Source of the DNA: a virus
IMG/VR virus record: IMGVR_UViG_3300028840_008153
Location: 1 to 64,000 of that record
Strand: one strand, 5' to 3'
DNA length: 64,000 nucleotides
The position numbers and the translations under genes were made by a program. A model generated the notes under the pieces. That model saw only the letters and a list, made by a program, of their open reading frames with translations. It was not told the DNA's origin and did not search any database. How positions within the stretch are numbered: the first letter of the stretch is position 1; each line of letters opens with the position of its first letter. This document shows, piece after piece, positions 1 through 64,000 of the stretch.

Positions 1-183
1 TCACTCGGCCTCCTTGAGCTTCTTCTCGATCTTGTCGAGAGTTTCGTTGGCCTTCTCCCAAAGATCGGCCAACTCCGGGTCCTCGATACTGTCGGCCTTA
101 ATCATGCTCTGGATCGCGTAGGCAAGGTTTCCCTCGTCCTCGACGTACTCGGCGACCTCCTTCGTGCTTAACTTGTCCATCAA
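1..183 (-). CDS. Small acidic helical protein, 60 aa, unknown function
   Basis: I do not recognise this protein. It is short, charged and probably all-helical, with a lysine/glutamate-rich C-terminal third that could form a coiled coil (KIEKKLKEAE). Its ATG overlaps the stop of the next gene upstream (180-182) in an ATGA arrangement, so it is translationally coupled as the last visible gene of the leftward operon. There is no membrane segment or cysteine motif. Confidence 0.6.
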   Translation of the reverse strand: MMDKLSTKEVAEYVEDEGNLAYAIQSMIKADSIEDPELADLWEKANETLDKIEKKLKEAE

Positions 184-509
184 TCCTCCTCCCCGAGCGG
201 GTCGTAGCGAATGTCCAGCGTCAGAGCGAATTCAGGGTCCCACCATCCAATGGCCTTCGCATGTAGTATGAAACAGCGCTCGCACGAAACGGCACCACTC
301 TGATCAGCCGGAGCGGTATCGGTTCCCGGGCAGCTTTTACGGTGGGCCGGAATCAGCTTTAGCAGAGTTTCCCTATGCTCCACCCAAAGCGCGGCAAAGC
401 GCTCACGCTCCTCGATGGCCCGACGGCGCTCCTTGCGGCGGCGCTCGTTGATCTCGTTCTGCAGCTCGGCCGTCGTAAAGACTTCAAGCCTTTTTTCCTT
501 CGGTCCCAT
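180..509 (-). CDS. Charged protein with C-terminal Cys/His cluster, 109 aa
   Basis: Function unknown. The N-terminal half is a strongly charged helix (RRRKERRRAIEERERFAA), a likely coiled coil. The C-terminal half contains spaced cysteines and histidines (HRKSC, CERCFILH) that could hold a zinc ion. The ATG at 509 is preferred over an in-frame ATG 33 nt upstream because a GGAGGGGAG ribosome site lies just before it and it forms a TGATG overlap with the upstream stop. Confidence 0.65.
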   Translation of the reverse strand: MGPKEKRLEVFTTAELQNEINERRRKERRRAIEERERFAALWVEHRETLLKLIPAHRKSCPGTDTAPADQSGAVSCERCFILHAKAIGWWDPEFALTLDIRYDPLGEED

Positions 510-913
510 CAGCTCTCCCCTCCAAGTAACCCGTCCACACACTTTTCAGCGCACTCATGACAAATGACGGACTTGATGGGAACATCCTTCTCGCAGCGCT
601 CGCACTTGACCACGACCTCCGCGTCCTCGTGGTCGTCGCCAACGGGGGTATATGTTTGCTCGAAGATGTCGGGGCTACACGGGTAGAGTTCGCCCTTCAC
701 GCCCTTGATAACCCAGTCCCCCTCACGGGCTTTTAGGGGCCCCTCCGGCGTGGGTATGATCAGACCAGCCTCTCCAGTAACCGGATTGGCCACGATCGCC
801 GGTTTGCCATCCTTTAGGCTTCCGGCATCCGTGAACTTGAACACCTCATTAAGGGTGTCGGGCGTCAGCTGTACGGCCTCAACGACCACCGGCTTCTTTC
901 TGAATTTTGGCAT
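509..913 (-). CDS. PGDYG-type phage protein with C-terminal zinc ribbon, 134 aa
   Basis: The start (PKFRKKPVVVEAVQLT) and the central EGDWVIKGVKGELYPCSPDI match a small protein family common in phage genomes, annotated only as PGDYG-domain or conserved hypothetical. The C-terminal 35 residues add two CxxC pairs (CERC, CHEC), a probable zinc ribbon. The ATG at 913 has an AAAGGAAAG ribosome site; earlier in-frame starts would run into the tRNA-like element that ends at 930. Role unknown; family recognition is from motif memory. Confidence 0.75.
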   Translation of the reverse strand: MPKFRKKPVVVEAVQLTPDTLNEVFKFTDAGSLKDGKPAIVANPVTGEAGLIIPTPEGPLKAREGDWVIKGVKGELYPCSPDIFEQTYTPVGDDHEDAEVVVKCERCEKDVPIKSVICHECAEKCVDGLLGGES

Positions 914-929
914 CTTCTTTCCTTTCTGA

Positions 930-1000
930 TGGCACGAGCCGGGATCGAACCGACCAAGCACGTCCACCGCTGTGCTTTCAGGCGCCGCTGCCCTCGTGCC
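930..1000 (-). tRNA. tRNA-like element, anticodon arm non-canonical (type unassigned)
   Basis: On the minus strand a perfect 7-bp acceptor stem (GGCACGA/TCGTGCC) encloses a good T arm (stem GTCGG/CCGGC, loop TTCGATC) and a one-base discriminator A; CCA is not encoded. Only 39 nt lie between acceptor and T arm. They can form a weak 3-bp D stem (CAG/CTG) and a 6-bp stem (AAGCAC/GTGCTT) closing a 10-nt loop instead of 7. No anticodon can be assigned. The element sits in the operon, abutting the stop codon of the gene before it and 17 nt ahead of the next ATG. Confidence 0.5.
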
Positions 1001-1222
1001 TCAAGTCCAGGGTTTGTTGGGAATCAGCCCGTTCAGGGAGTCCTGGTCGGCAGCAACCTGGATCTTGACAAGTTCCTGAGTATCCTCCCACGTGAAAGCC
1101 ACCGTGGACTTCCCCCAAAGTTCCGTCTTGTCCTCACACTTCTTCTCCAGGGCGTCGGCGGCCTCGCGCAGCTCCTTGGGTGTGGTGAAGACGGTCAACA
1201 CCCGCTCTTCCCGTATGCTCAT
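1001..1222 (-). CDS. Small hypothetical protein, 73 aa
   Basis: No family recognised. It is a compact, soluble, charged protein with an N-terminal beta-like segment (EERVLTVFTTP) and a helical middle (KELREAADALEKKCE). Its stop codon at 1001-1003 directly touches the 5' end of the tRNA-like element, so processing of that element would separate this message from the genes after it. Confidence 0.6.
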   Translation of the reverse strand: MSIREERVLTVFTTPKELREAADALEKKCEDKTELWGKSTVAFTWEDTQELVKIQVAADQDSLNGLIPNKPWT

Positions 1223-1225
1223 CGT

Positions 1226-1639
1226 TCAGCCCTCGTGTTTTTGGAAAGTCACCTCCGTGCCGGTGATGGCGCTCACCTTATTTATCAAGCGGAGCATGTC
1301 CTCGTTCCGCACATCAAACTCCCACTCGTCATTCGGCAGCGGCATGAGCGAGAAACTGCGTGAGCTGGACACCAACATCATCGCCACGATCATGGCTTCG
1401 TCCTGTCGCTTGATGACGAAGCGCGCCCGATTGTACTTCGGCGGAGGGATGTTCTGGGCCTTTGGCACGTAATCCTGTCTCCGGCCCGTGGGGCTGAGCC
1501 CCTGCCGCTTCAGCTCGCGCCGCAGTTGTTTGTTTTCCTGCTTGAGGTTATGCGCCTCCTCCTTGAACTTCACGGCGTTCGCGTGCGTGCACCAGGCCGC
1601 ATGCATGCTGCCGCCACAGCCGCATTCTGAACAGGCCAT
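1226..1639 (-). CDS. Cys/His N-terminus plus coiled-coil protein, 137 aa
   Basis: The first 20 residues carry a dense metal-binding-like cluster (CSECGCGGSMHAAWCTH), followed by a coiled coil of about 30 residues (KQENKQLRRELKRQ) and a mixed C-terminal domain. The ATG at 1639 overlaps the upstream stop as TGATG; an ATG 3 nt earlier is also possible. The ribosome site AGGAAAGG lies inside the end of the upstream gene. Function unknown. Confidence 0.65.
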   Translation of the reverse strand: MACSECGCGGSMHAAWCTHANAVKFKEEAHNLKQENKQLRRELKRQGLSPTGRRQDYVPKAQNIPPPKYNRARFVIKRQDEAMIVAMMLVSSSRSFSLMPLPNDEWEFDVRNEDMLRLINKVSAITGTEVTFQKHEG

Positions 1640-1779
1640 CAATCGGTTCCTTTCCTGATCTCATCACGGATTTCCATCCACAACGTGCCCAGCATGTTTG
1701 CTCCGTCGTGGTCGGGGCCCCAGCCCCAAAAGTCGTCCCGCCACTTATCGGAGAAATCGTCCCAGCTTCCGCGCGCCAT
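1639..1779 (-). CDS. Very small Trp/Asp-rich protein, 46 aa
   Basis: A 46-codon frame begins with ARGSWDDFSDKWRDDFWG and ends IRKGTD. Its ATG (1777-1779) overlaps the TAA of the upstream gene as TAATG, and its TGA overlaps the next ATG as TGATG, exactly the coupling seen across this operon, which is the main reason to believe it. Without it a 140-nt gap would break the operon. Its C-terminus (RKGTD) matches that of the gene ending at 2150, because both encode the same ribosome-site sequence for the following gene. Function unknown. Confidence 0.6.
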   Translation of the reverse strand: MARGSWDDFSDKWRDDFWGWGPDHDGANMLGTLWMEIRDEIRKGTD

Positions 1780-2150
1780 TAGCTGCTAGCCTCCAAGAGG
1801 TCGCCACGACTTTCCAAAAATGCCCGAAGGGCACTTCCTTCAGAAAACTCTGAAAACCCCAGACACACTCGCCAGCCGTGTTTTTGCATGTGCGTCAGCC
1901 AGTCTGATTGGAGGGTCTCCAAATTCACCGGAGGTTCGCCGCCGCAGATGTGGCGTTCGCCTATGCGGAGCACAACTCTGGGAGGATCAAAATCTGGTAA
2001 ATGAGAAACTTCGTCAACCGTCACCGCCAGATCGTACTCCAGCTCAATGTGGTCCCCTTTTGAAGGGATGACCGACATCTCCAACTTCCGATGAAAGAAA
2101 AGACGCCCCCCTTCTGCCGTAGGAAGTGGCAAATGTAGTTCTACTAACAT
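1779..2150 (-). CDS. Hypothetical protein, 123 aa
   Basis: Soluble mixed alpha/beta protein with beta-rich N-terminal half (LVELHLPLPTAEGGRLFFH; HIELEYDLAVTVDEV). No motif recognised. The ATG at 2150 overlaps the upstream TGA (TGATG), and the ribosome site AGGAAAGGAACC is encoded in the tail of the upstream gene. Confidence 0.6.
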   Translation of the reverse strand: MLVELHLPLPTAEGGRLFFHRKLEMSVIPSKGDHIELEYDLAVTVDEVSHLPDFDPPRVVLRIGERHICGGEPPVNLETLQSDWLTHMQKHGWRVCLGFSEFSEGSALRAFLESRGDLLEASS

Positions 2151-2692
2151 CAGTCGGTTCCTTTCCTGGTTCTGATCCCGTTGTTTGCCCCAACCCTACG
2201 CTGCTGCTCGACCCACTCCTTGTAGCTGAGGGTCGTGTAGTCGTTGACAATCTGCTCCTTCCATTCCTTCTTCGGGTAAAGCTCGTCCTCATCGAACAAC
2301 ATGGCCGAGAGGCTGAGGCTCGCGCCCTCCATGTTGACGGAGTGGGTGCAATCCTCCTGGTTGATGTCGGCCCACAACGCGACACGCAGCGTGCCTTCGT
2401 ACTGCTCGACGAAGATCGGCGTGCCCTTCTTCCCGCTGCACTTGTCGCCGTAGCCGTCGACCTGGATCTCGATCGCTTGGCCAACTCTTAACGTTCCCGT
2501 CTTGTCGGGCTCGATGCTCGCTGAATCAACCAGACGAAAGGGAATCACCGGCTCGCCGAGTTCGTCGGGCTCATCGGCGCCTGCGACGATTTCGTGGGTG
2601 TCGTTCTTGACGAGTTGCCACTCGCCGCAATCGTCGCGTCGGATGTGGTGGGTGAAAGGGTCGTAGGTTTTGGGATGAACTTCGGAACTCAT
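2150..2692 (-). CDS. Hypothetical protein, 180 aa
   Basis: Soluble protein of unknown function. The N-terminal part (TYDPFTHHIRRDDCGEWQLV) and a central beta-rich segment (RVGQAIEIQVDGYGDKCSGK) are visible, but no family is recognised. The ATG at 2692 is chosen because a strong AGGAGG lies 7 nt upstream; the longer in-frame start at 2767 would extend into a palindrome-rich non-coding region. It is the first gene after the repeat-rich intergenic region, so it probably starts a transcription unit. Confidence 0.65.
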   Translation of the reverse strand: MSSEVHPKTYDPFTHHIRRDDCGEWQLVKNDTHEIVAGADEPDELGEPVIPFRLVDSASIEPDKTGTLRVGQAIEIQVDGYGDKCSGKKGTPIFVEQYEGTLRVALWADINQEDCTHSVNMEGASLSLSAMLFDEDELYPKKEWKEQIVNDYTTLSYKEWVEQQRRVGANNGIRTRKGTD

Positions 2693-2944
2693 TCCTATTT
2701 CCTCCTGTAACTGGCCGGGCGGGCGGCCAGGCCGACCGTAAGGGAGAACGGCCGGCCGCACGGCCAATGGCCTAAGGGCCTTTAGGGAACAAAACGGAAT
2801 ATTTTATCAAGAGTTGGCGCAAATTATCAGTGAGCCCGATAATTTACCCAACTATGTGCAAATTCCGTTTTGTTTCCTTAATAAGCTATCTGTGAAGGGC
2901 CGATCTTGGAACTATGTGCAATTCCACATTGTTCCCTTAATAAG
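2693..2944. repeat. Repeat-rich, AT-richer intergenic region (direct and inverted repeats)
   Basis: This gene-free stretch holds several ordered repeats. A 43-nt unit at 2850-2892 recurs imperfectly at 2910-2951 (60-nt period); both copies start AACTATGTGCAA and end TTAATAAGCTATCTG. A perfect 8-bp inverted repeat AAATTATC/GATAATTT lies at 2821-2845. GGGAACAAAACGGAAT at 2785-2800 is an inverted near-copy of ATTCCGTTTTGTTTCC at 2862-2877. It is AT-richer than its surroundings. It could be a control region or a replication origin; I cannot decide between them. Confidence 0.7.
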
Positions 2945-3163
2945 CTATCTGGCAACTCGCAGGATTTTCCCCGATCCTTGGAAGGCGTCGATCATAGCCT
3001 CCGCATTGGGAAGATCGGTTTCAACTTCCACGAACTCCTTGGCGGGCTTGTCTGGATCGCCGGCGAGCGACCATGGCGCCTCGTAATGGGCCAACCGCAT
3101 CGTTACATCTTCGGCGGCTTCTGGGCTTCTGCACACGAGGCGCACTTTTTTCCTTCTCCCCAT
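2945..3163 (-). CDS. Hypothetical protein, 72 aa
   Basis: A short basic-then-acidic protein (start GRRKKVRLVCRSPEAAEDV) with no recognised family. The ATG has a good GAGGAG site 7 nt upstream. It overlaps the 3' part of the gene that begins at 3344 by 143 nt in another frame. The composition here looks like real protein, whereas the overlapping tail of the 3344 gene is Arg/Ala-rich, as expected for an out-of-frame read. Confidence 0.6.
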   Translation of the reverse strand: MGRRKKVRLVCRSPEAAEDVTMRLAHYEAPWSLAGDPDKPAKEFVEVETDLPNAEAMIDAFQGSGKILRVAR

Positions 3164-3344
3164 CCTGGTTCTCCTCGTTCACGACCAGCACCTCGGTTCC
3201 CTTCGCCGGACCTTCGTCGATCCAGCCGATCCCAACCCACTGCATGCGCCGGCCACCGATCTCAACGGCCTGAGGCAAGCGCTTACTGTTACAAACCGAG
3301 AGTCGGTCCAACTCACTGAAAGTGATTGTCTTTCGCTCTGCCAT
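3021..3344 (-). CDS. Hypothetical protein, 107 aa; C-terminus overlaps next gene out of frame
   Basis: The first ~65 residues look genuine (TITFSELDRLSV; MQWVGIGWIDEGPAKG; EVLVVNEENQ). From about residue 66 the sequence is Arg/Pro/Gly-rich and lies over the 72-aa gene in a different frame. Either the two genes truly overlap by 143 nt, or a +1 shift or base-call error once joined them. A run GGAAAAAAG lies at the transition, but the frame relation is +1, so a standard -1 slippery site does not explain it. Confidence 0.5.
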   Translation of the reverse strand: MAERKTITFSELDRLSVCNSKRLPQAVEIGGRRMQWVGIGWIDEGPAKGTEVLVVNEENQDGEKEKSAPRVQKPRSRRRCNDAVGPLRGAMVARRRSRQARQGVRGS

Positions 3345-3352
3345 GGGGCCTC

Positions 3353-3637
3353 CTAGAACATGGTCGGGACCTGCTCGGCCCGCTGGATCACCTCGACCTT
3401 CTCGATCGAGAGAAACTCTGGCTGGGTGCGCTGTTCCATGTGGGTGAAGTATTTCTCAACCATGACTTCCGGGTCCTTCGGGATGGGAAGTGCCTTTCTC
3501 CCGACCCGATCGCGCATCTCGGACTTCCAGTTGTTCTCCACGTATGCCTGCGCCACCTTGTTGGCCAACTCCTCCGTCTGACAGGCATAGTGGTTGTGCC
3601 CGTGGCGATGCTCGATCACGACGATGTGGACCTTCAT
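3353..3637 (-). CDS. Hypothetical protein, 94 aa
   Basis: The ATG at 3637 has a GGAGG ribosome site and overlaps the upstream stop as ATGA. The product begins KVHIVVIEHRHGHNHYAC, a histidine-rich beta segment, followed by a helix. The long in-frame extension upstream (to 3739) lies over another gene and is rejected. No family recognised. Confidence 0.65.
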   Translation of the reverse strand: MKVHIVVIEHRHGHNHYACQTEELANKVAQAYVENNWKSEMRDRVGRKALPIPKDPEVMVEKYFTHMEQRTQPEFLSIEKVEVIQRAEQVPTMF

Positions 3638-4002
3638 GTTGCCTCCTTCCCGCCTGGCGGCTGCTCGGCGTAACGCCACGCGGCCTCCATGAGTGTTTCC
3701 TTTCCCAGCCTGCGCTCCAGGTTCTTGATGAAGCGCCACAGAGTCTGGTGGTACTCGATGAACTCGTCCTTCAGCCGACTGTAGCGCGCCGCTACGACCA
3801 GCGTGTCGCCCTCCTCGGTCGTGATCTCAATCGTCTTGTACGTGACCTTCTTTCCGGCCGGCGTTACGACGGGCACCGGGCCGAGCTTCTTGATCAGGTC
3901 AAGAACGTTCTGCAGCTGATAGACGTACAGGCCCGACACCGTCATGTTCTTCAACAACATCAGCAGCACGAAGCGCTTCTTGTCCGAGATTCGCAGTTTC
4001 AT
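3634..4002 (-). CDS. Hypothetical protein, 122 aa
   Basis: Starts KLRISDKKRFVLLMLLKN; the next part resembles a winged-helix-like arrangement (helix, QLQNVLDLIKKLGPV, then a beta hairpin with KVTYKTIEIT), but this is only a visual impression. AAAGGAGGG precedes the ATG at 4002, which overlaps the upstream TGA as ATGA. Function unknown. Confidence 0.65.
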   Translation of the reverse strand: MKLRISDKKRFVLLMLLKNMTVSGLYVYQLQNVLDLIKKLGPVPVVTPAGKKVTYKTIEITTEEGDTLVVAARYSRLKDEFIEYHQTLWRFIKNLERRLGKETLMEAAWRYAEQPPGGKEAT

Positions 4003-4529
4003 TTGGAGCACCCTCCTTTGCACGTGAGCCTTCCACACAAATCGCAGCCGGGCTTGGAAGGTTCAAAGCCCGCTATCCGTCCAGCCTGAGCCAGCTCTCG
4101 CCTTCCAACACGATTGTGTAGCTGTTGCCACCCTCTGATGCCAGAGGTGTAAATCAGGTGCTCCAAAAACTTCACACGCCTTTTCAGGTCATCGACTTCG
4201 TCGTGCAGGTTGTGAAGCGCCCGCCGGTCGCCGTCGATCCAGAGGCCGCAGTCCTTTTCGGGCAGACACCCGAAGCACGGCTGCAGGATCTGGCTTCCGT
4301 CGATGCCGCACCCGTGGTCGTCCACGTACCACTCGTAGATGTGAACGCTTTCAGGGTGTTGCAGCACGAGGCTGCCGATCCACCGGTCCGGCTGCGGCGG
4401 ATACCACGGCCATTTGACCTCGCCGGCTTTCCCCTCCTTCGTCAGCCAGATCGGGCACCCGCGCGGGAGCCTGTGAACCCACGGAAAGGCCGGCGGGTCA
4501 ATCGGCGCGGGTTTGGGTTCGTTGGTCAT
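3999..4529 (-). CDS. Trp/Cys-rich hypothetical protein, 176 aa
   Basis: Proline- and tryptophan-rich N-terminal half, then a predicted helical pair (HNLHDEVDDLKRRVKFLEHL), and a C-terminal zinc-ribbon-like cluster (CDLCGRLTCKGGC). It resembles small phage proteins of unknown role. It sits between the sulfotransferase gene and two small genes in the same operon. Confidence 0.6.
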   Translation of the reverse strand: MTNEPKPAPIDPPAFPWVHRLPRGCPIWLTKEGKAGEVKWPWYPPQPDRWIGSLVLQHPESVHIYEWYVDDHGCGIDGSQILQPCFGCLPEKDCGLWIDGDRRALHNLHDEVDDLKRRVKFLEHLIYTSGIRGWQQLHNRVGRRELAQAGRIAGFEPSKPGCDLCGRLTCKGGCSK

Positions 4530-4537
4530 TATTTCTC

Positions 4538-5113
4538 CTAATCGAACGTGTATCCGAAGTTGCGGATGTCCTCCACGTAACGCTCCTCAACCCAGCGGCG
4601 GGCCTCCGCGTTGTACATCTCCTGGTAGGGCCGGTGGGCCCGCCGCTCCTCGAAGACCTCCTCCGGCACCTCCCGTTCGAGCAACCGACAGATCCAGATC
4701 AGATCCCTATGGAGCGTCTCGAACCGCCCGACATACCGGCACGGAAGAATGAAGTGACTGCAGGGCCGGTGCATGGCCATGCCCTTGGACACGTAATGCG
4801 GCCTGCCGGACGTGTCCGGGCAGTCGTTCTGGAGCCAGTCCATAAACAGGGTCTGATCATCCAGCTGCTCGGCGTTGATGCGCGCACAGATGGACACGAG
4901 ACGATCCCACGGGTTACGAACGAACCCGAAGGTAAACATTCGCCTCCACCGCTCGGTGCCGAAACGCCTGACCAGCCACCACGCGGGCGCGTGCCCGAAG
5001 TAATGCTCTTCGGGGTTGGCTTTCTTGCCCTGATGGGACCGCAGGCCAAGCATGATCGACAGCGACGTGCTCGCCGTCCTCGGAGTACAGAGCATGCACC
5101 AGTCTTTAATCAT
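4538..5113 (-). CDS. Sulfotransferase-family protein, 191 aa
   Basis: Sulfotransferases move sulfate from PAPS to a hydroxyl, often on a sugar. The N-terminal TPRTASTSLSIML fits the PAPS 5'-phosphosulfate loop and FGFVRNPWDRLVS fits the 3'-phosphate-binding motif of the Sulfotransfer_2 type. Histidines between them (EEHYFGH) could act in catalysis. It is short compared with cellular enzymes (about 250 aa or more), so it is a minimal form. AAGGAGAT precedes the ATG, right after the second tRNA-like element. The substrate is unknown; phage or host glycans are plausible. Confidence 0.75.
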   Translation of the reverse strand: MIKDWCMLCTPRTASTSLSIMLGLRSHQGKKANPEEHYFGHAPAWWLVRRFGTERWRRMFTFGFVRNPWDRLVSICARINAEQLDDQTLFMDWLQNDCPDTSGRPHYVSKGMAMHRPCSHFILPCRYVGRFETLHRDLIWICRLLEREVPEEVFEERRAHRPYQEMYNAEARRWVEERYVEDIRNFGYTFD

Positions 5114-5131
5114 GAGATCTCCTTGAAAAGC

Positions 5132-5207
5132 CCCACGCCGTGGGAGTCGAACCCGCCACAGGAATTTGGCCGCCCACCGCTCACCTGTTCGAGCGGCTCC
5201 GGCGTGG
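5132..5207 (-). tRNA. Second tRNA-like element, anticodon arm non-canonical; overlaps a CDS end
   Basis: The minus strand has a 7- to 8-bp acceptor stem (CCACGCC/GGCGTGG), a 6-bp D stem (CCGCTC/GAGCGG) with a GG-containing 8-nt loop, and a T arm with loop TTCGACT and one mismatch. The 76-nt length is normal, but the anticodon region cannot form a 5-bp stem with a 7-nt loop; the best fold gives 2 bp around CCAAATT, and no anticodon is assignable. The first 27 nt also encode the end of the upstream protein. The next gene's ribosome site follows directly. Confidence 0.5.
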
Positions 5208-5552
5208 GACCGGTTTCTTTTTGCTTCTGAGCGGCTTCATCTCTATCGTGTCGCCAGCTCGGATCTTGTAGCTGCGACTTCGTTTTCTCCCATTCACCCA
5301 GAATCGAACTTCCTCCAGCGGCGAGCAGTTCGCAAACTCTCGTATGACGTCTATGGCCTCAAACTTGGCTAAAGGCGCCCCGATGAGCTTCGGACTCTGA
5401 ATGGTTATCATGTTGAACCGAAACTTAAACAGGACGCCGCCGTAATCCTTCAGCATGGCCATCCGCGCTTCCTCTTGCGCTTGTAGGTCTTTCACGTAGG
5501 TAGTGATAACCCTCAGCGCCTGATCTATCGCCACGCCATCTACCATGCTCAC
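5181..5552 (-). CDS. Small basic-tailed protein, paralogue of the upstream gene, 123 aa
   Basis: The C-terminal half (FWVNGRKRSRSYKIRAGDTI) matches that of the 115-aa gene just upstream (RVNGRVRQTHYVVKAGDTV), and both share an N-terminal helical domain, so the two are tandem duplicates. The VNGR...AGDTVEV pattern recalls small RNA-binding (S4-like) folds, but this is tentative. GTG at 5552 is preferred because AGGAGG lies 5 nt upstream; an ATG lies at 5546. The last nine codons run into the tRNA-like element. Confidence 0.6.
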   Translation of the reverse strand: MSMVDGVAIDQALRVITTYVKDLQAQEEARMAMLKDYGGVLFKFRFNMITIQSPKLIGAPLAKFEAIDVIREFANCSPLEEVRFWVNGRKRSRSYKIRAGDTIEMKPLRSKKKPVPRRSRSNR

Positions 5553-5896
5553 GCGTGCCTCCTGCTGTAGGGCCTGATCACTTCCACGGTGTCGCCAGCC
5601 TTGACCACGTAGTGGGTCTGCCTCACCCTGCCGTTCACCCGGAAGCGGTAATGCTTCGGTCGTTCCGCAGCGATGATCCGCCCGGCACTCGTGCGCCAGA
5701 AGCTGGACAGGCGCGTCCCGACGAGCTTCCCGCCGTTCAACGTGAGCGTGTTGTTCCGAAACCGCACGGTCACCGCGTTGTATGCCTTCAGGATCTTGGC
5801 TTCCGCCTTCTCTGCCGCCTTGGTATCGTCCACGTACTGGCCGATTGCCATCAGGGCCTGCTGCATGGTCATGTAATCAGTCGTGTTCTCGCTCAT
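5549..5896 (-). CDS. Paralogue of the downstream gene, 115 aa
   Basis: Begins SENTTDYMTMQQALMAIGQY and ends with the shared HYVVKAGDTVEVI segment. The middle (VRFRNNTLTLNGGKLVGTRL) aligns by eye with FKFRFNMITIQSPKLIGAPL of its neighbour. The ATG at 5896 overlaps the methyltransferase stop (ATGA) with a GGGAGAGAG site. Function unknown; the duplication suggests a paired or dosage-related role. Confidence 0.65.
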   Translation of the reverse strand: MSENTTDYMTMQQALMAIGQYVDDTKAAEKAEAKILKAYNAVTVRFRNNTLTLNGGKLVGTRLSSFWRTSAGRIIAAERPKHYRFRVNGRVRQTHYVVKAGDTVEVIRPYSRRHA

Positions 5897-6327
5897 GTCT
5901 CTCTCCCTATCACGTAGGTCTCGTATCTGCAGTTTCTCCACAGGCGCGGCTCATCGAGAACCACCTCGATTTGATACCCCCATGAAGTCTTCCTCCACCC
6001 CCGGATGTCACGACGCACGGTCACGTACGACTTGCCTCCAGGCGCCAAAAGCTCCCTGATCTCCTCGATAACTTGTGCACGGTCCCAAGGGAGCCAGATC
6101 GTGTTGAGGACATACGTGCACGTTATGGTGTCGAATGTGCCTTCGGGCTTGGTGGGAAACGAGACGCTGTCGTACTTCTCGGCACCGACGATGTCGGCGT
6201 CCTCGCCTCGTCCACACCCGAAGTCCAGGATTCTGCCTACAACCAGTTCGGCTTCACAAAGCCTTCTCATGGGGGCGGACAGCCCCCCACGCCTGATCGC
6301 CGATCGGTGGAACCGACGGGCGCTCAT
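5893..6327 (-). CDS. SAM-dependent methyltransferase (class I), 144 aa
   Basis: Motif I ILDFGCGRGEDADIVGA, an acidic strand FDTITCTYVLNTI and LLAPGGKSYVTVRRD are the ordered hallmarks of a class I Rossmann methyltransferase. At 144 aa it is compact and lacks an obvious target-recognition domain, so the substrate (DNA, protein, sugar or small molecule) cannot be named. It overlaps both neighbours by ATGA. Confidence 0.8.
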   Translation of the reverse strand: MSARRFHRSAIRRGGLSAPMRRLCEAELVVGRILDFGCGRGEDADIVGAEKYDSVSFPTKPEGTFDTITCTYVLNTIWLPWDRAQVIEEIRELLAPGGKSYVTVRRDIRGWRKTSWGYQIEVVLDEPRLWRNCRYETYVIGRET

Positions 6328-7241
6328 TTCGCTTTAGAGGCCCCTACAACACCAAAATCCCGTCTACCCTTGCGGAACACCAGATACTCGACGATCGTCT
6401 CACAGGACGCGCTGAGCAGGTCAATAGGGTAGGGCCAGACGTGTCGCACGGCGTGGTCGATCCAAACTTCGGGGATCGGCTCGAAATGGACGCTACGCGA
6501 CGTGCCGTTGACCCGGACACTCGACCAGCTGTCCTTCCACGTGATTGCCTCGGCGGTGAAGTAGCCGACGCGCACGTTGTAGGTCACGGCGCCGCCCTTC
6601 TTGATGAAGTACGGGAACCCCATCAGCCGGTAGGCGGGAGCCTTCAGCCTCTTCCTGACACGGTCTCCGATATAGATCTGGAGAACGCGTTGATCGGCCG
6701 CTTGCAGCGTCTTCACGGCCGAGGGACAGATTTTCAACAGGTGCACTGTCACGTCCCGCAATTTGCGATTCGGATTGAACATGTCCCGAATCCGGGTGAC
6801 ATGCTCATCGAACCCGCGCAGGTAACACCACGGACACAGCGGCGAACCGCAGCGCGTGCCCGTGAAGCCCTCCTCGTATCTGTCGGCGACCCAATGGCCC
6901 CCCGCCGGCTGGCAATTCAGCATCTGCCATGTCATCGTTTCCGGCAGCAGCTTCTTCTTAAAAAGCTCCACGACCTTGTGCTGATAGACGTATTGGAGCG
7001 CCAGAAGCGTGCTGCCGACCAGATGCCGCCAGCCCCTGTGCCGGCCCACGCGCCCTGCGTACCGGCAGTCCTGCTCGTGGTACTCGCGCAGCTGTCGCGC
7101 GGTGCTGGGCGCCTTTTTGACAAAGCTGATTGCGGGGGGAAGGGTCTTGCCGTGGGATTTTCGCCACACGGTCAGGTTGTCGATCAACCCGCCGTGTTGC
7201 GGCCAGATCTGAGAAAGGGTCCATATGAGCGGAGCAGCCAT
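6324..7241 (-). CDS. Zinc-finger protein of unknown function, 305 aa
   Basis: Residues ~130-150 hold CGSPLCPWCYLRGFDEH, a CxxxxCxxC cluster like that in some replication-initiator (Rep) proteins. I see no clear HUH or tyrosine motif, so the Rep idea is weak. Upstream are basic helices (CRYAGRVGRHRGWRHLV) suggesting nucleic-acid binding. It lies mid-operon, coupled to both neighbours. Confidence 0.6.
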   Translation of the reverse strand: MAAPLIWTLSQIWPQHGGLIDNLTVWRKSHGKTLPPAISFVKKAPSTARQLREYHEQDCRYAGRVGRHRGWRHLVGSTLLALQYVYQHKVVELFKKKLLPETMTWQMLNCQPAGGHWVADRYEEGFTGTRCGSPLCPWCYLRGFDEHVTRIRDMFNPNRKLRDVTVHLLKICPSAVKTLQAADQRVLQIYIGDRVRKRLKAPAYRLMGFPYFIKKGGAVTYNVRVGYFTAEAITWKDSWSSVRVNGTSRSVHFEPIPEVWIDHAVRHVWPYPIDLLSASCETIVEYLVFRKGRRDFGVVGASKAK

Positions 7242-7660
7242 CAGGGCTCCTGCACGGTTACCTCAAGGTCGCCCACACTGGCCAGCTCCCTGCGCATCAC
7301 CCGTCCCAGCTGCTCGCCGTTGAGCACGCGAACCTCATTCTTGCTCACCAGCATGGACCTGAGCGTGCTGCAGTCGTAGCAGAACGTCATGGACCGCTTC
7401 TCCTCGAAGAGAAGCCACTCCCCGGGCCAGAGCCTGCGGGAGACGCGCCGGAGAAGTTTGGGGTAGTCCGGCGGGTGATTGTCCCAGTAAATGGCCTCGT
7501 AGCGTGTGATGTGACCTTTCTTTTCGTTCGCCGTCAGATTCAGGAACTCGAAGTCGTTGTCCCGAGTGACGAGCTTCATGATGGCGTCCACAACGGCGTG
7601 GACGTCCCGTACCTGCGTGGAATCGGTTAACTCCAACCAGCTGCTTACGTGTCCTTGCAT
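7241..7660 (-). CDS. Hypothetical protein, 139 aa
   Basis: Soluble mixed-fold protein, no recognised motif; features include KLLRRVSRRLWPGEWLLFEE and a CYDC pair. The TGA at 7241 overlaps the next ATG. The 5' end overlaps the nucleotidyltransferase gene by 16 nt, showing tight packing. Confidence 0.6.
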   Translation of the reverse strand: MQGHVSSWLELTDSTQVRDVHAVVDAIMKLVTRDNDFEFLNLTANEKKGHITRYEAIYWDNHPPDYPKLLRRVSRRLWPGEWLLFEEKRSMTFCYDCSTLRSMLVSKNEVRVLNGEQLGRVMRRELASVGDLEVTVQEP

Positions 7661-8121
7661 CGATTCAGGATCTCCGTGCTGGAGTGCCCTGGAATGTACG
7701 GGCCTTTAAAAACGCGCCCCCCGATGGAAGGCACGAACTCCTCGCCGACGATCTTCTTGTCGGCGTAATCGCCTCCCTTGGCCAGCGCGATGGGCCGGAG
7801 GGTCTTGATGCATGCGAGCGGCGTGTCTTCTTCGAAGACCACCACGAAGTCGACCATGCGCAGCGCCAGGAGCACCATTCCCCGGTTGCTTGCCGTGTGG
7901 ACGGGACGCGACGGCCCTTTCAGCCGCGCAACCGACGCGTCACTGTTTATGGCCACGGTGATCGGGGCGCGAAGGCCCTCTCTGACGAGCGTGCGCTGGA
8001 GCCAGCAAAGAAAATTGATGTGGCCGGCGTGGATGATGTCGTAGCACCCGTTGGTGAGCGCCACGCGCCTCGATCCGAGAAAGTTGGCTAGTGATCGGGC
8101 GTCTTCCCAGTACCGCTGCAT
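7645..8121 (-). CDS. HldE/RfaE-type cytidylyltransferase-like nucleotidyltransferase, 158 aa
   Basis: This fold joins a nucleotide to a sugar or alcohol phosphate. The HxGH signature is in LTNGCYDIIHAGHINFL, followed by VAINSDASVARLKG, ALAKGGDYADKKIVG and the closing PGHSSTEIL, all matching the adenylyltransferase domain of HldE (D-glycero-beta-D-manno-heptose 1-phosphate). The length fits this single domain. The ATG at 8121 has GGGAG upstream. It could supply activated sugars to the GT cluster at 31-35 kb, or alter host LPS; both are inference. Confidence 0.85.
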   Translation of the reverse strand: MQRYWEDARSLANFLGSRRVALTNGCYDIIHAGHINFLCWLQRTLVREGLRAPITVAINSDASVARLKGPSRPVHTASNRGMVLLALRMVDFVVVFEEDTPLACIKTLRPIALAKGGDYADKKIVGEEFVPSIGGRVFKGPYIPGHSSTEILNRCKDT

Positions 8122-8432
8122 GACGGGCTCCCTGTTTCTGATTTCACTTGGGAACCGAGCCGCACCAGCATGCTGCCGAGAATAACGCCGAGCTGTCCCA
8201 TGTAGTTGGTCAGCGCCTTGAGCATGGCAATCAGTTCGGCGGGACCGGGATTGCGCGGACGCCACCAGCCGTTGGGAAGATCGCTCTCAAAGCTCCAGTC
8301 CACCACGATGGTGACGGACCGGACCTCCGGGATCTCCAAGAGGCTGTCGGCGGCAGCCTGGGCCAACCGGGACGCTTTCTCGTCTATGCGTTCATTCTGA
8401 GGGCTCGCTTCCTCCTTCCGTGACTCTGTCAT
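8088..8432 (-). CDS. Hypothetical protein, 114 aa
   Basis: N-terminal charged helix (ERIDEKASRLAQAAADSL), a beta-rich centre (RSVTIVVDWSFES) and a C-terminal helical hairpin (ELIAMLKALTNYMGQLGVIL). Two adjacent ATGs follow AAGGAGGT; the second (8432) has the better spacing. It overlaps the nucleotidyltransferase by 34 nt. Function unknown. Confidence 0.6.
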   Translation of the reverse strand: MTESRKEEASPQNERIDEKASRLAQAAADSLLEIPEVRSVTIVVDWSFESDLPNGWWRPRNPGPAELIAMLKALTNYMGQLGVILGSMLVRLGSQVKSETGSPSCSGTGKTPDH

Positions 8433-8820
8433 CATTACCTCCTTGGGCAAGAAGATCAAGACTATCAACGTCGCTTTGCAGATCTTTCTCCACCCGTGGC
8501 GTGCGGCAGTGTTTATACAGCACGTCGTTGAGAAGGTTGGACAACCGCGTCACGGCAAAGGAAAGCGGTATGAGGGCGAGAAACTGGTATCCGTGGAGGT
8601 CCTGCCACAAGAGCAACACCAGCAAAACGTATGGTGTCCAGTAGCTGAGGCAGAACGGGCAAAGGAAAAGTGCCGGGAAGAAACCTTCCTTGGTTTCGAA
8701 CCAGGACCGGAAGCGCGCGAAGATCTCGCCGTGGCGAGCCGCCTCGATCACCGCACAGTTGGCGAACGCGACGATCACCGCAGCGATGAGACATTCACTC
8801 AAGCTCACCGAAAACCTCAT
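8392..8820 (-). CDS. DUF1360-like integral membrane protein, 142 aa
   Basis: Three hydrophobic segments are visible (around LIAAVIVAFANCAVIEA, WTPYVLLVLLLW and FLALIPLSFAVT). The cysteine motif FLCPFCLSYWTPYV between the first two is the signature I associate with DUF1360 membrane proteins found in bacteria and phages. The C-terminal tail is acidic and soluble. The start at 8820 drops a non-helical extension; the ribosome site is weak. Role unknown. Confidence 0.7.
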   Translation of the reverse strand: MRFSVSLSECLIAAVIVAFANCAVIEAARHGEIFARFRSWFETKEGFFPALFLCPFCLSYWTPYVLLVLLLWQDLHGYQFLALIPLSFAVTRLSNLLNDVLYKHCRTPRVEKDLQSDVDSLDLLAQGGNDDRVTEGGSEPSE

Positions 8821-9034
8821 CTGCCGTCTTTTCGGGAATGTAGGGCTGCCGTTCCTCGTCGGGGACGGCAACGACATGTTCGTCGGGTCCGTCCGCCTCC
8901 ACGAGACAGGGGAGGGGGACGACGGGTCTGAAATGCGATAAGAGATTGTGGCCGAAGAACTTTGATCGGTGCCTCTGAGGCGCGACGATGCGCGAACGTT
9001 CGAGGAACCCTGCAGAACTTCTGGATATGTTCAT
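8795..9034 (-). CDS. Small hypothetical protein, 79 aa
   Basis: The ATG at 9034 follows a strong AGAGGTGA site and is the first open frame after the promoter at 9.1 kb. The N-terminus is basic, the C-terminus acidic (DEERQPYIPEKTADEVFGEL), and it overlaps the membrane-protein gene by 26 nt. An alternative GTG-started frame at 9083 begins convincingly but degrades into Arg/Gly-rich sequence, so a frameshift relationship is possible. Confidence 0.5.
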   Translation of the reverse strand: MNISRSSAGFLERSRIVAPQRHRSKFFGHNLLSHFRPVVPLPCLVEADGPDEHVVAVPDEERQPYIPEKTADEVFGELE

Positions 9035-9088
9035 CAGTCACCTCTATAATGAACACGCGGTCGAGTTCGGGCGCCAAACCCACGTGTC

Positions 9089-9117
9089 ATTATAGGGTCG
9101 CCGGACTCATTAGGCAA
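9089..9117 (-). promoter_or_regulatory. Sigma70-type promoter for the leftward operon
   Basis: Minus strand: -35 TTGCCT (9112-9117), 17-bp spacer, -10 TATAAT (9089-9094). The start would fall near 9082, ahead of the gene at 9034. A second TATAAT lies on the plus strand at 9045-9050; the two sit in an inverted repeat (CTATAATGA/TCATTATAG, 9044-9095). The plus-strand copy has no good -35 box. Confidence 0.6.
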
Positions 9118-9226
9118 GACCGGCAGCCATGCGGTCCCCAATCTCTTTGGCGACCATGCCGACCAGCGTCTGAAGCGCTGAGAAGAGCATGACAGCCAAC
9201 GATCGGAAGAACTCAACAATGGTCAT
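9110..9226 (-). CDS. Tiny putative membrane peptide, 38 aa
   Basis: A 38-codon frame begins TIVEFFRSLAVMLFSALQTL, one hydrophobic segment followed by a basic amphipathic end. A strong GGAGGT lies 5 nt before the ATG at 9226. Its start overlaps the start of the terminase gene on the other strand, and it lies upstream of the leftward promoter, so it would need its own transcript. It may be real or a chance frame. Confidence 0.35.
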   Translation of the reverse strand: MTIVEFFRSLAVMLFSALQTLVGMVAKEIGDRMAAGLA

Positions 9227-11048
9227 GATGACCTCCACTTCTGATACTGAACTCACCTCATACAAGAACATCGCCCGGCTCAGAGAAGAGATGAATGCCG
9301 GGCAGCCGGTTGACGAGTTGACCGCTCTCAAGACCTTCGTGGACTTCTACAAGACCAGGCCCGACACGCTCGTGCCGATCCTGGGCCTGCTCAACTTGAA
9401 AGGCCGGCCGTACTCGCTCAGGGATCATTTTGCAATGGAGCCGCTGTTCAAACTGCGGCTCCCCCGGCGGATGCTGTTCATGTGTGGCCGCCAGATCAGC
9501 AAATCGACTTCACTGGCGGCTTCCGGCATTCTGCGCGCGGCGTGTCAGCCGCATTTGTCAACGCTCGTGATAACGCCGCGCTTCGAGCAGTTGCGCCGGC
9601 TTTCGTCCAATTACTTCGCCCCCTTCATGACCAAAAGTCCCATCGTTAACGTCATGACGGATGAAAGTTGTACGAAACAGGTCCTCCAGCGGACCTTCTC
9701 GAACGGTTCCTCGGTTTTCTTCAGCTTTGCGTTCTTGGACTGCGATCGGGTCCGGGGGCTCAGTTGTGATTGGATCGACTACGACGAGGTGCAGGATCTG
9801 GATTACGAATTCCTTCCGATCATTCACGAATGCATGTCGGCCTCCAAGCTGCGGATGTCCCTCTACTCCGGTACGCCGAAGACACTGGACAACACCATCC
9901 AGGCGCTGTGGGAGGAATCCTCCCAGGCCCAGTGGGTCATCCCGTGCAGCTTGTGCGGAAAGTGGAACATGGCCACGGTGCATGAAGACCTTCTCAAAAT
10001 GATCGGCAGAAAGACCTTGGTGTGTGCGAAATGCCAGCGCCCGATCAATGCGCGCGCGGGACACTGGTATCACACGGTCAAGGCGAATATGGCCAAGTTT
10101 CAGGCTTACCACATCCCCCAGCCCATAATGCCCATGCACTATGAGGATTCGGAGAAGTGGGGCGAGCTGATTGACAAGCGTGACGGTAAGAACAATTACG
10201 ATCAGGCGCGGTTCTACAATGAGGTCCTTGGTGAAAGCTGCGACGTTGGAAACAAGCTGGTCACGATCACGGACATCAAGAAGGCTTCACGTTTGGGCGT
10301 TAATGACCTTGAGAAATGCATTGACGAGTTTCGACGTTGTAACGTTAGGGTGCTGGGAGTCGACTGGGGCGGCGGCGGGGAGGACGAGGTCTCCTTCACC
10401 ACGGCTGCGCTGGTCGGACTCCGGTCGGACGGGAAAATCGGATGTTCCTACGCGGTCCGCTTCCACGCGGGGTTCACCCACGATGAAGAGGCCCGGGCAC
10501 TGTTGCGGTTGTTCAAGGAGGGCGCCTGCCACTACTTCGCCCATGACTACGGCGGATCGGGAAGCGTGCGCGAGACCCTGATGATCCAGGCGGGCCTGCC
10601 GATCGACCGCATCGTCAACTTCATGTATGTCCGGGCGACCGCCCGGAACATGGTCCACTGGAAGCCCCCGCACGCCGGTGAGATGCGCGGGTACTTCGCG
10701 CTGGACAAGGCCCGCTCTCTGGTGCTGCAGGCCACCTGCATCAAGGGCAACGTGATCTGGCTGCCCGAGTACGAATCGAGCAAGAACGTCACCCACGATC
10801 TGCTGGCGCTGCTCGAAGACAAGCACGAGATGCCGAAGGGGGCCGATATCTACCTCGTGCGCAAGCAGCCCAAACTCCCCGATGATTTCGCGCATGCGCT
10901 CAATTATGGCTGCGTGGCTATCTGGCACATGACCAAGCGCTACCCGGACCTGAGTTCGATCCAGGGGATCAAACTGACGTCCCAGCAGCTGAGCCTGTCC
11001 TCGCCGCCCGACATGGAGGCGCTCCGCCGCACGTTGCCGCAGGAGTGA
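9219..11048 (+). CDS. Terminase large subunit, GpA-type, 609 aa
   Basis: This packaging motor translocates DNA into proheads and cuts it. The ATPase half has a variant Walker A (CGRQISKST, residues ~85-95) and Walker B (WIDYDEVQ, ~185). A zinc-ribbon insertion follows (CSLCGKWN...CAKCQRP), as in lambda GpA relatives. The nuclease half has VLGVDWGGGG (~380), HDYGGSG (~445) and a late DDFAHALNY acidic site. The length is normal. ATG 9219 has GGAAGA 8 nt upstream; ATG 9189 and 9225 are alternatives. Unlike most neighbours it is on the plus strand. Confidence 0.92.
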   Translation: MVMMTSTSDTELTSYKNIARLREEMNAGQPVDELTALKTFVDFYKTRPDTLVPILGLLNLKGRPYSLRDHFAMEPLFKLRLPRRMLFMCGRQISKSTSLAASGILRAACQPHLSTLVITPRFEQLRRLSSNYFAPFMTKSPIVNVMTDESCTKQVLQRTFSNGSSVFFSFAFLDCDRVRGLSCDWIDYDEVQDLDYEFLPIIHECMSASKLRMSLYSGTPKTLDNTIQALWEESSQAQWVIPCSLCGKWNMATVHEDLLKMIGRKTLVCAKCQRPINARAGHWYHTVKANMAKFQAYHIPQPIMPMHYEDSEKWGELIDKRDGKNNYDQARFYNEVLGESCDVGNKLVTITDIKKASRLGVNDLEKCIDEFRRCNVRVLGVDWGGGGEDEVSFTTAALVGLRSDGKIGCSYAVRFHAGFTHDEEARALLRLFKEGACHYFAHDYGGSGSVRETLMIQAGLPIDRIVNFMYVRATARNMVHWKPPHAGEMRGYFALDKARSLVLQATCIKGNVIWLPEYESSKNVTHDLLALLEDKHEMPKGADIYLVRKQPKLPDDFAHALNYGCVAIWHMTKRYPDLSSIQGIKLTSQQLSLSSPPDMEALRRTLPQE

Positions 11049-11069
11049 TTTCGGAACCGGTTCCCAAAT
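11049..11069. promoter_or_regulatory. Operator-like palindrome, copy 1
   Basis: TTTCGGAACCGGTTCCCAA: the 12-bp core GGAACCGGTTCC (11053-11064) is a perfect palindrome, starting 5 nt after the terminase stop. It is one of five related sites in the window (also near 15474, 29010, 40753 and 58912). Confidence 0.45.
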
Positions 11070-11091
11070 AGCTAAGGAAAATCAGAGGCCC

Positions 11092-11115
11092 GCCCTGGTG
11101 CCGGAGCACCAGGGC
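11092..11115. terminator. Hairpin between convergent terminase and zinc-protein genes
   Basis: A perfect 10-bp stem GCCCTGGTGC/GCACCAGGGC with loop CGGA lies between the convergent terminase and the gene ending at 11168. On the minus strand it is followed after a few bases by a T-rich TGATTTTCCTTAGC. It may end transcription from either side. Confidence 0.55.
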
Positions 11116-11167
11116 AAGCCCTGCTGCATTATCGGACGACATTGAGTCTTGCCTACTCTGCTCCCTA

Positions 11168-11368
11168 TTAAGCGGCTTTTTTGCACTCGTCGCACAAAGG
11201 GCCTTCCTCCGAACAGCTCCAGCCCATGCGCTCGGCGTCACGGGCGAGGATGTCGGCAGCGCTTTCTCCGGGGTCTCCCAGGCGAAGACCGCCGCAGCGC
11301 GTGCAGCATATGAGATTGTCCTCATCGCCGACTTTTACGAACTTTCGCAACTTCGTGGCCTCGCACAT
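11168..11368 (-). CDS. Small double zinc-ribbon protein, 66 aa
   Basis: Cysteine pairs CCTRC and CDEC, with two further cysteines (MCEA, WSCSEE), suggest one or two zinc sites. The ribosome leader CAGGAGAAACAAA recurs before other small genes of this region. Convergent with the terminase. No specific family recognised. Confidence 0.65.
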   Translation of the reverse strand: MCEATKLRKFVKVGDEDNLICCTRCGGLRLGDPGESAADILARDAERMGWSCSEEGPLCDECKKAA

Positions 11369-11401
11369 TTTGTTTCTCCTGACTACCCCTGAGGGTTAAA
11401 G

Positions 11402-11440
11402 GAAAGAAAAACTTGCCCCGGCGCGAGAACGCGCCGGGGC
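11402..11440 (-). terminator. Rho-independent terminator
   Basis: On the minus strand an 11-bp GC stem GCCCCGGCGCG/CGCGCCGGGGC with loop TTCT is followed by AAGTTTTTCTTT. It closes the unit containing the gene ending at 11464. Confidence 0.85.
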
Positions 11441-11463
11441 GTGTTGCCACCGACGAGGTTGGT

Positions 11464-11832
11464 TCAGGAGCGGCTGAAGCAGTGTCCACGCGCGCCGCTG
11501 GAGAAATTGCGGCTGCGGCGGGCTTCGTTCAGATCGTCCTCCAGATCCGTCGGCCAGGCCCAGGAGCCGCCGCGCCGGGTGCAGCGCAGGCTGGTTGCCA
11601 GGGCGTCGTAGCCGATGTCGAAGAGCCGGCCAAAGTGGTCGCGCTCCTTGCGCGCCTTTTCGCCGCGCTCGCTGAAGACGCCGGAGCGCCGGTATTCGTC
11701 GTTGGCGCGAGTGGCCATCCGAACGATCAGCTTGAGCTTCTCCACCTTGGCTCGCGCGCTGACGTTGGCGCCGACGATGTAGTTGCGCACCTCACGTTCC
11801 GAAGTCCTGGGGGAGATCACGAAAGTGCCCAT
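11464..11832 (-). CDS. Basic hypothetical protein, 122 aa
   Basis: Mostly helical, Arg-rich protein (KVEKLKLIVRMATRANDEYR) with a few cysteines near the end. No family recognised. It is transcribed from the long leader upstream (11833-12201) and ends at a strong terminator. Confidence 0.6.
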   Translation of the reverse strand: MGTFVISPRTSEREVRNYIVGANVSARAKVEKLKLIVRMATRANDEYRRSGVFSERGEKARKERDHFGRLFDIGYDALATSLRCTRRGGSWAWPTDLEDDLNEARRSRNFSSGARGHCFSRS

Positions 11833-12201
11833 CTTACGTCCTTTCTAAGCAGCACCAGGGATAAGCGCCGCCATTTGGAATGCAGGCCCGATGGCGAGAA
11901 CTCCACTTCACCGGACCCGACTTGTTCTTGTTTCCCGGCCGGAACACCCGCACCGGGTCCTGATTTCAACTTGACCCGCTCACGAGCGCACACCGATCAG
12001 CGCCGCTTCCCGCTCACCTCCGTGGTTGGAGCCGGGAGAGATCGATCACTGGCAGATCCGTTTCATCGAAGGTCCGCCGCCCGCATCCGTGGTTGGGGCC
12101 GGCCGAAGCGATCGAGTCCAAGGTCGCCGTGAGTCAGGTCGGGGAGTCCAGATAATTCATCGTGTGTACTTCATACTAGCACGTTTTTGCACGTTTTTTA
12201 G
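11833..12201. other. 370-nt gene-free leader region
   Basis: I see no convincing frame on either strand. Two near-copies of TCCGTGGTTGGRGCCGG lie about 70 nt apart (near 12020 and 12088). Near 12165-12200 the minus strand reads GCTAAAAAA, 15 nt, TAGTAT, a promoter-like arrangement repeated near 13060-13095. A short direct repeat ACGTGC lies between the boxes. Confidence 0.45.
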
Positions 12202-12525
12202 CTACGCAGCGGCTGCCTGCGCCTGCTCGGTGGGAATGTCGAAGAGCTTGCACACCGCGTAACGGGCGTGATCGCCCGCATTGAGCAGTGCATAGGAACA
12301 CGAGAAAATGGCTATCCCGCAAGCGAATCCGGCCAGAAGGCCAACGGCCGGCCACATCACGTGGATGCTATGCAGAATGGTCACGGCGATCGAGGCCCAG
12401 CCCAGCGCGCAGGCGCCACTGACCAAAACCTCGTCAGTCTTGCTGTTGGGCTCGGCCCACAGGGACGACACCAGTGTGATTCCGGCGGCGACGAACAGGA
12501 TTGCAGCGAGAAGAGGTGCGGGCAT
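12202..12525 (-). CDS. Small integral membrane protein, 107 aa
   Basis: Three hydrophobic stretches are evident (LLAAILFVAAGITLVSSLW; ALGWASIAVTILHSI; AVGLLAGFACGIAIFSC), with an Ala-rich tail. The ATG at 12525 sits behind CAGGAGAAACAAA, the shared leader of this cluster. It follows another membrane protein gene. Holin-like or envelope roles are possible, but no family is recognised. Confidence 0.65.
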   Translation of the reverse strand: MPAPLLAAILFVAAGITLVSSLWAEPNSKTDEVLVSGACALGWASIAVTILHSIHVMWPAVGLLAGFACGIAIFSCSYALLNAGDHARYAVCKLFDIPTEQAQAAAA

Positions 12526-12593
12526 TTTGTTTCTCCTGGTTAGAAAGAGGCGGAAAGGGCGAGGGGCCAGCCGAAACCGGCCCCGAGAAAAAC

Positions 12594-12986
12594 TTAATTC
12601 CAAGCGTATCGGGCGTGTCTGACTGCTTGTGCTGCGATGGAGCGCGACGGCGGCACGACCTCAAGTTTGGGAGCCGACGTCAAGACCCAAACGATCGACT
12701 GTGCGAATGTTGACAGGAGCGGGACGCCTACAACAACAAAACCGAGAATGACCCCGATGATACCCACCGTGGCCAGAACGGCCGAGAAGCCGGACACCAC
12801 AGCAAGCACCTGAAGAGCGCCCAACGTGAAAAACCTCAAAGCAAGATACGCGGCAAAGGTGCCGATCGCTGCCGCAACCGCGCGGGCCAGCGTCTGCCAA
12901 CCCTGAACGTTCTCAACGACCCACAGGCCGCCGAGTACCAGCGCCGCCACGGCGGCACAAATCAGCGAGACGATGAAAGGACTCAT
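12594..12986 (-). CDS. Four-segment membrane protein, 130 aa
   Basis: Hydrophobic segments: FIVSLICAAVAALVLGGLW, an Ala-rich second, LGALQVLAVVSGFSAVLATV and IIGVILGFVVVGVPLL. The tail is short and basic. An AACAGGAGAAACATA leader precedes the ATG. A GC hairpin (GGGGCC/GGCCCC, 12563-12584) lies between it and the next membrane protein gene. Not recognised; may work with its neighbours in the cell envelope. Confidence 0.65.
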   Translation of the reverse strand: MSPFIVSLICAAVAALVLGGLWVVENVQGWQTLARAVAAAIGTFAAYLALRFFTLGALQVLAVVSGFSAVLATVGIIGVILGFVVVGVPLLSTFAQSIVWVLTSAPKLEVVPPSRSIAAQAVRHARYAWN

Positions 12987-13123
12987 TATGTTTCTCCTGT
13001 TTAACAGCGGGAAACCGACCCGAGCACGAGGCCGGTTTCCCGTAGGGAAATGTACGTGTGCTCTATGGGATACTACCTCGTTTGAGCCCTTTTTTTAGCC
13101 TTTTGAGGCCCGGCCAAAACGGG
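12987..13123 (-). promoter_or_regulatory. Leader with 10-bp hairpin and promoter-like boxes
   Basis: A perfect stem CGGGAAACCG/CGGTTTCCCG (13008-13017 with 13033-13042) stands just upstream of the ribosome site of the 12986 gene. Further upstream on the minus strand is GCTAAAAAA-15 nt-TAGTAT, matching the layout near 12180. The hairpin could mask or stabilise the leader. Confidence 0.4.
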
Positions 13124-13690
13124 TCAGGAAACGGCCGGCACCCCCTTCGTGATGCCGGGAATGCCGGTGTTGATGACATCGGAGACCAGCTGCTTGGCGT
13201 CCGCTTCCTTCTTCTTCCAGAGGCGCGTGACTGCCGCAAAACTAAGAAGGTTGTACGACGCGATCAGCGACTGGTAGAGCGCGTTTGCCGACAGCGTCCC
13301 GATCAGGATTCTCATCCCCCAGGTGGTCAGCTCCCGCAGATTGGCAGCGATGTTGTGCGCCACGAAAAACCCGCAGAAGATCACGGCGATGCAGGCCACG
13401 ACATCGCTGACCGGCACGTTCCCGTAGAGCCTCGCCCGCTTGCAGGGGAACAAGGGGAAGAAGTGGTGGACCAGCATGGCGATCATGCCGCTCAGGGCGA
13501 ACGTTCCGACACCGGCGCCCCAGTGCAGAATCTTGGCGGGAATCTCGCCGACGTTGTCCTTCACCAGCGTGAGCAGGTTCGGGACGACCAGAAGCCAGAA
13601 GGCCGCAAACAGCACGGCGACTGACATGTATGCCGGGATCACGTAGATGGCCGGCAGGTAAGAGCACAGGTTGAACAGGAATCCAAACAT
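13124..13690 (-). CDS. Multi-spanning membrane protein, 188 aa
   Basis: At least four hydrophobic segments (FLFNLCSYLPAIYVIPAYM; VAVLFAAFWLLVVPNLL; GVGTFALSGMIAMLVHHFF; VVACIAVIFCGFFVAHNI), then a charged tail. The ATG at 13690 has AAAGGGGGT upstream. It is the third membrane protein of the cluster. Function unknown. Confidence 0.65.
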   Translation of the reverse strand: MFGFLFNLCSYLPAIYVIPAYMSVAVLFAAFWLLVVPNLLTLVKDNVGEIPAKILHWGAGVGTFALSGMIAMLVHHFFPLFPCKRARLYGNVPVSDVVACIAVIFCGFFVAHNIAANLRELTTWGMRILIGTLSANALYQSLIASYNLLSFAAVTRLWKKKEADAKQLVSDVINTGIPGITKGVPAVS

Positions 13691-13733
13691 AGGACCCCCT
13701 TTCATTAGAGTTGACGAAAAGTCAGAAGCCCGA

Positions 13734-14132
13734 TTACCGGCCCTCCAACACTGATGTTTTTGCCGCCTCAAAGAGGCGCACGAAGCCCTGCGGAGAAAGC
13801 AGGGTCCGCGTTTTCATGTGGGTCGCCATGTTGCTGTACGCCTGCATGGCGCACGCGAGAGCGACGTAGCTGCCCATCGCTTCATGTTGAAGCTCTGACA
13901 GCTTTTTGTGTGCGGAGCCGACCGGCTCCATCTCCTCCAACGACTCTTTGGCCACCTCGAAATAAAGCTGGCCCTGGCTGACCATCTTCAGGTACTTCGG
14001 CCAGCATTTGCTGGAGAAGTCCAAGAGCTGTTGACGAGTACGGATCTCAGAAAGACCCGAGTACAGCTCACGGCCTGCCCTCTCAAACAGCCCTTTTGCC
14101 GCCTCGAACTGAAACCTGATCTCCGTGCTCAT
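13734..14132 (-). CDS. Helical soluble protein, 132 aa
   Basis: Predicted mainly helical (QFEAAKGLFERAGRELYSGL; LEEMEPVGSAHKKLSELQHE), with no hydrophobic segment or metal site. It starts divergently from the spanin candidate, about 80 nt apart, so the gap between them may hold promoters for both. Function unknown. Confidence 0.6.
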   Translation of the reverse strand: MSTEIRFQFEAAKGLFERAGRELYSGLSEIRTRQQLLDFSSKCWPKYLKMVSQGQLYFEVAKESLEEMEPVGSAHKKLSELQHEAMGSYVALACAMQAYSNMATHMKTRTLLSPQGFVRLFEAAKTSVLEGR

Positions 14133-14215
14133 TCCACACCTCCTGAAAGAGTTAGTAAAAACCGGTCCAGCAAGGTATTGTAACCCGAAAGAGGACTTGA
14201 TTTAGGAGCCCGCAA

Positions 14216-14989
14216 ATGCGCCTGGTCCCCCTCCTGTTCCTGCTTCTGCTGGTCGGCTGCGTGGCCGACAACGAATCCAGGCAGTCGTCCGATCCCGTCA
14301 CGGAAACCCACATCAACGTCCCGCCACCCAAGGTCGAGGTGAAGCAGGCGGACACGGACAAGATCGTGGAGGACACGGCCGCCCGCGTCTCGCAGAACGT
14401 CAAGACCGATCTGGCAGCCAACCAGGCCCAGCTGTCCGGCCATATCGTGGCGCAGCTTCACAAGCTGGAGGCCAACATGAAGGGGCTTCTCAATCTGGAG
14501 GCCAAGCTGGAGAACAAGATGTACGCCGACCTGAGAGCCGATCTGACCAGCACGGTCTCGGCCGTCGCCGAGCTGAGGGCCAACTTCAGCGCCAACGTGA
14601 CCGTGACCAACAAGATGGACGCCAAGATCGACAACCAGATGAAGGCGCTCTCGGACATCAAGACCGAACTGGGAAACGTGGCAGGGCAGGCCGACGCCAC
14701 GGTCGCCGCTCAAATGGGCCTGTCCAACAAACTCACCAAGATGCAAACCACGCTGCAGACCGATATCAAGGCGGGGCGGGATGTGAACATGTGGCCCGTG
14801 TCTGCGGTGATCACGGTGCTGGGAATCGTGCTGCTGCTGGGCGGGCTGATCTTCGGGATCACGGCCGTCATTGCCAAGCGGGCCTACGACAACGCGCGCG
14901 CGAGGCAGGACAACTACATGAAGCTGCTGATGGCGGCTCTCGGCGATCTGGAGCCCCACAAGGCCGAGAAGATCCGAGCGCAGCTCTGA
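14216..14989 (+). CDS. Lipoprotein with coiled coil and C-terminal membrane anchor; candidate unimolecular spanin, 257 aa
   Basis: A lipoprotein signal (RLVPLLFLLLLVGC) ends at a lipobox cysteine at residue ~15. A long helical, heptad-like region (residues ~40-190) follows, then one strong transmembrane segment (VSAVITVLGIVLLLGGLIFG, ~195-215) and a 45-aa basic tail. An outer-membrane lipid anchor plus an inner-membrane anchor linked by a rod is the plan of one-piece spanins such as T1 gp11, which fuse the two membranes at lysis. It is longer and has a larger tail than T1 gp11. AGGAG precedes the ATG. Alternatively a virion or envelope rod. Confidence 0.6.
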   Translation: MRLVPLLFLLLLVGCVADNESRQSSDPVTETHINVPPPKVEVKQADTDKIVEDTAARVSQNVKTDLAANQAQLSGHIVAQLHKLEANMKGLLNLEAKLENKMYADLRADLTSTVSAVAELRANFSANVTVTNKMDAKIDNQMKALSDIKTELGNVAGQADATVAAQMGLSNKLTKMQTTLQTDIKAGRDVNMWPVSAVITVLGIVLLLGGLIFGITAVIAKRAYDNARARQDNYMKLLMAALGDLEPHKAEKIRAQL

Positions 14990-14993
14990 TAGG

Positions 14994-15021
14994 TAAAAAA
15001 AGGGCGCCTTACTGCGCGCCC
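14994..15021 (-). terminator. Rho-independent terminator overlapping a stop codon
   Basis: On the minus strand the stem GGGCGC/GCGCCC is followed by seven T residues. The TAA of the gene at 15009 lies inside the loop, and the T run abuts the plus-strand stop of the spanin candidate, so it separates the convergent pair. The T run is followed by ACCTATCAG, close to the TAGCTATCAG seen after other terminators. Confidence 0.75.
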
Positions 15022-15320
15022 TGTTTGGCTTTGCCCTCGGCAGTGAGAATCACCTCTGCCAGGGCTTCTACCCAAGACTTCCACCGTGCATGCCGCGCCT
15101 GAGCCATCCGCAGCTCCCTTTCCGCACGAACAAGATCCAACTTGTCAGCGCGATGCCTCTCTCGTTCTAAGTCTTTCTCAGCACGAGCGAGTTCCTGGGC
15201 CTTCAGGTTCTCCTGGGAGCGGCAGTGTGCCATGAGCGTATCTAGTGGGTCCGTGCCGGCCAGCAGGGCTCCACAGTCCGGGCAGAACTTAGTCGTACGT
15301 TCCTTCTGGCAGCAGATCAT
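15009..15320 (-). CDS. Zinc ribbon plus coiled-coil protein, 103 aa
   Basis: N-terminal CC...CPDC cluster, then a charged coiled coil (KDLERERHRADKLDLVRAER) over ~40 residues. The leader resembles the GGAGAAACAAA type of the neighbouring small genes. Its stop lies within the terminator hairpin. Function unknown. Confidence 0.65.
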   Translation of the reverse strand: MICCQKERTTKFCPDCGALLAGTDPLDTLMAHCRSQENLKAQELARAEKDLERERHRADKLDLVRAERELRMAQARHARWKSWVEALAEVILTAEGKAKQGAQ

Positions 15321-15356
15321 TTGTTTCTCCAGGATGTGAGCGCTCGTACGCTCGGG

Positions 15357-15443
15357 CTAACTGAAAAACAACAGGAGCAAGGCGTAGCCCACGATCGTCC
15401 CGATCACTACGCCCCAGTTGGTTTCCTTCTCTTCAGCGGGCAT
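15357..15443 (-). CDS. Tiny single-membrane-segment peptide, 28 aa
   Basis: A 28-codon frame: a charged start (PAEEKETNWG) followed by one hydrophobic segment (VVIGTIVGYALLLLFF) ending at the stop. A GAGGGG-type site precedes the ATG at 15443. Its 5' end overlaps the 64-aa gene in another frame. The composition is clearly that of a membrane peptide, so I include it, but it is very short. Confidence 0.5.
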   Translation of the reverse strand: MPAEEKETNWGVVIGTIVGYALLLLFFS

Positions 15444-15601
15444 GATCGCCCCTCTCTCCCCTCCGTGGACTTCGGAACCGGTTCCGAAATCGGGCCAAAG
15501 GGCAGGTTCAGTTGCCTGCCCTTGCGTTCGTACCTGCGTTTTTCCTCCATCTCGGCCAGGACCCGCTGAAGGATCTGACCGAGGCGTTCGGGCTGTCCCA
15601 T
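15407..15601 (-). CDS. Small basic protein, 64 aa, with operator-like palindrome inside
   Basis: Starts GQPERLGQILQRVLAEMEEK, a likely helix, then a basic and proline-rich tail. The ATG at 15601 lies 3 nt after the upstream stop. The palindrome TTCGGAACCGGTTCCGAA (15471-15488) falls inside, coding SEPVPK. No function recognised. Confidence 0.55.
   Translation of the reverse strand: MGQPERLGQILQRVLAEMEEKRRYERKGRQLNLPFGPISEPVPKSTEGREGRSCPLKRRKPTGA
15471..15488. promoter_or_regulatory. Operator-like palindrome, copy 2 (perfect 18 bp)
   Basis: TTCGGAACCGGTTCCGAA is a perfect 18-bp palindrome within the 64-aa gene, about 28 nt upstream of the start of the 28-aa membrane peptide. Four related sites exist elsewhere in the window. 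Confidence 0.5.
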
Positions 15602-15603
15602 GA

Positions 15604-16113
15604 TCAGCCCTCCATCGCTTTGTATTTGGCCAGCAGGTGAGCCAACTTTATGGACAGTTCGGTGAAGCAGCATAGTTTGTCCACGTCGTGTTCCGGCGGC
15701 ACCAAGCGAACGGCTTCAATGTGAGCAGCACCCACCCGCATTGCCTCCTTCCGGTTCGCCGCCGAAGGCTCCGCCTCGACGATCCGGATCTGAGACCGCA
15801 AGTCGGTAATGGCCCGATGAAGCGTGATATCTTTTTGCGCGGTCTGCACGAAGTCAGACGCGTGGCTGATTCTCTCAGCCTGGTCGAGGAGAAACTGGAC
15901 ATCCTCGTAGTGTCGGCGCATCTGCTGAAACGACGGTCGGAGGAGTCCCTCCGAGGCCCCCAAATCCATCAATCGCTGGTAGATCTCGGCATTCTTTATC
16001 AGCCGAGCCAGCGAATACGCCAGTATGTTCGTCTCTCGCAACCGAGAGAACTCGATGAAGCTCTGGGCGGCCTCTTCAGCCCCCTCTGTGAGGTACTCGG
16101 CTAACGTCCCCAT
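15604..16113 (-). CDS. Helical protein, 169 aa
   Basis: All-helical character (LAEYLTEGAEEAAQSFIEFS; HYEDVQFLLDQAERI), no membrane segments. Preceded by the repeated element that ends TTAAAATCATGTGCAGGAC on the minus strand and by a GGAGGG ribosome site. Unknown function. Confidence 0.65.
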   Translation of the reverse strand: MGTLAEYLTEGAEEAAQSFIEFSRLRETNILAYSLARLIKNAEIYQRLMDLGASEGLLRPSFQQMRRHYEDVQFLLDQAERISHASDFVQTAQKDITLHRAITDLRSQIRIVEAEPSAANRKEAMRVGAAHIEAVRLVPPEHDVDKLCCFTELSIKLAHLLAKYKAMEG

Positions 16114-16138
16114 TTATCTCCCTCCGGTTAAAGGTAAG

Positions 16139-16180
16139 TCCTGCACATGATTTTAACGCCTGCGGGGGCTGAATTTAGAG
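16139..16180 (-). repeat. Repeated intergenic element, copy 1
   Basis: The minus strand reads GCCTCTAAAT..., a GC-rich imperfect hairpin, then GGCGTTAAAATCATGTGC. Nearly the same block lies at 22524-22569, and looser versions at 16636-16676 and 29946-29990. All lie between consecutive leftward genes. It may combine the end of one transcript with the start of another. Confidence 0.5.
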
Positions 16181-16216
16181 GCTGGGCCGAAGGCCCGCCT
16201 GTGATAAGATTCGCCC

Positions 16217-16366
16217 ATGAGGAAGGGAAACGAATACGAAAACCGGTACTGCACGGTCTGCCTGAAAACCACGCGACACGAGAAGCGGGGCAGTACGGCC
16301 GTTTGTCTCAGGTGCGGTCGGAAGAAGCGGCCCAGCCAGGCGCGAATACCTAAAAAAGGGCGCTAG
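16217..16366 (+). CDS. Small basic zinc-ribbon protein, 49 aa
   Basis: A plus-strand frame with two CxxC pairs 14 residues apart (YCTVC...CLRCG) and a basic tail, the size and pattern of tiny zinc-ribbon nucleic-acid binders. Its last codons overlap the terminator and stop of the convergent minus-strand gene. The ribosome site is weak, so the call rests on the motif. Confidence 0.5.
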   Translation: MRKGNEYENRYCTVCLKTTRHEKRGSTAVCLRCGRKKRPSQARIPKKGR

Positions 16367-16372
16367 GCGCCC
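16352..16372 (-). terminator. Rho-independent terminator
   Basis: Minus strand: stem GGGCGC/GCGCCC directly followed by six T residues. The TAG stop of the gene at 16363 is contained in the hairpin. Confidence 0.75.
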
Positions 16373-16569
16373 CTTCGAAGTTTCTCCGTGCGGGCAATGA
16401 TTCCCGCAGCCTCGACCACGTCTTGCATGTCATCCGCTTCTCGGATGACCCGGCCGGCACGCTCGATCAGCCGCTGCCGCGCCCGATCCAGCTTTTCGGC
16501 ACGCAGCATTCGTAGGGTCTGGTGACCTCTACGCAGCGCTATCCGTCGCTCGCGTTCCTTGGTCGTCAT
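16363..16569 (-). CDS. Small basic helical protein, 68 aa
   Basis: Arg-rich helices throughout (RERRIALRRGHQTLRMLRAE), giving a high positive charge and likely nucleic-acid binding. It sits between two terminators, so it is probably transcribed as a small unit. No family recognised. Confidence 0.6.
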   Translation of the reverse strand: MTTKERERRIALRRGHQTLRMLRAEKLDRARQRLIERAGRVIREADDMQDVVEAAGIIARTEKLRRGA

Positions 16570-16591
16570 GGCTCTCTCCTGTCCTCCGGGT

Positions 16592-16623
16592 CAAAGAAAA
16601 GAGCGGGCCGAATTGGCCCGCTC
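16592..16623 (-). terminator. Strong rho-independent terminator after the phosphoesterase gene
   Basis: Minus strand: perfect 9-bp stem GAGCGGGCC/GGCCCGCTC, loop AATTC, then TTTTCTTT. A second hairpin (AACCCC/GGGGTT, ~16650) lies between it and the phosphoesterase stop. Confidence 0.85.
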
Positions 16624-16665
16624 CTAAAGGTGCGTACTTTATCCTAACCCCTTCAGGGGGTTATT

Positions 16666-17364
16666 TTAGAGGCTGTAGTGCATGAGCTTGACGGACTCGC
16701 CGTCGATCTCGACGTAGGTGTTGGAGCCTTTCCACTCCCCGGCATTCACGTACTCGATCCGTCCGTCTCCACGGACGTGCTCGGGCGTGTGCAGGTGGCC
16801 CATCACCAGAACGTCAAAACCCATCTTGCCGTAGTGCCTCCGAGCCTTCTCCCGCATCCCGTCCTTCAAGCGCTGGTAGCTGTTGCGGTCCTTGAAGTAG
16901 GAAGGAGCGTCGTAGGCCCGTGGTTTGGGAGGCTTCATGAAGAGGTGCTCGCAGACCTTGCGGGTCCACGAACTGAGGCGGTAGAGGGGGTAATACCACA
17001 ACATCATGTGGTCGAACTGATGACCGTGGATGACGGCCACCTTGCGCTTGCCCGCACGCACGGCCGTGAAGTGGGGCCGGACGGGCACGGTGTTGGTGTC
17101 GAGAACGGGGTCTTCCAGGTAGGCGCTGTCGTGGTTGCCCAGCAGGTACTCAACAATGACCTTTTTGGCGTAGAGCCGATCGAAGAAGGTTTGCAGGCTC
17201 TTGTGCTTCTGTCGAAGGGTCTCGGCGTCCTCGTCCCAGAGATCAAACAGGTCCCCGGCAATGATCAGGCGGTCACATTCGAGCGTGAACAGGAAGCTCT
17301 TGAAGGCTTCCAGCTCGCAGCGGACGCTGCCAATGTGGATGTCCGACACGATAACCGTCTTCAT
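16666..17364 (-). CDS. Metallophosphoesterase, LpxH/UDP-diacylglucosamine hydrolase-like, 232 aa
   Basis: The five metal-binding motifs of calcineurin-like phosphoesterases occur in order: SDIHIG (D, H), GDLFDLW, LLGNHD, VIHGHQFD and VMGHLHTPE. Their spacing and the GDLFDLW form are closest to LpxH-type enzymes, which cleave UDP-2,3-diacylglucosamine in lipid A synthesis. The central KDRNSYQRLKDGMREKARRH resembles the helical cap. The real substrate may be another pyrophosphate. It is a single-gene unit between the small-protein cluster and the fibre genes. Confidence 0.85.
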   Translation of the reverse strand: MKTVIVSDIHIGSVRCELEAFKSFLFTLECDRLIIAGDLFDLWDEDAETLRQKHKSLQTFFDRLYAKKVIVEYLLGNHDSAYLEDPVLDTNTVPVRPHFTAVRAGKRKVAVIHGHQFDHMMLWYYPLYRLSSWTRKVCEHLFMKPPKPRAYDAPSYFKDRNSYQRLKDGMREKARRHYGKMGFDVLVMGHLHTPEHVRGDGRIEYVNAGEWKGSNTYVEIDGESVKLMHYSL

Positions 17365-17376
17365 TCACGGGTCACC

Positions 17377-18396
17377 TCAGCTGGTTAGTTCTCGGAACAG
17401 CATCAACCACGCCGCCATTTCCCCCACCCCGGAACTTTGCTTGTTGGCGGCCATGCGCATCTTCCAGTTGGGATGCACCCATTCCGCCTTGTAGACGTCC
17501 ACCTCGAAGACGCCCAAGGGGTTGCCCATGGGAATGTTTTTGAGGAAGAAGACCTCGACCTGCACGTTCAACAGATGGAAGACGCCTGTGTTGGTCAGGG
17601 GAGCCCCGGCGCTAGGCGAGACCACCCCCGTAAAGAATTCAGCATCCCAATACCCGGTGTTGCTCAACTGCTCATTGCTCGTCGGCACGGGCACGCACTG
17701 CGACGGGTAAACCCGATGCGTCGCGTGCGGGTGGTTGGGAATCAGAATGCTGTATCCCAGGCCCGTGTTGTAGGGCAGCACGGGGATGGGCTCCTCGCCG
17801 CCTGAAGAGGAGGAAGACGAGCTGCCTTGCGGGATCTCCTCATAGGGCGTGGCAGGCATAACCACCGAGAAGCTGAAGCGGTCGTCCATGTCCCAGTTGG
17901 CCACGGGGGAGTAGAAGACCTCGCCGTCGTGCAGCTCCACGGGGGCCTGGAACTGGATGTCCACTGCCTTGTTTCCGTCTTCCCCGTCAAAGCTCAATCG
18001 CAGGTTCTGGCCGTCGCCCACGCCCGAAGCCGGAGGCGTGGGATTGAGATTGTCGCCCGCCCCCGTGAACCAGGTCCTGAAGCCCTTGGTCGCTGGCCAC
18101 GGCACGACTTCAGCAGTCTCTTCGATAACCACAGATTGTGTGGTGGGATCACTTGGCGTGTTGTCGTGAGCGGCGATCAGGCCCCCGCACGGTTCTGTCG
18201 TATCCCCATCCAGTGTCGTTTTGTCGGCCGAAGAGAGTTGCGTTTTGAATCGCACAGTGAGCGTGTCGCCGGAAGTGCTGACATCATCCAATGCCGTAAC
18301 AATCGAAGAGGCTTGGATCTCGTCGTGGAGTTTGGCCGTGTTGGCGCCGCCGTCCGGGAAGTCGTCGGCAATCGAGTACGTGTAGCTGTAAGACAC
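17377..18396 (-). CDS. Virion protein with seven-serine linker, 339 aa
   Basis: N-terminal domain (SYSYTYSIADDFPDGGAN) looks like the short attachment domains of phage tail or fibre proteins, followed by a beta-rich middle, the linker QGSSSSSSSGG at ~190, and a C-terminal domain. No enzyme motif. It is the last of four adjacent virion genes, downstream of three collagen-like fibres. Confidence 0.65.
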   Translation of the reverse strand: MSYSYTYSIADDFPDGGANTAKLHDEIQASSIVTALDDVSTSGDTLTVRFKTQLSSADKTTLDGDTTEPCGGLIAAHDNTPSDPTTQSVVIEETAEVVPWPATKGFRTWFTGAGDNLNPTPPASGVGDGQNLRLSFDGEDGNKAVDIQFQAPVELHDGEVFYSPVANWDMDDRFSFSVVMPATPYEEIPQGSSSSSSSGGEEPIPVLPYNTGLGYSILIPNHPHATHRVYPSQCVPVPTSNEQLSNTGYWDAEFFTGVVSPSAGAPLTNTGVFHLLNVQVEVFFLKNIPMGNPLGVFEVDVYKAEWVHPNWKMRMAANKQSSGVGEMAAWLMLFRELTS

Positions 18397-18407
18397 GCTT
18401 CCTCCTC

Positions 18408-19313
18408 CTACGTTGGGATCTTCCAGAACTCAAGATCCGCGTCCGAGATATAGAACGTGCGCGTGGGGCCTCCGACGGCGGCGCCTTTCCATCGCAGGGC
18501 AAACTGACGTGACTGACTCGTGAAGTCGATGTGAAAGAACCCCGCGTAGTTCACGCCATCGTCGTCCGAGTCCAGGTAGAACGTTCTGTGCTTGTAAGCC
18601 ACGCTATTGGTGACGTCGTAGATTTGAACCTCAATATCGCCACCAGAACTCATATACAGGAACGCCGAGAAGCCAACCCTGTACATACCAGTCAGCGTCG
18701 GCGTCGTGAACGAGGTCTTGGTCGACCACGTCGTTTTTGACGTGGTTGAGCTTTCGCCGTGTGAACTGGAATATTGATGGTCCTGATAGCCGGGCCCCGT
18801 TGTGCCCGAGGCCCCTGTGACCCCTGTGACGCCCGTCGCACCAATAACGCCTTGCGCCCCCGTAGCGCCCTGCGGACCTGTGGCCCCCGCCGGACCCTGA
18901 TCGCCGGTGGCGCCCTGCGGCCCCGTTGCCCCTTGTGCCCCTTGAGGGCCCGTCGCCCCCGTCACGCCGTTGGGGCCAGTGGCGCCCGTTGGACCGATCG
19001 AACCTGTCGGGCCCTGATTACCGGTCACTCCTTGCTGCCCGGTCGCGCCGGTAATGCCAATGGCCCCCTGCGGGCCAGTGACCCCCGTAGCTCCGTCCGA
19101 GCCGGTAGCCCCCGTAGCGCCCGTCGCGCCCGGGGGTCCGACTTCCGTTACGTTTGTGGTGGAGCCGTCATCGTCCTTGGTGTACCACTTGGACGTGGCC
19201 GTGCTGTAGATCTGGGAGCCCTTATATACGTTGGTGGGTGTCGACGTGGGGTCGTGATCGACCGTCACGCTGCGCAGCTGCTCGCCCAGATCGATAGTGC
19301 CGATGATGGCCAT
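18408..19313 (-). CDS. Collagen-like fibre protein, 301 aa
   Basis: N-terminal attachment domain of ~58 residues, then ~40 Gly-X-Y triplets rich in Thr and Ala ([19 protein letters not shown]), then a ~115-residue beta-rich head. Collagen-like triple helices are known in phage tail fibres and trimerise them. The head differs from the heads of the next two fibres. Likely a host-contact or trimeric structural fibre. Confidence 0.85.
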
Positions 19314-19316
19314 TCA

Positions 19317-22000
<2,684 letters not shown>

Positions 22001-22009
22001 GGTTCTGTC

Positions 22010-22038
22010 ACTCTATCAATTCAGCTGGTTTCAGGCAA
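22010..22038 (-). promoter_or_regulatory. Promoter-like boxes just upstream of the fibre operon
   Basis: Minus strand: TTGCCT (22033-22038), 17-bp spacer, TAGAGT (22010-22015). The -35 is identical to that at 9.1 kb. The start site would lie about 3 nt before the ATG at 22000, so any transcript would be almost leaderless. A terminator lies just upstream, so some promoter is expected here. Confidence 0.45.
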
Positions 22039-22054
22039 CACATCTCCCGATAGC

Positions 22055-22079
22055 TAAAAAAGGGGAGAACGCTCCCCTT
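22055..22079 (-). terminator. Rho-independent terminator with TAGCTATC tail
   Basis: Minus strand: stem GGGGAG/CTCCCC, loop CGTT, then TTTTTTAGCTATC. It ends the unit of the gene at 22080. Confidence 0.85.
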
Positions 22080-22484
22080 CTAACGGATCTCCATGAAACA
22101 GTCCATCCTTACCCCGTTCACGTGCAGGTCCCGTTTAGGGTGAATGACGACCTGCCACCGCCCTGTCAAGGCTCTCGCCTCTGCCACGAAAACGGCTTGC
22201 TCGTCGTGCTCATCCTCGTCCTTCTCGTCCTCCTGAATGTACTTCCGCATGCATTCCATCATCACCGGAGTGATGTTGTAGTTCCAACCGTCGGGGCTTG
22301 TACCGAGCCCCTCGAAATCCCGATCGCCTATGTAGATTGGAAGCTCCCCGTATATCAGTTCGTCCAGCCTTCTGAAAATCGCTTCCAGCCACACCTTTTC
22401 GTGCGGTTCCAAAAGGCATGTCGGGTCCCTTCGACGTCGCGCCACTTGCTCGCGCAGTGGAAACCGTCGCTTGCGTTGTTTCAT
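22080..22484 (-). CDS. Hypothetical protein, 134 aa
   Basis: Very basic start (KQRKRRFPLREQVARRRR), then a helical and beta domain with an acidic loop (EDEKDEDEHDE). No family recognised. A TTGGAGGG site precedes the ATG. It follows the repeated TTAAAATCATGTGC element. Confidence 0.6.
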   Translation of the reverse strand: MKQRKRRFPLREQVARRRRDPTCLLEPHEKVWLEAIFRRLDELIYGELPIYIGDRDFEGLGTSPDGWNYNITPVMMECMRKYIQEDEKDEDEHDEQAVFVAEARALTGRWQVVIHPKRDLHVNGVRMDCFMEIR

Positions 22485-22523
22485 GACACACCCTCCAATG
22501 GGTTAAAAGTGCGGACATCACTC

Positions 22524-22569
22524 GTCCTGCACATGATTTTAACGCCATGTGGGGGTGTGATTTAGAGGC
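22524..22569 (-). repeat. Repeated intergenic element, copy 2
   Basis: Shares GCCTCTAAAT and GGCGTTAAAATCATGTGCAGGAC with the copy at 16139. It includes the stop codon of the upstream 881-aa gene and precedes the gene at 22484. Confidence 0.5.
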
Positions 22570-25207
22570 GCAGACGCGCGGCCCACTTCGACACGTATGC
22601 ATCCCAGCTCTCCTTGGAGATGACCCATCCATCCGAAGTGTCCGTCGTCGCCAGAAGCTCACGGCGCGTAAGGTCCTCAACAACATTGCCGATGTTGAGC
22701 ACGGGAAGGTGGTTGTTGCGGGAAGCGCGCAGGAGGGGAGGGCTTTCCAGCATGACCTGTCCGCCGACGTCATCGATCATGATTCCTTTCTGGCGCTTCT
22801 TGTTTTGAAGCCGCGTGCGGTATTCCTCAAACGGCATGTGATCCAGCACCATCAACCCGTCCTTTCGAAACCAGCAGAAAAGGTCGATGAGGGCCTCGGC
22901 AGGCTTGACGGTTGCGCGAAAGTGCTTCCTGGCGGCTTCGATCAGGTTGAGCACGGGCAGCTTCAGGTAGACGGCGTACCAGCTGCAAAAGTCTTCAAGG
23001 AGCGCGTCGCCGAGCACCCCCTCGGGCAGCTGATACTCCTTGGCCTGGAGCGCGATGAGGTAGTTGAGAATGTCATCGAACGGCGGCCACTCGTAACTCT
23101 TGTTCTCGACGGCAAAGACTTCGCCCCAGCGCCCGCCCGTGGCCAACGCCGCCGCGTCGTGAGGCCCAACCACGAACAGGGCGTTGTCGTGGCAGGCTGG
23201 AGGCCAGAAGCGCAGCTGCCCCCCAGCCGTGCTGCGAACCATCGAGGGGTAGCTTCGCATGCCAAGGCCGTCCCGAATCTTGTTGATGTTCGGACGGACA
23301 TAGTCCTCAACGCTGTGCTGCGGCATGCCCGCCTGTTCGGCAAGATGACGGCACAGAAGATCGGCCTGGGAGCCCGGACCGCCCGTGAAGGCCCACGGCC
23401 GCGCGAGTTCGCCCTTCATGGGCGCCACCAGGTTGTGAACGAAGGCTGCAGCCGCGCACGCGAAGATCGCCCGGCTTTCCACGTCCTCGTCGGCCTGGGA
23501 GGGCTGCCGCTCCTTTGGTGCCCGCACGCAGCTTCCCGGCATGTTGGGCAGCATCGTGTCCTGCTTGCATACCGCCCCCTTCTCCACGAAAAAGGCCGGA
23601 AACGAGATGCGCCCCGTTTTGTCCACGCCCACCGTGGTTGTCAGCCGCACCGTACGGGGGTCGCCCAGCATCTTGGCAATGTTTATCAGCTTGAGTTGCC
23701 ACTGCTTGTTGATAAGTGGAACGCCCATGCCCGCCGTGATCATCGTGTCCCGAAGCCACGAGGCGAAGCTGCGCTCGATCTCCACGAGATCGTCGAAGAA
23801 CGGGGCCTTCTGCCCTTTGTACTCGATCACGCCCTCCCAGTAGATCTTCTTGGCCTGCGCGTCCACGACTTCCCTGTTCACACGAACGATCGCGTCGCAG
23901 ATGCATTCCTCGCCCTTGGAGTGCATGATGAACCAGCCGTCGGGCCGCTCCAGAATCTTCTTGTTGCCGATGATTGCCTGTCGAACCACGGGCAGGTCGC
24001 CCAGATAGTATTCCAGCTTTGCCTTGCGAGCGGCAGGACAGGCTTCCAGAAGCTCCTTGCGTTCGCGCGTGGTCAGCGCCAGCGCGTTGAGCGCGACGTC
24101 GATGTCCGTCTCCTTGCGCTTGTCGTCGGTCAGCCACAGGGACAGCGCCTCGGGCCACGGGCGCGCGTGCTCCTCCATGAGCTTGAGCGCGGCAGTGGCC
24201 GGCCCCCGGGTGAAATATTCCTGGGGCGTGGAGCTGCGAAGTTCGGGGTGGGATGTCACAAAGCCGTTGGCGCCCAGCTTCTTGGCCTGCGCGAAGACCT
24301 TCCATTCGGAGCCCGGTGACCAGAAGATCACCCGGGAGGCATGAACGGACTGCCACGCTCTGTCAGTCTGGTCGTTGTAGAGCACCAGTTTGAGGGGGGT
24401 GTCGAAGGTCGCAAAATGCCGATTGTGCAGGTGCAGGGCGGCCTCAGTGTCGTCGGTGGCAAAAGCGACCCGGTCAAAGGGCTTGAGCGCCTCCAGCATG
24501 GCCAGCCCGCCCTCCATGCCGAGCCGGTTGGTCACGTTGGCCCTGATCAGAGGGCAAAAACGCTCCCGCCCCCGATCGTCGAGGAAGCGCAGACCGCATG
24601 TGCGCCCAGGCACGTCCTGGTAGTTGAGCACGAGGCTGGTGCCAAACCCCCCTTTGGGAAAGACCTTCCGGTAATCATTGCCCATCACCTGCAGAATTTC
24701 CTTGCGCGTGGTGGCACCCACGAAGCGCACAAGTCGGTTGGATCTGCGCCCTCGCCCGCTCCACAACCGGGCTTTCTGGAGCCGTTCGAGCAGATCGGGG
24801 CGCGGAGAGCCCAGCAGCCCTTCCTGAAAGGTCTCCCAGAAGCCCCTGACCTGACGCCAGCGCTCGGGAAAGTTCGTCACGTAGGCTTCGATGGAGCCCT
24901 TGTCGGCAGCCACTTCCGGGGCTTCCTGAAAGAAGCCCTCCTCGATGGCACGGCTGACGGCGTCGCGCGGGTCCTTCAAGGAATGCATGTAACCAAAGAA
25001 CTCTACGGAATCTCCACATTGGTTGCACCGTCCGCAGTGCATCCAGTATCCTTCCAGGCAGGGGTCGATGTAGATCGACAGGGATTTGTGATTACACAGC
25101 GGACAAGTCGTTCTCTCTGGAATGACCCCCTTGACGGTGATCCTTGCGGCAGCTAGGATCTTGCTGGGAGCAAGATGTCTCGATAAGTTCTTCGGAGGAG
25201 TCAACAT
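22562..25207 (-). CDS. Large protein with primase-like zinc finger, 881 aa
   Basis: Residues ~35-75 hold CPLCNHKSL...CGRCNQCGD followed by VEFFGYM, the pattern of CHC2-type primase zinc domains. The middle (FDRVAFATDDTEAALHLHN, VIFWSPGSEWKVF) may be a Toprim-like domain, but catalytic residues are not clear. FTGGPGSQADLLC later is at best a degenerate P-loop. A primase-related or recombination role is possible. The ATG at 25207 overlaps the start codon of the divergent gene and has a poor ribosome site; the true start may be internal. Confidence 0.5.
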   Translation of the reverse strand: MLTPPKNLSRHLAPSKILAAARITVKGVIPERTTCPLCNHKSLSIYIDPCLEGYWMHCGRCNQCGDSVEFFGYMHSLKDPRDAVSRAIEEGFFQEAPEVAADKGSIEAYVTNFPERWRQVRGFWETFQEGLLGSPRPDLLERLQKARLWSGRGRRSNRLVRFVGATTRKEILQVMGNDYRKVFPKGGFGTSLVLNYQDVPGRTCGLRFLDDRGRERFCPLIRANVTNRLGMEGGLAMLEALKPFDRVAFATDDTEAALHLHNRHFATFDTPLKLVLYNDQTDRAWQSVHASRVIFWSPGSEWKVFAQAKKLGANGFVTSHPELRSSTPQEYFTRGPATAALKLMEEHARPWPEALSLWLTDDKRKETDIDVALNALALTTRERKELLEACPAARKAKLEYYLGDLPVVRQAIIGNKKILERPDGWFIMHSKGEECICDAIVRVNREVVDAQAKKIYWEGVIEYKGQKAPFFDDLVEIERSFASWLRDTMITAGMGVPLINKQWQLKLINIAKMLGDPRTVRLTTTVGVDKTGRISFPAFFVEKGAVCKQDTMLPNMPGSCVRAPKERQPSQADEDVESRAIFACAAAAFVHNLVAPMKGELARPWAFTGGPGSQADLLCRHLAEQAGMPQHSVEDYVRPNINKIRDGLGMRSYPSMVRSTAGGQLRFWPPACHDNALFVVGPHDAAALATGGRWGEVFAVENKSYEWPPFDDILNYLIALQAKEYQLPEGVLGDALLEDFCSWYAVYLKLPVLNLIEAARKHFRATVKPAEALIDLFCWFRKDGLMVLDHMPFEEYRTRLQNKKRQKGIMIDDVGGQVMLESPPLLRASRNNHLPVLNIGNVVEDLTRRELLATTDTSDGWVISKESWDAYVSKWAARLRL
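25131..25159 (+). promoter_or_regulatory. Sigma70-type promoter for the plus-strand gene trio
   Basis: TTGACG (25131-25136), 17-bp spacer, TAGGAT (25154-25159), about 47 nt upstream of the ATG at 25206. It lies inside the 5' end of the divergent 881-aa gene as annotated. Confidence 0.55.
25158..25176. promoter_or_regulatory. Dyad overlapping the -10 box, possible operator
   Basis: ATCTTGCT-GGG-AGCAAGAT is a perfect 8-bp inverted repeat beginning in the -10 box and covering the expected transcription start. As RNA it would also form a hairpin in the leader. Either repressor binding or leader structure could control the divergent genes. Confidence 0.5.
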
Positions 25208-26516
25208 GCGCGGCCCTGCCGACTTCTACGATGATGCCAACCAACAACAACTATACACGCTGGACCGACTGTATGGCCTCCCGAAGTTCGTAAAGGAAGC
25301 CGAACAGGAGGAGAAGGCAGGCATCAATCGATTACCTTCTCACGTTTTCGCAGATCGAGTCCGGCGCAAGTTCCCTTGCCACACGAAGGCGGCAACGTGG
25401 CTTGCCCAGGCGTACTTCTGCCTGGCTGAACCCCAATACTCTAAGGAAGAAAGGGCGCTTGTTCAAGACCGCATCACCAAACAAGCGGCTTATTGGGGTG
25501 TGAAAAATACGACCGACCGGCTTCGGACGACGTGGCAGAAGCTCGCCTCGACCGAACGGCCGGAGGTCGGCGACGCGGATCACGCGCTCGTGGTGGACAT
25601 GGGAGAAGGCAAAAAGATGCGCCGAATGCCCATGCCCAACGCGATGTCGGTCAAGCTGGCCGGTGAGTACCTGTTTGCCAACCGGTACAATTACCCGTAT
25701 CAGTGGCGCCGCGCGGCTTCCCGCCGAATCCTGAAAAAGGCCATGGAGTACGACGCCAAATTCAGGGAGGGCGAGAAGGTGGCTGGGGCCGGATTGGGCG
25801 TCCTGCAGTTCGACGACGACACGCAGGAATACCTGGAACGTGCCAGCGGCTTCGGCATGTGCCATCCCAAACAGGCCGCCGAGCAGCTCTCCCGCCGGGC
25901 GCTGATGATCTCGTCCCGCTTCAATGACGTGCGAGAGAAGATCGCCACGATCGCGCAGGAACTCCACGAGATGGAGGAGTGTGATGCGGAACTGCTCCAC
26001 AAGGTTGCCGAAGCCGTGGATTGGGCCGATCGGCAAACCGGACTCTGCAAGCAGTACCACCTCGGAATCGATCTGCCTGAAGAAATGTTCTTTCAGGTCT
26101 TGGAGAAAGAGGCCGAAGCGGTCATCAACAACCACGTCACGCTGACGACCGGCAACAGCTGGCCGATCGAGGTCTTCTCGCATCTGCCCGCCCAGAAGGT
26201 CGCCGAGGTGCTTGGCGGCGATATCGCCGACGCGCTCGAAGGCAACCACGGTCTTCTGGACCTTGAGAAATTCGCAGAGATCGCGCCCACGCTTCCGCGT
26301 CCCGACGCCGAGCTTCTTGAAACGGCGCTGAAAGCCGCCGCCGAAGAGGCGTACGAGAAGGACGCGACCCTGATGAAGCAAGGCCGTGCCCCCCTCAGCG
26401 CGAACTTCAAGTTCGACAAGGATGAATGGACCAACTGGCACAAACGAATGGTGGCTGCGGACCCGCGCGGCGTTGGAGTTGAATCCCCCCTCAGGCACAA
26501 CCAACAAGTCCTCTAA
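25206..26516 (+). CDS. Putative virion-associated protein, 436 aa
   Basis: ATG 25206 has GGAGGAG upstream. The N-terminal part contains KFVKEAEQEEKA (a KEA motif as in other candidates here) and LPSHVFADRVRRKFPCHTKA, a pattern I have seen in structural-region proteins of large phages but cannot name. The rest is mostly helical (LHEMEECDAELLHKVAEAVD). No enzyme motif. It leads an operon of three plus-strand genes. Confidence 0.5.
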   Translation: MRGPADFYDDANQQQLYTLDRLYGLPKFVKEAEQEEKAGINRLPSHVFADRVRRKFPCHTKAATWLAQAYFCLAEPQYSKEERALVQDRITKQAAYWGVKNTTDRLRTTWQKLASTERPEVGDADHALVVDMGEGKKMRRMPMPNAMSVKLAGEYLFANRYNYPYQWRRAASRRILKKAMEYDAKFREGEKVAGAGLGVLQFDDDTQEYLERASGFGMCHPKQAAEQLSRRALMISSRFNDVREKIATIAQELHEMEECDAELLHKVAEAVDWADRQTGLCKQYHLGIDLPEEMFFQVLEKEAEAVINNHVTLTTGNSWPIEVFSHLPAQKVAEVLGGDIADALEGNHGLLDLEKFAEIAPTLPRPDAELLETALKAAAEEAYEKDATLMKQGRAPLSANFKFDKDEWTNWHKRMVAADPRGVGVESPLRHNQQVL

Positions 26517-26526
26517 GGAGTCGGGC

Positions 26527-27609
26527 ATGAGTGACGCAGAAGAACTGGGCGAACTGATCGGCCTCGAATTTGAAAAAGAGGCCAGACGGCCGGGTATGAT
26601 GCGCGCCACGGGACGAAAGGCACCGCGTCAGCAACCCGCGCAACGTCGAGCACAGCGTGATCGTCCGCAGCAACGGCGACCTCGGCAGCGCCCTCAGAGC
26701 CGACAGACCGCCGGTTCGGGCGGTCCCCGGAAGCCGGCACCCAAGGCACAACCGCTGGCAAGGCGTCCCTCGGGCGCCATGGCCACGACACGAGCGCCGG
26801 CCCCCACACCCGCAGCGCGAAAGCCGCTGGTCACGCCTGCACCCTCCGGTACGGCCGGAACCATCACACCCCCTCCGGGCGGCGCGATGGTCCGACGCCC
26901 TGAAACCCGGTTGGCTGGCGGCGCGAAGCCCGTCGTTGAAGTGCTGCCTCCGCAGGCTGCTCTTCCGTCCCCGGCAAGGCAGCTGGGTATGCGTGTCGGG
27001 CGTTCAACCAGAGTTGACGTGCCGCCTGCAGCGTCGGCACCTGCGGCGCCGGCCCTTCCGGCACCGACGGCAGCCCCCCAGCCCGTGAGCGCAAAGCCGC
27101 CTGCGGGCGCTCGTACTGTTCGCCGAAAGCGCGGACTCCGAGGGGGACAGCCACAACCTGATCTGCCGCCGCCTCCCCCGCGCGCGATGCCGCAACCCAC
27201 GACGCCTCCGGGCGCTCGTGCCGTCAAACGAAAGCGGAAGCTCAGGGGCGCGGAACTCGCACCAGCGACTACACCGGCGGCAACCGCGCCGGCAGCGGCT
27301 GCGCCAGCAGGCGCACAAACGCCTGAATCCCGGTTCATGGCCGAAGCGGCCAAAAGAACCCCAACAGAGCCAGCACCGGCCGCAGCCCCCGAATTTGTTC
27401 CTTTGGCTCAACGGCTCGGACAGGCCATCGGTGTTCAGCCGCAAACCATCAACCGTCTTGGCAGTGTTGGACTGGGCGTGGGCGGCGGCCTGATGGCACG
27501 AAGCGCCTTGGCTGACCCGCACGAGGAAGCTCTGCGGCAGTACCTGCTGGCAAACCCGTTCATGTACGGGCAAATGAACCCCTACGCCGCGTCCATGATG
27601 ATGTACTAA
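26527..27609 (+). CDS. Pro/Ala/Arg-rich disordered protein, 360 aa
   Basis: An ordered N-terminus (SDAEELGELIGLEFEKEARR) is followed by ~270 residues of low-complexity Pro, Ala, Arg and Gln, with repeated RAVKRKRKLRG / RTVRRKRGLRG motifs, then an ordered C-terminus (LAQRLGQAIGVQPQTINRLG, NPFMYGQMNPYAASMMMY). The basic repeats suggest DNA binding or packing inside the head. AAGGAG precedes the ATG. No family recognised. Confidence 0.6.
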   Translation: MSDAEELGELIGLEFEKEARRPGMMRATGRKAPRQQPAQRRAQRDRPQQRRPRQRPQSRQTAGSGGPRKPAPKAQPLARRPSGAMATTRAPAPTPAARKPLVTPAPSGTAGTITPPPGGAMVRRPETRLAGGAKPVVEVLPPQAALPSPARQLGMRVGRSTRVDVPPAASAPAAPALPAPTAAPQPVSAKPPAGARTVRRKRGLRGGQPQPDLPPPPPRAMPQPTTPPGARAVKRKRKLRGAELAPATTPAATAPAAAAPAGAQTPESRFMAEAAKRTPTEPAPAAAPEFVPLAQRLGQAIGVQPQTINRLGSVGLGVGGGLMARSALADPHEEALRQYLLANPFMYGQMNPYAASMMMY

Positions 27610-27613
27610 ATCC

Positions 27614-28354
27614 ATGCGAATCGACAAACGGCCCTTCATGAGACAGCTCGCCGACCCGGATGCAATCGGGTCGGTGCTGCTCGTTGGGCTGCTTGACGAG
27701 TATGGCACGGAGATGTTCGGCTGGGAGCCACAAACGCTGGACATGGAAGTGAAGCATGATTGGAGCGTGTCCATCCCGCAGGTCAACAAGGACAAGATCT
27801 GGGCGTTGGTGACCGAGCTGACCACCAACCTCTTCTACACCAGCCTCGACGCGTTCACCCACATCTGTAATGCACTGAACGGCTCCGGGGCCGACTTCCA
27901 GAACTTCGACTTTGCCACCGTACAGGAGATGTGCTGGGCCATCGCCGAAGTGCAGTTGCTGGACCCGCCCGAAGAGGGCGAGATGTTCAACGAAGAGATT
28001 CGTTCCTACATGGCCACGCGCCTGAAGGACGAAGGCTTCGAGCGCGTGCCGAAGATTCTGAAGCCCTATGTCGAAATGCCCGACAACGACGAAACGATCG
28101 ACGGCGTACTGCAGGATGACGGCATCGAAGCTAAGGCTTTTTGGGATCGTCAGATGCGGGAGGTGTTGTCGATCGACCAGTTCGTCCGGGAGCGGCTCCA
28201 CAAGCTGTTCGTGGATCTGGCCTCCCTTCCGCTTGAGAACGCTGATTCCGAAGCAATGAAAGCGACGTTACAGCGCGCCGGTAAAGTTTTGGCAGGACAA
28301 TCGCAACAGACAGCACGGGAAGAGGAATCCGTTCGACCTGCTCCAGTGTTGTGA
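27614..28354 (+). CDS. Soluble protein, 246 aa, unknown
   Basis: Helical/beta protein (MFGWEPQTLDMEVKHDWSV; ALVTELTTNLFYTSLDAFTH), third in the plus-strand operon, directly after the disordered protein. Its last 224 nt overlap the convergent minus-strand gene. Possibly a head or neck component by position only. Confidence 0.55.
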   Translation: MRIDKRPFMRQLADPDAIGSVLLVGLLDEYGTEMFGWEPQTLDMEVKHDWSVSIPQVNKDKIWALVTELTTNLFYTSLDAFTHICNALNGSGADFQNFDFATVQEMCWAIAEVQLLDPPEEGEMFNEEIRSYMATRLKDEGFERVPKILKPYVEMPDNDETIDGVLQDDGIEAKAFWDRQMREVLSIDQFVRERLHKLFVDLASLPLENADSEAMKATLQRAGKVLAGQSQQTAREEESVRPAPVL

Positions 28355-28682
28355 AGTCGAAGATCTTGTGCGGCTCATCCGACACTAGCGCAAACCGATT
28401 ATCCAGAATCTGAAGCGTGATGGCCGGAAGCGACTTGGAAAAGTCCGCCGCCTCGTACAGCCTCCCCAGATCGTAGAACCGCTTGTCGAAGCGCTTGATG
28501 ACTGAGCATGCATGTTCGGTGTGAAACCCCAACTGCTTGAGCATGTCATAGGACACGACAGCCAGCATCTCGCCGTCCGTCAGGGCGCCCTTCTGCGGGC
28601 CGTTCAGAACGGTATTGAGCACGAACCTGATGTCCTTCTCCGTCAGGTCCGTGACCACCGTAAGGGATTCACTGTCGAACAT
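28131..28682 (-). CDS. Hypothetical protein, 183 aa, convergently overlapping
   Basis: The first ~130 residues look genuine (SLTVVTDLTEKDIRFVLNTV; VISYDMLK-type core). The final ~55 residues, which lie opposite the end of the plus-strand gene, are Arg/Pro/Thr-rich and may be low-constraint. ATG 28682 overlaps the upstream stop as TGATG; an ATG lies 3 nt earlier. Function unknown. Confidence 0.5.
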   Translation of the reverse strand: MFDSESLTVVTDLTEKDIRFVLNTVLNGPQKGALTDGEMLAVVSYDMLKQLGFHTEHACSVIKRFDKRFYDLGRLYEAADFSKSLPAITLQILDNRFALVSDEPHKIFDFTTLEQVERIPLPVLSVAIVLPKLYRRAVTSLSLLRNQRSQAEGRPDPRTACGAAPGRTGRSTTPPASDDPKKP

Positions 28683-28993
28683 CATAGGGCAAGCGTGATC
28701 TTCCAAACCTGTCGGTAGCGGAGATCATCCCGGCGCGTAGCGATGTCCGCCGCGTTGACGGGCGGCTCGCCGGTCTTGCGGTCCACGGCAAAGGGGCCAC
28801 CCTCCTGGGAAATGCCGGCCTTCTCCATCCCGTGTTTGAGACGCTCGTTGTAGGCCAAAGCGCGAGCTGCCGCCGAGGTCACCTCCTCCAGATTGGTCCC
28901 CTCGACAATGACGCGGATCGTGTTCGTGGAAAGCGCGCTGCTCTGGAATTGACTGTCGTCAGGCTTCTCCACTTCGTGGATCTTCAGTCCCAT
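28682..28993 (-). CDS. Hypothetical protein under operator-bearing promoter, 103 aa
   Basis: Starts GLKIHEVEKPDDSQFQSSAL and contains RVIVEGTNLEEVTSAAARAL. No family recognised. The ATG at 28993 has a TTGGAG site. Upstream are a consensus-like -35, a weak -10 and the palindrome GGAACCCGTTCC, so this gene is the clearest regulated target of that motif. Confidence 0.6.
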   Translation of the reverse strand: MGLKIHEVEKPDDSQFQSSALSTNTIRVIVEGTNLEEVTSAAARALAYNERLKHGMEKAGISQEGGPFAVDRKTGEPPVNAADIATRRDDLRYRQVWKITLAL

Positions 28994-29006
28994 GGTGTTC
29001 TCCAAT

Positions 29007-29026
29007 TTCGGAACCCGTTCCAAAAT
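29007..29026. promoter_or_regulatory. Operator-like palindrome, copy 3
   Basis: TTCGGAACCCGTTCCAAA: arms GGAAC/GTTCC (29010-29021). It lies about 20 nt downstream of the promoter -10 box and just ahead of the ribosome site of the gene at 28993, a good place for a repressor. Confidence 0.5.
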
Positions 29027-29044
29027 GCTGCCAAAGTTTCTCGG

Positions 29045-29073
29045 ACCCTATCAGCGGCGATGTTCGATGTCAA
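29045..29073 (-). promoter_or_regulatory. Sigma70-type promoter
   Basis: Minus strand: consensus -35 TTGACA (29068-29073), 17-bp spacer ending in TGA, -10 TAGGGT (29045-29050). The -10 is poor (3 of 6) but the -35 is perfect. It follows a terminator directly, as expected for a new unit. Confidence 0.5.
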
Positions 29074-29088
29074 GAAAGTCCTGATAGC

Positions 29089-29132
29089 TAAAAAGAAGGC
29101 AGCCGCCCCGGAGAGGGGCGGGACGGCTGCCT
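29089..29132 (-). terminator. Rho-independent terminator with TAGCTATCAG tail
   Basis: Minus strand: 9-bp stem AGGCAGCCG/CGGCTGCCT enclosing a GC-rich inner hairpin, then TCTTTTTAGCTATCAG. It ends the unit of the 46-aa gene. Confidence 0.75.
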
Positions 29133-29157
29133 TGGCCGGCGGGCCTCCACCGCCGGT

Positions 29158-29298
29158 TTAGAAAATCAGCCAGAGCGCGGCCCCGAAAAACCCGAGGCCG
29201 AGCAGGCTCAATGGGGTTGTCTTTTCAAGAAGGACCATGAAACCGTCCCACAGCCCCTTCGCACACGAAAGCAGGAATCCTCCATCTTCTTCGCCCAT
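29158..29298 (-). CDS. Small membrane peptide, 46 aa
   Basis: ATG 29298 has a GGAGG site. The peptide is acidic at the start (GEEDGGFLLSCAKGLWDGF) and ends with a hydrophobic segment (LSLLGLGFFGAALWLIF) running to the stop, typical of a tail-anchored small membrane protein. Function unknown. Confidence 0.6.
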   Translation of the reverse strand: MGEEDGGFLLSCAKGLWDGFMVLLEKTTPLSLLGLGFFGAALWLIF

Positions 29299-29354
29299 AT
29301 CGTTCCTCCAGGCCGCCCGCCCGCTTGAGCGGGCGACCGATCCCAGTGGAAAAC

Positions 29355-29870
29355 TCAGGTGCCAAGAGGCAGGGGCGTTGCGCCCGGTCCGGCCTCCTGT
29401 GAAGGAGTGATATCGGTTTTGGCCTCTTCCTGCTTGAGCGCCAGGGTGTAGGCGTTGCGAAACGCCTCGTCCTTGACCCGGAGAAGCTGGCAGATCTGCT
29501 TCACCGCCGTCTCCCGCTCCGGTCCATCGGCACGCTCCTTCGCCACCTCTCCCAGCCGGAAGACCGTTCGGGGATGCAGGCGAATGTGGGCCTTGTTGAA
29601 CGCGCCCCGCCCCACGCCATGAATGTCGGCACCGATCCGACCGGCACGACGAGCAACGGCGACGACGATGTCACCCACCAGGGCGACGGTGTGAATGGCA
29701 ACGGCGGGCACGACATACGACACGCTCGCACCAGCGCCGCAGCCATAGCAAGCGGCCAAATTGAGACCGCCCATCTCCTGCTCGCCGGTCTGCAGGACTC
29801 CGGCGACCTCCGTCTTGAGTTGCTCGTCCACCTTCTGTTCCTGCTTCTGCTCTTGCTTTTGCTCATCCAT
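29355..29870 (-). CDS. Hypothetical protein with Gln/Lys-rich start, 171 aa
   Basis: A repetitive start (DEQKQEQKQEQKVDEQ) leads into a Cys/Gly/Ala-rich segment (CYGCGAGASVSYVVPAVAIH), hydrophobic enough to touch membranes, and a helical C-terminal half (RHEVAK-type helices, VKQICQLLRVKDEAFRN). No family recognised. ATG 29870 has AAAGGGGG upstream. Confidence 0.55.
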   Translation of the reverse strand: MDEQKQEQKQEQKVDEQLKTEVAGVLQTGEQEMGGLNLAACYGCGAGASVSYVVPAVAIHTVALVGDIVVAVARRAGRIGADIHGVGRGAFNKAHIRLHPRTVFRLGEVAKERADGPERETAVKQICQLLRVKDEAFRNAYTLALKQEEAKTDITPSQEAGPGATPLPLGT

Positions 29871-29945
29871 CTGAACCCCCTTTCGTGCCGATCCTCGCAC
29901 TCGGGACCGGCAGCCAATGTTTGACTCTCCGGCCCCAAAAAGGCC

Positions 29946-29990
29946 CTATGCACAGTATTTTAACGCCATCCCGGGCGTGATTTAGGTGGC
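29946..29990 (-). terminator. Hairpin element, looser copy of the repeated intergenic element
   Basis: Minus strand: ACGCC/GGCGT stem preceded by CTAAATC and followed by TAAAATACTGTGCA. This copy forms the best hairpin of the set, which favours a terminator role. Confidence 0.45.
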
Positions 29991-30004
29991 TGAATTCCAA
30001 GCTG

Positions 30005-30382
30005 TTAGAAGGTATGGCTGACGACGCCTGACGGGCCCGGCACGTGGAAGACCACCTTGTCGGCCTTGAGCAGGGATTTGAACAGCCCCTTCTGGCTCTC
30101 GCTGAGCCCGGCCAGAGCGACCTTGAGGCCGGTCAGCGCCGCCATCCGCTCGTTACGCTGGCCCCTGCTGCCGCAGCCGCCACAAGTGCCCGTGGCTATC
30201 TTGGTGGAGATCCTGAAGAAAGGGAACTTGGAGGTAACGTCGGAGCGCTTCGTCAGCGCAAGCAGCACGCCGTCGGTCAGAACGACCTTGCCCCGTTTCC
30301 GGGGCTTGAGCGGCACGGCCGGACGATCGATCTCACGAGCTACTGGAAGACGACGAAGAGGACGACGAGGGGAAACTGCCAA
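30005..30382 (-). CDS. Hypothetical protein with CGGCG cluster, 125 aa, TTG start
   Basis: Basic N-terminus, then GKVVLTDGVLLALTKRSDV and a glycine/cysteine turn TGTCGGCG. The only good initiation site is TTG at 30382, which follows AGGAGGTGACC; the frame overlaps the poly-serine end of the upstream gene by 50 nt. A shorter product from an internal start is possible. Unknown function. Confidence 0.45.
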   Translation of the reverse strand: MAVSPRRPLRRLPVAREIDRPAVPLKPRKRGKVVLTDGVLLALTKRSDVTSKFPFFRISTKIATGTCGGCGSRGQRNERMAALTGLKVALAGLSESQKGLFKSLLKADKVVFHVPGPSGVVSHTF

Positions 30383-30767
30383 AGGTCACCTCCTCCGCCA
30401 GGGTCAGAGTGTCCATGTTCTCCAAGGTCCTGACCAGCTCGGTGAAGTCGTTCTGGATCTTCTCCCAGGCGTCTTCGAGCAATTTCAGGTTCCTGAAGAT
30501 GATGTCGATCTCGGTCAGGCGATAGAAGTCCTTCCCGCTAACCGGGGCGTCCCGAGGGTACTCCTCGATATCGGCCGGCGAACACACGTGCGAAAATTCG
30601 GCCCCATATTCCGTCCCGCCGCCCGCTGGCGGCATCACCTGGTAGGCAAACAGCGCATCGTCCACGCCGCTGACCTGCGAGACCTTCACACGCATGCGGT
30701 AGCCCTGCGTGCGCCCCTCCACGTAGGAGGTCATTCCATACCGCTGGAGCTTGATTCCGATCGCCAT
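30333..30767 (-). CDS. Virion-like protein ending in eleven serines, 144 aa
   Basis: A beta-rich N-terminal part (GIKLQRYGMTSYVEGRTQGY) and helical middle (EIDIIFRNLKLLEDAWEKIQ) end in 11 consecutive serines at the C-terminus (DNA 30336-30368), using TCG, TCC, TCT, AGT and AGC codons. A bare C-terminal serine tail is not a linker, which suggests it serves as an acceptor site or a flexible surface tag. AGGGGG precedes the ATG. Confidence 0.65.
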   Translation of the reverse strand: MAIGIKLQRYGMTSYVEGRTQGYRMRVKVSQVSGVDDALFAYQVMPPAGGGTEYGAEFSHVCSPADIEEYPRDAPVSGKDFYRLTEIDIIFRNLKLLEDAWEKIQNDFTELVRTLENMDTLTLAEEVTFGSFPSSSSSSSSSSS

Positions 30768-30777
30768 GCGGAGCCCC

Positions 30778-31125
30778 CTAGATGTTGAGAACCACGTTCT
30801 GACCGTTCTCAGTATACTGCAGGGTGATGGGAGTGCCAGGTTTAAGGGCGAAGCGCCGCGTGACGTAGAAACGCAGCTTCGGCAACCCGTTGGGGTCCCG
30901 CTTGGACTCGTCCACCACCAGCCGCCCGAATGCGTTGGACAGGGCGTTCATCGCGCGCGTGCGGGCGCCCTTGTGGCAGGCTTTGCAGTGGCGCGGCAGC
31001 TTTCGATGGATGCTCAGCGCCGTGCCCTTCATGGGCGTCAGGAAGGGCACTTCCACGTAAAGAGCCGGGTCCTCGGTCAATCGGCTGACCATGTTGGCGT
31101 CCAGGTTGACGGAGGTCATAGACAT
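30778..31125 (-). CDS. Hypothetical protein with Cys/His motif, 115 aa
   Basis: Contains HRKLPRHCKACHKGARTRA, possibly a zinc or nucleic-acid-binding loop, and a beta-rich end (LPKLRFYVTRRFALKPGTPI). ATG 31125 has GGAG 8 nt upstream and overlaps the end of the GT9-like gene. Function unknown. Confidence 0.6.
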   Translation of the reverse strand: MSMTSVNLDANMVSRLTEDPALYVEVPFLTPMKGTALSIHRKLPRHCKACHKGARTRAMNALSNAFGRLVVDESKRDPNGLPKLRFYVTRRFALKPGTPITLQYTENGQNVVLNI

Positions 31126-32783
31126 CTGATCCACTCCGCAAGATCAACCGTCGTCCCACCATACTGGCGAACGGCCTCCCCCAGCGTAACCGAAAACTGG
31201 TCCGGGGGAACCCTCACATCAGGCCATTTCATGTCGTTGAGCTGGTCCGCGTAGGCTACGAAAAAGCCCCTGCCGGGATGGAATGTCTGCCGTATAGCCC
31301 CGTTACGCGCCTGCGTGTCAAAGGGGCGCTTCTTGAAGAATGGGGCAGTCTGAATCAACTGGATCTGCGCCTCGTTCAGGGGAGACCGGTAGATCGCCCC
31401 GCCCAGCGAGGCGCGGCGCGCTTTCATTTGATCGAGAATGTCCCAGACCCACGCCGGGCCTGCCGGGTGGGCGGGACGGCTCATCCACACGAACCAGTTG
31501 CCCGGCTTGACCAGCTTCAGCGCCCGGTGCGCCATGACGGTCTTACCCGGACGACTGGAAGCCTGAATGCAGACGATGTTGTTCTCATGGGCCCACTGCC
31601 GGAGCTGAGGATGCTCCCCGTTGACGGCCACAATGAAACTGGCCTTCGCGTAGCGAGTGTTCTCCACGATGAACTTCGCATAGGACGGCGCCTTGGCATC
31701 ATCCGGCTCCACGTAGATGACCACGGTTACCGGCTGCTCATCCACTAGGGGCTGCGCGTCGGCCACGTCTGGCATCTTCGGGACCTGCACGGTCATGGGG
31801 GCTCCCAGCTTGCAGATCCCCTGATCGAAATACCACTTCCAGTTCTCGATGACCATCTCGGGCGTGATCAGCTGCAAGCAGCGTGGAAGCTGGACGCCGT
31901 TCTGCCGCACCTGGTTGGTACACAGATCCCCGGCCGTGCCGATACGGCTTTTCCAGCACCCATGATTGTGGCAACATTCGAGCTGGCCGATCGTGTGAAT
32001 GTAGCGGTGCTCGATGAAGTTGTCGTCGGGAGGCGGGTTCCAGTCGGGAAGGCCCAGCCGCATGTTCACCAGCCGGTTTTCCTTGTTGTAGGCTTCCCAC
32101 CACCAAGGCTCCCGTCCGCCACCGATAACCACACAGGGCTTGTTGAAGGCCGCAGCGATGTGCATCAGGCACGTCACGATGCAGATCACCCCTTGGGAGT
32201 GGTAAATCAATTGCAGGAGCTGCCGGAAGGAGGTTTTCTTCACGAGGTCGTAGGCGCCTATCATGGGCGGGTGGATATGCGAGCCGCCGCCCACCTGGAC
32301 CATGGTCACGTCTTTGGAGAGCACATTGACAACCTTCTGCCACCAGCATTTGTCCCACCATTTGGCCGTATAGTCCCGCTTGCCCCCGCTGACAAAGACC
32401 CAATAGGGTTTGTCCGGCGTGATCAGGGGCTCGGTGGCTTCCTTCTGCGACAGATGCAGATCCGGCCGGAAGTCGGTCAGGTAGGCGCCCGTACCCATCG
32501 TGTGGTTCAAGCCCGCCAGCATGCCCCACATGAAGTGGGCCCGATTCTGGTTGGACTTGTGGACGTTGTATTTGCCGACGTGGTATTTGGCCACGACCTG
32601 CCGGCCGGGACTCTTTCGGTTCAGATCGACGTAGGGGTTGTGCTGGAAGACCTGGTTCTCACTGGTGTCCATGGAGAACTGAAAACGGCCGGGGTATTGC
32701 TTGGAAATGTCACGGATCGCTGCCGTCAAGACGATCAGGTCCCCGGGGCTCTGCGTGTTTCGCAGTTTGATCCGTTCTTTCAT
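31116..32783 (-). CDS. Two-domain glycosyltransferase: GT9-like plus GT2-like tail, 555 aa
   Basis: The N-terminal ~300 residues resemble heptosyltransferase-type GT9 (SPGDLIVLTAAIRDISKQYP at the start; GVICIVTCLMHIAAAFNKPC and VVIGGGREPWWW near the donor site). A cysteine/His-rich insert follows (CCHNHGCW). The last ~190 residues (VTVVIYVEPDDAK; ASFIVAVNGEHPQLRQW) look like a GT2-like fold without an obvious catalytic DxD. It overlaps the upstream GT gene by 74 nt. Acceptor unknown. Confidence 0.75.
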   Translation of the reverse strand: MKERIKLRNTQSPGDLIVLTAAIRDISKQYPGRFQFSMDTSENQVFQHNPYVDLNRKSPGRQVVAKYHVGKYNVHKSNQNRAHFMWGMLAGLNHTMGTGAYLTDFRPDLHLSQKEATEPLITPDKPYWVFVSGGKRDYTAKWWDKCWWQKVVNVLSKDVTMVQVGGGSHIHPPMIGAYDLVKKTSFRQLLQLIYHSQGVICIVTCLMHIAAAFNKPCVVIGGGREPWWWEAYNKENRLVNMRLGLPDWNPPPDDNFIEHRYIHTIGQLECCHNHGCWKSRIGTAGDLCTNQVRQNGVQLPRCLQLITPEMVIENWKWYFDQGICKLGAPMTVQVPKMPDVADAQPLVDEQPVTVVIYVEPDDAKAPSYAKFIVENTRYAKASFIVAVNGEHPQLRQWAHENNIVCIQASSRPGKTVMAHRALKLVKPGNWFVWMSRPAHPAGPAWVWDILDQMKARRASLGGAIYRSPLNEAQIQLIQTAPFFKKRPFDTQARNGAIRQTFHPGRGFFVAYADQLNDMKWPDVRVPPDQFSVTLGEAVRQYGGTTVDLAEWIRCL

Positions 32784-33582
32784 TCTTTAAGAACCCTTTC
32801 CATCGCGTTCTGTCCATGATAGCCCTTGCGAGGAATGGCTTCAATTCCTTGACGGAGCGCTCGAACGGAAATTGTTCGCTGGCTGTCTTGCGCACGAGCG
32901 CACTGGGAAGCTGTTCCGCGTAGGGCCGTGCCGCATCACGGCCTTCCGGCGTCTGATACATGACGCCACTTTTGCCGTGCTGAAGCGTTTCAGGGTAGGT
33001 GCCCCACGCGGGCGCGAGCACAGGGATGCCGAACTCCAACGCCTTCCAGTGGGGAAGATCGATGCCGTCCCAGCCCATGATCTCGCAGACCTCAAGCGAC
33101 GGCACCACGGTCTGCTCCTCAATGAACGGGTAGGTCACGAAGTAGTTGTGAGTCCACCCGCACACGTCCTGCCTGCCGCAGGTGTAGGCGCGGCAGTATT
33201 CCGTGCTGTATGACCGCCAGTAGGTAAAAGGATTCTGGTAGTCGATCCAGGCTTCCACGACGGGTGCGGCACCGTCCCAGGCCAGAAAGTCGATGCCTCG
33301 GAAGATATCAGCGTGCCACTCCTCCGTGGCCACGATAACATCACCTTCTCTGGCCTTGTCGAGGTGTCGAAGCGTTCGATCGCAGTAGGAGATCTGCCAC
33401 GGGTCGCCCTGATGCTGGACGAGCACACGCTTGACCATGTGCTCGTCACAGACATCACGCCCTAAAACGGCAACCTCGAAGCCGCAGGCTTCAATCACTC
33501 TGCACAGCTTCTGGAGGCGTTTCTTTCTCGCCTCCATCACCTTCGGCTTTACCTCCGTCAGAATCCACGCTCGGTTCTTCAT
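32710..33582 (-). CDS. GT4-like glycosyltransferase, 290 aa
   Basis: The C-terminal half carries the GT-B donor-site pattern LPHWKALEFGIPVLAPAWGT followed by PETLQHGKSGVMYQTPEGRD, typical of GT4. The N-terminal half is shorter than in full-length GT4 enzymes (350-400 aa), so it may be a reduced form. It overlaps both neighbouring glycosyltransferase genes, indicating co-translation. Confidence 0.75.
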   Translation of the reverse strand: MKNRAWILTEVKPKVMEARKKRLQKLCRVIEACGFEVAVLGRDVCDEHMVKRVLVQHQGDPWQISYCDRTLRHLDKAREGDVIVATEEWHADIFRGIDFLAWDGAAPVVEAWIDYQNPFTYWRSYSTEYCRAYTCGRQDVCGWTHNYFVTYPFIEEQTVVPSLEVCEIMGWDGIDLPHWKALEFGIPVLAPAWGTYPETLQHGKSGVMYQTPEGRDAARPYAEQLPSALVRKTASEQFPFERSVKELKPFLARAIMDRTRWKGFLKNERTDQTAKHAEPRGPDRLDGSDP

Positions 33583-35470
33583 CCTTGTTGTCCTTGACCA
33601 TCTTGATGATCTTCTCGGCGCTCTTGGCCATGTCCTTGCCGATGTCGTACTTCCGTTCGATGTGCAGAGCGAGGTACTTGTTGGTCACGGTGCCGCCAAA
33701 GCCCCGCAGCGTTCCGGTGTTCCATACGTGGCGGGTCCAATACTCCTCGGGGAAGGCTTCAAGGAACATCTTCTCGGTGAGGTTGTGCGGGTGGCCCGGG
33801 CAAACACCCAGATCGATCCACTCGAACAGGCGCACGCACGCGCCGGGCTTCACCGTGGCCAGCTTGATCTTGGACAGGATCTTCTGGGGATTGTCGACGT
33901 GTTGCAGGCAGTTGTAGATCCAGACTTCATCAAAGACGATCCCGCGCATGCCTTTCATCCGACCGTCGAACATGTCTTCGGCCTTGGAGTTGAACAGCCG
34001 AATGCCGGCGTCCTTGTACTGCTGCTTCACCTTCTTCGACATGGGCAGCGGATCGACGCCGACGGCCTCGTCGAACTTGGCGCGGAGCAGCATTGAAGCG
34101 GGGCCGCACCCAACGTCGAGAATGGCCTTCCCGCTCATGTCCAGATCAGCCGGCAGCTCCATGAGCCGAGCGTAGGTCTTCTGCTTCTTGATCTCTTCGT
34201 CCCAGTGCGGGCCGTGCTCCTTGCCCCACCAGCCGGCCTCCCACTCAATGGCCTCCTCCCAACCCGACTTGATCTCGGGAGCCACGTGCTCGGGAAACTC
34301 GGGCTCCTTCGTCGTCGCGCCTTTCGGGTAGGTCTTGTGAAGCCAGTTCAGGTGCGGGCGCTTGGGGTGTTCGATTGGCCAGCCCACACCTCGCAGGTTC
34401 AGGATCATCTGGAAGAACTCCTCGTACATCGGCGCGATGCGCTCAAGCGAGTAGTTCTTCACAGCCCACTTATGGCAGTCCTCATTGTCGATGTTGTCGA
34501 TGTTGCCGGCAGCCCATACGAACTGCTCCAGCGTGCGGCAGCGGTAGCCCGTCACGCCATGGAGCACCGTCTCCGTGTAGGCGCCCCAATCCGTGGTGAT
34601 CACCGGGCACCCGGTCATCTGAAGCTCCACGTTGACCCCGCCAAACGGCTCCAGATAGCGGGAGGGCACGAACGCGGCCTTGCAGGAGCCCATGATCCCG
34701 ATGCGCTCCTGGACGCCAACCGGGGGTTTGTACTCGACATGGGGGTTGCCAATCAGAAAGCGTTCCGGCCCTCGTTCGTCCGTGGGCCCGACCAGAAGCA
34801 GCCGCGCGCCGATGCGCTTGGTCACGTCGATGGCGATGCCCACGCCCTTGTCGTCGTTGAGGCGACCGATGTAGAGGAAACGGTCACCCCGCTTGTTCTT
34901 CGGGGAGTAGGGGAACATCTCGGGATCGAAGGCGTTGGGGATCACTACGTCGTACCAGCTGTCGCCCTGATGCTTGTTTTCCTTGCCCCAGTGGAAATGG
35001 AGCCACGCGTAGGACTCGAAGACCCTGTACGGGGAGAAGGTGTGATGATAGCCGATTCCGCTCTCGACGGTCAGCTGCGGAACGTTCCTCGTGGCCAGGG
35101 CCTGCGTGCCGCCCCAGGTCGCGCAGATGATGGCGTGGTGATCGGGAATCTTCTTCTTCTCGCAGTACGCCTTGATGGCGCGCTCGCCCTCACGCGCGTA
35201 CATGTCGTGGAGCACCTGGTATTTGCCGGTGGTGTCCATGTTGTAGTAGCCGCTGCCTGGGTGGCCATAAAGGCGCTCCTGCATTTCGGCCGGTACGATT
35301 TCGAGGCGCTTGTCGCAGTCCGGGTTGGACCCTTCGGTGCCCACGTGAATGACGTGATGGCCTCTGCTCTTCATCATGCGGCAGAGGTTCCACACTTTCA
35401 TCGTGTAGGCGCAGGTCGTGAACTCGGTCGTGGTTTTGGTGTGGGGAATTCCCATAACGAAAATGTGCAT
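33491..35470 (-). CDS. GT4 glycosyltransferase fused to SAM methyltransferase, 659 aa
   Basis: Residues 1-~370 form a GT-B enzyme (FLYIGRLNDDKGVGIAID; FVPSRYLEPFGGVNVELQMT; EXnE-like glutamate in EPFGGV). Residues ~420-600 form a class I methyltransferase (GKAILDVGCGPASMLLRAKF, EAVGVDPLP, VWIYNCLQHVDNPQKILSKI). The last ~50 residues are acidic and disordered. One protein could add a sugar and cap it by methylation. It is first in the cluster, behind a near-consensus promoter. Confidence 0.88.
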   Translation of the reverse strand: MHIFVMGIPHTKTTTEFTTCAYTMKVWNLCRMMKSRGHHVIHVGTEGSNPDCDKRLEIVPAEMQERLYGHPGSGYYNMDTTGKYQVLHDMYAREGERAIKAYCEKKKIPDHHAIICATWGGTQALATRNVPQLTVESGIGYHHTFSPYRVFESYAWLHFHWGKENKHQGDSWYDVVIPNAFDPEMFPYSPKNKRGDRFLYIGRLNDDKGVGIAIDVTKRIGARLLLVGPTDERGPERFLIGNPHVEYKPPVGVQERIGIMGSCKAAFVPSRYLEPFGGVNVELQMTGCPVITTDWGAYTETVLHGVTGYRCRTLEQFVWAAGNIDNIDNEDCHKWAVKNYSLERIAPMYEEFFQMILNLRGVGWPIEHPKRPHLNWLHKTYPKGATTKEPEFPEHVAPEIKSGWEEAIEWEAGWWGKEHGPHWDEEIKKQKTYARLMELPADLDMSGKAILDVGCGPASMLLRAKFDEAVGVDPLPMSKKVKQQYKDAGIRLFNSKAEDMFDGRMKGMRGIVFDEVWIYNCLQHVDNPQKILSKIKLATVKPGACVRLFEWIDLGVCPGHPHNLTEKMFLEAFPEEYWTRHVWNTGTLRGFGGTVTNKYLALHIERKYDIGKDMAKSAEKIIKMVKDNKDEEPSVDSDGGKAEGDGGEKETPPEAVQSD

Positions 35471-35494
35471 GTGGTTTCTCCAGAGTTCTGCACA

Positions 35495-35523
35495 ACTATA
35501 TTAGTGGGATCGATGCGTGTCAA
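35495..35523 (-). promoter_or_regulatory. Near-consensus sigma70 promoter of the glycosylation cluster
   Basis: Minus strand: TTGACA (35518-35523), 17-bp spacer, TATAGT (35495-35500), then a ~20-nt leader to the ATG at 35470. It is the best host-type promoter in the window. Confidence 0.75.
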
Positions 35524-35527
35524 GAAA

Positions 35528-37231
35528 CTAGCGCGCAGAAGAGCTACTTCCACCAACACGAGGATGTTCCTGATAAGGATCGCAGGAGGAGCTGGAGGAG
35601 CCGATCTCATCAAAATACAGCTTAAGACACGAACGCTCAAGTCCGCTCGTTCTGAAGCTCGGTGAGACCGGGGAAAGGTCATAAGCCATGCCGTCCCATG
35701 CAACTTCGAACGTCCCGTCCCCCGAAAGCTCGCCATTAAGGCCGTACCAAGCGGCATACCATTCAGCTTCAGACCAATCGTTGTAGCCTGCAGGCAGGGG
35801 CGAAACCCCCGCCGGCCACACGCCATTCCAATCGTTCTCGACAAGGAAACTGAGCATTACGTCTTCGCAGGACCAGAAATACTCAGGCCCGTCCAGTGTG
35901 ACCTCAACGAAGGCGCGCGTTCCTTGCGGAATGACGCTCGTGGAGAACTCCCCAATCTTTGTGCTGTTTTCCCTGCCTTCCTGCCACGATTTGGCCACGG
36001 CGTACAGCGGGTAATCCCCTACCGCATAGAAGGGCGGGAAGGTTACCCGACGATCAGTTACCAGGTGCGCTGCGCGAACCGCGTACGCGGGATGCCGTGC
36101 TACGATAATGTTGCCAGAGGGCGTGCCGGTCGTATTTGCATCGCCGAAAAAGGCGTTTGCGCCCTCAATAAGGTATTTGTCGTGCGAGTAAAGAATCTTG
36201 GCTACGGCAGCCGATGGGATTCCCGGCAGACAAGGAAGCTGAAAACCGACCTGCGCTCTGTAGGCGGATGCTTCATAGTTGTTTGCCGCCACGCCGGGAG
36301 ACGGCGAGAGCGTTCGTACCTTTTGCCCAATGTAGCGCCCAAAGCTCCCCGGTAAATGCATTCCTTCATTACCGCCAGGCCGCCATGGGTCTCTGAGAAT
36401 CCAGGGCGGAGGAGGATGCGGCGCGGGGTAGGTTCCGGCCTGATACACAGACTTCCCGTAATTGGCGCTGTTCCACCCGTACGAGATAGAGTCCTGCTGC
36501 CAGCAGTATAGGCGCACGTGGTCTGTTGCCAGCGCCTTGCGCATCTCGAAGTATTCCTGCTCCAAGTTCAGGTCGTCCGCTGAGGTGCCCGTCAGCACCG
36601 GGTAAGTTGGTGCCGCCCCCCGAACAGGGCGCGTAAAAGCAAAATGGGGGCGGATTCCTTCCGTTGCCTCAATCTGCCAGATCTCCTCCTTCAAGGCGTT
36701 TATTAGGCTGGCAACCACCGCACGCGCGTCGGAGCGCTCCAGCCAGTTTCCGCCCTCTGTGGAGACTTTGTAAGCCAATCCGCCTATCGCTTCCCAATCC
36801 ACATGTAGCGGAGAACCGCCCCCTGCCGGCCCCAAGCCACGACGAAAGGTGCTGCCCCCTGAAGGCAGTATCCAGCGCTCGGGCGCATACGCGTGCGAAA
36901 GCGCCTCAATCCATTCTCCGTTTGTCCGGCGTTGTTGGGGGTCATCGCCCAAAGATCCAATGGATACCCAAATCTGCAAGCGTCTGTTGATCTCAGAGAT
37001 GATCTGATTAAGGCCCCAATTGTTGTTTACATCGATGACGCAGGGCCGGATAGCGGGCGGGTCGATGCCGTCAGCCGAAACGCCTTGTCTTAGGTCCTCT
37101 CCGGCCAATAGGGGGTAGCGCGGGTTCCAGCGATACCGATCATCGCCCGCGTCCCCCACACGCGGGTTCCACGTGATGATTTCAACGCCATAAGGCCCCG
37201 AACTCGAACTTGAACTTGAACTCGAACTCAT
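35528..37231 (-). CDS. Large virion protein with terminal poly-serine tracts, 567 aa
   Basis: Begins with ten serines right after Met (alternating AGT and TCG/TCA codons), has a further SSSSSC near the C-terminus, and ends GGSSSSAR. The 500-residue body is rich in Trp, Tyr and Pro (WNPRYPLLAGEDLRQG; RLYCWQQDSISYGWN) and looks like an extracellular beta-rich domain, with no family recognised. TAGGAGC precedes the ATG at 37231. Confidence 0.65.
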   Translation of the reverse strand: MSSSSSSSSSSGPYGVEIITWNPRVGDAGDDRYRWNPRYPLLAGEDLRQGVSADGIDPPAIRPCVIDVNNNWGLNQIISEINRRLQIWVSIGSLGDDPQQRRTNGEWIEALSHAYAPERWILPSGGSTFRRGLGPAGGGSPLHVDWEAIGGLAYKVSTEGGNWLERSDARAVVASLINALKEEIWQIEATEGIRPHFAFTRPVRGAAPTYPVLTGTSADDLNLEQEYFEMRKALATDHVRLYCWQQDSISYGWNSANYGKSVYQAGTYPAPHPPPPWILRDPWRPGGNEGMHLPGSFGRYIGQKVRTLSPSPGVAANNYEASAYRAQVGFQLPCLPGIPSAAVAKILYSHDKYLIEGANAFFGDANTTGTPSGNIIVARHPAYAVRAAHLVTDRRVTFPPFYAVGDYPLYAVAKSWQEGRENSTKIGEFSTSVIPQGTRAFVEVTLDGPEYFWSCEDVMLSFLVENDWNGVWPAGVSPLPAGYNDWSEAEWYAAWYGLNGELSGDGTFEVAWDGMAYDLSPVSPSFRTSGLERSCLKLYFDEIGSSSSSCDPYQEHPRVGGSSSSAR

Positions 37232-37239
37232 TTTGGCTC

Positions 37240-39063
37240 CTACAGAACGAAGGTACCCATGCCGTTCCAAGTGGTCAGGTCGCTCTCGACCATCCAGAAC
37301 GTGCGCCCGTTTATGGTTCCGTTCAGGACGGCAGCAAGGATTTGGGCGCCCGCCGGAGCGAGCTTCGTCCAGGCTCCCGGCTTCACCTCATAGATGCCAT
37401 TCTCGCTGGCCGTCGACTGTTCCTTGACCAAAACGATGTCCCCGTTGGTGCAGCTGATGCCGTCGAGCGTGCGCGCGCCAGACAAGGTCGTGTTGGTCGT
37501 GGAGGCGGCCTTTACCGTATAAAACGCCTGCGCTCCCGTGATCTGCACGAAGGTGAGATTCGTCGAGCCCACCGTGATGGGCTCGGAAGTCGTGAGAACC
37601 CAGACCGTTCCCGACAATGTCCCGCCTGAGCGCACGGAAACCAACATGCCCTCCACGATCCCCCATTCGGCCTCAGCTCTCTCCCAGCTACCAGAGCGCA
37701 TGACGTAGATGCCGTTCTCGGAGGCCGATGATTGCCCGGTCAACAAGATCCTGTCGCCGTCAGAGCCCGCAACACCGTCGATCGTTTGCAGCCCGCTAAG
37801 AGTGACATTGGACCCGCTGGACAGTCTGACCGTGGCGTTTCCAGGCGCTCTGAGCTTCTCGAACGACAGGTTCGTTGTGTCCACAACGATTGGGTCATTT
37901 GTCTTGAGCACCCACGTCGTCAGTTCGTTTGCCTGGCCCTCCCGAACGGACACGGTCATGCCTGACGCGATTTCACAGGTTCGCTCCCACGCCCCGCTCT
38001 TGACGAAGTAAGGCCCATTCTCGGAGGCCGTGGCCTGATTCTTGACCAGACAGATCTCATCGGCCGACAGCGAGATGCCGTCGATCGTTTGTGTGCCGCT
38101 GAGCGTAATGTCGTCCGTCGTAGCCGCGCGCGCGTAGCAGCAGCACGCCGCCCCGCTGATCAGCTCGAAATCCAGAGGCGTGGTGTTGACGATGATCGGG
38201 TCGTTGGTGGTCAGCATCCACGCCGTTGCGCCGTTCTCGTCGCCTTCCCGCACCGTGACGATGATCCCGCCTCGCATCTCACAGGTCCGCTCCCAGAAGC
38301 CCGAACGCATGATGTAGGCCCCATTGGTGCGCGGTACGGTCTGATCCTTGAGCAGAACAACATCGCCATCAGCGCCTGCCACGCCGTCGATGGTTTGAAT
38401 GCCGTTGCGCGCGAGGTTTCCCGTTGACGCCATTCGGGCCTGACAGACGTCGTCCTCGCCAAACTCGGGCAACCGCAGATCCAGCGTGAAGTCCGTAACA
38501 CAAACGCCCGAACCGGTGGAACTTGTTACATTCCATTCAGGATCGACGAGTGACGGAACGATGGAGACCAGCGCACTCACGTTGACCGTGTTGCAGGGCA
38601 GCCGGAACTCAAAGTCAAAGATCGAGGCACACGGTGAATTGGGGTCCCGTCCGCCGGAGACAGACATCTCGGGCGTCGAGATGTTCTGGCTCATCGACAC
38701 CTGGCCGCCCAGTGAGATGGCCGCACAGGGCGGGATGTTCACCTTGAAATCGAAGACCGGCTGGCAGACGCCCGTCTCTGAGGAGCTTGGGTAGCGAATG
38801 AAGGCTTCGAAGTATGGGTCGATCGAACTGGACGAGATCGGGCTGCCGCTGGAGTCCGCGTTCAGGCTCGTCTGCGCCGAGATGCCATAGCACCCAAACG
38901 TCGAAGCCGGCGGGTTGGGCATGGGTAATTCAAACGCCGGGAATTGGTAGGCGGGCGGCGGCGGATCGCTGACCTCCTGCGAAATGTTGACCAGCTCCCC
39001 CTCGATCGCAGAGATATCGGGGATATCCGGGCACTCTGGTCTTGGCGGAAACGCCCTTGCCAC
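37240..39063 (-). CDS. Repeat-containing virion protein, 607 aa
   Basis: The N-terminal ~200 residues are Pro/Ser/Cys-rich with several DFxxxLxLP-like beta units. From ~210 to the end there are four copies of a ~95-residue module, each with xxTIDGVxxxxGDxVLLKxQ, ENGxYVxxSGxWER and TxWxLTTxDPI. Such modules occur in phage tail fibre/baseplate proteins. It is likely a structural rod with carbohydrate-facing repeats. Confidence 0.7.
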   Translation of the reverse strand: MARAFPPRPECPDIPDISAIEGELVNISQEVSDPPPPAYQFPAFELPMPNPPASTFGCYGISAQTSLNADSSGSPISSSSIDPYFEAFIRYPSSSETGVCQPVFDFKVNIPPCAAISLGGQVSMSQNISTPEMSVSGGRDPNSPCASIFDFEFRLPCNTVNVSALVSIVPSLVDPEWNVTSSTGSGVCVTDFTLDLRLPEFGEDDVCQARMASTGNLARNGIQTIDGVAGADGDVVLLKDQTVPRTNGAYIMRSGFWERTCEMRGGIIVTVREGDENGATAWMLTTNDPIIVNTTPLDFELISGAACCCYARAATTDDITLSGTQTIDGISLSADEICLVKNQATASENGPYFVKSGAWERTCEIASGMTVSVREGQANELTTWVLKTNDPIVVDTTNLSFEKLRAPGNATVRLSSGSNVTLSGLQTIDGVAGSDGDRILLTGQSSASENGIYVMRSGSWERAEAEWGIVEGMLVSVRSGGTLSGTVWVLTTSEPITVGSTNLTFVQITGAQAFYTVKAASTTNTTLSGARTLDGISCTNGDIVLVKEQSTASENGIYEVKPGAWTKLAPAGAQILAAVLNGTINGRTFWMVESDLTTWNGMGTFVL

Positions 39064-39071
39064 AGTTCACC

Positions 39072-39980
39072 TCATGCTGATGAAGACGACGACGAAGCCT
39101 GCTCCAGACAGTGGCGGTTCGTTTCCAAGGTCACCGTGACCCGGTTGTTGGCCGGGTCGTTTTCCACGGTTACGCCCGGGCCACCCACCACGAGCAGCTT
39201 GCCGTCTGCGATCTCCCGTCCGTTGACCGACCGTATGTAGTCATCACAGGGCGTACACTCCTCGTCGATGTGCATGCCACCCTCGTCAATGATGATGTCC
39301 TCACAGGTCCGGCCGGCTCCAGCGCCAAGTACGGCCCCCATCTCGATGGTGTCGCCGTCGACCAGTATACGCGTGTTGTACCCCTCTTTGAATTCCAAGA
39401 TGCCCGAAAGGTTCTGGATCACGGCGAATGTGGTTGGCGCCGAGGGGGACGGCGGGTCCTCGTCGCAAATGGGCGGACAGCGCCGCGCCTGATTGGCAAC
39501 GTTGAAGGAGCGCGTGAAGGTGTTCACCAGCGACTGCAGAAGGGCGGGCTCGACAGCCGGCGGGTCGGAAAGCTGGTGTACGCCGCCGCCGAGAGCCACC
39601 AATTCGGACAGATCCCCGATAACCAGAAAGCCACTACCGCGCCCGCTGTCTGCGCTTCCCGACGGCACCGGCGTGGCGTCCACCTCAATAATGCAGCCAC
39701 TCTCGGCGCTTATGGGCGTCTCGAAGAGCCACCGATACCCTGATAGCCCCGGCGCGTCGGATCGAAAGTCGAAGAACAGGGTGGACCCGGAGCGTGTCAC
39801 GGAGTACAGCGTCACGTTATGGGTTGCTGGTACAAACTGGCTGTCCAGGCCCAACATGAAGCCGGCATCCACCATCCCACGCTTGGGCAGCACGCCGCCG
39901 CCCGACAGGGACAGATCCCCATCCGTCACCAGCGGATAGGCAATGTTGTCATTATGGTCGTAGAAGCCGTACTCAGGCAT
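39072..39980 (-). CDS. Virion protein with C-terminal serines, 302 aa
   Basis: N-terminal segment (YGFYDHNDNIAYPLVTDGDL) is a divergent member of the YP-domain family of the next genes. The middle is beta-rich and contains CDDYIRSVNGREIADGKLLV; paralogous CxxxIxxVNG-type segments occur in the adjacent proteins. The C-terminus ends ASSSSSSA. No enzyme motif. Confidence 0.65.
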   Translation of the reverse strand: MPEYGFYDHNDNIAYPLVTDGDLSLSGGGVLPKRGMVDAGFMLGLDSQFVPATHNVTLYSVTRSGSTLFFDFRSDAPGLSGYRWLFETPISAESGCIIEVDATPVPSGSADSGRGSGFLVIGDLSELVALGGGVHQLSDPPAVEPALLQSLVNTFTRSFNVANQARRCPPICDEDPPSPSAPTTFAVIQNLSGILEFKEGYNTRILVDGDTIEMGAVLGAGAGRTCEDIIIDEGGMHIDEECTPCDDYIRSVNGREIADGKLLVVGGPGVTVENDPANNRVTVTLETNRHCLEQASSSSSSA

Positions 39981-40749
39981 CCTGGTCTATACCGCCTTTC
40001 ATCCCGACCATCTCAACGCGGACCCCGTTCGTAATCGGAACAACCCGCACCACGGGGTCCTCTGCAAGGTTGCCGCCCGTTCTGAGCGTGAAATCACCTA
40101 TGTCGTTCGGTGTGATCTGGTTGATGCTCTTCAGGCCGCAGAACTGCGGCAGGGGCGATCCTTCCTCTTCGCAATCCTTTTCCTGTACGTATGGGTCGCC
40201 AATCACGTCCATCCGTATGGCGCCATCCTCCATGCGAAGCACCACGCCGTCCTCGCCGACCAACCAGATGTCGCCACTAACAATGTTGCCGTCATCCAGC
40301 AGCAGGCCACGCACGCCCGGATCAGGCAGCGGTATGGCCACGGAGGCAACAAACTCCGTCTGCTCCTGCTCGAACTCCACACTGCCTTCACCGTAAATCC
40401 CGTTGAGCGCGCCAAGACGGTTGGCGTCGCTGACAAGGATTCCCGCCGGGCGGCTGTACGCGTCGTAGAGCGCCACCTCCGAAGGCGGCGAGCCAAAGTC
40501 GAAGGCTCCGGTGGCCACCTCCCCGAGCGACGGGTCGTAGATGTGAAAGGTCAGCTCCGTCCCCTCCACGCTGATCTTTCCCAAATAGAGGCCGCCCGTC
40601 CCCCCGATCGGGTAGATGCGCGCGTCGTCAAACAGGTCTTGGTCCACGGCGGCACCACTGCTGTTGACCAACGTGGCGTAATCAGCGAAGGGGTAATTGA
40701 CCCTTTCGTTGTTGTTGCGCCATTCGGTGTTAAGCAGCGGACCAGACAT
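39973..40749 (-). CDS. YP-domain virion protein, 258 aa
   Basis: Starts with the shared module (LLNTEWRNNNERVNYPFADY), followed by a beta sandwich-like body and a C-terminal segment FCGLKSINQITPNDIGDFTL, equivalent to CIKTIGGIGPDSNGDFEL of the gene at 43772. Operator-like palindrome copy 4 lies directly upstream of its ATG. It overlaps the downstream gene by 8 nt. Confidence 0.65.
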   Translation of the reverse strand: MSGPLLNTEWRNNNERVNYPFADYATLVNSSGAAVDQDLFDDARIYPIGGTGGLYLGKISVEGTELTFHIYDPSLGEVATGAFDFGSPPSEVALYDAYSRPAGILVSDANRLGALNGIYGEGSVEFEQEQTEFVASVAIPLPDPGVRGLLLDDGNIVSGDIWLVGEDGVVLRMEDGAIRMDVIGDPYVQEKDCEEEGSPLPQFCGLKSINQITPNDIGDFTLRTGGNLAEDPVVRVVPITNGVRVEMVGMKGGIDQDA

Positions 40750-40752
40750 TTC

Positions 40753-40764
40753 GGAATCGATTCC
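40753..40764. promoter_or_regulatory. Operator-like palindrome, copy 4
   Basis: GGAATCGATTCC, perfect 12-bp palindrome with TTTC on one flank, sits 3 nt upstream of the ATG at 40749, where the ribosome site should be. It overlaps the only AGGAA-like Shine-Dalgarno sequence. Confidence 0.45.
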
Positions 40765-40766
40765 TA

Positions 40767-42368
40767 TTATGGGCCCGAAGACGAAGACGAAGACGAGCTG
40801 GACGGGAACAACGGACAGTTGATCCCGAAGTCGTCGAACTCCGTCTCTGATCCTACAACTCCAAGTCCTGCAAAGCCATCTGGTATGGTCGTAGCGTGTA
40901 CGAAAACGTCACTGACCGATCCGCCGTCCCACTCAACCAGAAGCTCAGTGAAGTAAAATCCGCCAACCTTGAAAGGGCGGACCGTGAACTCGTAATCCGT
41001 GATTTCAAGGGCGACGCCCGGATCGTAGCTGATGTCAAAGACGTAGCCCAGCCCCAGGCCGCTTGGCCACGCCCCGCCTCCCGCAGTCTTTCTCCCGATG
41101 AAGATCCTCCCGTTCGGGTACGCCGACGAGGGGCGCAGCGTCACGCCTGCGAAGTAAAAGGCGTCCTCGTTCTGGAAGCCGTAAATCACGTGCCCCTCGC
41201 CCAACGAGGCCGAAAGAGGCCGTACTATGAGATTGAATGTGGGCGCATCGTCCACGAGCAGGCTTCGGAAGCGGTCAATCGAGAACTGGTCGAACAGGTC
41301 TCCGGCGTTGCTCAGATACCGCTTGGTTCTGTCTGTGTCCTCAATGGAGAAGGCTCCCTTCTCCACGGTCAGCTCCTCAGCCTGCCCATCCTCAAAGTCC
41401 TCACAGTAATAATCCGGCAGGCCAGAAGCCGACGAGGTGGACGACGAGGAGAGCGACGACGAAGAGCTGGGTGTGGGCGAGGCGCTCGACGAGGACTCCG
41501 GGCCGAAGATGTCTCTGGGGACGTGAGGGAAATTGAGCGTGTCGCACACCTCGGAGAGCGAAGTGTTGTGATCAACAACCATTCCATCACCAATGTCGCC
41601 GACCACGGCGTTCTCGATGACCAGCTCGATGTCGCCGTCAGAGTCAGGGAACACGTCGTTGACCTGCGTGATCACGCGTTTCTTGCAGGTGCCCACATGC
41701 GGGCGCCCACCACAAGCGCCGGCAAAAGACTGGAGTTGCTCAACGCCTTGTGTGGCCCGGTCAAGCGCAATGACGGCTACTTCCCTTTCCACCCCGTCGA
41801 TGGTGCGCGTAGCCTTGTACGTCTTGGTCACTCCGGCCAGTCCCCGTAAAACTATCAGGCCCGTCACTCCGGGCATGCCCTCCTTGCTCAACGAGTCCAC
41901 ACCCGCGTCCTCGTACGCGCGCACGGAGCGCGGGCCCAGCTGAGAGGCTTCGGGACCGTCGAAGCGTTGAAAGAGTTCATCCGTTTCAAGCGCTCCACCA
42001 CCCAAAGCAACCCATCCGCCCACGCCGGGATAGAGCGCCTCGATGGCGTAGTTCTTGAAACGGGTGATCGGCCGCGTGATGTTCAGCACTGCCAGCGGCG
42101 TGAAGCTCGCTCCCGATGAAGACGAAGGATTCGGGCAGAACGGCGAGAACTCGGAAGCCAGCAGCGTCAGTGAAAACAGTCCCGCAGTCCGGCCCACAGA
42201 GGAGACATAGACATAGCGCCCCGCCGAACGCGGCACCCAGATACTGGCATCCACGATCAGATCGTTGGGCAACAAGCTCCCGTCCTTGGCCTGGCGAGAG
42301 GCTGAATCATGGACGGGGTAGCTGCGTGACTCGTTTCCATTGAGCCACTCGGTAAAAACGATCGCCAT
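40767..42368 (-). CDS. YP-domain virion protein with two serine-rich tracts, 533 aa
   Basis: N-terminal module VFTEWLNGNESRSYPVHDSA with PNDLIVDASIW. A serine-rich linker (SSSSSLSSSSTSSAS, ~residue 300) divides it, and a lectin-like beta-rich C-terminal half (FYFAGVTLRPSSAYPNGRIF) ends with nine serines and GP. Such a fold could bind glycans, but this is a visual guess. Confidence 0.65.
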   Translation of the reverse strand: MAIVFTEWLNGNESRSYPVHDSASRQAKDGSLLPNDLIVDASIWVPRSAGRYVYVSSVGRTAGLFSLTLLASEFSPFCPNPSSSSGASFTPLAVLNITRPITRFKNYAIEALYPGVGGWVALGGGALETDELFQRFDGPEASQLGPRSVRAYEDAGVDSLSKEGMPGVTGLIVLRGLAGVTKTYKATRTIDGVEREVAVIALDRATQGVEQLQSFAGACGGRPHVGTCKKRVITQVNDVFPDSDGDIELVIENAVVGDIGDGMVVDHNTSLSEVCDTLNFPHVPRDIFGPESSSSASPTPSSSSSLSSSSTSSASGLPDYYCEDFEDGQAEELTVEKGAFSIEDTDRTKRYLSNAGDLFDQFSIDRFRSLLVDDAPTFNLIVRPLSASLGEGHVIYGFQNEDAFYFAGVTLRPSSAYPNGRIFIGRKTAGGGAWPSGLGLGYVFDISYDPGVALEITDYEFTVRPFKVGGFYFTELLVEWDGGSVSDVFVHATTIPDGFAGLGVVGSETEFDDFGINCPLFPSSSSSSSSSGP

Positions 42369-43775
42369 CTATGCCTTTCTCAGTGGGGGCACCAGGCCCG
42401 AAGACTGCACATCCGTGTCCGTGAGTGCTCCTGCCGTCATCGTTCCTTCCAGCCGGATCACCTTGTTGCGGCGATTTGGCACGCTGGCGCCGAAGCGAAC
42501 CATGAATATGGCCGTGGCGTACTGGGCCCGCTTCAACGGGAAGAACGTGTACGAATACTTGTTGCCGTCAATAGAAGGGTCCAACTGCTGCATGCGAAGG
42601 GTTTCCATGTCGATGTGGCCGGACTTCTCCACGTAAACCCCGCCGTCCTCCGAAAATTCGACCTCCACGTCGATCGGGTCGGTCATGTCCTCGCCGGTGT
42701 TGTTGTAAACCAGGACCATGACGCTGATGCTGAAATCGGCTCCAGCCAGCGGACGCAGCTTCAAGTGGATGCCGTCCTCTTTGGCGTCCCGAATGAGATT
42801 CCACAGCTGAACCAGCGCGTTGTACTCGTTCCGCAGCCTCTCGATTGTACTAGCGAGAGCGACGGCCTGCTCCCAGAGACGCTTCAACTCGTTGTACACC
42901 CGCCCGTAGTCAGCGCAGGCGCAGCATTCCGTACAGTTGCCGTGGACCTGCATCAGGTTGTCGATGACCGTTGTCAGGTAGTCCGTGTTCGGGTGGATGG
43001 GCGGCTGCGTCGCTCCCGGCGTCAGACGCCGCTCGGTCCACGTGCAATCCTCCCCGTCAAAGGAGAAATCACCGTTGTCGTCCACGCCCACGCCGGCAAT
43101 CCGCCGAATGGCGGATTCAAGTGAGCCGCAGGTCTGAAAGGCCCCGGTGCCCTCCCCGCCAACGGCGTCGAAGACGATGCGTTTGGGCGCGCGAACCTCT
43201 GTCCCCTCATCCAGCGAGAAGCCGATGTCCGTGTCCTCAGAAAGCGTCATGGCGATGTTGTTGCCCGCTTCGAGCACGATGGCCTTGTCGGTGATCCCGC
43301 CGCCCGTGCAGCACGGCAGCCCCGGAAGGGCCGTGGCGAAGCGTCGCACCCTGCTGACACGGGGATTCACCAGAGAGGACAGCAGGTAGGAGGTAGTGGA
43401 GAGATGTGGAAAGCTGAACTGCGCCAACTTCTCGGTGTGTACGGTGAGACGAAAGATGATATCCTCACCCGTGAATCCCGCCCCGATTGTAGTCGACCTT
43501 CTCCATTCGTATATGGTGTAACTTCCAAAAACGGACGAAGAAAAGTTGTCTGCACCTGTGAGTGAGGCCAAAAGGGTATCATCGTCGAAGCGAAGCTCGG
43601 CAGTGCCAGCCGGATCGAACGAAGCCAGCCGCACGCGCGCGTCCTTGTCCCTGTCCTTGGTGTGAATGAGGTAGGCGTCGACAAACAGCTCATGCAGGCC
43701 ATCCGACTGCCGCTCGCTGAACGGGTAGTCGATATGGGTGTTCGAAGTCAGCCATTCAAAAACGGCTCCGCTCAT
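42369..43775 (-). CDS. YP-domain virion protein, 468 aa
   Basis: ATG 43775 overlaps the upstream stop (ATGA). N-terminal module AVFEWLTSNTHIDYPFSERQ and ELFVDAYLIH. A central CTECCACADYGRVYNELKRL helical segment resembles the CCGCDELQVILD segment of the next paralogue. The C-terminal domain is beta-rich. The longer frame beyond 43775 lies over another gene. Confidence 0.68.
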   Translation of the reverse strand: MSGAVFEWLTSNTHIDYPFSERQSDGLHELFVDAYLIHTKDRDKDARVRLASFDPAGTAELRFDDDTLLASLTGADNFSSSVFGSYTIYEWRRSTTIGAGFTGEDIIFRLTVHTEKLAQFSFPHLSTTSYLLSSLVNPRVSRVRRFATALPGLPCCTGGGITDKAIVLEAGNNIAMTLSEDTDIGFSLDEGTEVRAPKRIVFDAVGGEGTGAFQTCGSLESAIRRIAGVGVDDNGDFSFDGEDCTWTERRLTPGATQPPIHPNTDYLTTVIDNLMQVHGNCTECCACADYGRVYNELKRLWEQAVALASTIERLRNEYNALVQLWNLIRDAKEDGIHLKLRPLAGADFSISVMVLVYNNTGEDMTDPIDVEVEFSEDGGVYVEKSGHIDMETLRMQQLDPSIDGNKYSYTFFPLKRAQYATAIFMVRFGASVPNRRNKVIRLEGTMTAGALTDTDVQSSGLVPPLRKA

Positions 43776-44704
43776 GGCAGTGTCGTACCCATTTTGGAGG
43801 CGTTGATCTGCGTTTCCAGCGCGTTCACCTTGGCGTCGATCCGACCCGCCAGGGTCCTCAGCGAATTGATCTGGTCCTGAACCATGGCCGTCGTGTCCAA
43901 AATCACCTGAAGCTCGTCGCAGCCGCAGCAGGGCTTGGAGCACTCGTCCCGAACCTGAAGGCCGTTGGCGATGGCGTCCAGTTTGATGCAATCGTCCTCA
44001 AGCAGCTCGAAGTCGCCGTTGGAGTCCGGGCCGATCCCCCCGATGGTCTTGATACACGGGCGCGACGCCGCTTCTCCGCACTCGCAGTCCTCGTTGAGCC
44101 CCGCGCCCTCAATGGCGCTGAGCACGATCCGGTCCGGCTCGTCGACGGCCCCTGCCACGAAGTTGATCAGGAAGTTCCGGCCGGCCTGCAGGACCACGTC
44201 GCCCTGGACGGCCTCGGAGGTCTCGTCGCCGTTGCGCACGTAAATGGCATTGACGCCCCGAAGATCCGGTTTGATGGTGGTCGGCTCCAGACGGGCATTC
44301 GCCACATCGAACTGGAACGAACCCGCCGAGTTGAGGATCGTATCGAGTTTCCCGATGACGATCTTGCCGACCGTATCGTAGAACTGGCCCGTTCCGATGA
44401 TCTGATAAGCCGAGTTGGTCGTGAAGGACGCGGCGTCAATGGAGACGGAACCGATGGTGTCGCCGTTGTAGCCGAGCGCGATGGTCACGCCCGCGCCGAA
44501 GATGCCAATGGCCTTGATGTGGAACAGCGACTGATCGACCGTGTCGTCAATGTGGACCGGCCAGATCAGATCCACGATCAGATCATTGGGGATCTCGAAG
44601 GAGCCGGTTTCGTCCTTTAGGCCGGCCTCCTCGAAGATGGGGTATTTCCGTTGGCTGTTGGCATTCAGCCAATCGATGTTCCAAAGCGGGCCTGCGGGAG
44701 GCAT
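43772..44704 (-). CDS. YP-domain virion protein, 310 aa
   Basis: N-terminal module PLWNIDWLNANSQRKYPIFE, then IPNDLIVDLIWPVHI, clearly paralogous to the genes at 39973, 40767 and 42369. The C-terminal part has CIKTIGGIGPDSNGDFELLE, a cysteine pair segment and a closing coiled coil (LAGRIDAKVNALETQINA), a probable trimerisation helix. Confidence 0.7.
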   Translation of the reverse strand: MPPAGPLWNIDWLNANSQRKYPIFEEAGLKDETGSFEIPNDLIVDLIWPVHIDDTVDQSLFHIKAIGIFGAGVTIALGYNGDTIGSVSIDAASFTTNSAYQIIGTGQFYDTVGKIVIGKLDTILNSAGSFQFDVANARLEPTTIKPDLRGVNAIYVRNGDETSEAVQGDVVLQAGRNFLINFVAGAVDEPDRIVLSAIEGAGLNEDCECGEAASRPCIKTIGGIGPDSNGDFELLEDDCIKLDAIANGLQVRDECSKPCCGCDELQVILDTTAMVQDQINSLRTLAGRIDAKVNALETQINASKMGTTLP

Positions 44705-44713
44705 GCTCCCTCC

Positions 44714-46597
44714 TTACGATGTTGGTGCGAAGATCCGATAGCCCATTCGCAGGATTCCGACCGAACCGGCAAAGGAGTCGGTCGACAGCCGACCGATCGA
44801 GAACCAAACGGACTCGCCGTCGGCAACGACGAAGGAGTCCGACACGACCTCCACGTACTGCCCGGCGTCCAGGCTTCCGCACGCGCCCGGATCGAGGTCC
44901 GTCAGACTCGTATCGGTATCAGGCAAGTCTTCCTCGGCACACCCGTTGGGCGGTGACAGGCGGCGGTACGAAAGGGGAAGCGCCGGTAGTACCCCGCTGG
45001 CCCTGGCCAAGACCCAGAAGCGCAGCTCCATTTGGGGATTTTCGATGAGTCCGGCGCTTGGAAGCTCAATGCGCGCGCGAAGATTCGAGTTCCGTCCCGT
45101 GGGGAACGCCAGAAAGAACGTGTCGTCCACCTGCTCCTCGCGCGCGTTGTTCAACGCCACGAGGGTGATGCGCCCTTCTTCCTGCTCTGAACCCGGCAAT
45201 ATGGCATTGACAGTTGCTTCGCCCCGCACCGTACCGTCCGCTTCCACGGACGACATGCCCGTGACAGGGGTCAGCGTGATGTTGGAGCCGGCCTTCAGGC
45301 CGCTGATGACCGGACCTCTCTTGAAGTTCAGACCCTCCACGTCCTTGAAGACCTGGTAGCCCGCCTGACCCTCTTCGGTGGTCAGCGAGAGGTCGATCCC
45401 GATTTGGAGCGCGCCCGTCTCGGCGGGCGTCACGCCGTCACATCCCACGATCGTGATGGGGCTGCCCTCAGCAGGAGTCAGCCGGGTCACGACACTGGTG
45501 TCCGTCTTGATCACCATCTTGGTGAAGTAAAGCCGCATGGCCTTGGCGAACGGGTCGTTGCGCACGAAGCCCATCTGTTCGAGCGTAGGGCCGGACTCGC
45601 AGGCATGGGAAGAGCCGGGAAACTCTGGCGTACCCGACACGCCCGAACTGGAAGAAGACGATGAAGAGCTGGAAGAGGACACGTCACCATCGCACGGGCG
45701 GGGCTCCGTAGGCCACGGGGCACGATTATAACAGCCGTCAAACCACCACAAACCGTGTTGGTCTATCTGGAAGCGGGACGAGGGCACGCCCACCCCGTCG
45801 GCTTCGAGGTATGCCGCTTCGATGGGCAGCGGCGGCCACAGGCGCTGCAACTCCTCATGCTGCGAGAGGTTGTATCCATACACAGCGCCGGAAGGGGCCA
45901 TACTGTTGAAGATGGGGTCGTCAGCCGGAAGCCATCCGGGCTGATCGCTATCCGTACTGGTGAAAACATACTGGGTGTATTGCTGCGGACACTGGACCAG
46001 CCCGGCGGGTTGCGCGTAGAGGTCGAAGGCGTAGTGGATGTGCTCATCCAGCATCTCACGTGGCGAGGGCTGGATGTGTGCCGATCCGTCGCCACGCAGG
46101 AACATCAGGTAAATGCCTACGGGCGGCTGTTGCTTCGTGGCCATCCCGGGGATCGAGGCAGAAAGGTAGTACGCGCCCGCGTCGTCCAGCGAGCTGCCCG
46201 TGGCTCCGATCGTGTTGGTGAAGTCGAAGTCCCGCAGGAAGCCGAACTGGAGCAAATCACCCATCGTGGCCGAAGACTTGGAGATCACAATGCCCGTGGC
46301 AAAGGACGATTCCTTGACCAGATACCCGCCCAGCGTGGTGTCGAATTCAACGGCTGCCAGCGCCGACTTGTAAGCGAGCGTGGTCGAGTCGAAGTAGACG
46401 TAGTGGCCCACCTTCACGGACGAGTCCATCGGAACGCCGCGCAGATAGAGCGCCTCGCTGTCCTGCAGTGCGTCCAGGCGGTCCTTGAGGTGCTGGGTCC
46501 GATCGACGTTCTGGCCGGGCATCCGATTGGCTATGGCCGCACGGACTTCCTCACCATTCTGGATGGGGCGCGTCTGCTGAATCCAAGGGGTAACCAT
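44714..46597 (-). CDS. Large virion protein with twelve-serine tract, 627 aa
   Basis: The N-terminal ~310 residues and C-terminal ~280 residues are separated by twelve serines (DNA 45644-45679) that use all six serine codons. The C-terminal half shows EAGYQVF-type beta structure and YVEVVSDSFVVADGESVWFS. It heads the YP-domain cluster in transcription order. Likely a tail or fibre structural subunit; no family recognised. Confidence 0.65.
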   Translation of the reverse strand: MVTPWIQQTRPIQNGEEVRAAIANRMPGQNVDRTQHLKDRLDALQDSEALYLRGVPMDSSVKVGHYVYFDSTTLAYKSALAAVEFDTTLGGYLVKESSFATGIVISKSSATMGDLLQFGFLRDFDFTNTIGATGSSLDDAGAYYLSASIPGMATKQQPPVGIYLMFLRGDGSAHIQPSPREMLDEHIHYAFDLYAQPAGLVQCPQQYTQYVFTSTDSDQPGWLPADDPIFNSMAPSGAVYGYNLSQHEELQRLWPPLPIEAAYLEADGVGVPSSRFQIDQHGLWWFDGCYNRAPWPTEPRPCDGDVSSSSSSSSSSSSGVSGTPEFPGSSHACESGPTLEQMGFVRNDPFAKAMRLYFTKMVIKTDTSVVTRLTPAEGSPITIVGCDGVTPAETGALQIGIDLSLTTEEGQAGYQVFKDVEGLNFKRGPVISGLKAGSNITLTPVTGMSSVEADGTVRGEATVNAILPGSEQEEGRITLVALNNAREEQVDDTFFLAFPTGRNSNLRARIELPSAGLIENPQMELRFWVLARASGVLPALPLSYRRLSPPNGCAEEDLPDTDTSLTDLDPGACGSLDAGQYVEVVSDSFVVADGESVWFSIGRLSTDSFAGSVGILRMGYRIFAPTS

Positions 46598-46622
46598 AAT
46601 TTGTCCTCTTATGACTCGCTGG

Positions 46623-46970
46623 TTATTTAGCCAGACGCGGAGGAGTTCCTAAGTTCATCCCCGTTCGCAGAAACTCCCTTGCGGCGCGGATGGTCGGGTC
46701 AATCGCTGCGTCTTCTCGATGAAGCCGCATGATGTCTATCGCCGTGCGCCGCGCGTCTCGTTTGAGCAATTGTTGCAGTCCGCCGGCGCCGGCGCCAAGC
46801 CCCGCGCCTGCTCCTGCTCCAATCAGGGCTCTCAACAAAGCGTTATCGTCATCATCGGCAGACATGTAACCTCCTACCGCTCCGGGAACCGCCCCAATCA
46901 AACTGCCCCGCAGCGCCGCCGACGGCACGGAGATCAGTGCTTCTTTGATCAAAAAGACGTGTGGGCTCAT
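46623..46970 (-). CDS. Glycine-zipper protein with capsid-targeting-like N-terminus, 115 aa
   Basis: Begins SPHVFLIKEA, a motif shared with two other small proteins here. A Gly/Ala-rich segment follows (LIGAGAGAGLGAGAGGLQQL) that could insert in membranes as a glycine zipper, then a basic helical tail. This resembles small virion proteins that are injected with the DNA, but the role is inferred. Confidence 0.6.
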   Translation of the reverse strand: MSPHVFLIKEALISVPSAALRGSLIGAVPGAVGGYMSADDDDNALLRALIGAGAGAGLGAGAGGLQQLLKRDARRTAIDIMRLHREDAAIDPTIRAAREFLRTGMNLGTPPRLAK

Positions 46971-46980
46971 CAGCTGACTC

Positions 46981-47580
46981 CTAGTTGAACCGAATCGTCC
47001 AGGTAATCCCGATCTGGTGCCCGGCCACCTTGAGCACCTTATCTATCCCTGAGTATATCCGAGAAAAGACCATGTCCTGACTTTGATCGGTCAAGTCGGG
47101 CGCGGCCACAAGAGCAGCCCCAAACACGGCGCTGTTGGCCGTATCAAGAAACGACTTGCCGTGGAAGCCGACGGTCCCCTCGCTGACGCCGAAGAAGACG
47201 ACCTGATTGCCCGCGTAGACGGCGTCCGAGCTTTCGATTGTGGGATTGACCGTCAGCGGGATGCGCAGGAAGTCCGTGTCCGGGCTGGACGAAAGGCCGT
47301 TGTAATAGCTGATCCCACCTTCCCTATCAAAGGCTGGCGGCGTGATGGAGTCGGCAGGATCAGCCAGGTTCTTGAACTCCATGTACATCGCGTTGACCGG
47401 CGTGTTCTGGCCGGCCAGAAGGCTGGCCAGGACATCCGCGCCGCTGTAGAGAATCAGGTTTCTCTTCTCCAACAGGCGGTACACAATCCCCGTCTTGGGA
47501 TCGAAGGAGAAGATCTTCACGTCGCCGCGCGCCTGACGGGCGAGATCGAAGACCCCACGAGCGTGTCGCTGTATGATCAT
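46981..47580 (-). CDS. Tail-region structural protein, 199 aa
   Basis: Beta-rich protein (VKIFSFDPKTGIVYRLLEKR; YSGADVLASLLAGQ) with a C-terminal GHQIGITWTIRFN. ATG 47580 overlaps the upstream TGA (TGATG); a GTG 9 nt upstream is less likely. No family recognised. Confidence 0.6.
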   Translation of the reverse strand: MIIQRHARGVFDLARQARGDVKIFSFDPKTGIVYRLLEKRNLILYSGADVLASLLAGQNTPVNAMYMEFKNLADPADSITPPAFDREGGISYYNGLSSSPDTDFLRIPLTVNPTIESSDAVYAGNQVVFFGVSEGTVGFHGKSFLDTANSAVFGAALVAAPDLTDQSQDMVFSRIYSGIDKVLKVAGHQIGITWTIRFN

Positions 47581-49202
47581 CACTGGCACTCCATCGATAC
47601 CTGACGCGCCGTGACGGAGGCATCCCCGTAACTGGCCACCGATGCAGGCGGGGCGTCTGATGTCTCGAAAAGCTCCTCGAACACTGGATTTGCGGCGTCG
47701 AACACTTCGACGTCGTCATCCTCTGCCCCGGGTTCATCTTCTCCGCCCGGGACACTTAAGTCAACGGTCTCCGTCGGTACAACCTGTTCAACGAAGACGA
47801 TGTATGTGGTGTGTGGCGGGATGATGTCCCGCAGGTACTTGAACATCCCGAGCCCGGGAGCGTCCTCGTCGAAGGACCCCACACGTGCCCTGATCACGAA
47901 GAGATTGTTCCTCAGAAGGTTTTCCATGACGAACTGGAGTGGGTTGATTGTCGCCGGCAAGTTCGACGGAACCGGCTCAGTCTGGGGATCTTCTCGCAGA
48001 TCCAGCAGATTGGCGAGCGTCTGTCCGTCTGCCACTCCTCGTGCGTGGACCTGCTCCCAGAACAGTTCCACGTCTGCCGGGAAGCCTCCCACCTCGAAAC
48101 GGACCACTGCCTTGTTGTTTTCGTCCAGACCGAGGTACTCCAAGGCAACATTATGGTTGCGAAAGGACAGCTCCGCAAAATAGCCGCCAGAAAGGAAGTT
48201 GTCCGACATCGCCATCGCCGGAACCAGGCTGTAATCCGGGTCATTGGTTGCCAGCTCCACGATCTCAAAAGCATCGGTCAAGGAGTCGCCCAGGAAGACG
48301 GTGTCGCCCACAGCGACAGTCGCCGTCGCCCCCAAGGGCGCTCGATACACGTTAAGGTCGGTCACGATCAGCTGGGAGGTTTCCTCCGTGCGGACGACCT
48401 CCACGGTTTCCTGCGGGCTCAGGCACACGGGCGCGCCCGAGAGGGCCGCCAGGAAGCTGGTCAGCGTCGCCTCCGTGAGACCGCCGATGACGCGCGAATC
48501 CCAGATTGCGTTGATCAGTCCCCTGTAGAATTCACTGGATTGGAGATGAAGCCCCAGCACGTATCCGAAATGTATCCACAGGTAATCCAGGTCCATGTTG
48601 CCCTTATAGACCCAAAGGCCAATCTCGGTGTCGACGACCGTGCCGTTGGAATCGACGACATCGGCCTTGGCCACGAGCGGGTCTTCAAAGGGGTCCTCCC
48701 GAAATCGGATCAGATTCCTATTTTTGTCGATGTCGTAGTCGGCGCCGGCCACCCAGGTCTTGCTGGGGTGGACCACTAGGTTTTGGAGTACGAAGGGGCA
48801 GTCCACGAGCGAATCGGGGAGCCGGATCTGCCGCAGGTTGGGATTGTCCGTGCCGCCGTAGGTCTGCACGAAGCCCGCCTCGCGCCCGGGCACGGAGCCC
48901 GTCTGGTTGCCGTAGACCAGATCCCCGGCCTGATAGATCGACGGGATGCTGTCCGACTCACTGCGCTTGGCGACCAGCAGATACCAGTCCTCCGTGTGAA
49001 AGACCGGGACACTGAAGCGGGAAAGGGACGCGATTGTCTCCAGATAGTTCAGGTAGGTCTGGGACGCCTCATAGCCCGACGAACGGTAGTGGACCTGGAG
49101 CTTGTGCCACTCCTCGAAGATGTTGAACCAGAACGATCCCAACTGGGCCAGCAGCTGCGAGCCCTGATTGAAATCGTCGGCTGGATACGTTGGCAGTGTC
49201 AT
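47580..49202 (-). CDS. Tail/baseplate-region structural protein, 540 aa
   Basis: N-terminal helical part (QLLAQLGSFWFNIFEEWHKL), a long beta-rich body, and an acidic C-terminus (DEPGAEDDDVEVFDAANPVF). The position next to baseplate J genes suggests a baseplate wedge or tail collar protein. No known motif. Confidence 0.6.
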   Translation of the reverse strand: MTLPTYPADDFNQGSQLLAQLGSFWFNIFEEWHKLQVHYRSSGYEASQTYLNYLETIASLSRFSVPVFHTEDWYLLVAKRSESDSIPSIYQAGDLVYGNQTGSVPGREAGFVQTYGGTDNPNLRQIRLPDSLVDCPFVLQNLVVHPSKTWVAGADYDIDKNRNLIRFREDPFEDPLVAKADVVDSNGTVVDTEIGLWVYKGNMDLDYLWIHFGYVLGLHLQSSEFYRGLINAIWDSRVIGGLTEATLTSFLAALSGAPVCLSPQETVEVVRTEETSQLIVTDLNVYRAPLGATATVAVGDTVFLGDSLTDAFEIVELATNDPDYSLVPAMAMSDNFLSGGYFAELSFRNHNVALEYLGLDENNKAVVRFEVGGFPADVELFWEQVHARGVADGQTLANLLDLREDPQTEPVPSNLPATINPLQFVMENLLRNNLFVIRARVGSFDEDAPGLGMFKYLRDIIPPHTTYIVFVEQVVPTETVDLSVPGGEDEPGAEDDDVEVFDAANPVFEELFETSDAPPASVASYGDASVTARQVSMECQ

Positions 49203-49486
49203 GCCGTTCCCTTAATGAACTTGTGGTAGCGGCTTATCGCACCCTTCAGCGTGGGCCGAACATTGTAAGCCCTGTGCGTGTGCGTCTCGTACCACGTCTT
49301 CCCGTCAACGACCGCCTTGCCCACTGCCGGCGTTGCCTCGCCGTTGGGCCCATGGTGCCAGACAGCCTTGGCATCCATGACCTGCTTGCGCTCTTCGGGC
49401 GTGAGCTTGACCTTGTTCTTTTTGAGGGTCTCCCACTTAGGACCCTTCGTAGCCTCTTTGATCAGAAACAGGTGACAATCCATCAT
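49199..49486 (-). CDS. Small conserved phage protein with KEA N-terminus, 95 aa
   Basis: The first residues (MDCHLFLIKEA) match the shared N-terminal motif. The body (KAVWHHGPNGEATPAVGKAV and HRAYNVRPTLKGAISRYHKF) belongs to a small conserved family that I recall from phage genomes, where it often stands alone with no assigned role. The targeting-like motif in front suggests it is packaged in the virion. Confidence 0.7.
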   Translation of the reverse strand: MMDCHLFLIKEATKGPKWETLKKNKVKLTPEERKQVMDAKAVWHHGPNGEATPAVGKAVVDGKTWYETHTHRAYNVRPTLKGAISRYHKFIKGTA

Positions 49487-50748
49487 CCCACCAATCCTGT
49501 CGGTTTCATCAGCAACAGATTTTTCAGCTGCCTGACGGCGCGCACGGGCAGGTGTATGACCCGCCTGTTGGGCAGCACCAGGTCCTCGGGCATGTCCTCA
49601 TTGGCCAGGAACTGCTTGTCCGGGTACTTCGTGCGCCACTCGGCCAGCTCTTCCTTTGGCACGACATAGATGGCGCTCTTCATGCCCGTGTTCCGAGGCG
49701 AGACAACCTCCCCGGGCACCAAATTGAAGTAGGCCGAAGGCGTCTTGGACCGGGAGTATCGGATCAGGCCGTATTGTCCGTAGTCCTTACCTGCAGGCAT
49801 GATGCCGCCTTCGGTGCCAAACAGCTCCTTGCGCAGCTGCTTGTGCTTCTCGGGATCGAACTTCGCCCGGCCCCGGAAGCCCTTGGTTTCCTCGACGGAT
49901 TTGAGCAGCCCCTTGCGCGCAGCCTGCTCGGCCGTCAGTTGCTGGCCGGATTCGAGCAGCGGCGCCAGGTTGGTCGTTCGGTGTGCGAAACCCGATTGGC
50001 GGGAGAGCATTTCCCGAACGCGCTTTTGAAGGCGCGCCGTCTCCTCGCCGTTGGGCATCTCCGGCTTCTCCGGCGCCTCGGTCTCTGCCGGAGCAAGCGC
50101 GGCCTTGTCCAAAGGCTCACTGGTCACGCGCGCCTGCGCGATGCCCAACTCCTCGTCCAGCTTCCGCTTGTACTTGCGGTAGCGGCTCTGGCGCAGGAAC
50201 CAAGCCTTTTGAAGCGCCTCCTTCTCCTTGCGGATCTGCTCCTGCCGCTCGGGCGTCAGCTTCGCCCTCGCAGCCCGAACGGCGGCCTTGTACTTCTGCG
50301 CCTTGTCGCCGTACATCAATGCGACATCAATGGGCAGCTTGCCCTTCCGGTGCCACGTGAAGATCTGGTAGTCCCCGGACTCGGGGTGATAGGGCGACGC
50401 CTTGAACTCTTCATGCCGCCGCAAGCGCTCGGCCATCGTCAGCATCTTGGCTTTGGACTTCAGCGGGACCGTGTAGTCCAGATCCACGGAGCCGGGCACG
50501 TGTGTGCCCATGGCCATCGAGCCCGTCAGGAAAGGCGTCACGTTCAGCCGTCTGGCCAGAGCCTTGCGCCCTTCTTCAATCGCCAACTGCTCCTCTTCTG
50601 GAGAGAGTGGCGGCCCTTCAGGATCGGGCGTTCCGATCGTGACCAGATCGCTTTTGCCTTCTGGCCCCCACGGGTTGGGAATGCTCAGGATGACCTTTGC
50701 ATCCTTCTGCATGGCACAGTCCATGAGGTATTTGGCGTGATCCATCAC
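49483..50748 (-). CDS. Nucleotidyltransferase-fold protein in the tail operon, 421 aa
   Basis: Residues ~75-95 carry FLTGSMAMGTHVPGSVDLDY and ~145 PIDVALMYG, which fit the GS-x(n)-DxD and third acidic residue of the polymerase-beta-type nucleotidyltransferase fold. A charged helical linker (~165-290) leads to a C-terminal domain (YGLIRYSRSKTPSAYFNLVP). It may be a virion-borne enzyme acting on a tRNA, protein or toxin target. It starts MDHAKYLMDCA, loosely like the KEA motif. Confidence 0.6.
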   Translation of the reverse strand: MMDHAKYLMDCAMQKDAKVILSIPNPWGPEGKSDLVTIGTPDPEGPPLSPEEEQLAIEEGRKALARRLNVTPFLTGSMAMGTHVPGSVDLDYTVPLKSKAKMLTMAERLRRHEEFKASPYHPESGDYQIFTWHRKGKLPIDVALMYGDKAQKYKAAVRAARAKLTPERQEQIRKEKEALQKAWFLRQSRYRKYKRKLDEELGIAQARVTSEPLDKAALAPAETEAPEKPEMPNGEETARLQKRVREMLSRQSGFAHRTTNLAPLLESGQQLTAEQAARKGLLKSVEETKGFRGRAKFDPEKHKQLRKELFGTEGGIMPAGKDYGQYGLIRYSRSKTPSAYFNLVPGEVVSPRNTGMKSAIYVVPKEELAEWRTKYPDKQFLANEDMPEDLVLPNRRVIHLPVRAVRQLKNLLLMKPTGLVG

Positions 50749-50753
50749 TCACC

Positions 50754-52409
50754 TCACACGGGCAAGGCCGGGACGGGCTCAAGGGCAACGTCGATGTCTT
50801 CCACTTCCAAAAAGAAAATCGTGGTCCGGTTCGTGACGCCAAGCTCGGGCTCGTCGGGCACCGTGATGCCGTCAGGGTCGCGCAGCGTGACCACCGTGCC
50901 GTCCGGGCGTCGGATCTGGCAGAAGAAGTCCAGCGGCGAGACGGCAATGATATTCGCGCCAGCGGCGTTGTGTGCGGCGTCATGAACGATCGAGGCCGGA
51001 AGCCGGCCCGTATCAAACCCCCTTCCGTTGACGCGGTCGGCGATGGCCTGCTTGATGGCCGAGGCGTCGGGCGCTTCGCCGGAGGACTGGTACTGCACCT
51101 TCAAGCTGAGCGCCACGAACGCGGGCACGGGCGCGCGCACGAGGTAGTCGGCCTGCGGGTTGCGCGTGTCCCGGTCCACGGCCCTCTCCTGCAAGGTCTT
51201 GATGTCAGGCAGGTAAAGCACGTTGACGTTGAATGTTTCCTTGGAGACGTTCTCGGTCATGCCGGTGACGTCCACGTCGGGAGCCTTGAACTGCACGATC
51301 GAGGTCTGGTAGCGGGAGTAGGCGCCCTCGATGATGTTGGCCACCGTGGGCACGAACTCGTTGGAGTCCTGGCTGAGATCCAGCGACCGCGTCTCGGCCG
51401 TGATCTCAAGGGAGCCGTAATCCTCGGGCGCGTCCGTGGGGAAGACGCCCTCCACGAGGTAGAAGCCCGGGGCCACGTCCCGCCCGATGCTGAACTGGAA
51501 AACCTTCAGGTCGGCGTCGACCAGCGTGGCTTCGACCTCAATTGAGATCGATTCGGGAAGGGTCCGGGTCTTCGCCCATACGTCTGCCTTGCCGCCGTAA
51601 GCGATCTCGAAGAGGTTGTGTCGGTCCCGCAGCATCTCCGCGTCACCGAAGCCGGTTGTGGAGACGGCTATGGTCTCGGTGACCGTGTCCTTGATGAGCG
51701 CTTCGATCTGGGCCCGGCCGGAGAAGACCGAAGGCGTCACGCCGTCGGCCAGCTTGGCAACCAGCTCCTGGTTGGTCTCGGTGTCGATGCCCTCGGTGAA
51801 GTCCTCGGCAGCCACGGCGTCAATCAGATTGCCCGGCGCGGGCGACATGGTGAAGCGCGTGTTGCGCCGGGCCTGGTAGGCGCTGCCGGTCTCCTCGGCC
51901 TCCACCGGAATCGTGAAGGCGTAGGTCCCGTCGGAGCGAAGCTCAATCAGCCGCTGCTGGTCGGAGACGACGGCCTCCTGCTCCGTCACGCCGATGTAGG
52001 TCTGCGTGTTCGTGTAGTTGAGCCCGTTGGCCGTGAAGAGCGTACCCTGCTGAATGGAGGTGGTCAGGTTCGCGCTGATGATGATCGTGATCTGGCCCGT
52101 GGACTTCGTGCCCGTCGAGCGCGTGATCAGGAAGTTCGACAGCACCTCGTCGACGATGTCGTCGTCAGCGAGCGTGGGGTCCGCGTTGATGGCCTGAAGC
52201 GAGTGTGAGCGCCGCTCCAGATCCAGGTTGGCGTTGTTGAGCGTATGGAAGATCCCGGCCACCCGGATCACCAGATCACGGAAGACCCGGCCCTCCGTGA
52301 GATCCATCGACGGGTACTCTTCGGCCAGGAAGGTCTTCAGGAATTCTTCGGCCTGCGCAATCGCGTCCGAATCCAAATCATTTATGGATGTGATCGAGGG
52401 TGCGGCCAT
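50754..52409 (-). CDS. Baseplate J/gp6-like protein, 551 aa
   Basis: Baseplate J proteins form the wedge ring that holds the tail fibres. The start (NDLDSDAIAQAEEFLKTFLA; MDLTEGRVFRDLVIR) and the core (GNLIDAVAAEDFTEGIDTET, NQELVAKLADGVTPSVFSGR) match this family. The C-terminal region (DYLVRAPVPAFVALSLKVQY) fits too. The length is typical. It follows a terminator and TAGCTATCAGGAG directly before the ATG. Confidence 0.85.
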   Translation of the reverse strand: MAAPSITSINDLDSDAIAQAEEFLKTFLAEEYPSMDLTEGRVFRDLVIRVAGIFHTLNNANLDLERRSHSLQAINADPTLADDDIVDEVLSNFLITRSTGTKSTGQITIIISANLTTSIQQGTLFTANGLNYTNTQTYIGVTEQEAVVSDQQRLIELRSDGTYAFTIPVEAEETGSAYQARRNTRFTMSPAPGNLIDAVAAEDFTEGIDTETNQELVAKLADGVTPSVFSGRAQIEALIKDTVTETIAVSTTGFGDAEMLRDRHNLFEIAYGGKADVWAKTRTLPESISIEVEATLVDADLKVFQFSIGRDVAPGFYLVEGVFPTDAPEDYGSLEITAETRSLDLSQDSNEFVPTVANIIEGAYSRYQTSIVQFKAPDVDVTGMTENVSKETFNVNVLYLPDIKTLQERAVDRDTRNPQADYLVRAPVPAFVALSLKVQYQSSGEAPDASAIKQAIADRVNGRGFDTGRLPASIVHDAAHNAAGANIIAVSPLDFFCQIRRPDGTVVTLRDPDGITVPDEPELGVTNRTTIFFLEVEDIDVALEPVPALPV

Positions 52410-52423
52410 CGCAAGCTCCTGAT

Positions 52424-52456
52424 AGCTAAGAAGAAGCGCCAGTCCTGCGGCGCCTC
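52424..52456 (-). terminator. Imperfect terminator with TAGCTATCAG tail
   Basis: Minus strand: stem GGCGC/GCGCC with an extension beyond one mismatch, followed by TTCTTCTTAGCTATCAG, which then serves as leader of the baseplate J gene. Confidence 0.5.
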
Positions 52457-52477
52457 TTCACATTGTACAGCCTTGGC

Positions 52478-52768
52478 TCACGGCACGCTATATGCCTGTT
52501 TGCCGTCAATCAGCCGTACACGTTCCTCCAGATGCTCGATCTTCTTCAACAGGTAATCGTCCCGTTGCAGCAACAACTCCGGGCTTACCTGCGACTTCGA
52601 CTGCGCCTGCGCCTGCGCCGGAGGCCGCATCATGTGAGGCGGCAGTTCCGGTTTGCTGCGCGGCCAGAAAAACACGACCGCAAATGCAATCGCCGCCAGG
52701 GCGATGTAGTGGTTGCGCCGTTTGATCTCGGGGCGCTCCCACTTGGGTATTTCTTCGTTGTTACTCAT
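52478..52768 (-). CDS. Single-membrane-segment coiled-coil protein, 96 aa
   Basis: One hydrophobic segment (YIALAAIAFAVVFFW, ~20-36), a Pro/Gln linker, and a C-terminal coiled coil (LLQRDDYLLKKIEHLEERVR). Cytoplasmic N-terminus and extracytoplasmic coiled coil are likely. An inner-membrane spanin-like or virion role is possible; unknown. Confidence 0.6.
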   Translation of the reverse strand: MSNNEEIPKWERPEIKRRNHYIALAAIAFAVVFFWPRSKPELPPHMMRPPAQAQAQSKSQVSPELLLQRDDYLLKKIEHLEERVRLIDGKQAYSVP

Positions 52769-52831
52769 GCCTTCCTCCTGTAGGAGCCGTAAAAGAGTGC
52801 TTCACCACTTCATGGTAACACTTTGTAGCAC

Positions 52832-53302
52832 TCATTTTATGGCCAGAGAAACCGGCATGATCACCTCTCGTGACTCTCCCGCAGCCGAAGTCAACCGCAC
52901 GATCAGCGTGATTTTCGACGCGCCCTGATCCATGTTGAAACTGCTGAGTTCGGCCGACGCGAAGATCTCATCGTCCGGCGGAGGGTTCGCCGCGTCTATG
53001 CCCAGCGCCAATTGCTGCCGCACGCTTTCGACGGCCAGCGCGAATTCGTTCTTGAGGTCCGATTCGTCCTGAAGCCGGCCCTGCCGCATGGCTTCCACAA
53101 ACGTCGTCCCCACCGTGGGATCATGGTGAATCGAACCCACGTCCGTCAGAAAGATCGACGTGAAGCTCTGCGCGAGCTTCTGGATGCCCGTCACGACCTC
53201 GCCCGCGTCACCGATGGCGAGCGTGACCTGTGCCTCCCCGGCGGGCTGCAGCCCCTGGAAGATCAGTAGGTCCACTGAGCGTCCCGTGTAGTCGGTGCTC
53301 AT
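52832..53302 (-). CDS. Baseplate gp25/W-like protein, 156 aa
   Basis: The arrangement IFLTDVGSIHHDPTVGTTFV and FALAVESVRQQLALGID, followed by strands (KITLIVRLTSAAGESREVIM), resembles gp25/W-type wedge proteins in size and layout, and it lies next to baseplate J in transcription order. The family's conserved EPR motif is not obvious, so the call is tentative. Confidence 0.5.
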   Translation of the reverse strand: MSTDYTGRSVDLLIFQGLQPAGEAQVTLAIGDAGEVVTGIQKLAQSFTSIFLTDVGSIHHDPTVGTTFVEAMRQGRLQDESDLKNEFALAVESVRQQLALGIDAANPPPDDEIFASAELSSFNMDQGASKITLIVRLTSAAGESREVIMPVSLAIK

Positions 53303-53736
53303 GAAGCAGGCTCCTTCTGCTTCTTGTCCTCGCCCAGCACGCGCGTCACGTAACCGATCGAGTTGCGCTTGAGCGGCCCGTTGGGCAGCCCGTGCCCTGC
53401 GTTACGCGAGGCCCCGTGCACGAACATCCGCACGCGCGTGCGCGTGCGCATGCGATGGTCCCTCTCAAAAGCCGCCAGGATGTCCGCGCAGTGCTTGAGT
53501 GCCTGAACCTCCTTGGCCAGCCCGTCGTTAACAAAAAGCGCTTCGTAGCGGGCGTTGGCTGCCTCACGGCTGAACACCTGAGCCATGCCTTCGAAATTGA
53601 ACCGGTCAACGTCGAAGACCTCAAAGAAGTCCTGCCACGGACGGGGGCCTCCGGCGGCCATGGCCTCCCCAACGAGCTTCTGGTTCTGAACCAGATACTC
53701 GATCACCTTCTGGGTTTGTTCGTCCAGTTCGGCCAT
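53299..53736 (-). CDS. Hypothetical tail-region protein, 145 aa
   Basis: Helical N-terminal half (TQKVIEYLVQNQKLVGEAMA; VQALKHCADILAAFERDHRM) and a basic end (RTRTRVRMFVHGASRNAGHG). ATGA coupling with both neighbours. Function unknown, probably a baseplate assembly protein by position. Confidence 0.55.
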   Translation of the reverse strand: MAELDEQTQKVIEYLVQNQKLVGEAMAAGGPRPWQDFFEVFDVDRFNFEGMAQVFSREAANARYEALFVNDGLAKEVQALKHCADILAAFERDHRMRTRTRVRMFVHGASRNAGHGLPNGPLKRNSIGYVTRVLGEDKKQKEPAS

Positions 53737-54122
53737 TACTCTTCCTTCTTTTCAGGCTCTTTCTTCTCGGGCTCTTTGGGCTTCTCCTCCGAGGGCTTTT
53801 CCTGCGCGCGCTCTTCGGGCGTCTTCTTCCGCCCGCGCTTAAGCTCCCAGTTGGCCAGCTGCTTCTCCTTCATGCGCCGCATTTCAGGCGACATCGGCTG
53901 CTTGTACGACGCAGAGATGTAAGGGCCTGACAGCCCGAGCCCCGGAGCCACACGCCAACCCGGCTCGTCGGGGTTGCGTCTAAGATCGTAATCGACCCCA
54001 ATCAGATGTGGAAATCCGAGGCTCATCCCCAGGCGCCTGTGGGGAATGACTGTCTGCAAAGCCTCCGGGCGCACGCCCACGCCAATGACAGCCTGCTTCA
54101 AAAGGTATAGATGCGGGTTCAT
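53736..54122 (-). CDS. Protein with KQA N-terminus and Lys/Glu/Pro tail, 128 aa
   Basis: Starts NPHLYLLKQA, the third copy of the shared N-terminal motif. After a ~60-residue domain it ends in a highly charged disordered tail (EKPSEEKPKEPEKKEPEKKE). The N-terminal motif may direct it into the prohead. Function unknown. Confidence 0.6.
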   Translation of the reverse strand: MNPHLYLLKQAVIGVGVRPEALQTVIPHRRLGMSLGFPHLIGVDYDLRRNPDEPGWRVAPGLGLSGPYISASYKQPMSPEMRRMKEKQLANWELKRGRKKTPEERAQEKPSEEKPKEPEKKEPEKKEE

Positions 54123-54131
54123 GATGCCCTC

Positions 54132-54899
54132 CTATCTGACCGCTTCCATCCCGGCGGCCAACCGCTTGGAAATCTTCGCCGCGCGCTGGGAGACGGCACC
54201 TGCCGACAGCCCCAGCTTCTTGGCGATCTCATTGTTGGACAGTTTGGGTTTTCCGTAAAGACCGGTTCGCCACTCAAGGATCTTCTGATCGATCGGATCG
54301 AGATCGTGATGGATGAACTCGATGTAGATCTGCTCCGAGTCCATCTCTTCCATCCCGGGCAGAAACTGCTCCTCGCCCTCATCGCCCAGCTGGGTTAGCG
54401 CCGACTCAGGCAACCCCGTGTTGCGGAAGGTCCGTACGTGGGCGATCCGCTTTATGGACAGTCCCGTCAGATCGGCCAGTTCCTTCTCGGAAGGCTCCCG
54501 GCCGTGCTCGTCGAAAAAGCGCTGGTGGCCCTCCTCAACCTGATAGAGGTCCGCCTGCGCGCGCTCGGGGATGTGAACGGGCTGGGAATACTGGCGGGCG
54601 CTGCGAATCAGCGGTTGCATCTGATTCATCATGTGGGTGCGCAGCTTCGTTCCCTTCTGGGGATCGTAATTCTGAATGGCCTTGGCCGCCAGAATGCGTG
54701 CGCGTCCCTTCAACGCCTGGTTGCCCTTGCCGTAGGAACGAAGCGCCGAGTTGATGACGGGGCTGGCCGCAGTGAGCGCAAGCCCCATGTTCTGCGGGCT
54801 GGGATCGGTCTTCCACGAGTCGTAGGCCGTATCCAGACTGGAAGACGGCTCGGGCTCCGTCTGCTTGGGCTTGACGCCCGTCTTGTGGTTCCAGGGCAT
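54132..54899 (-). CDS. Sigma70-family-like factor in the baseplate operon, 255 aa
   Basis: Residues ~60-115 resemble a reduced sigma region 2 (ILAAKAIQNYDPQKGTKLRT). REPSEKELADLTGLSIKRIA fits region 3, and LDPIDQKILEWRTGLYGKPK with LSNNEIAKKLGLSAGAVSQR fits region 4 with its helix-turn-helix. The order and spacing are those of a small sigma factor. The location among tail genes is unusual. It could direct late transcription or enter the host in the virion. Confidence 0.75.
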   Translation of the reverse strand: MPWNHKTGVKPKQTEPEPSSSLDTAYDSWKTDPSPQNMGLALTAASPVINSALRSYGKGNQALKGRARILAAKAIQNYDPQKGTKLRTHMMNQMQPLIRSARQYSQPVHIPERAQADLYQVEEGHQRFFDEHGREPSEKELADLTGLSIKRIAHVRTFRNTGLPESALTQLGDEGEEQFLPGMEEMDSEQIYIEFIHHDLDPIDQKILEWRTGLYGKPKLSNNEIAKKLGLSAGAVSQRAAKISKRLAAGMEAVR

Positions 54900-56488
54900 T
54901 ACACAAGCCTCCCGCCTCGCCAGGCTTCCAGATAAAGCGGATGATACGCGGTCGTCACGGTCTCATGTTCTTTCTCCGACCGTATGCCAACAACGCTCAA
55001 CGTCGTTCCGGCCGCTCCTCCGGCGCCGTCCCCCGCCGTCACTTGAATGGTAACGGCGCTGACCATTCCATAGAATACGTCCTTCTTGCCCGAAAAACGC
55101 TCCCCGGGCGAGTTTATCTTTATAAGGCTTCCCGGGGCAATGTCCATGCGGAGCCTCCCCGAGATCGGCATGCTCCCCCGATGGGCAAACAGCTTCTCGT
55201 GGAGGTCCGTAGCTGCCACGTTATTGCCCAGCGAGGATTCCAGAAATCTGTTCATCGCATCGCCGTAGGCCACTTGCTGGGCCTCGACGTCCGGGTTGGA
55301 GGCGTCCGGCACGGGGCCACCCAGCCCCACGGAGTGGCGCGCCTGAGCGCCCGGCGGGATGAGCCAGGGAGGCGCCTGGATGAGCTGTATCCTCCCGCCC
55401 TGCCCCGACAGCCTCTCCGCAATCGATGCCACGCCCAGTTTTGTTGCCACGGCGCTCGTGGGGTCCCACTGCGGCGTGCGAAACGTACGTGCATAGATTC
55501 CCACGGTGGCCCGGTACGCATAGTCGCGCGCGGAGAAAAGCGGGGCCGCGCCGCTCTGGTTGTATTCGTTGGGATCGATCGTGCGCCACGGCTCCCCTCC
55601 CAAATTGGGCGTCAGGGGCGCCAACACGTCCTCGTTGACGGCCGGCACGAAGTGAAACAGGAACAGGTTCTTCATGACCATGAGCGCGTCCCACATGTCG
55701 CCCTGGCCGTTGGCCGAAGCCCACGCGTCGTAGAAGTGGTTGCCCATGGCTCTGGCAATCGCCCCGCGCAAAAGCTCCAGGGGAGCGCCATACCCGGACA
55801 GCTTCAACGGGATGACCTGAAGCAGCTCACCCTTGTTGATCCGGTCGAGCGCGGCCTGCGCCTTGTCGTTGGCAAGTGTCTCGGTCCACGACGGAAGAGA
55901 GGCGAGCGCGTCCACCATGAGGGGCCGGATGCCGATCTCCCAAAGGTCGTCCTCGATTGGCTGCTGAGCCAGTGCAGCAAAAACGTCTCTGGCCACGGTC
56001 GCGCCGCCGCCCAGCTTGATCGAGATCTGGCTGTTGGAGCTGGCCAGTTCGGCAAAAGTCACGTTGTTGACCAACATGGTCGACCCGGCCAATCCGGCTG
56101 ATATGCCAAACAGCGAGATCTCAAGCGAAGCGGTCTTTACGCCGCGTATGACCTTGGGCGAGGCCACGAACCCGTCAAAAACGAGTGTTTCCTCGTCGGG
56201 GAAGCCTGGATCTTTGTTGGGGGGCGCCGCCCTGCCGTCGGCTGGAACCGCCGAAGCGTATATGCGACAGCGTGTTCGGGCTTCAATGTTCGTGACCGCT
56301 CCCAGCGCCGTGGAGACCGTTCCCGTGACCGGGTCACGGCCGAGCGGAACGCGAATGACGGCGGTGGGGATCTCGTCCAGCCGGTAGTTCAGCCGGAAGG
56401 AAAGGATGGGCATCTCGATGGCCGGCTCGTCGAACTCGGCACGGGCCCTGATGTCCAGACGGTAATAGTCGGCAACCGGATCAGCCAT
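54899..56488 (-). CDS. Baseplate hub-like protein, 529 aa
   Basis: Large beta-rich protein (PILSFRLNYRLDEIPTAVIR; LEISLFGISAGLAG) whose opening, with a domain on property-of-field parameters followed by a long insertion and a closing beta domain (MPISGRLRMDIAPGSLIKIN; DVFYGMVSAVTIQVTAG), resembles gpD/gp27-type hub proteins. The call rests on layout and position between tube-like and baseplate genes, not on a signature motif. Confidence 0.5.
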   Translation of the reverse strand: MADPVADYYRLDIRARAEFDEPAIEMPILSFRLNYRLDEIPTAVIRVPLGRDPVTGTVSTALGAVTNIEARTRCRIYASAVPADGRAAPPNKDPGFPDEETLVFDGFVASPKVIRGVKTASLEISLFGISAGLAGSTMLVNNVTFAELASSNSQISIKLGGGATVARDVFAALAQQPIEDDLWEIGIRPLMVDALASLPSWTETLANDKAQAALDRINKGELLQVIPLKLSGYGAPLELLRGAIARAMGNHFYDAWASANGQGDMWDALMVMKNLFLFHFVPAVNEDVLAPLTPNLGGEPWRTIDPNEYNQSGAAPLFSARDYAYRATVGIYARTFRTPQWDPTSAVATKLGVASIAERLSGQGGRIQLIQAPPWLIPPGAQARHSVGLGGPVPDASNPDVEAQQVAYGDAMNRFLESSLGNNVAATDLHEKLFAHRGSMPISGRLRMDIAPGSLIKINSPGERFSGKKDVFYGMVSAVTIQVTAGDGAGGAAGTTLSVVGIRSEKEHETVTTAYHPLYLEAWRGGRLV

Positions 56489-57272
56489 CGCCCGCTCTCA
56501 CTTCCTCCGCCCTGTAGGCAAAAGCCAGCAGAACCCCGCTCAAGCGGTAACTCAGAAGTGCGTGCTTGTTCCATAACTCGCCGAAGGTCTTGTAGGGATC
56601 AGAAGTTCCGAAGAGCCGTTCCACGGAGGCTTCGGCCGCTTCCAGGTCCGCAATGAGCTGCGTCAGATCCGCGTCAGGGAACGTCAACCGCGTGATCCGC
56701 CACTTCGCGCCCACCGGGAGGCTCAGTGTGGCAGCAATGCGCACGCCGTAGTTGGCCTGCCCGGCCATGGGAATGATGTTGGTCAGCCCGTCCGTGATCA
56801 CGACCGTGGTGTCCTGTTGCCGCCCGGACTGTTCGTTGGTGGACCTTACATACAGGGCCGCCAACACTTCGAGCTGCCATGAGGGCAACATCTGGGGAAC
56901 AGTGGCGTCGGCCTCCACGTCGCCAATTTCAAACAAGTTGCCTACGGCCAGCGCGTTGAGCGGCTCGATCAGCGCCGACTGGGAAGAGTCAATCACGCTG
57001 CGGTCATTGAGATATGTGAACCGCGCGTCCAGGTCCGTGACATACTGCGCGAACTCGGTGGAGTGGAGCACGCGCATGAACTGCCACGCCCGGAAGTTCC
57101 GAAAGGCATTGTCGGGCTCTCGACCAAACAGGAGGCCATGAAGGTCCTGCATGTAGGCTGGCAACTCCAACGCCACGAAATCGGGCGGGATGTACTCTTC
57201 AAGGAAGAACGTGGCGGCCGGCCGTGCGGCGCCGTTAACGTTCATCAGGAGCGTTCGTGCGTGATTGATCAC
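56481..57272 (-). CDS. Tail-region protein, 263 aa
   Basis: Helical and beta mixture (DLHGLLFGREPDNAFRNFRA; LPSWQLEVLAALYVRSTN). It lies between a tube-like and the hub-like gene, overlapping the latter by 8 nt. Possibly a tail terminator or hub adaptor. No family recognised. Confidence 0.55.
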   Translation of the reverse strand: MINHARTLLMNVNGAARPAATFFLEEYIPPDFVALELPAYMQDLHGLLFGREPDNAFRNFRAWQFMRVLHSTEFAQYVTDLDARFTYLNDRSVIDSSQSALIEPLNALAVGNLFEIGDVEADATVPQMLPSWQLEVLAALYVRSTNEQSGRQQDTTVVITDGLTNIIPMAGQANYGVRIAATLSLPVGAKWRITRLTFPDADLTQLIADLEAAEASVERLFGTSDPYKTFGELWNKHALLSYRLSGVLLAFAYRAEEVRAGDG

Positions 57273-57339
57273 CTTTGGTTAGCTCCCTGAAACCTGTGAA
57301 ACTTTTCACAGCTTTCTTGGCCTAGTGTGGGGCCTTTAC

Positions 57340-57798
57340 TCAATCTGTCTTCGGCAGCGTGTTGATGATCATGCTGTACCGCTGGATCAACGCGATCGGG
57401 TCCGAGGCGGCACCCACGCCTGCGATCCCAAGCCCTGTAAGAAAGCCTGAGATCACCTCATCGCCAATGCTAACTTCAACCAGTGCCTGGCTTTTTGAGG
57501 CCCTATTCTGGGCATAGAAATCCAGCACTTCCTTCATCCCGGTCGATTGACCCGTGCACAGGATCGGCAGAATCATGCCCTTGACGGCCACATCGCCCAT
57601 CTCGTCGCCAAAGACGTAGATGTAAACCGACCCGTCCAGCGCGTACTGGAACTGCTGATTGGTGCGCTGGTTGTAGTTGACACTCTCGATCAGCGCGGCC
57701 GTGGGATCGAAACCGCTGATCTTGACACGGCCCGGAATGACGGCCTGTCCGGGCACCACGGCCACGTATCCGGTTCGAGAATTGAAGACATCAGCCAT
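57340..57798 (-). CDS. Tail-tube-like protein, 152 aa
   Basis: Compact beta-rich protein with the layout of tail tube and tube-initiator proteins (RVKISGFDPTAALIESVNYN early; ALVEVSIGDEVISGFLTGLG late). The gene at 63351 has the same size and layout, so one may be the main tube and the other an initiator or tube-related hub protein. Confidence 0.5.
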   Translation of the reverse strand: MADVFNSRTGYVAVVPGQAVIPGRVKISGFDPTAALIESVNYNQRTNQQFQYALDGSVYIYVFGDEMGDVAVKGMILPILCTGQSTGMKEVLDFYAQNRASKSQALVEVSIGDEVISGFLTGLGIAGVGAASDPIALIQRYSMIINTLPKTD

Positions 57799-59252
57799 CA
57801 GCTCATGATCTCGCCATCTTCGAGTTCTACGATTCCCAGTACCTGGTTGTTATGGCCACGAAGTTTGAAGGTGCCTGTAACCTTCTGTTCTCGCTGAACT
57901 TCCCTGTTTTTGTCCTCATTAGCCCCGACCGCCTGCGCGCGCGGCTGGGGTTTGGGTGCGTCGATGAAGGATGCGATGGGTGAGCGCGTGGCACTGGCGC
58001 CTATTGGCGAATACGACGCCCCATGCTGTCTGGGGGAAAATTCGGACTTGGGCGGCGCCTCACCGCTGGTCTGCAAGCCATTCTGCAACCTTTCACGCTC
58101 ATGCATGGCCACCTCGTTGAGATGAGGCGCCTCGTTGACCGTGATCATTTCCTGTAAGTTGGTCTCCACCCCCGACCCAGTGGGTGGGTTGGGATGCGCC
58201 ACAGTGGAACCGGGCCCCATGTGTGACGCGGCACTGACAAGGGCCGGGGATGGAGGCGTGAACTTAGGCGCACGAGGGTCCTGCCCGGCGCGCACACGGC
58301 CCGCAAGCATGTGCGTTGATGCGCCAGCGGAGCCTACTCGTGCGCGCTGAGGATCGAGGACGCGAAGGTCCCTTTGCAGCGATTCTAAGGCGATCTGGTG
58401 GCGCGTAATAAGCCGATGTGTGATCGGATCATTTAGCAGCTGTTTGGCCCGTGTAGGCCCTCCCAGCGCGGAGGAGAGGGCATTCTGAACGACTTCCGGG
58501 TTCAGGTCCGCCACTTCGCGCCGCCGGCCCTCACGAATTGCCTGCGCAAGTGCGAAGACCGTCCCGTTGGGCTGGGCTTCGCCGGATCTGATCAGGGACT
58601 CGGTTCGGAGGATCTGCGCCAGCCGGGCTGCCGACGGCATATGGTGCACCGACCCGGTGTATTCGCCGTCGAGTACCTGTTGCTGGGCCTCCCGATCGGC
58701 TCCAAGTGTCCTGGTGTGGTACTGCTGTCGGGCGAGCGGGCGCTGGTATGCGCGCACTCCGCTAGGCATCTGCGGAGAGGGAGTGCGGGGAGGGGACTTA
58801 AGCCTTGCTGGGATCGGCGCTTCCCGCATCGGGCCTGGCGTGGGGGTGAATCGAACGAGGGGTTTTCCCCTGGTTATTGTTGGAAGCGTGACACCTTTGC
58901 CCCTTAATATCGGAATCCGTTCCGAAGAATTCGGAGTCCTTTCTGACAAATTTGAAACTTTTTTTAACGAAGTTGTGAAAGGCGCCATTAAAGATGACAT
59001 AGGACTAGTAGAGGGCTGCAGCTTCGAGAGCCCCTTCAGCGCCGACACCCCATTCTGAAAATCCTGAAGCAGTTTGCGGAACATGGCCAGCGGACGCTCG
59101 CCACTGCGGACCTGACGCGTCTGACCGGGTTTGGGCAGCCGTTTGGGCATCCTGCCCTTTGAGACGGGAAGATCGGGCCGCTTGCGCAGCGGCGCCTTCG
59201 CCCGCGCGGGGGCTCTTCGCTCCGAAGGTCTGTTCTTTGCAAAGTCAGGCAT
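57798..59252 (-). CDS. Long disordered protein, tape-measure candidate, 484 aa
   Basis: Arg/Pro/Ser-rich, largely disordered, with a defined end (TGTFKLRGHNNQVLGIVELE). Its place after the chaperone pair is where the tape measure normally lies, but the composition is unusual for one (few long helices) and the size is modest. A scaffold or injected protein is an alternative. ATG 59252 has GGAGG and overlaps the upstream gene by 8 nt. Operator-like palindrome copy 5 (58912-58923) is inside. Confidence 0.45.
   Translation of the reverse strand: MPDFAKNRPSERRAPARAKAPLRKRPDLPVSKGRMPKRLPKPGQTRQVRSGERPLAMFRKLLQDFQNGVSALKGLSKLQPSTSPMSSLMAPFTTSLKKVSNLSERTPNSSERIPILRGKGVTLPTITRGKPLVRFTPTPGPMREAPIPARLKSPPRTPSPQMPSGVRAYQRPLARQQYHTRTLGADREAQQQVLDGEYTGSVHHMPSAARLAQILRTESLIRSGEAQPNGTVFALAQAIREGRRREVADLNPEVVQNALSSALGGPTRAKQLLNDPITHRLITRHQIALESLQRDLRVLDPQRARVGSAGASTHMLAGRVRAGQDPRAPKFTPPSPALVSAASHMGPGSTVAHPNPPTGSGVETNLQEMITVNEAPHLNEVAMHERERLQNGLQTSGEAPPKSEFSPRQHGASYSPIGASATRSPIASFIDAPKPQPRAQAVGANEDKNREVQREQKVTGTFKLRGHNNQVLGIVELEDGEIMS
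58909..58926. promoter_or_regulatory. Operator-like palindrome, copy 5
   Basis: TATCGGAATCCGTTCCGAAG: arms TCGGAA/TTCCGA. It lies within a coding region, so a role here is less certain than at 29010 or 40753. Confidence 0.35.
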
Positions 59253-59493
59253 TCGGCGCCTCCTCTGCGTACCCGGTCCCGTCCTGACCGACGTACTCAC
59301 CTTCTGCAGGGATCATCAGTTCAGTGATGGTTGTGGCCGGACACTGCGGGGACTGCATGGAGTGATCAATCAAAAGCGGCCCCTTCAACGAGTCCACCCA
59401 TGCCACGACGTCTCGTTCCGGGTCGCGCGGATTCACTTCGAGTTCGCGCTTGTTGATGCCGCACAGCGCACAGGAGTATTTGATCTTAACCAT
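59245..59493 (-). CDS. Small zinc-ribbon-like protein, 82 aa
   Basis: N-terminal CALCGINKRELEV and later SMQSPQCPATT give a possible metal site; the remainder is acidic. It lies between the chaperone pair and the tape-measure candidate. No role known. Confidence 0.6.
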   Translation of the reverse strand: MVKIKYSCALCGINKRELEVNPRDPERDVVAWVDSLKGPLLIDHSMQSPQCPATTITELMIPAEGEYVGQDGTGYAEEAPNA

Positions 59494-60008
59494 TAACGCC
59501 GCCTCCCACGCGCCTGTGCTTTCCGCCTCCGCCGGTGAAGTTCAGAATATGCCGCGCGCGCGTGTTCTGCTGCCGCAGCCTCGGCATCGGCGCTGTCGCT
59601 CTTCTGGCGAAGCTCGGAGCGAATCTTGTCGAGCTTGGCCTTGTACACCGGGTCCTTCTCACGCTCCTTGAACTCTTTCCACAGCTGCGCGATCGGCTTT
59701 TCCGACCCGGTTTCCCATTGCTTATACCATGGGAGAAGGCTTTTTCCCACGGCGTTGAATGTCTTGCGGGCCTCCCTGCGATGGAACTCGAAGCGTTCCT
59801 CATGTTCATCCCACTCCACGAGCTGGGCTGCCGCGCAGTGCCAGTCGTGGGCCATGACGTTGAGACGGCTGACGAAATCCTCTTCGATGTCGCCAAGCAC
59901 CCAATTGCGTTTGATCCTCCAGTAGGCGTCCTTGCGATTCGCCTTACTGAAGTCGAGACTGCCGATGGTGTGAGCGTGAACACACAGCCTTACCCATCGG
60001 CCGCCCAA
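59493..60008 (-). CDS. Downstream tail-assembly-chaperone frame, made by -1 frameshift (171 codons)
   Basis: This open frame has no good start near its beginning; the first ATG lies ~50 codons inside, after clearly protein-like sequence (AYWRIKRNWVLGDIEEDFVS). It runs in the -1 frame relative to the end of the upstream 212-aa gene and takes over at GATTTTTGGG (T run 60007-60011). Tail phages commonly make the longer chaperone in this way. The C-terminus is charged and helical (RSELRQKSDSADAEAAAAEH) with a very basic end. Confidence 0.6.
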   Translation of the reverse strand: MGGRWVRLCVHAHTIGSLDFSKANRKDAYWRIKRNWVLGDIEEDFVSRLNVMAHDWHCAAAQLVEWDEHEERFEFHRREARKTFNAVGKSLLPWYKQWETGSEKPIAQLWKEFKEREKDPVYKAKLDKIRSELRQKSDSADAEAAAAEHARAAYSELHRRRRKAQARGRRR

Positions 60009-60628
60009 AAATCCGGATCGTCGGCCTTTCCGACCAGGAAGTTGACCTCCTCTTCGAACTTGCGCGACGCCGCCATGAGCGCGCGGTACACGGGCGTGGG
60101 AAGCGTCATCAGGCGTGTCAACCGCTCCTGAAACGAGCCGCCCATGTCGAAGGCGCCCTTGGAGCCGGCAAGCACGAAGGACTGCAATCCGGCAGCCATC
60201 TGGTAGCGCTCCAGAGCAACCTGCCACTGCTCGTCGGACTTGATCGCGCCCTTCTCGTAGTCCTCGTCGAGCTGCTTGTAGACCGCCTCCGAGTCCTCGA
60301 CCGTGCGGTCCTGAAAGGTCGCGTCGACCTTGTCGCCGAAGAGCTTGTAGCTTTTGGCGTAGGGCTTCTCACCCAGAATGGACTCCACGAAAGCCAACTT
60401 GTCCTCAGGGCTGATCTCAGGCTCGGTGGGCTTGGGGGTCAGCGGATCGACAGGCTTCGGCTGGGTGTCATCGTGCGTCGGCGCGACCGGATCGCCGGCT
60501 TCAGCCTCCTTGGCAGCCTCGAAAAGGTCCTTGTACTCATCCTTCTTGTCCGACGGTGCCTGATCAAGCGGCACGACCGGAGGAATGTTGGGCTTGCGCC
60601 CCAGTTGGGGCTGACTGAGTTCAGGCAT
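59990..60628 (-). CDS. Upstream tail-assembly-chaperone-like protein, 212 aa
   Basis: Pro-rich N-terminal third (KPVDPLTPKPTEPEISPEDK), then helical (SEAVYKQLDEDYEKGAIKSD; RFQERLTRLMTL-type), ending FWAADG. The position ahead of the tape-measure candidate and after the tube-like gene matches gpG-type chaperones. Its stop lies 5 codons past a T5 slippery run that would join it to the next frame. Confidence 0.6.
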   Translation of the reverse strand: MPELSQPQLGRKPNIPPVVPLDQAPSDKKDEYKDLFEAAKEAEAGDPVAPTHDDTQPKPVDPLTPKPTEPEISPEDKLAFVESILGEKPYAKSYKLFGDKVDATFQDRTVEDSEAVYKQLDEDYEKGAIKSDEQWQVALERYQMAAGLQSFVLAGSKGAFDMGGSFQERLTRLMTLPTPVYRALMAASRKFEEEVNFLVGKADDPDFWAADG

Positions 60629-60629
60629 G

Positions 60630-63299
60630 TTAGCCTCCCGCTGCTGATGGAACGGTTACCTTGTAACCCTTCTCCAATGTAGCCTTGTCGGGCGGATTGC
60701 CTTCCTTGCCGCCCTCAGCTATCGTCGCTCGATTCTTTGAGCGACCCTCTGACATGTCGAAGTTCTTCAGTTCGACGGTTGCGTATGCCTCATCGGTGGC
60801 CCAGCCCTTCTGCCCCGGATGCGGGCGCGTGGGCTGGCCGTTGGGGCTTTCCACTTCAGGCTCCAACCAGGGATTGCCGACGCCACTCACGCGAAACAGC
60901 TGCTGCCAGCGGCTCTCATAGATTACGAAGCTGGAGTCGAGAAACAGGTCCTGCTCGGTGTCCCGGAACGAAAAGCCGATCTTCCCCGGGAAGTTGAAAT
61001 TGCCCGGCCGGCCGTCCGCCGTAACGACTTCCAAGGTCCGTGACAGCGCGGAGAGCAGATCCGATTCGGACTTCTTGAGGTTCTCCTCCATCTTGTCGGC
61101 GGAGGGGTCGAACTCCAGGTCCTCTTCCAGCTCGCCCACGAAGTTGCCGCCAATGCGCTGGGCCAGCGATCCGTTGGTAACCACGGACTCCTTGAAGCGC
61201 CCGGTGCCGTGAACCACGAGCGAGCCGCCCACGAACAGGAACCCGGCCGCCAGATCGCCCGGCGCGATTTCCAGGTACTCACCCACAACCAGCGGGCCGG
61301 AGAGCATGCTGCCGTTGGTTGTCAGCGCAAAGGACTGTGCGTCAGGCGCCGTGTCGGACGGCTTGATGGTGGTTGAGGCCACCGCCCGGGCGCGCTGCCG
61401 AATACCGGCTCCAAGCAGGACCATCTCGCCCAGCCCGGCGTCGAACGTCATGCGGCCTACAATCCCCGGCGCCATGCCGAGATGCGTTTCCCTGGCAAAG
61501 CTGTGAACCGAAGAACCAAGCGCCTTGAACGTGATGCCGTGCCCCTGCACGCGCGCGCCGTCGTTGGTGTAGTCTGCCGTGCGTGAGAGCCCCTCAGCCT
61601 TGCACTCGAACAGCATGCCGCCCGTGCCCGAGTTGCCGCAGAGCACCTGCATGTTCCGGTCGGCCTTGAGGCGGACATCACCCGCCGCCGCGCTGATGTC
61701 GGCGCAGTTGCCGGCCCGCAAGATGGCGTCGAAAGGCGCCCAGCACACGAACGAACGGCCGGGCTGCGCCCACACGTCACCGGGCGCCGTCACGAACACG
61801 GAACTGTTCAGATGGATCTGGGAACCATAACCACTCTCGATCGTGACCGAACCGTCGTCATGCATCTTGAACATGGAGCGGGAGCGGTAGTACCGGACCG
61901 TGTGTTCCTTGCGGGTATCAATGGTGAGATTGCCCACAGCGGGGAAGTCGGCAATGAATTTGTGGCCGATATTGATGACGGCAGGATCGATGATTCCCCG
62001 CTTCATGAAGTCGCTGAGTGTGCCAAGATCTTCCTCATTCGGGAGATACCAGTCCTTCTCGTGGGCATTGAGCCCTTCGATGATGTACTTGTTGAAGAGC
62101 CATGAGTGGGCGTCGAAAATCTGTGCGGGGTAGATGCCTGCGTTCTCGGGCGGTGCCTCTTCCCCGCCCTCACCCGCCTCACCGCCAAAGACGAACTCCG
62201 GCATCGAGTAGTCGTCGATCCCGGCGGGAATGTATCCGCTGACCTGTCCTTCCTCGTCCCGGGCCGTGCGGTCCCCCTGCGTGTCGTCCGGGCGGCGCAT
62301 CAGCTTCGGGACCGGGATCAGGATGGTCTTCTCGAACAGCACCTCTTTGGCGCTACGCAGGGCGTAGGAACCGTTCAAGTCCTTGTGGATGTCCAGCACG
62401 CCCATGTGAACGGTCGCGTTTTCCTGGCGCTCTCGCCCGTTGGGCAGCTTGGGATTGGGCACCGAGAGAATCTCCCGGTCCACGTCGCCGAGGTAGCCGC
62501 GCAGCCGTGTGACGCGCGGGATGATGTCCTGGTCCCGATCCCACGGCTCGTGGCGGGCAATGACGGATTTGGCCTTCAGCTCGCCGCCTACGAGTTCACC
62601 CCAGGCGCTTTGCGGGACGGCAATGCCCATGGCTTCCCAGGTAAACGGGGAATAGCGTTCGACATCCACGTACTCGCCGCCGTCGCTGAACTGGAAGCGG
62701 TCGGAGCCAGAGGTGAAGGTTTCGAGGTTGTAGCCCACCAGCCGCAGCAGGTCGTCGCCCCAGAAGGCTTCAATCTTCGCCGCGTCACTGGCACGCAAGC
62801 ACGCCATGGCCTTGGAGATCCAAACGGCCACGCCCAACTCATTCATCCAGCCGCTGTCGCCGGGCAGCGTGTCGGAAGGACGACCGGCCGAGAAGTTCCC
62901 TGCCACGGTCTTGCCGCCCGAGAGCGCCGAATAGTGAAGCGCGTCTTCGAATTGGCCCACGCAGCTTCGCATGACCATCGAGTCGGGAAGAATGAGTGAC
63001 GAATCGGAGAGGGACTGAGGCACCGTGCCGAGCACGTAAGCGTGTTCGTCCTCGGGCCAATACATGATCAGCACATCGCTTTTGGGCTGGTATCCGCCAA
63101 GGGGGCGGGCGCCAAGCGGCGTGCCTGGGAGCAGATTGAAGACGTCGCGCGCGGGCCGGGGAGCACTGCCGGGAGGACGGACCAGATAGGCCCCCGTGTG
63201 CGCATAGGCGTCCAGAAGCTGGACGACAGCGAAGGTGGGCGCGCCCTTGGGCTGAAACGGGCTTTCCTGGTCGCGCCCGTTTCCATTACCGTTGGACAC
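60630..63299 (-). CDS. Large tail protein, beta-helical spike candidate, 889 aa
   Basis: The N-terminal half is mixed, with a small OB-like opening (VVQLLDAYAHTGAYLVRPPG). Residues ~500-640 show repeated short strands and turns (DGSVTIESGYGSQIHLNSSV; ISAAAGDVRLKADRNMQVLC) typical of the triple-stranded beta-helix in tail spikes (gp5/VgrG type). No lysozyme motif seen. Likely a central spike or baseplate hub component. Confidence 0.5.
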   Translation of the reverse strand: MSNGNGNGRDQESPFQPKGAPTFAVVQLLDAYAHTGAYLVRPPGSAPRPARDVFNLLPGTPLGARPLGGYQPKSDVLIMYWPEDEHAYVLGTVPQSLSDSSLILPDSMVMRSCVGQFEDALHYSALSGGKTVAGNFSAGRPSDTLPGDSGWMNELGVAVWISKAMACLRASDAAKIEAFWGDDLLRLVGYNLETFTSGSDRFQFSDGGEYVDVERYSPFTWEAMGIAVPQSAWGELVGGELKAKSVIARHEPWDRDQDIIPRVTRLRGYLGDVDREILSVPNPKLPNGRERQENATVHMGVLDIHKDLNGSYALRSAKEVLFEKTILIPVPKLMRRPDDTQGDRTARDEEGQVSGYIPAGIDDYSMPEFVFGGEAGEGGEEAPPENAGIYPAQIFDAHSWLFNKYIIEGLNAHEKDWYLPNEEDLGTLSDFMKRGIIDPAVINIGHKFIADFPAVGNLTIDTRKEHTVRYYRSRSMFKMHDDGSVTIESGYGSQIHLNSSVFVTAPGDVWAQPGRSFVCWAPFDAILRAGNCADISAAAGDVRLKADRNMQVLCGNSGTGGMLFECKAEGLSRTADYTNDGARVQGHGITFKALGSSVHSFARETHLGMAPGIVGRMTFDAGLGEMVLLGAGIRQRARAVASTTIKPSDTAPDAQSFALTTNGSMLSGPLVVGEYLEIAPGDLAAGFLFVGGSLVVHGTGRFKESVVTNGSLAQRIGGNFVGELEEDLEFDPSADKMEENLKKSESDLLSALSRTLEVVTADGRPGNFNFPGKIGFSFRDTEQDLFLDSSFVIYESRWQQLFRVSGVGNPWLEPEVESPNGQPTRPHPGQKGWATDEAYATVELKNFDMSEGRSKNRATIAEGGKEGNPPDKATLEKGYKVTVPSAAGG

Positions 63300-63350
63300 G
63301 GGGCTACCTCATCTGCTGCTCAATGACGACTTACGCCGCCGAATGCCCGC

Positions 63351-63800
63351 TTAGAGTTCCAAGCGGGCGAAAAGGGCCGTCAGCTGCTCATTGACGATCA
63401 TGTCGCTGGCTGCCACCGAGTAGGCAATCGATTCGATGACCACGCCGGAGGCGGTGATCTTCCCAACCTGCGACCCGTCTTCGCAGCCTGCCTCGAAGGT
63501 GAAGGCCAAAATGTTGTTGGCCATGTTACAGACATCGCCGTACTTCTGGATGAACTCCGTCGAGACACCACGGCCGCCCACAACGCGAGCGATCGTGATC
63601 GAGCCGCGCGTGCGGCCCGCAATGAAGATGGTCTTGGAAGAGCCGACTTCCCAGAGCCGGTTGATGTTCTGTGCATAGGTCAACTGCACGTTCTGGACCA
63701 ACAGGTCCTCGTTCGAGACGCCGGAAAACAGCAGACGAGTGGCGTCCGCCGCAAGGGGCTGACCCAAATCAACTTCTCGATTGAAAACGTCACGAGCCAT
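63351..63800 (-). CDS. Tail-tube-like protein, 149 aa
   Basis: Compact beta-rich protein (RTRGSITIARVVGGRGVSTE; CEDGSQVGKITASGVVIESI) of the size of main tail tube proteins, first in the tail block as seen here. It shares layout with the gene at 57340. Assignment is by position and fold impression. Confidence 0.5.
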   Translation of the reverse strand: MARDVFNREVDLGQPLAADATRLLFSGVSNEDLLVQNVQLTYAQNINRLWEVGSSKTIFIAGRTRGSITIARVVGGRGVSTEFIQKYGDVCNMANNILAFTFEAGCEDGSQVGKITASGVVIESIAYSVAASDMIVNEQLTALFARLEL

Positions 63801-63814
63801 CGCTCATCTCCTGT

Positions 63815-64000
63815 CTACCGTGTCAAACGACGAACCAGCTTTCGAACACGTGGTGACGCGGGCCACTCTTCTTCCAGAGCTTCCTCCTCGCCAAAAAGCG
63901 ATTCTGGCCGAGGCGTTTCTGGAGCAACCATGATGGGCGCCCCCGCAGCAACTTCTTCAAGGTACTGGCGATGCGAGGCCGGCGCCGTTGCTGTCAATGC
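63815..64000 (-). CDS. Partial gene at window edge, C-terminal 61 codons
   Basis: An open frame runs out of the window to the right and ends RVRKLVRRLTR at a TAG (63815-63817). It is Pro/Glu-rich then basic. The start is not in the window, so nothing can be said about its function. Confidence 0.45.
   Translation of the reverse strand, partial: ALTATAPASHRQYLEEVAAGAPIMVAPETPRPESLFGEEEALEEEWPASPRVRKLVRRLTR

What the first reader, a model, noticed from the sequence alone, without database searches (positions are those of the whole stretch)
930..1000. tRNA-like element without a normal anticodon arm, inside an operon
The acceptor and T arms are near perfect, but the middle is too short and closes a 10-nt loop. 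It sits between a stop codon it touches and the ribosome site of the next gene. It may be an RNase P/Z processing signal for the polycistronic message, a decoy for tRNA enzymes, or a decayed tRNA.
Basis: seen in the sequence. Interest (0 to 1): 0.6.

Follow-up and report, generated by a model that had tools for sequence, protein, structure and literature searches.

The report
Anticodon-less tRNA mimics between phage genes
A large uncultured phage carries, between two genes of an operon, a small RNA element that folds like a transfer RNA but has no anticodon; a second one lies nearby and relatives of the phage carry others, five of the seven in the same kind of gene gap, so this looks like a recurring part that may mark where the shared message is cut, rather than one broken tRNA.

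Summary
Window 931-1000 (minus strand) is a 70-nt tRNA-like element A: 7/7 Watson-Crick acceptor, 5/5 T stem with canonical T loop, a D-like arm, and a 6-bp/10-nt hairpin instead of an anticodon arm. It abuts the stop codon of one gene and ends 17 nt before the next ATG. ARAGORN and Rfam gathering cut-offs see nothing; simulated genomes gave no equal (0 of 40). It is not unique. The same 163-kb phage has a second element (B, 5133-5207). The nearest relative found (sheath 67%) has a B homologue at A's position, directly upstream of the same gene, 86% identical over 59 nt although synonymous sites are saturated, with one compensatory acceptor change. Another close relative has a near-perfect tRNA whose anticodon loop is a UUCG tetraloop; it too abuts a TGA and ends 18 nt before the next ATG. 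Three more relatives carry further anticodon-less or deformed elements. Most likely these are selected tRNA mimics embedded in operons, cut by RNase P and 3' tRNA nucleases. The class is well supported; the mechanism is inferred. A decayed tRNA remains the main rival for A alone, because A has no sequence homologue.

The parts
931..1000 (-). Element A: anticodon-less tRNA-like element (70 nt)
   Evidence: Fold; chance test 0 of 40 simulated genomes; position
994..1000 (-). A, 5' acceptor strand GGCACGA (pairs with 931-937)
980..993 (-). A, D-like arm GGGC-AGCGGC-GCCU
956..977 (-). A, 6-bp hairpin with 10-nt D-loop-like loop (962-971) in place of the anticodon arm
   Evidence: resemblance to a D loop read by eye
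938..954 (-). A, T arm, 5 bp, loop UUCGAUC
931..937 (-). A, 3' acceptor strand UCGUGCC; next base A930 would be the discriminator, no CCA encoded
1001..1222 (-). Upstream ORF (73 aa); its UGA (1001-1003) touches element A and can pair with UCA 927-929
   Evidence: no homologue found
509..913 (-). Downstream gene, PGDYG-like (134 aa), start 17 nt after A
   Evidence: (PGDYG below cut-off)
5133..5207 (-). Element B: second anticodon-less tRNA-like element; acceptor can extend to 9 bp (5132-5208)
   Evidence: tRNA-Sec E 0.0075; homologue in G007, 86% over 59 nt
5181..5552 (-). ORF upstream of B; its stop codon lies inside B
4538..5113 (-). Sulfotransferase gene downstream of B, start 18-19 nt after B

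Best explanation
Element A is a real tRNA-like structure, probably tRNA-derived, that cannot decode. It belongs to a recurring set of anticodon-less tRNA-like RNAs in one lineage of large tailed phages. Shown: an intact acceptor/T half beyond chance; a second element in the same phage; a conserved counterpart at the same gene in the nearest relative found; placement just before the next gene's ribosome site in five of the seven elements (A, B, C, G025, G003), directly at the preceding stop codon in two of these. Inferred: the acceptor/T half makes the message a substrate for RNase P at the 5' end (for A, just after the stop codon) and for RNase Z or 3' exonucleases at the other end, so the polycistronic transcript is cut into separate messages; a small tRNA mimic that anticodon nucleases could not cut would be released as by-product or second function.
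For: Chance test: none like A in 40 simulated genomes. Second element B. B homologue C in G007 upstream of the PGDYG-like gene, where A sits in the window; 86% identity against 45-52% at third codon positions; compensatory A-U to G-C in the acceptor. tRNA-Sec model, not used to find C, ranks C first in G007. G025: near-perfect tRNA with a UUCG-capped hairpin for an anticodon arm, 0 nt from the stop and 18 nt from the next ATG. G003: 3 nt from the stop, 18 nt from the ATG. G002 and G008: further deformed elements. RNase P cuts polycistronic mRNAs and a phage antisense precursor (PMC11143913).
Against: A has no sequence homologue, so its conservation rests on position. No transcript data. G002 and G008 elements are not placed just before a gene. 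Only intact acceptor/T arms were searched for, which biases towards such elements. Closeness of B and C could partly reflect transfer between phages. Two ordinary tRNAs in G009 also lie 19-20 nt before a start, so the position alone is not specific.
Confidence: 0.45

Rival explanations
1. A is a former phage tRNA that lost its anticodon arm by deletion or recombination and is decaying without function; unrelated tRNAs decay likewise in relatives.
For: Ordinary tRNAs occur in the same lineage. The G002 element resembles the tRNA(UCA) of G013 in its acceptor and T arm, and the G003 element looks like a long-variable-arm tRNA with a shrunken anticodon arm. A has no sequence homologue.
Against: B/C are conserved at 86% where synonymous sites are saturated. 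A UUCG-capped stem in an otherwise near-perfect tRNA does not look like decay. All stems of A's acceptor and T arm are intact. The rate of uncalled elements in other phages is low (0 of 6; 5 of 57, most with an anticodon-like loop by eye).
Confidence: 0.25
2. The elements act in trans as tRNA mimics or decoys, for example occupying tRNA-cutting defence nucleases or cargo of the phage's Ro60 particle, and the operon position is only a convenient place for expression.
For: No anticodon to cut; [quoted passage not shown] The phage encodes Ro60 and Y-RNA-like repeats, and G008 and G010 have Ro60 homologues.
Against: No Ro-binding motif was seen in A or B. Tight placement between stop codon and ribosome site in five of the seven elements suggests a role in the message. 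G007 and G025, which have such elements, gave no Ro60 match.
Confidence: 0.2
3. Cis-acting structure without cleavage: the stem that can include the stop codon, and the T-loop fold, set translation of the downstream gene or protect the message.
For: UGA can pair with UCA downstream in A and, by inspection, in G025; elements lie 17-20 nt before the start codon.
Against: A simple hairpin would do; it does not explain a canonical T loop and D-like loops.
Confidence: 0.08
4. Chance resemblance in GC-rich DNA.
For: GC 60%; looser criteria do give chance hits, 0.15 to 0.8 per simulated genome; folding energy is unremarkable.
Against: None of A's quality in 40 simulated genomes; counterpart at the same gene in G007.
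Confidence: 0.02

Closest known systems
Canonical tRNA (RF00005)
   Same: Acceptor stem, T arm and D-like arm; canonical tRNAs occur in the same phages and are the likely source
   Different: No 5-bp/7-nt anticodon arm and no normal variable region, so it cannot read a codon; not called by ARAGORN or RF00005
tRNA-like domain of tmRNA
   Same: Acceptor and T arm kept, anticodon arm replaced
   Different: No tag-coding part; acceptor pair 3-70 is C-G, not the G-U of alanine identity (identity rule from general knowledge); no tmRNA model match
YrlA-type Y RNA tRNA-like module
   Same: tRNA mimic without decoding function, in a phage that also has Ro60 and Y-RNA-like repeats
   Different: No Ro-binding stem motif seen; lies in an operon about 7 kb or more from the Y RNAs if the record is circular, at the other end if linear
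RNase P sites in polycistronic bacterial mRNAs and phage C4 RNA precursor (PMC11143913)
   Same: Proposed mode of action: RNase P cuts a non-tRNA message
   Different: Here a nearly complete tRNA-like fold sits between stop codon and ribosome site and recurs in relatives; cleavage not shown
Mitochondrial tRNA punctuation
   Same: tRNA shapes between genes mark where the message is cut
   Different: There the elements are working tRNAs; here the element has no anticodon

Membership tests
canonical tRNA | 7-bp acceptor and 5-bp T arm with T-loop consensus | tested here: met
   7/7 and 5/5
canonical tRNA | anticodon arm of 5 bp with 7-nt loop | tested here: not met
   6-bp stem, 10-nt loop; ARAGORN none
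canonical tRNA | score above the tRNA model's cut-off | tested here: not met
   No RF00005 match to A at E<=10
tRNA-Sec | score above 47 bits | tested here: not met
   18.6 bits for A, 21.3 for B
tmRNA | match to a tmRNA model with tag-coding part | tested here: not met
   No tmRNA from ARAGORN or Rfam in the window
Y RNA (YrlA/YrlB) | match to the Y RNA models | tested here: not met
   No YrlA/YrlB match at A or B; matches only beside the Ro60 gene, below cut-off
recurrent anticodon-less tRNA-like class proposed here | counterpart in a related phage at an operon gap | tested here: met
   C in G007 at the same gene; G025 and G003 at other genes
recurrent anticodon-less tRNA-like class proposed here | base-pair covariation in A itself | tested here: inconclusive
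   No sequence homologue of A was found; only B/C give one compensatory change
RNase P / RNase Z processing element | cleavage at both ends | not testable with these tools
   Needs RNA end mapping or in-vitro cleavage

The most novel reading that the evidence does not exclude
A lineage of large phages uses a structurally diverse set of anticodon-less tRNA mimics (hairpin, possible pseudoknot and UUCG-capped versions) as excisable operon punctuation that also yields stable tRNA mimics which anticodon nucleases cannot cut.
Probability: 0.35. Interest if true: 0.8.

Novelty: new variant of a known kind. Interest (0 to 1): 0.6.

Why it matters
tRNA-shaped elements without an anticodon, kept between genes of several related phages, would show that phages use the tRNA-processing machinery for something other than decoding. 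They are invisible to standard tRNA finders, so they may be overlooked elsewhere. If they are also released as tRNA mimics they would bear on how phages withstand tRNA-cutting defences.

Tried and rejected
Exact T-arm pattern in viral contigs: none. Pattern with A's acceptor and T loop: two hits, about what chance gives; by inspection neither looks like a tRNA. Homologues of the upstream 73-aa ORF: none. PGDYG-gene relatives in general viral contigs: distant, no such elements near them. Blastn of A against phages: chance only. Blastn of B led to Salmonella phage PhiSH19 (E 0.9), a different RNA region kept as an aside. Bacterial genomes: no sheath relative. Portal-like protein query: nothing. 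Local alignment of A with tRNAs from the loci held at that point: only the T arm stands out. Search for a pseudoknot like that of B and C in all loci held at that point: only B and C looked convincing by eye.

Full report
What is there. The window is the first 64 kb of a 163-kb virus record, GC 60%, with a sheath-like gene and a Ro60 gene in the rest of the record: a large tailed phage. On the minus strand, 1000-931, lies a 70-nt element whose predicted fold is a cloverleaf: acceptor 7/7, T arm 5/5 with a canonical T loop, a D-like arm, and a 6-bp hairpin with a 10-nt loop where the anticodon arm should be. The loop AGCGGUGGAC reads like a D loop. The variable region is one base. It cannot decode. 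ARAGORN and Rfam cut-offs miss it; the only relevant family at low score is tRNA-Sec.

Is it chance? Overall stability is not unusual (z -0.2 to -0.8), so a test specific to the tRNA signature was made. T stem 5/5 with the T-loop consensus and a fully Watson-Crick acceptor never appeared in 40 simulated genomes; T 4/5 with the same acceptor appeared at 0.025 per genome. The real genome has one of each: A and B. The reversed genome had none. With looser rules chance hits do appear.

Place. The UGA of a 73-aa ORF ends at 1001, so the element starts at the very next base; the next gene, PGDYG-like, starts 17 nt after the element. Homologues of that gene begin at the same Met. The UGA can pair with UCA 927-929 and extend the acceptor helix around one bulged base.

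Relatives. Queries with the sheath protein found 30 contigs of one lineage. In the nearest, G007 (67% sheath identity), a relative of B (called C here) sits directly upstream of the PGDYG-like gene, where A sits in the window; in the window B lies upstream of the sulfotransferase gene instead. B and C are 86% identical over 59 nt although third codon positions of the two gene pairs tested agree only 45-52%. Both can form a 9-bp acceptor with a compensatory A-U to G-C change, a 3-bp T stem and a potential H-type pseudoknot with identical stems CCGCU/AGCGG and ACAGG/CCUGU. The pseudoknot is inferred from sequence only: its stems do not vary, so nothing speaks for it by covariation, and a nested fold has good energy too. 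C's T stem keeps only 3 of 5 pairs, so C would have been missed by the scan; it was found by similarity to B, and the tRNA-Sec model, run later, ranks it first in G007.

G025 (59%) has a near-perfect tRNA (46.8 bits) whose anticodon arm is GCGGCC-UUCG-GGCUGU; it abuts the UGA of the previous gene and ends 18 nt before the next ATG, just as A does. G003 has a 100-nt form whose anticodon arm is gone or replaced by a long hairpin, 3 nt after a stop and 18 nt before a start. G002 has a 119-nt form with a hairpin inserted in the D loop and no proper anticodon arm. G008 has a 69-nt form following a terminator-like hairpin; neither of these two lies just before a gene. Of the ordinary tRNAs in these phages that were placed, most lie further from the next start or have none near, but two in G009 lie 19-20 nt before one. 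In about 0.58 Mb of other phage DNA six tRNAs were found and no uncalled element; in tRNA-rich phages 52 were called and 5 were not, most of the latter still with an anticodon-like loop by eye. The anticodon status of the elements was judged by eye from the folds, not by a blind rule.

Mechanism. Shown: structure beyond chance, recurrence, position, conservation of B/C. Inferred: RNase P and 3' tRNA nucleases cut the message at these elements, separating the flanking messages and releasing an anticodon-less tRNA mimic. RNase P is known to cut polycistronic mRNAs and a phage antisense precursor (PMC11143913). [quoted passage not shown] The phage also has Ro60 and Y-RNA-like repeats; phage TROVE proteins (PMC7824862) and Y RNAs in mycobacteriophages (cited in PMC12282133) are already known.

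Limits. A itself has no sequence homologue, so its conservation rests on position. The scan required intact acceptor and T arms and is biased towards such elements. Transfer between phages could explain part of the closeness of B and C. No expression data were available. Sixteen genomes of the lineage were read, as separate stretches, some without their last few kilobases, so elements there or spanning stretch ends may be missed. The paper library holds only open-licence papers, so absence of a precedent is not proof of novelty.

Noticed in passing
G000 (the window's record) about 156660-157160, and 153.0-153.4 kb; locus L086: A Ro60/TROVE gene (157201-158925) with a tRNA-Met and at least five Y-RNA-like repeats beside it (YrlB 26.9 bits, YrlA 20 bits, below cut-off), and two more copies of the motif about 3.5 kb away; one repeat holds a tRNA-like insert.
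   Followed up: partly
L131:211-665 (Salmonella phage PhiSH19) and L132-L137: ViI-like phages seem to carry an unannotated, divergent tmRNA-like RNA (possible tag ANDNTFLAVA) followed by a hypervariable insert closed by a long perfect stem; in PhiSH19 the insert is itself an anticodon-less tRNA-like element.
   Followed up: partly
L222:4426-4790, L239:1715-2123, L218:15106-15180, L297:1206-1278, L269:10737-10811: Relatives of the window's phage carry tmRNAs (G007, G008) and tRNAs with stop-codon anticodons CUA (G007, G011) and UCA (G013), which hints at stop-codon readthrough or recoding.
   Followed up: no
window 2781-2951: Intergenic region with a 32-nt direct repeat (88%) and inverted copies, possibly phage promoters or operators.
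   Followed up: no
window 1637-1657 and 2148-2168: Nearly identical 21-nt leaders (ribosome site plus start codon) before two unrelated genes.
   Followed up: no
window 5181-5552 and 5549-5902: Two neighbouring, apparently paralogous small proteins; the one upstream of B has a C-terminal extension encoded by the 5' half of element B.
   Followed up: no
L130:4147-4523 (Myxococcus phage Mx1): ARAGORN calls a tmRNA in Mx1 that the record does not annotate; the record instead lists a short Hef-like endonuclease CDS overlapping it.
   Followed up: no

What the first reader, a model, noticed from the sequence alone, without database searches (positions are those of the whole stretch)
5132..5207. Second tRNA-like element, sharing 27 nt with a coding sequence
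It has the same design: intact acceptor, D and T arms, defective anticodon arm, and placement directly before a ribosome site. Its 5' part encodes the end of a 123-aa protein, so excision would remove the stop codon from that message. Two such elements in one operon make simple decay less likely.
Basis: partly seen in the sequence, partly recalled or inferred. Interest (0 to 1): 0.6.

Follow-up and report, generated by a model that had tools for sequence, protein, structure and literature searches.

The report
Degenerate tRNA gene in phage operon
A stretch between two phage genes is the broken-looking remains of a transfer-RNA gene that can no longer read codons; its odd overlap with the neighbouring gene is normal for tRNA genes in this phage family, so it is real but mostly ordinary.

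Summary
The element is real. On the minus strand, 5207-5132 has a perfect 7-bp acceptor stem (11 bp uninterrupted in the fold), a T arm with TTCGACT loop and one C·A mismatch, a 6-bp hairpin in D position and no canonical anticodon arm. No annotation tool calls it. The 27-nt overlap with the 123-aa ORF and the Shine-Dalgarno just downstream are also real.
The layout is not special. In the complete relative G004, 8 of 37 canonical tRNAs overlap the end of an upstream ORF (1-22 nt) and 10 of 37 are followed at once by a ribosome site. The element therefore sits in an ordinary tRNA slot and is best read as a degenerate tRNA gene: unable to decode, perhaps still cut by host RNase P. Similar anticodon-defective elements before ribosome sites occur in two relatives, so a retained punctuation role is possible but unproven. 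No homologues exist here to test stem conservation. Closest precedent: phage T4 RNA C. Attachment-site and Y-RNA readings are rejected. In passing: this phage encodes Ro60 and an array of Y-RNA-like elements outside the window.

The parts
5132..5207 (-). tRNA-like element 2, including discriminator-position G at 5132
5201..5207 (-). acceptor 5' strand CCACGCC; pairing continues to 5210
5133..5139 (-). acceptor 3' strand GGCGTGG; pairing continues to 5130, so no free discriminator or CCA
5177..5196 (-). 6-bp hairpin in D-arm position (CCGCTC GAACAGGT GAGCGG), GG in loop
5155..5170 (-). 4-bp/8-nt hairpin GCCA AATTCCTG TGGC in anticodon position in the fold; no canonical anticodon arm, no U33
5140..5156 (-). 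T arm GCGGG TTCGACT CCCAC, one C.A mismatch
5181..5552 (-). 123-aa ORF (P0001) whose last 9 codons incl. TGA are the element's first 27 nt; paralogue of the next gene upstream
5549..5941 (-). 130-aa paralogue (P0003), 38% identical to P0001, lacking its tail
5119..5124 (-). Shine-Dalgarno AAGGAG directly after the element
4538..5113 (-). 191-aa sulfotransferase-like gene downstream (Sulfotransfer_2)
930..1000 (-). tRNA-like element 1 (GGCACGA...TCGTGCC A): 6-bp/10-nt hairpin instead of anticodon arm; abuts upstream stop codon; precedes AAAGGAAAG and ATG at 913

Best explanation
Element 2 is a degenerate tRNA gene left in an ordinary tRNA slot of a compact minus-strand phage operon. Shown: a tRNA-type acceptor/T half beyond chance, no decoding arm, no detection by tRNA models, and a position (stop codon of the upstream gene inside the 5' part, ribosome site right after the 3' end) that canonical tRNA genes of a relative also occupy. 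Inferred: it descends from a tRNA gene; it is co-transcribed with its neighbours, folds as a four-arm RNA and cannot decode; its acceptor/T helix may still be cut to some extent by host RNase P, splitting the message between the 123-aa gene and the sulfotransferase gene, as a side effect rather than a selected function. Upstream ORF tails reading into tRNA 5' ends are a consequence of tight packing.
For: Only two acceptor+T hits in the genome, null 0.01. T arm and loop are of tRNA type; GCGGG-TTCGACT-CCCGC, one base different, occurs in a canonical G004 tRNA-Thr. G004 carries 39 tRNA matches and G000 one tRNA-Met, so tRNA content differs greatly within the family. G004's canonical tRNAs show the same overlap (8/37) and SD adjacency (10/37). 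Low-scoring tRNA-like remnants occur in several relatives. P0001's tail beyond residue 105 does not align with its paralogue, as expected if the ORF end was set by what followed it.
Against: The acceptor is perfect in both elements, and both, like L007's, can fold into four arms, which a freely decaying gene need not keep. No parental tRNA or intermediate was found. Descent from a tRNA is inferred from about 31 nt of acceptor plus T arm.
Confidence: 0.55

Rival explanations
1. Retained processing element: a former tRNA kept because RNase P (and a 3' endonuclease) cut at it, separating the two cistrons and giving the downstream message a defined 5' end right before its ribosome site (tRNA punctuation without a tRNA).
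For: Acceptor/T stack is known to suffice as an RNase P substrate (PMC11143913). In 2.3 Mb of family DNA, 4 of 11 ARAGORN-invisible tRNA-like elements directly precede SD+ORF (two in this phage, one each in L007 and G013), null 0. Perfect acceptor stems.
Against: Canonical tRNAs of the family occupy the same slots (13/44), so position is inherited, not diagnostic. Pairing of -1 to -3 with the 3' side and lack of RCCA are poor for RNase P. The C.A in the T stem. No conservation data.
Confidence: 0.25
2. Phage stable RNA with a tRNA-like body and a non-translational role (like T4 RNA C/species 1), for example a decoy for tRNA-acting enzymes or nucleases.
For: T4 rnaC has a T arm and a partial acceptor-like stem, no anticodon arm, and lies in the tRNA cluster. 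The same phage encodes Ro60 and Y-RNA-like elements, one with a permuted tRNA-like module.
Against: No Ro-binding outer stem here; not detected as any Rfam family; no sequence relatives.
Confidence: 0.1
3. Functional but odd tRNA, tRNA-Sec-like or with an unusual anticodon arm.
For: Best Rfam score is tRNA-Sec (21.3 bits, 9+4 acceptor/T).
Against: Below the cut-off of 47 bits, no UCA anticodon, no U33, discriminator paired.
Confidence: 0.03
4. Chance, or a structured intergenic hairpin unrelated to tRNA; the acceptor rod extends beyond tRNA limits.
For: Over-extended rod plus an outer GAAA/UUUC helix in the wider fold; z only -2.
Against: Null 0.01 for the acceptor+T combination, and a second hit of the same kind in the same operon.
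Confidence: 0.07

Closest known systems
Canonical phage tRNA genes interspersed in early operons (relative G004)
   Same: Same strand relation, slot between genes, upstream stop codon inside the 5' part, SD right after the 3' end; acceptor and T arm of tRNA type
   Different: No canonical D arm, no anticodon arm, paired discriminator, no CCA, not found by tRNA models; overlap 27 nt versus at most 22
Phage T4 RNA C (species 1 RNA)
   Same: Phage-encoded RNA with T arm and acceptor-like stem but no anticodon arm
   Different: 139 nt, in a compact tRNA cluster, annotated as a small stable RNA; its acceptor is imperfect (5/7 by hand alignment)
YrlA-type Y RNAs (Ro60 partners, tRNA mimics)
   Same: tRNA mimicry; the same phage encodes Ro60 and Y-RNA-like elements
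   Different: Y RNA modules are permuted (T arm and 3' acceptor before 5' acceptor) and closed by an outer stem; this element is not

Membership tests
canonical tRNA gene | 7-bp acceptor stem | tested here: met
   7/7 WC, but extended to 11 bp
canonical tRNA gene | 5-bp T stem with TTCRANY loop and G53-C61 | tested here: inconclusive
   loop and G53-C61 present, one C.A mismatch
canonical tRNA gene | anticodon arm 5 bp + 7 nt with U33 | tested here: not met
   best 3 of 5 pairs, no U33
canonical tRNA gene | recognised by tRNA models | tested here: not met
   ARAGORN none; RF00005 no match at E<=10
tRNA-Sec (RF01852) | score above gathering cut-off and UCA anticodon | tested here: not met
   21.3 versus 47 bits; no UCA
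YrlA Y RNA | permuted tRNA module closed by Ro-binding outer stem | tested here: not met
   element not permuted; permuted scan of G000 negative in the window; motif search finds Y-RNA-like elements only at 153-157 kb
T4 RNA C-like stable phage RNA | accumulates as a discrete stable RNA | not testable with these tools
   needs RNA data
T4 RNA C-like stable phage RNA | T arm and acceptor-like stem without anticodon arm | tested here: met
phage attachment site in a tRNA 3' end | integrase gene and identity to a host tRNA 3' end | tested here: not met
   no PF00589 in G000; no exact 22-nt match in 84,980 genomes
RNase P substrate | 5' cleavage at the acceptor | not testable with these tools
   bench assay needed

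The most novel reading that the evidence does not exclude
Some large phages keep anticodon-less tRNAs as programmed cut sites between cistrons, so that RNase P cleavage removes the upstream gene's stop codon and frees the downstream ribosome site: a regulated choice between translating one gene or the next.
Probability: 0.12. Interest if true: 0.65.

Novelty: new member of a known kind. Interest (0 to 1): 0.3.

Why it matters
If it is only a relic, it shows how tRNA slots in large phage operons decay and why gene finders miss them. If it is retained, it would be operon punctuation by a tRNA body that no longer decodes, testable with one RNase P assay.

Tried and rejected
Integrase attachment site: no integrase, no host tRNA match. 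Y RNA: wrong topology. tRNA-Sec: below cut-off. Homologues of the element or its flanking proteins: none in IMG/VR or the phage records by the searches run; tblastn of the flanking proteins into about 2 Mb of relatives' DNA gave only a few hits, mostly weak, and none for the 123-aa protein. The weak BLAST hit to kutterviruses (E about 1) is a shared T-arm motif in their unannotated tRNA-like cluster, not homology. RtcB absent in 13 family records; RNA ligase PF09511 inconclusive because no control rang. The 'permuted tRNA genes' first seen in relatives were reinterpreted as Y RNAs once Ro60 was found in the same genomes. A third loose hit at 44978 (+) lies antisense within a long ORF and fails the G53-C61 test. 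Literature on anticodon-less phage tRNAs: nothing found in the open library.

Full report
What is there. The window is the first 64 kb of a 163,142-base IMG/VR virus record, G000. On the minus strand at 5207-5132 the sequence reads CCACGCC GGAG CCGCTC GAACAGGT GAGCGG TGGGCGGCCAAATTCCTGTG GCGGG TTCGACT CCCAC GGCGTGG G. It has a perfect acceptor stem, a T arm with one C·A mismatch, a 6-bp hairpin where the D arm would be, and no standard anticodon arm. The fold is a four-way junction of -43.6 kcal/mol, z -2.5. The pairing of the acceptor runs on for three pairs past the tRNA end (5208-5210 with 5130-5132), so the discriminator position is paired and there is no CCA. ARAGORN and Rfam at gathering see nothing.

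Is it more than chance? Both lie on the minus strand, both lie between genes, and both are followed by a Shine-Dalgarno and start codon. Over 200 Markov shuffles the mean is 0.01 hits per genome, and none has two. Element 1 folds with all four arms but carries a 6-bp stem with a 10-nt loop in anticodon position.

Coding overlap. The 123-aa ORF 5181-5552 ends 27 nt inside the element, its TGA at the loop edge of the D-like hairpin. Its upstream neighbour (5549-5941) is a paralogue at 38% identity; the alignment stops at residue 105, so the basic tail that enters the element is not shared. The gene after the element is a sulfotransferase-family protein.

Relatives. The terminase led to 41 IMG/VR loci. 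The complete circular relative G004 (207,857 b; 51-52% terminase identity) has 39 tRNA matches. Of 37 ARAGORN tRNAs in the two stretches scanned, 8 are overlapped by the end of an SD-led upstream ORF (1-22 nt) and 10 are followed within 11-21 nt by a start codon with SD. One small gene there starts after tRNA-Lys(ttt), which has no CCA, and ends inside tRNA-Ser(cga). Over 2.3 Mb of family DNA the looser scan finds 11 ARAGORN-invisible tRNA-like places (null 2.3). Some are Y-RNA modules or real tRNAs. Four directly precede an SD and ORF: the two here, L007 17920-17999 and G013 2701-2777 (null 0).

Mechanism. The best reading is a degenerate tRNA gene in an inherited tRNA slot. RNase P is known to need only the acceptor stem, T stem and T loop (PMC11143913), so residual cleavage is plausible; it would cut the 123-aa message before its stop. 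This step is inferred, and the paired -1 to -3 region and missing RCCA make the element a poor substrate on paper.

Comparison. T4 RNA C is the nearest precedent: a stable phage RNA with T arm and an acceptor-like stem and no anticodon arm (the 5-of-7 acceptor pairing is read by hand). Y RNAs are excluded by topology, an integrase attachment site by absence of an integrase and of a host match.

Side findings. G000 encodes a Ro60 homologue (574 aa at 157201-158925; TROVE and Ro60 vWA domains), followed by tRNA-Met and an array of Y-RNA-like elements at 156635-157071, plus another at 153304-153368. One, 156869-156994, contains a permuted tRNA-like module. Relatives G004, G007 and G008 carry similar permuted modules (6 hits, null 0.6), and each also matches TROVE, though only G007 is over the family cut-off. 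G007 also has a tmRNA.

Noticed in passing
G000 157201-158925 (-) and 153304-157071 (-), outside the window (L006 13201-14925 and about 9300-13080): Ro60 homologue (TROVE + Ro60 vWA) followed by tRNA-Met and a cluster of Y-RNA-like elements sharing ATGCC...TACATC...CTTTTG[AC]C inside a closing stem; one (156869-156994) carries a permuted tRNA-like module as in YrlA.
   Followed up: partly
L042 19030-19165 (-), L091 19001-19134, L092 226-361, L098 6288-6422, 7364-7499, 7579-7713: Permuted tRNA-like modules (T arm + 3' acceptor, 5-7 nt linker, 5' acceptor + D arm) in relatives G004, G007, G008; 6 hits versus 0.6 expected. All three records also match TROVE, G004 and G008 below the cut-off. Probably Y RNAs; not called by Rfam at gathering.
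   Followed up: partly
L091 17960-18331 (+): tmRNA encoded by phage G007 (76.7 bits), close to its permuted tRNA-like RNAs.
   Followed up: no
L044:3850-4620:- positions 258-412; L011 about 289-443: About 155-nt block beside the kuttervirus tRNA cluster, recurring in parts in hundreds of phage records of several groups and mostly unannotated (724 records match the 771-nt query); weak tmRNA-like Rfam score (22.5 bits, below cut-off).
   Followed up: no
L044 4512-4573 and 4073-4194 (-); L011 about 470-680: Kuttervirus (Salmonella phage 38) tRNA cluster holds several unannotated tRNA-like elements with missing or oversized anticodon arms.
   Followed up: no
L045 5136-5210 (-): tRNA with CTA anticodon (amber suppressor or Pyl-type call) in G004, apart from its main tRNA cluster.
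   Followed up: no
L007 17920-17999 (-): Another ARAGORN-invisible tRNA-like element directly before AAAGGAGATTAAATG; its anticodon-position hairpin GGGG-TTCGATT-CCCC is itself T-arm-like.
   Followed up: partly
window 5181-5941 (-): Tandem paralogous genes P0001/P0003 (38% identity, E 5e-22) without Pfam or PHROG family.
   Followed up: no
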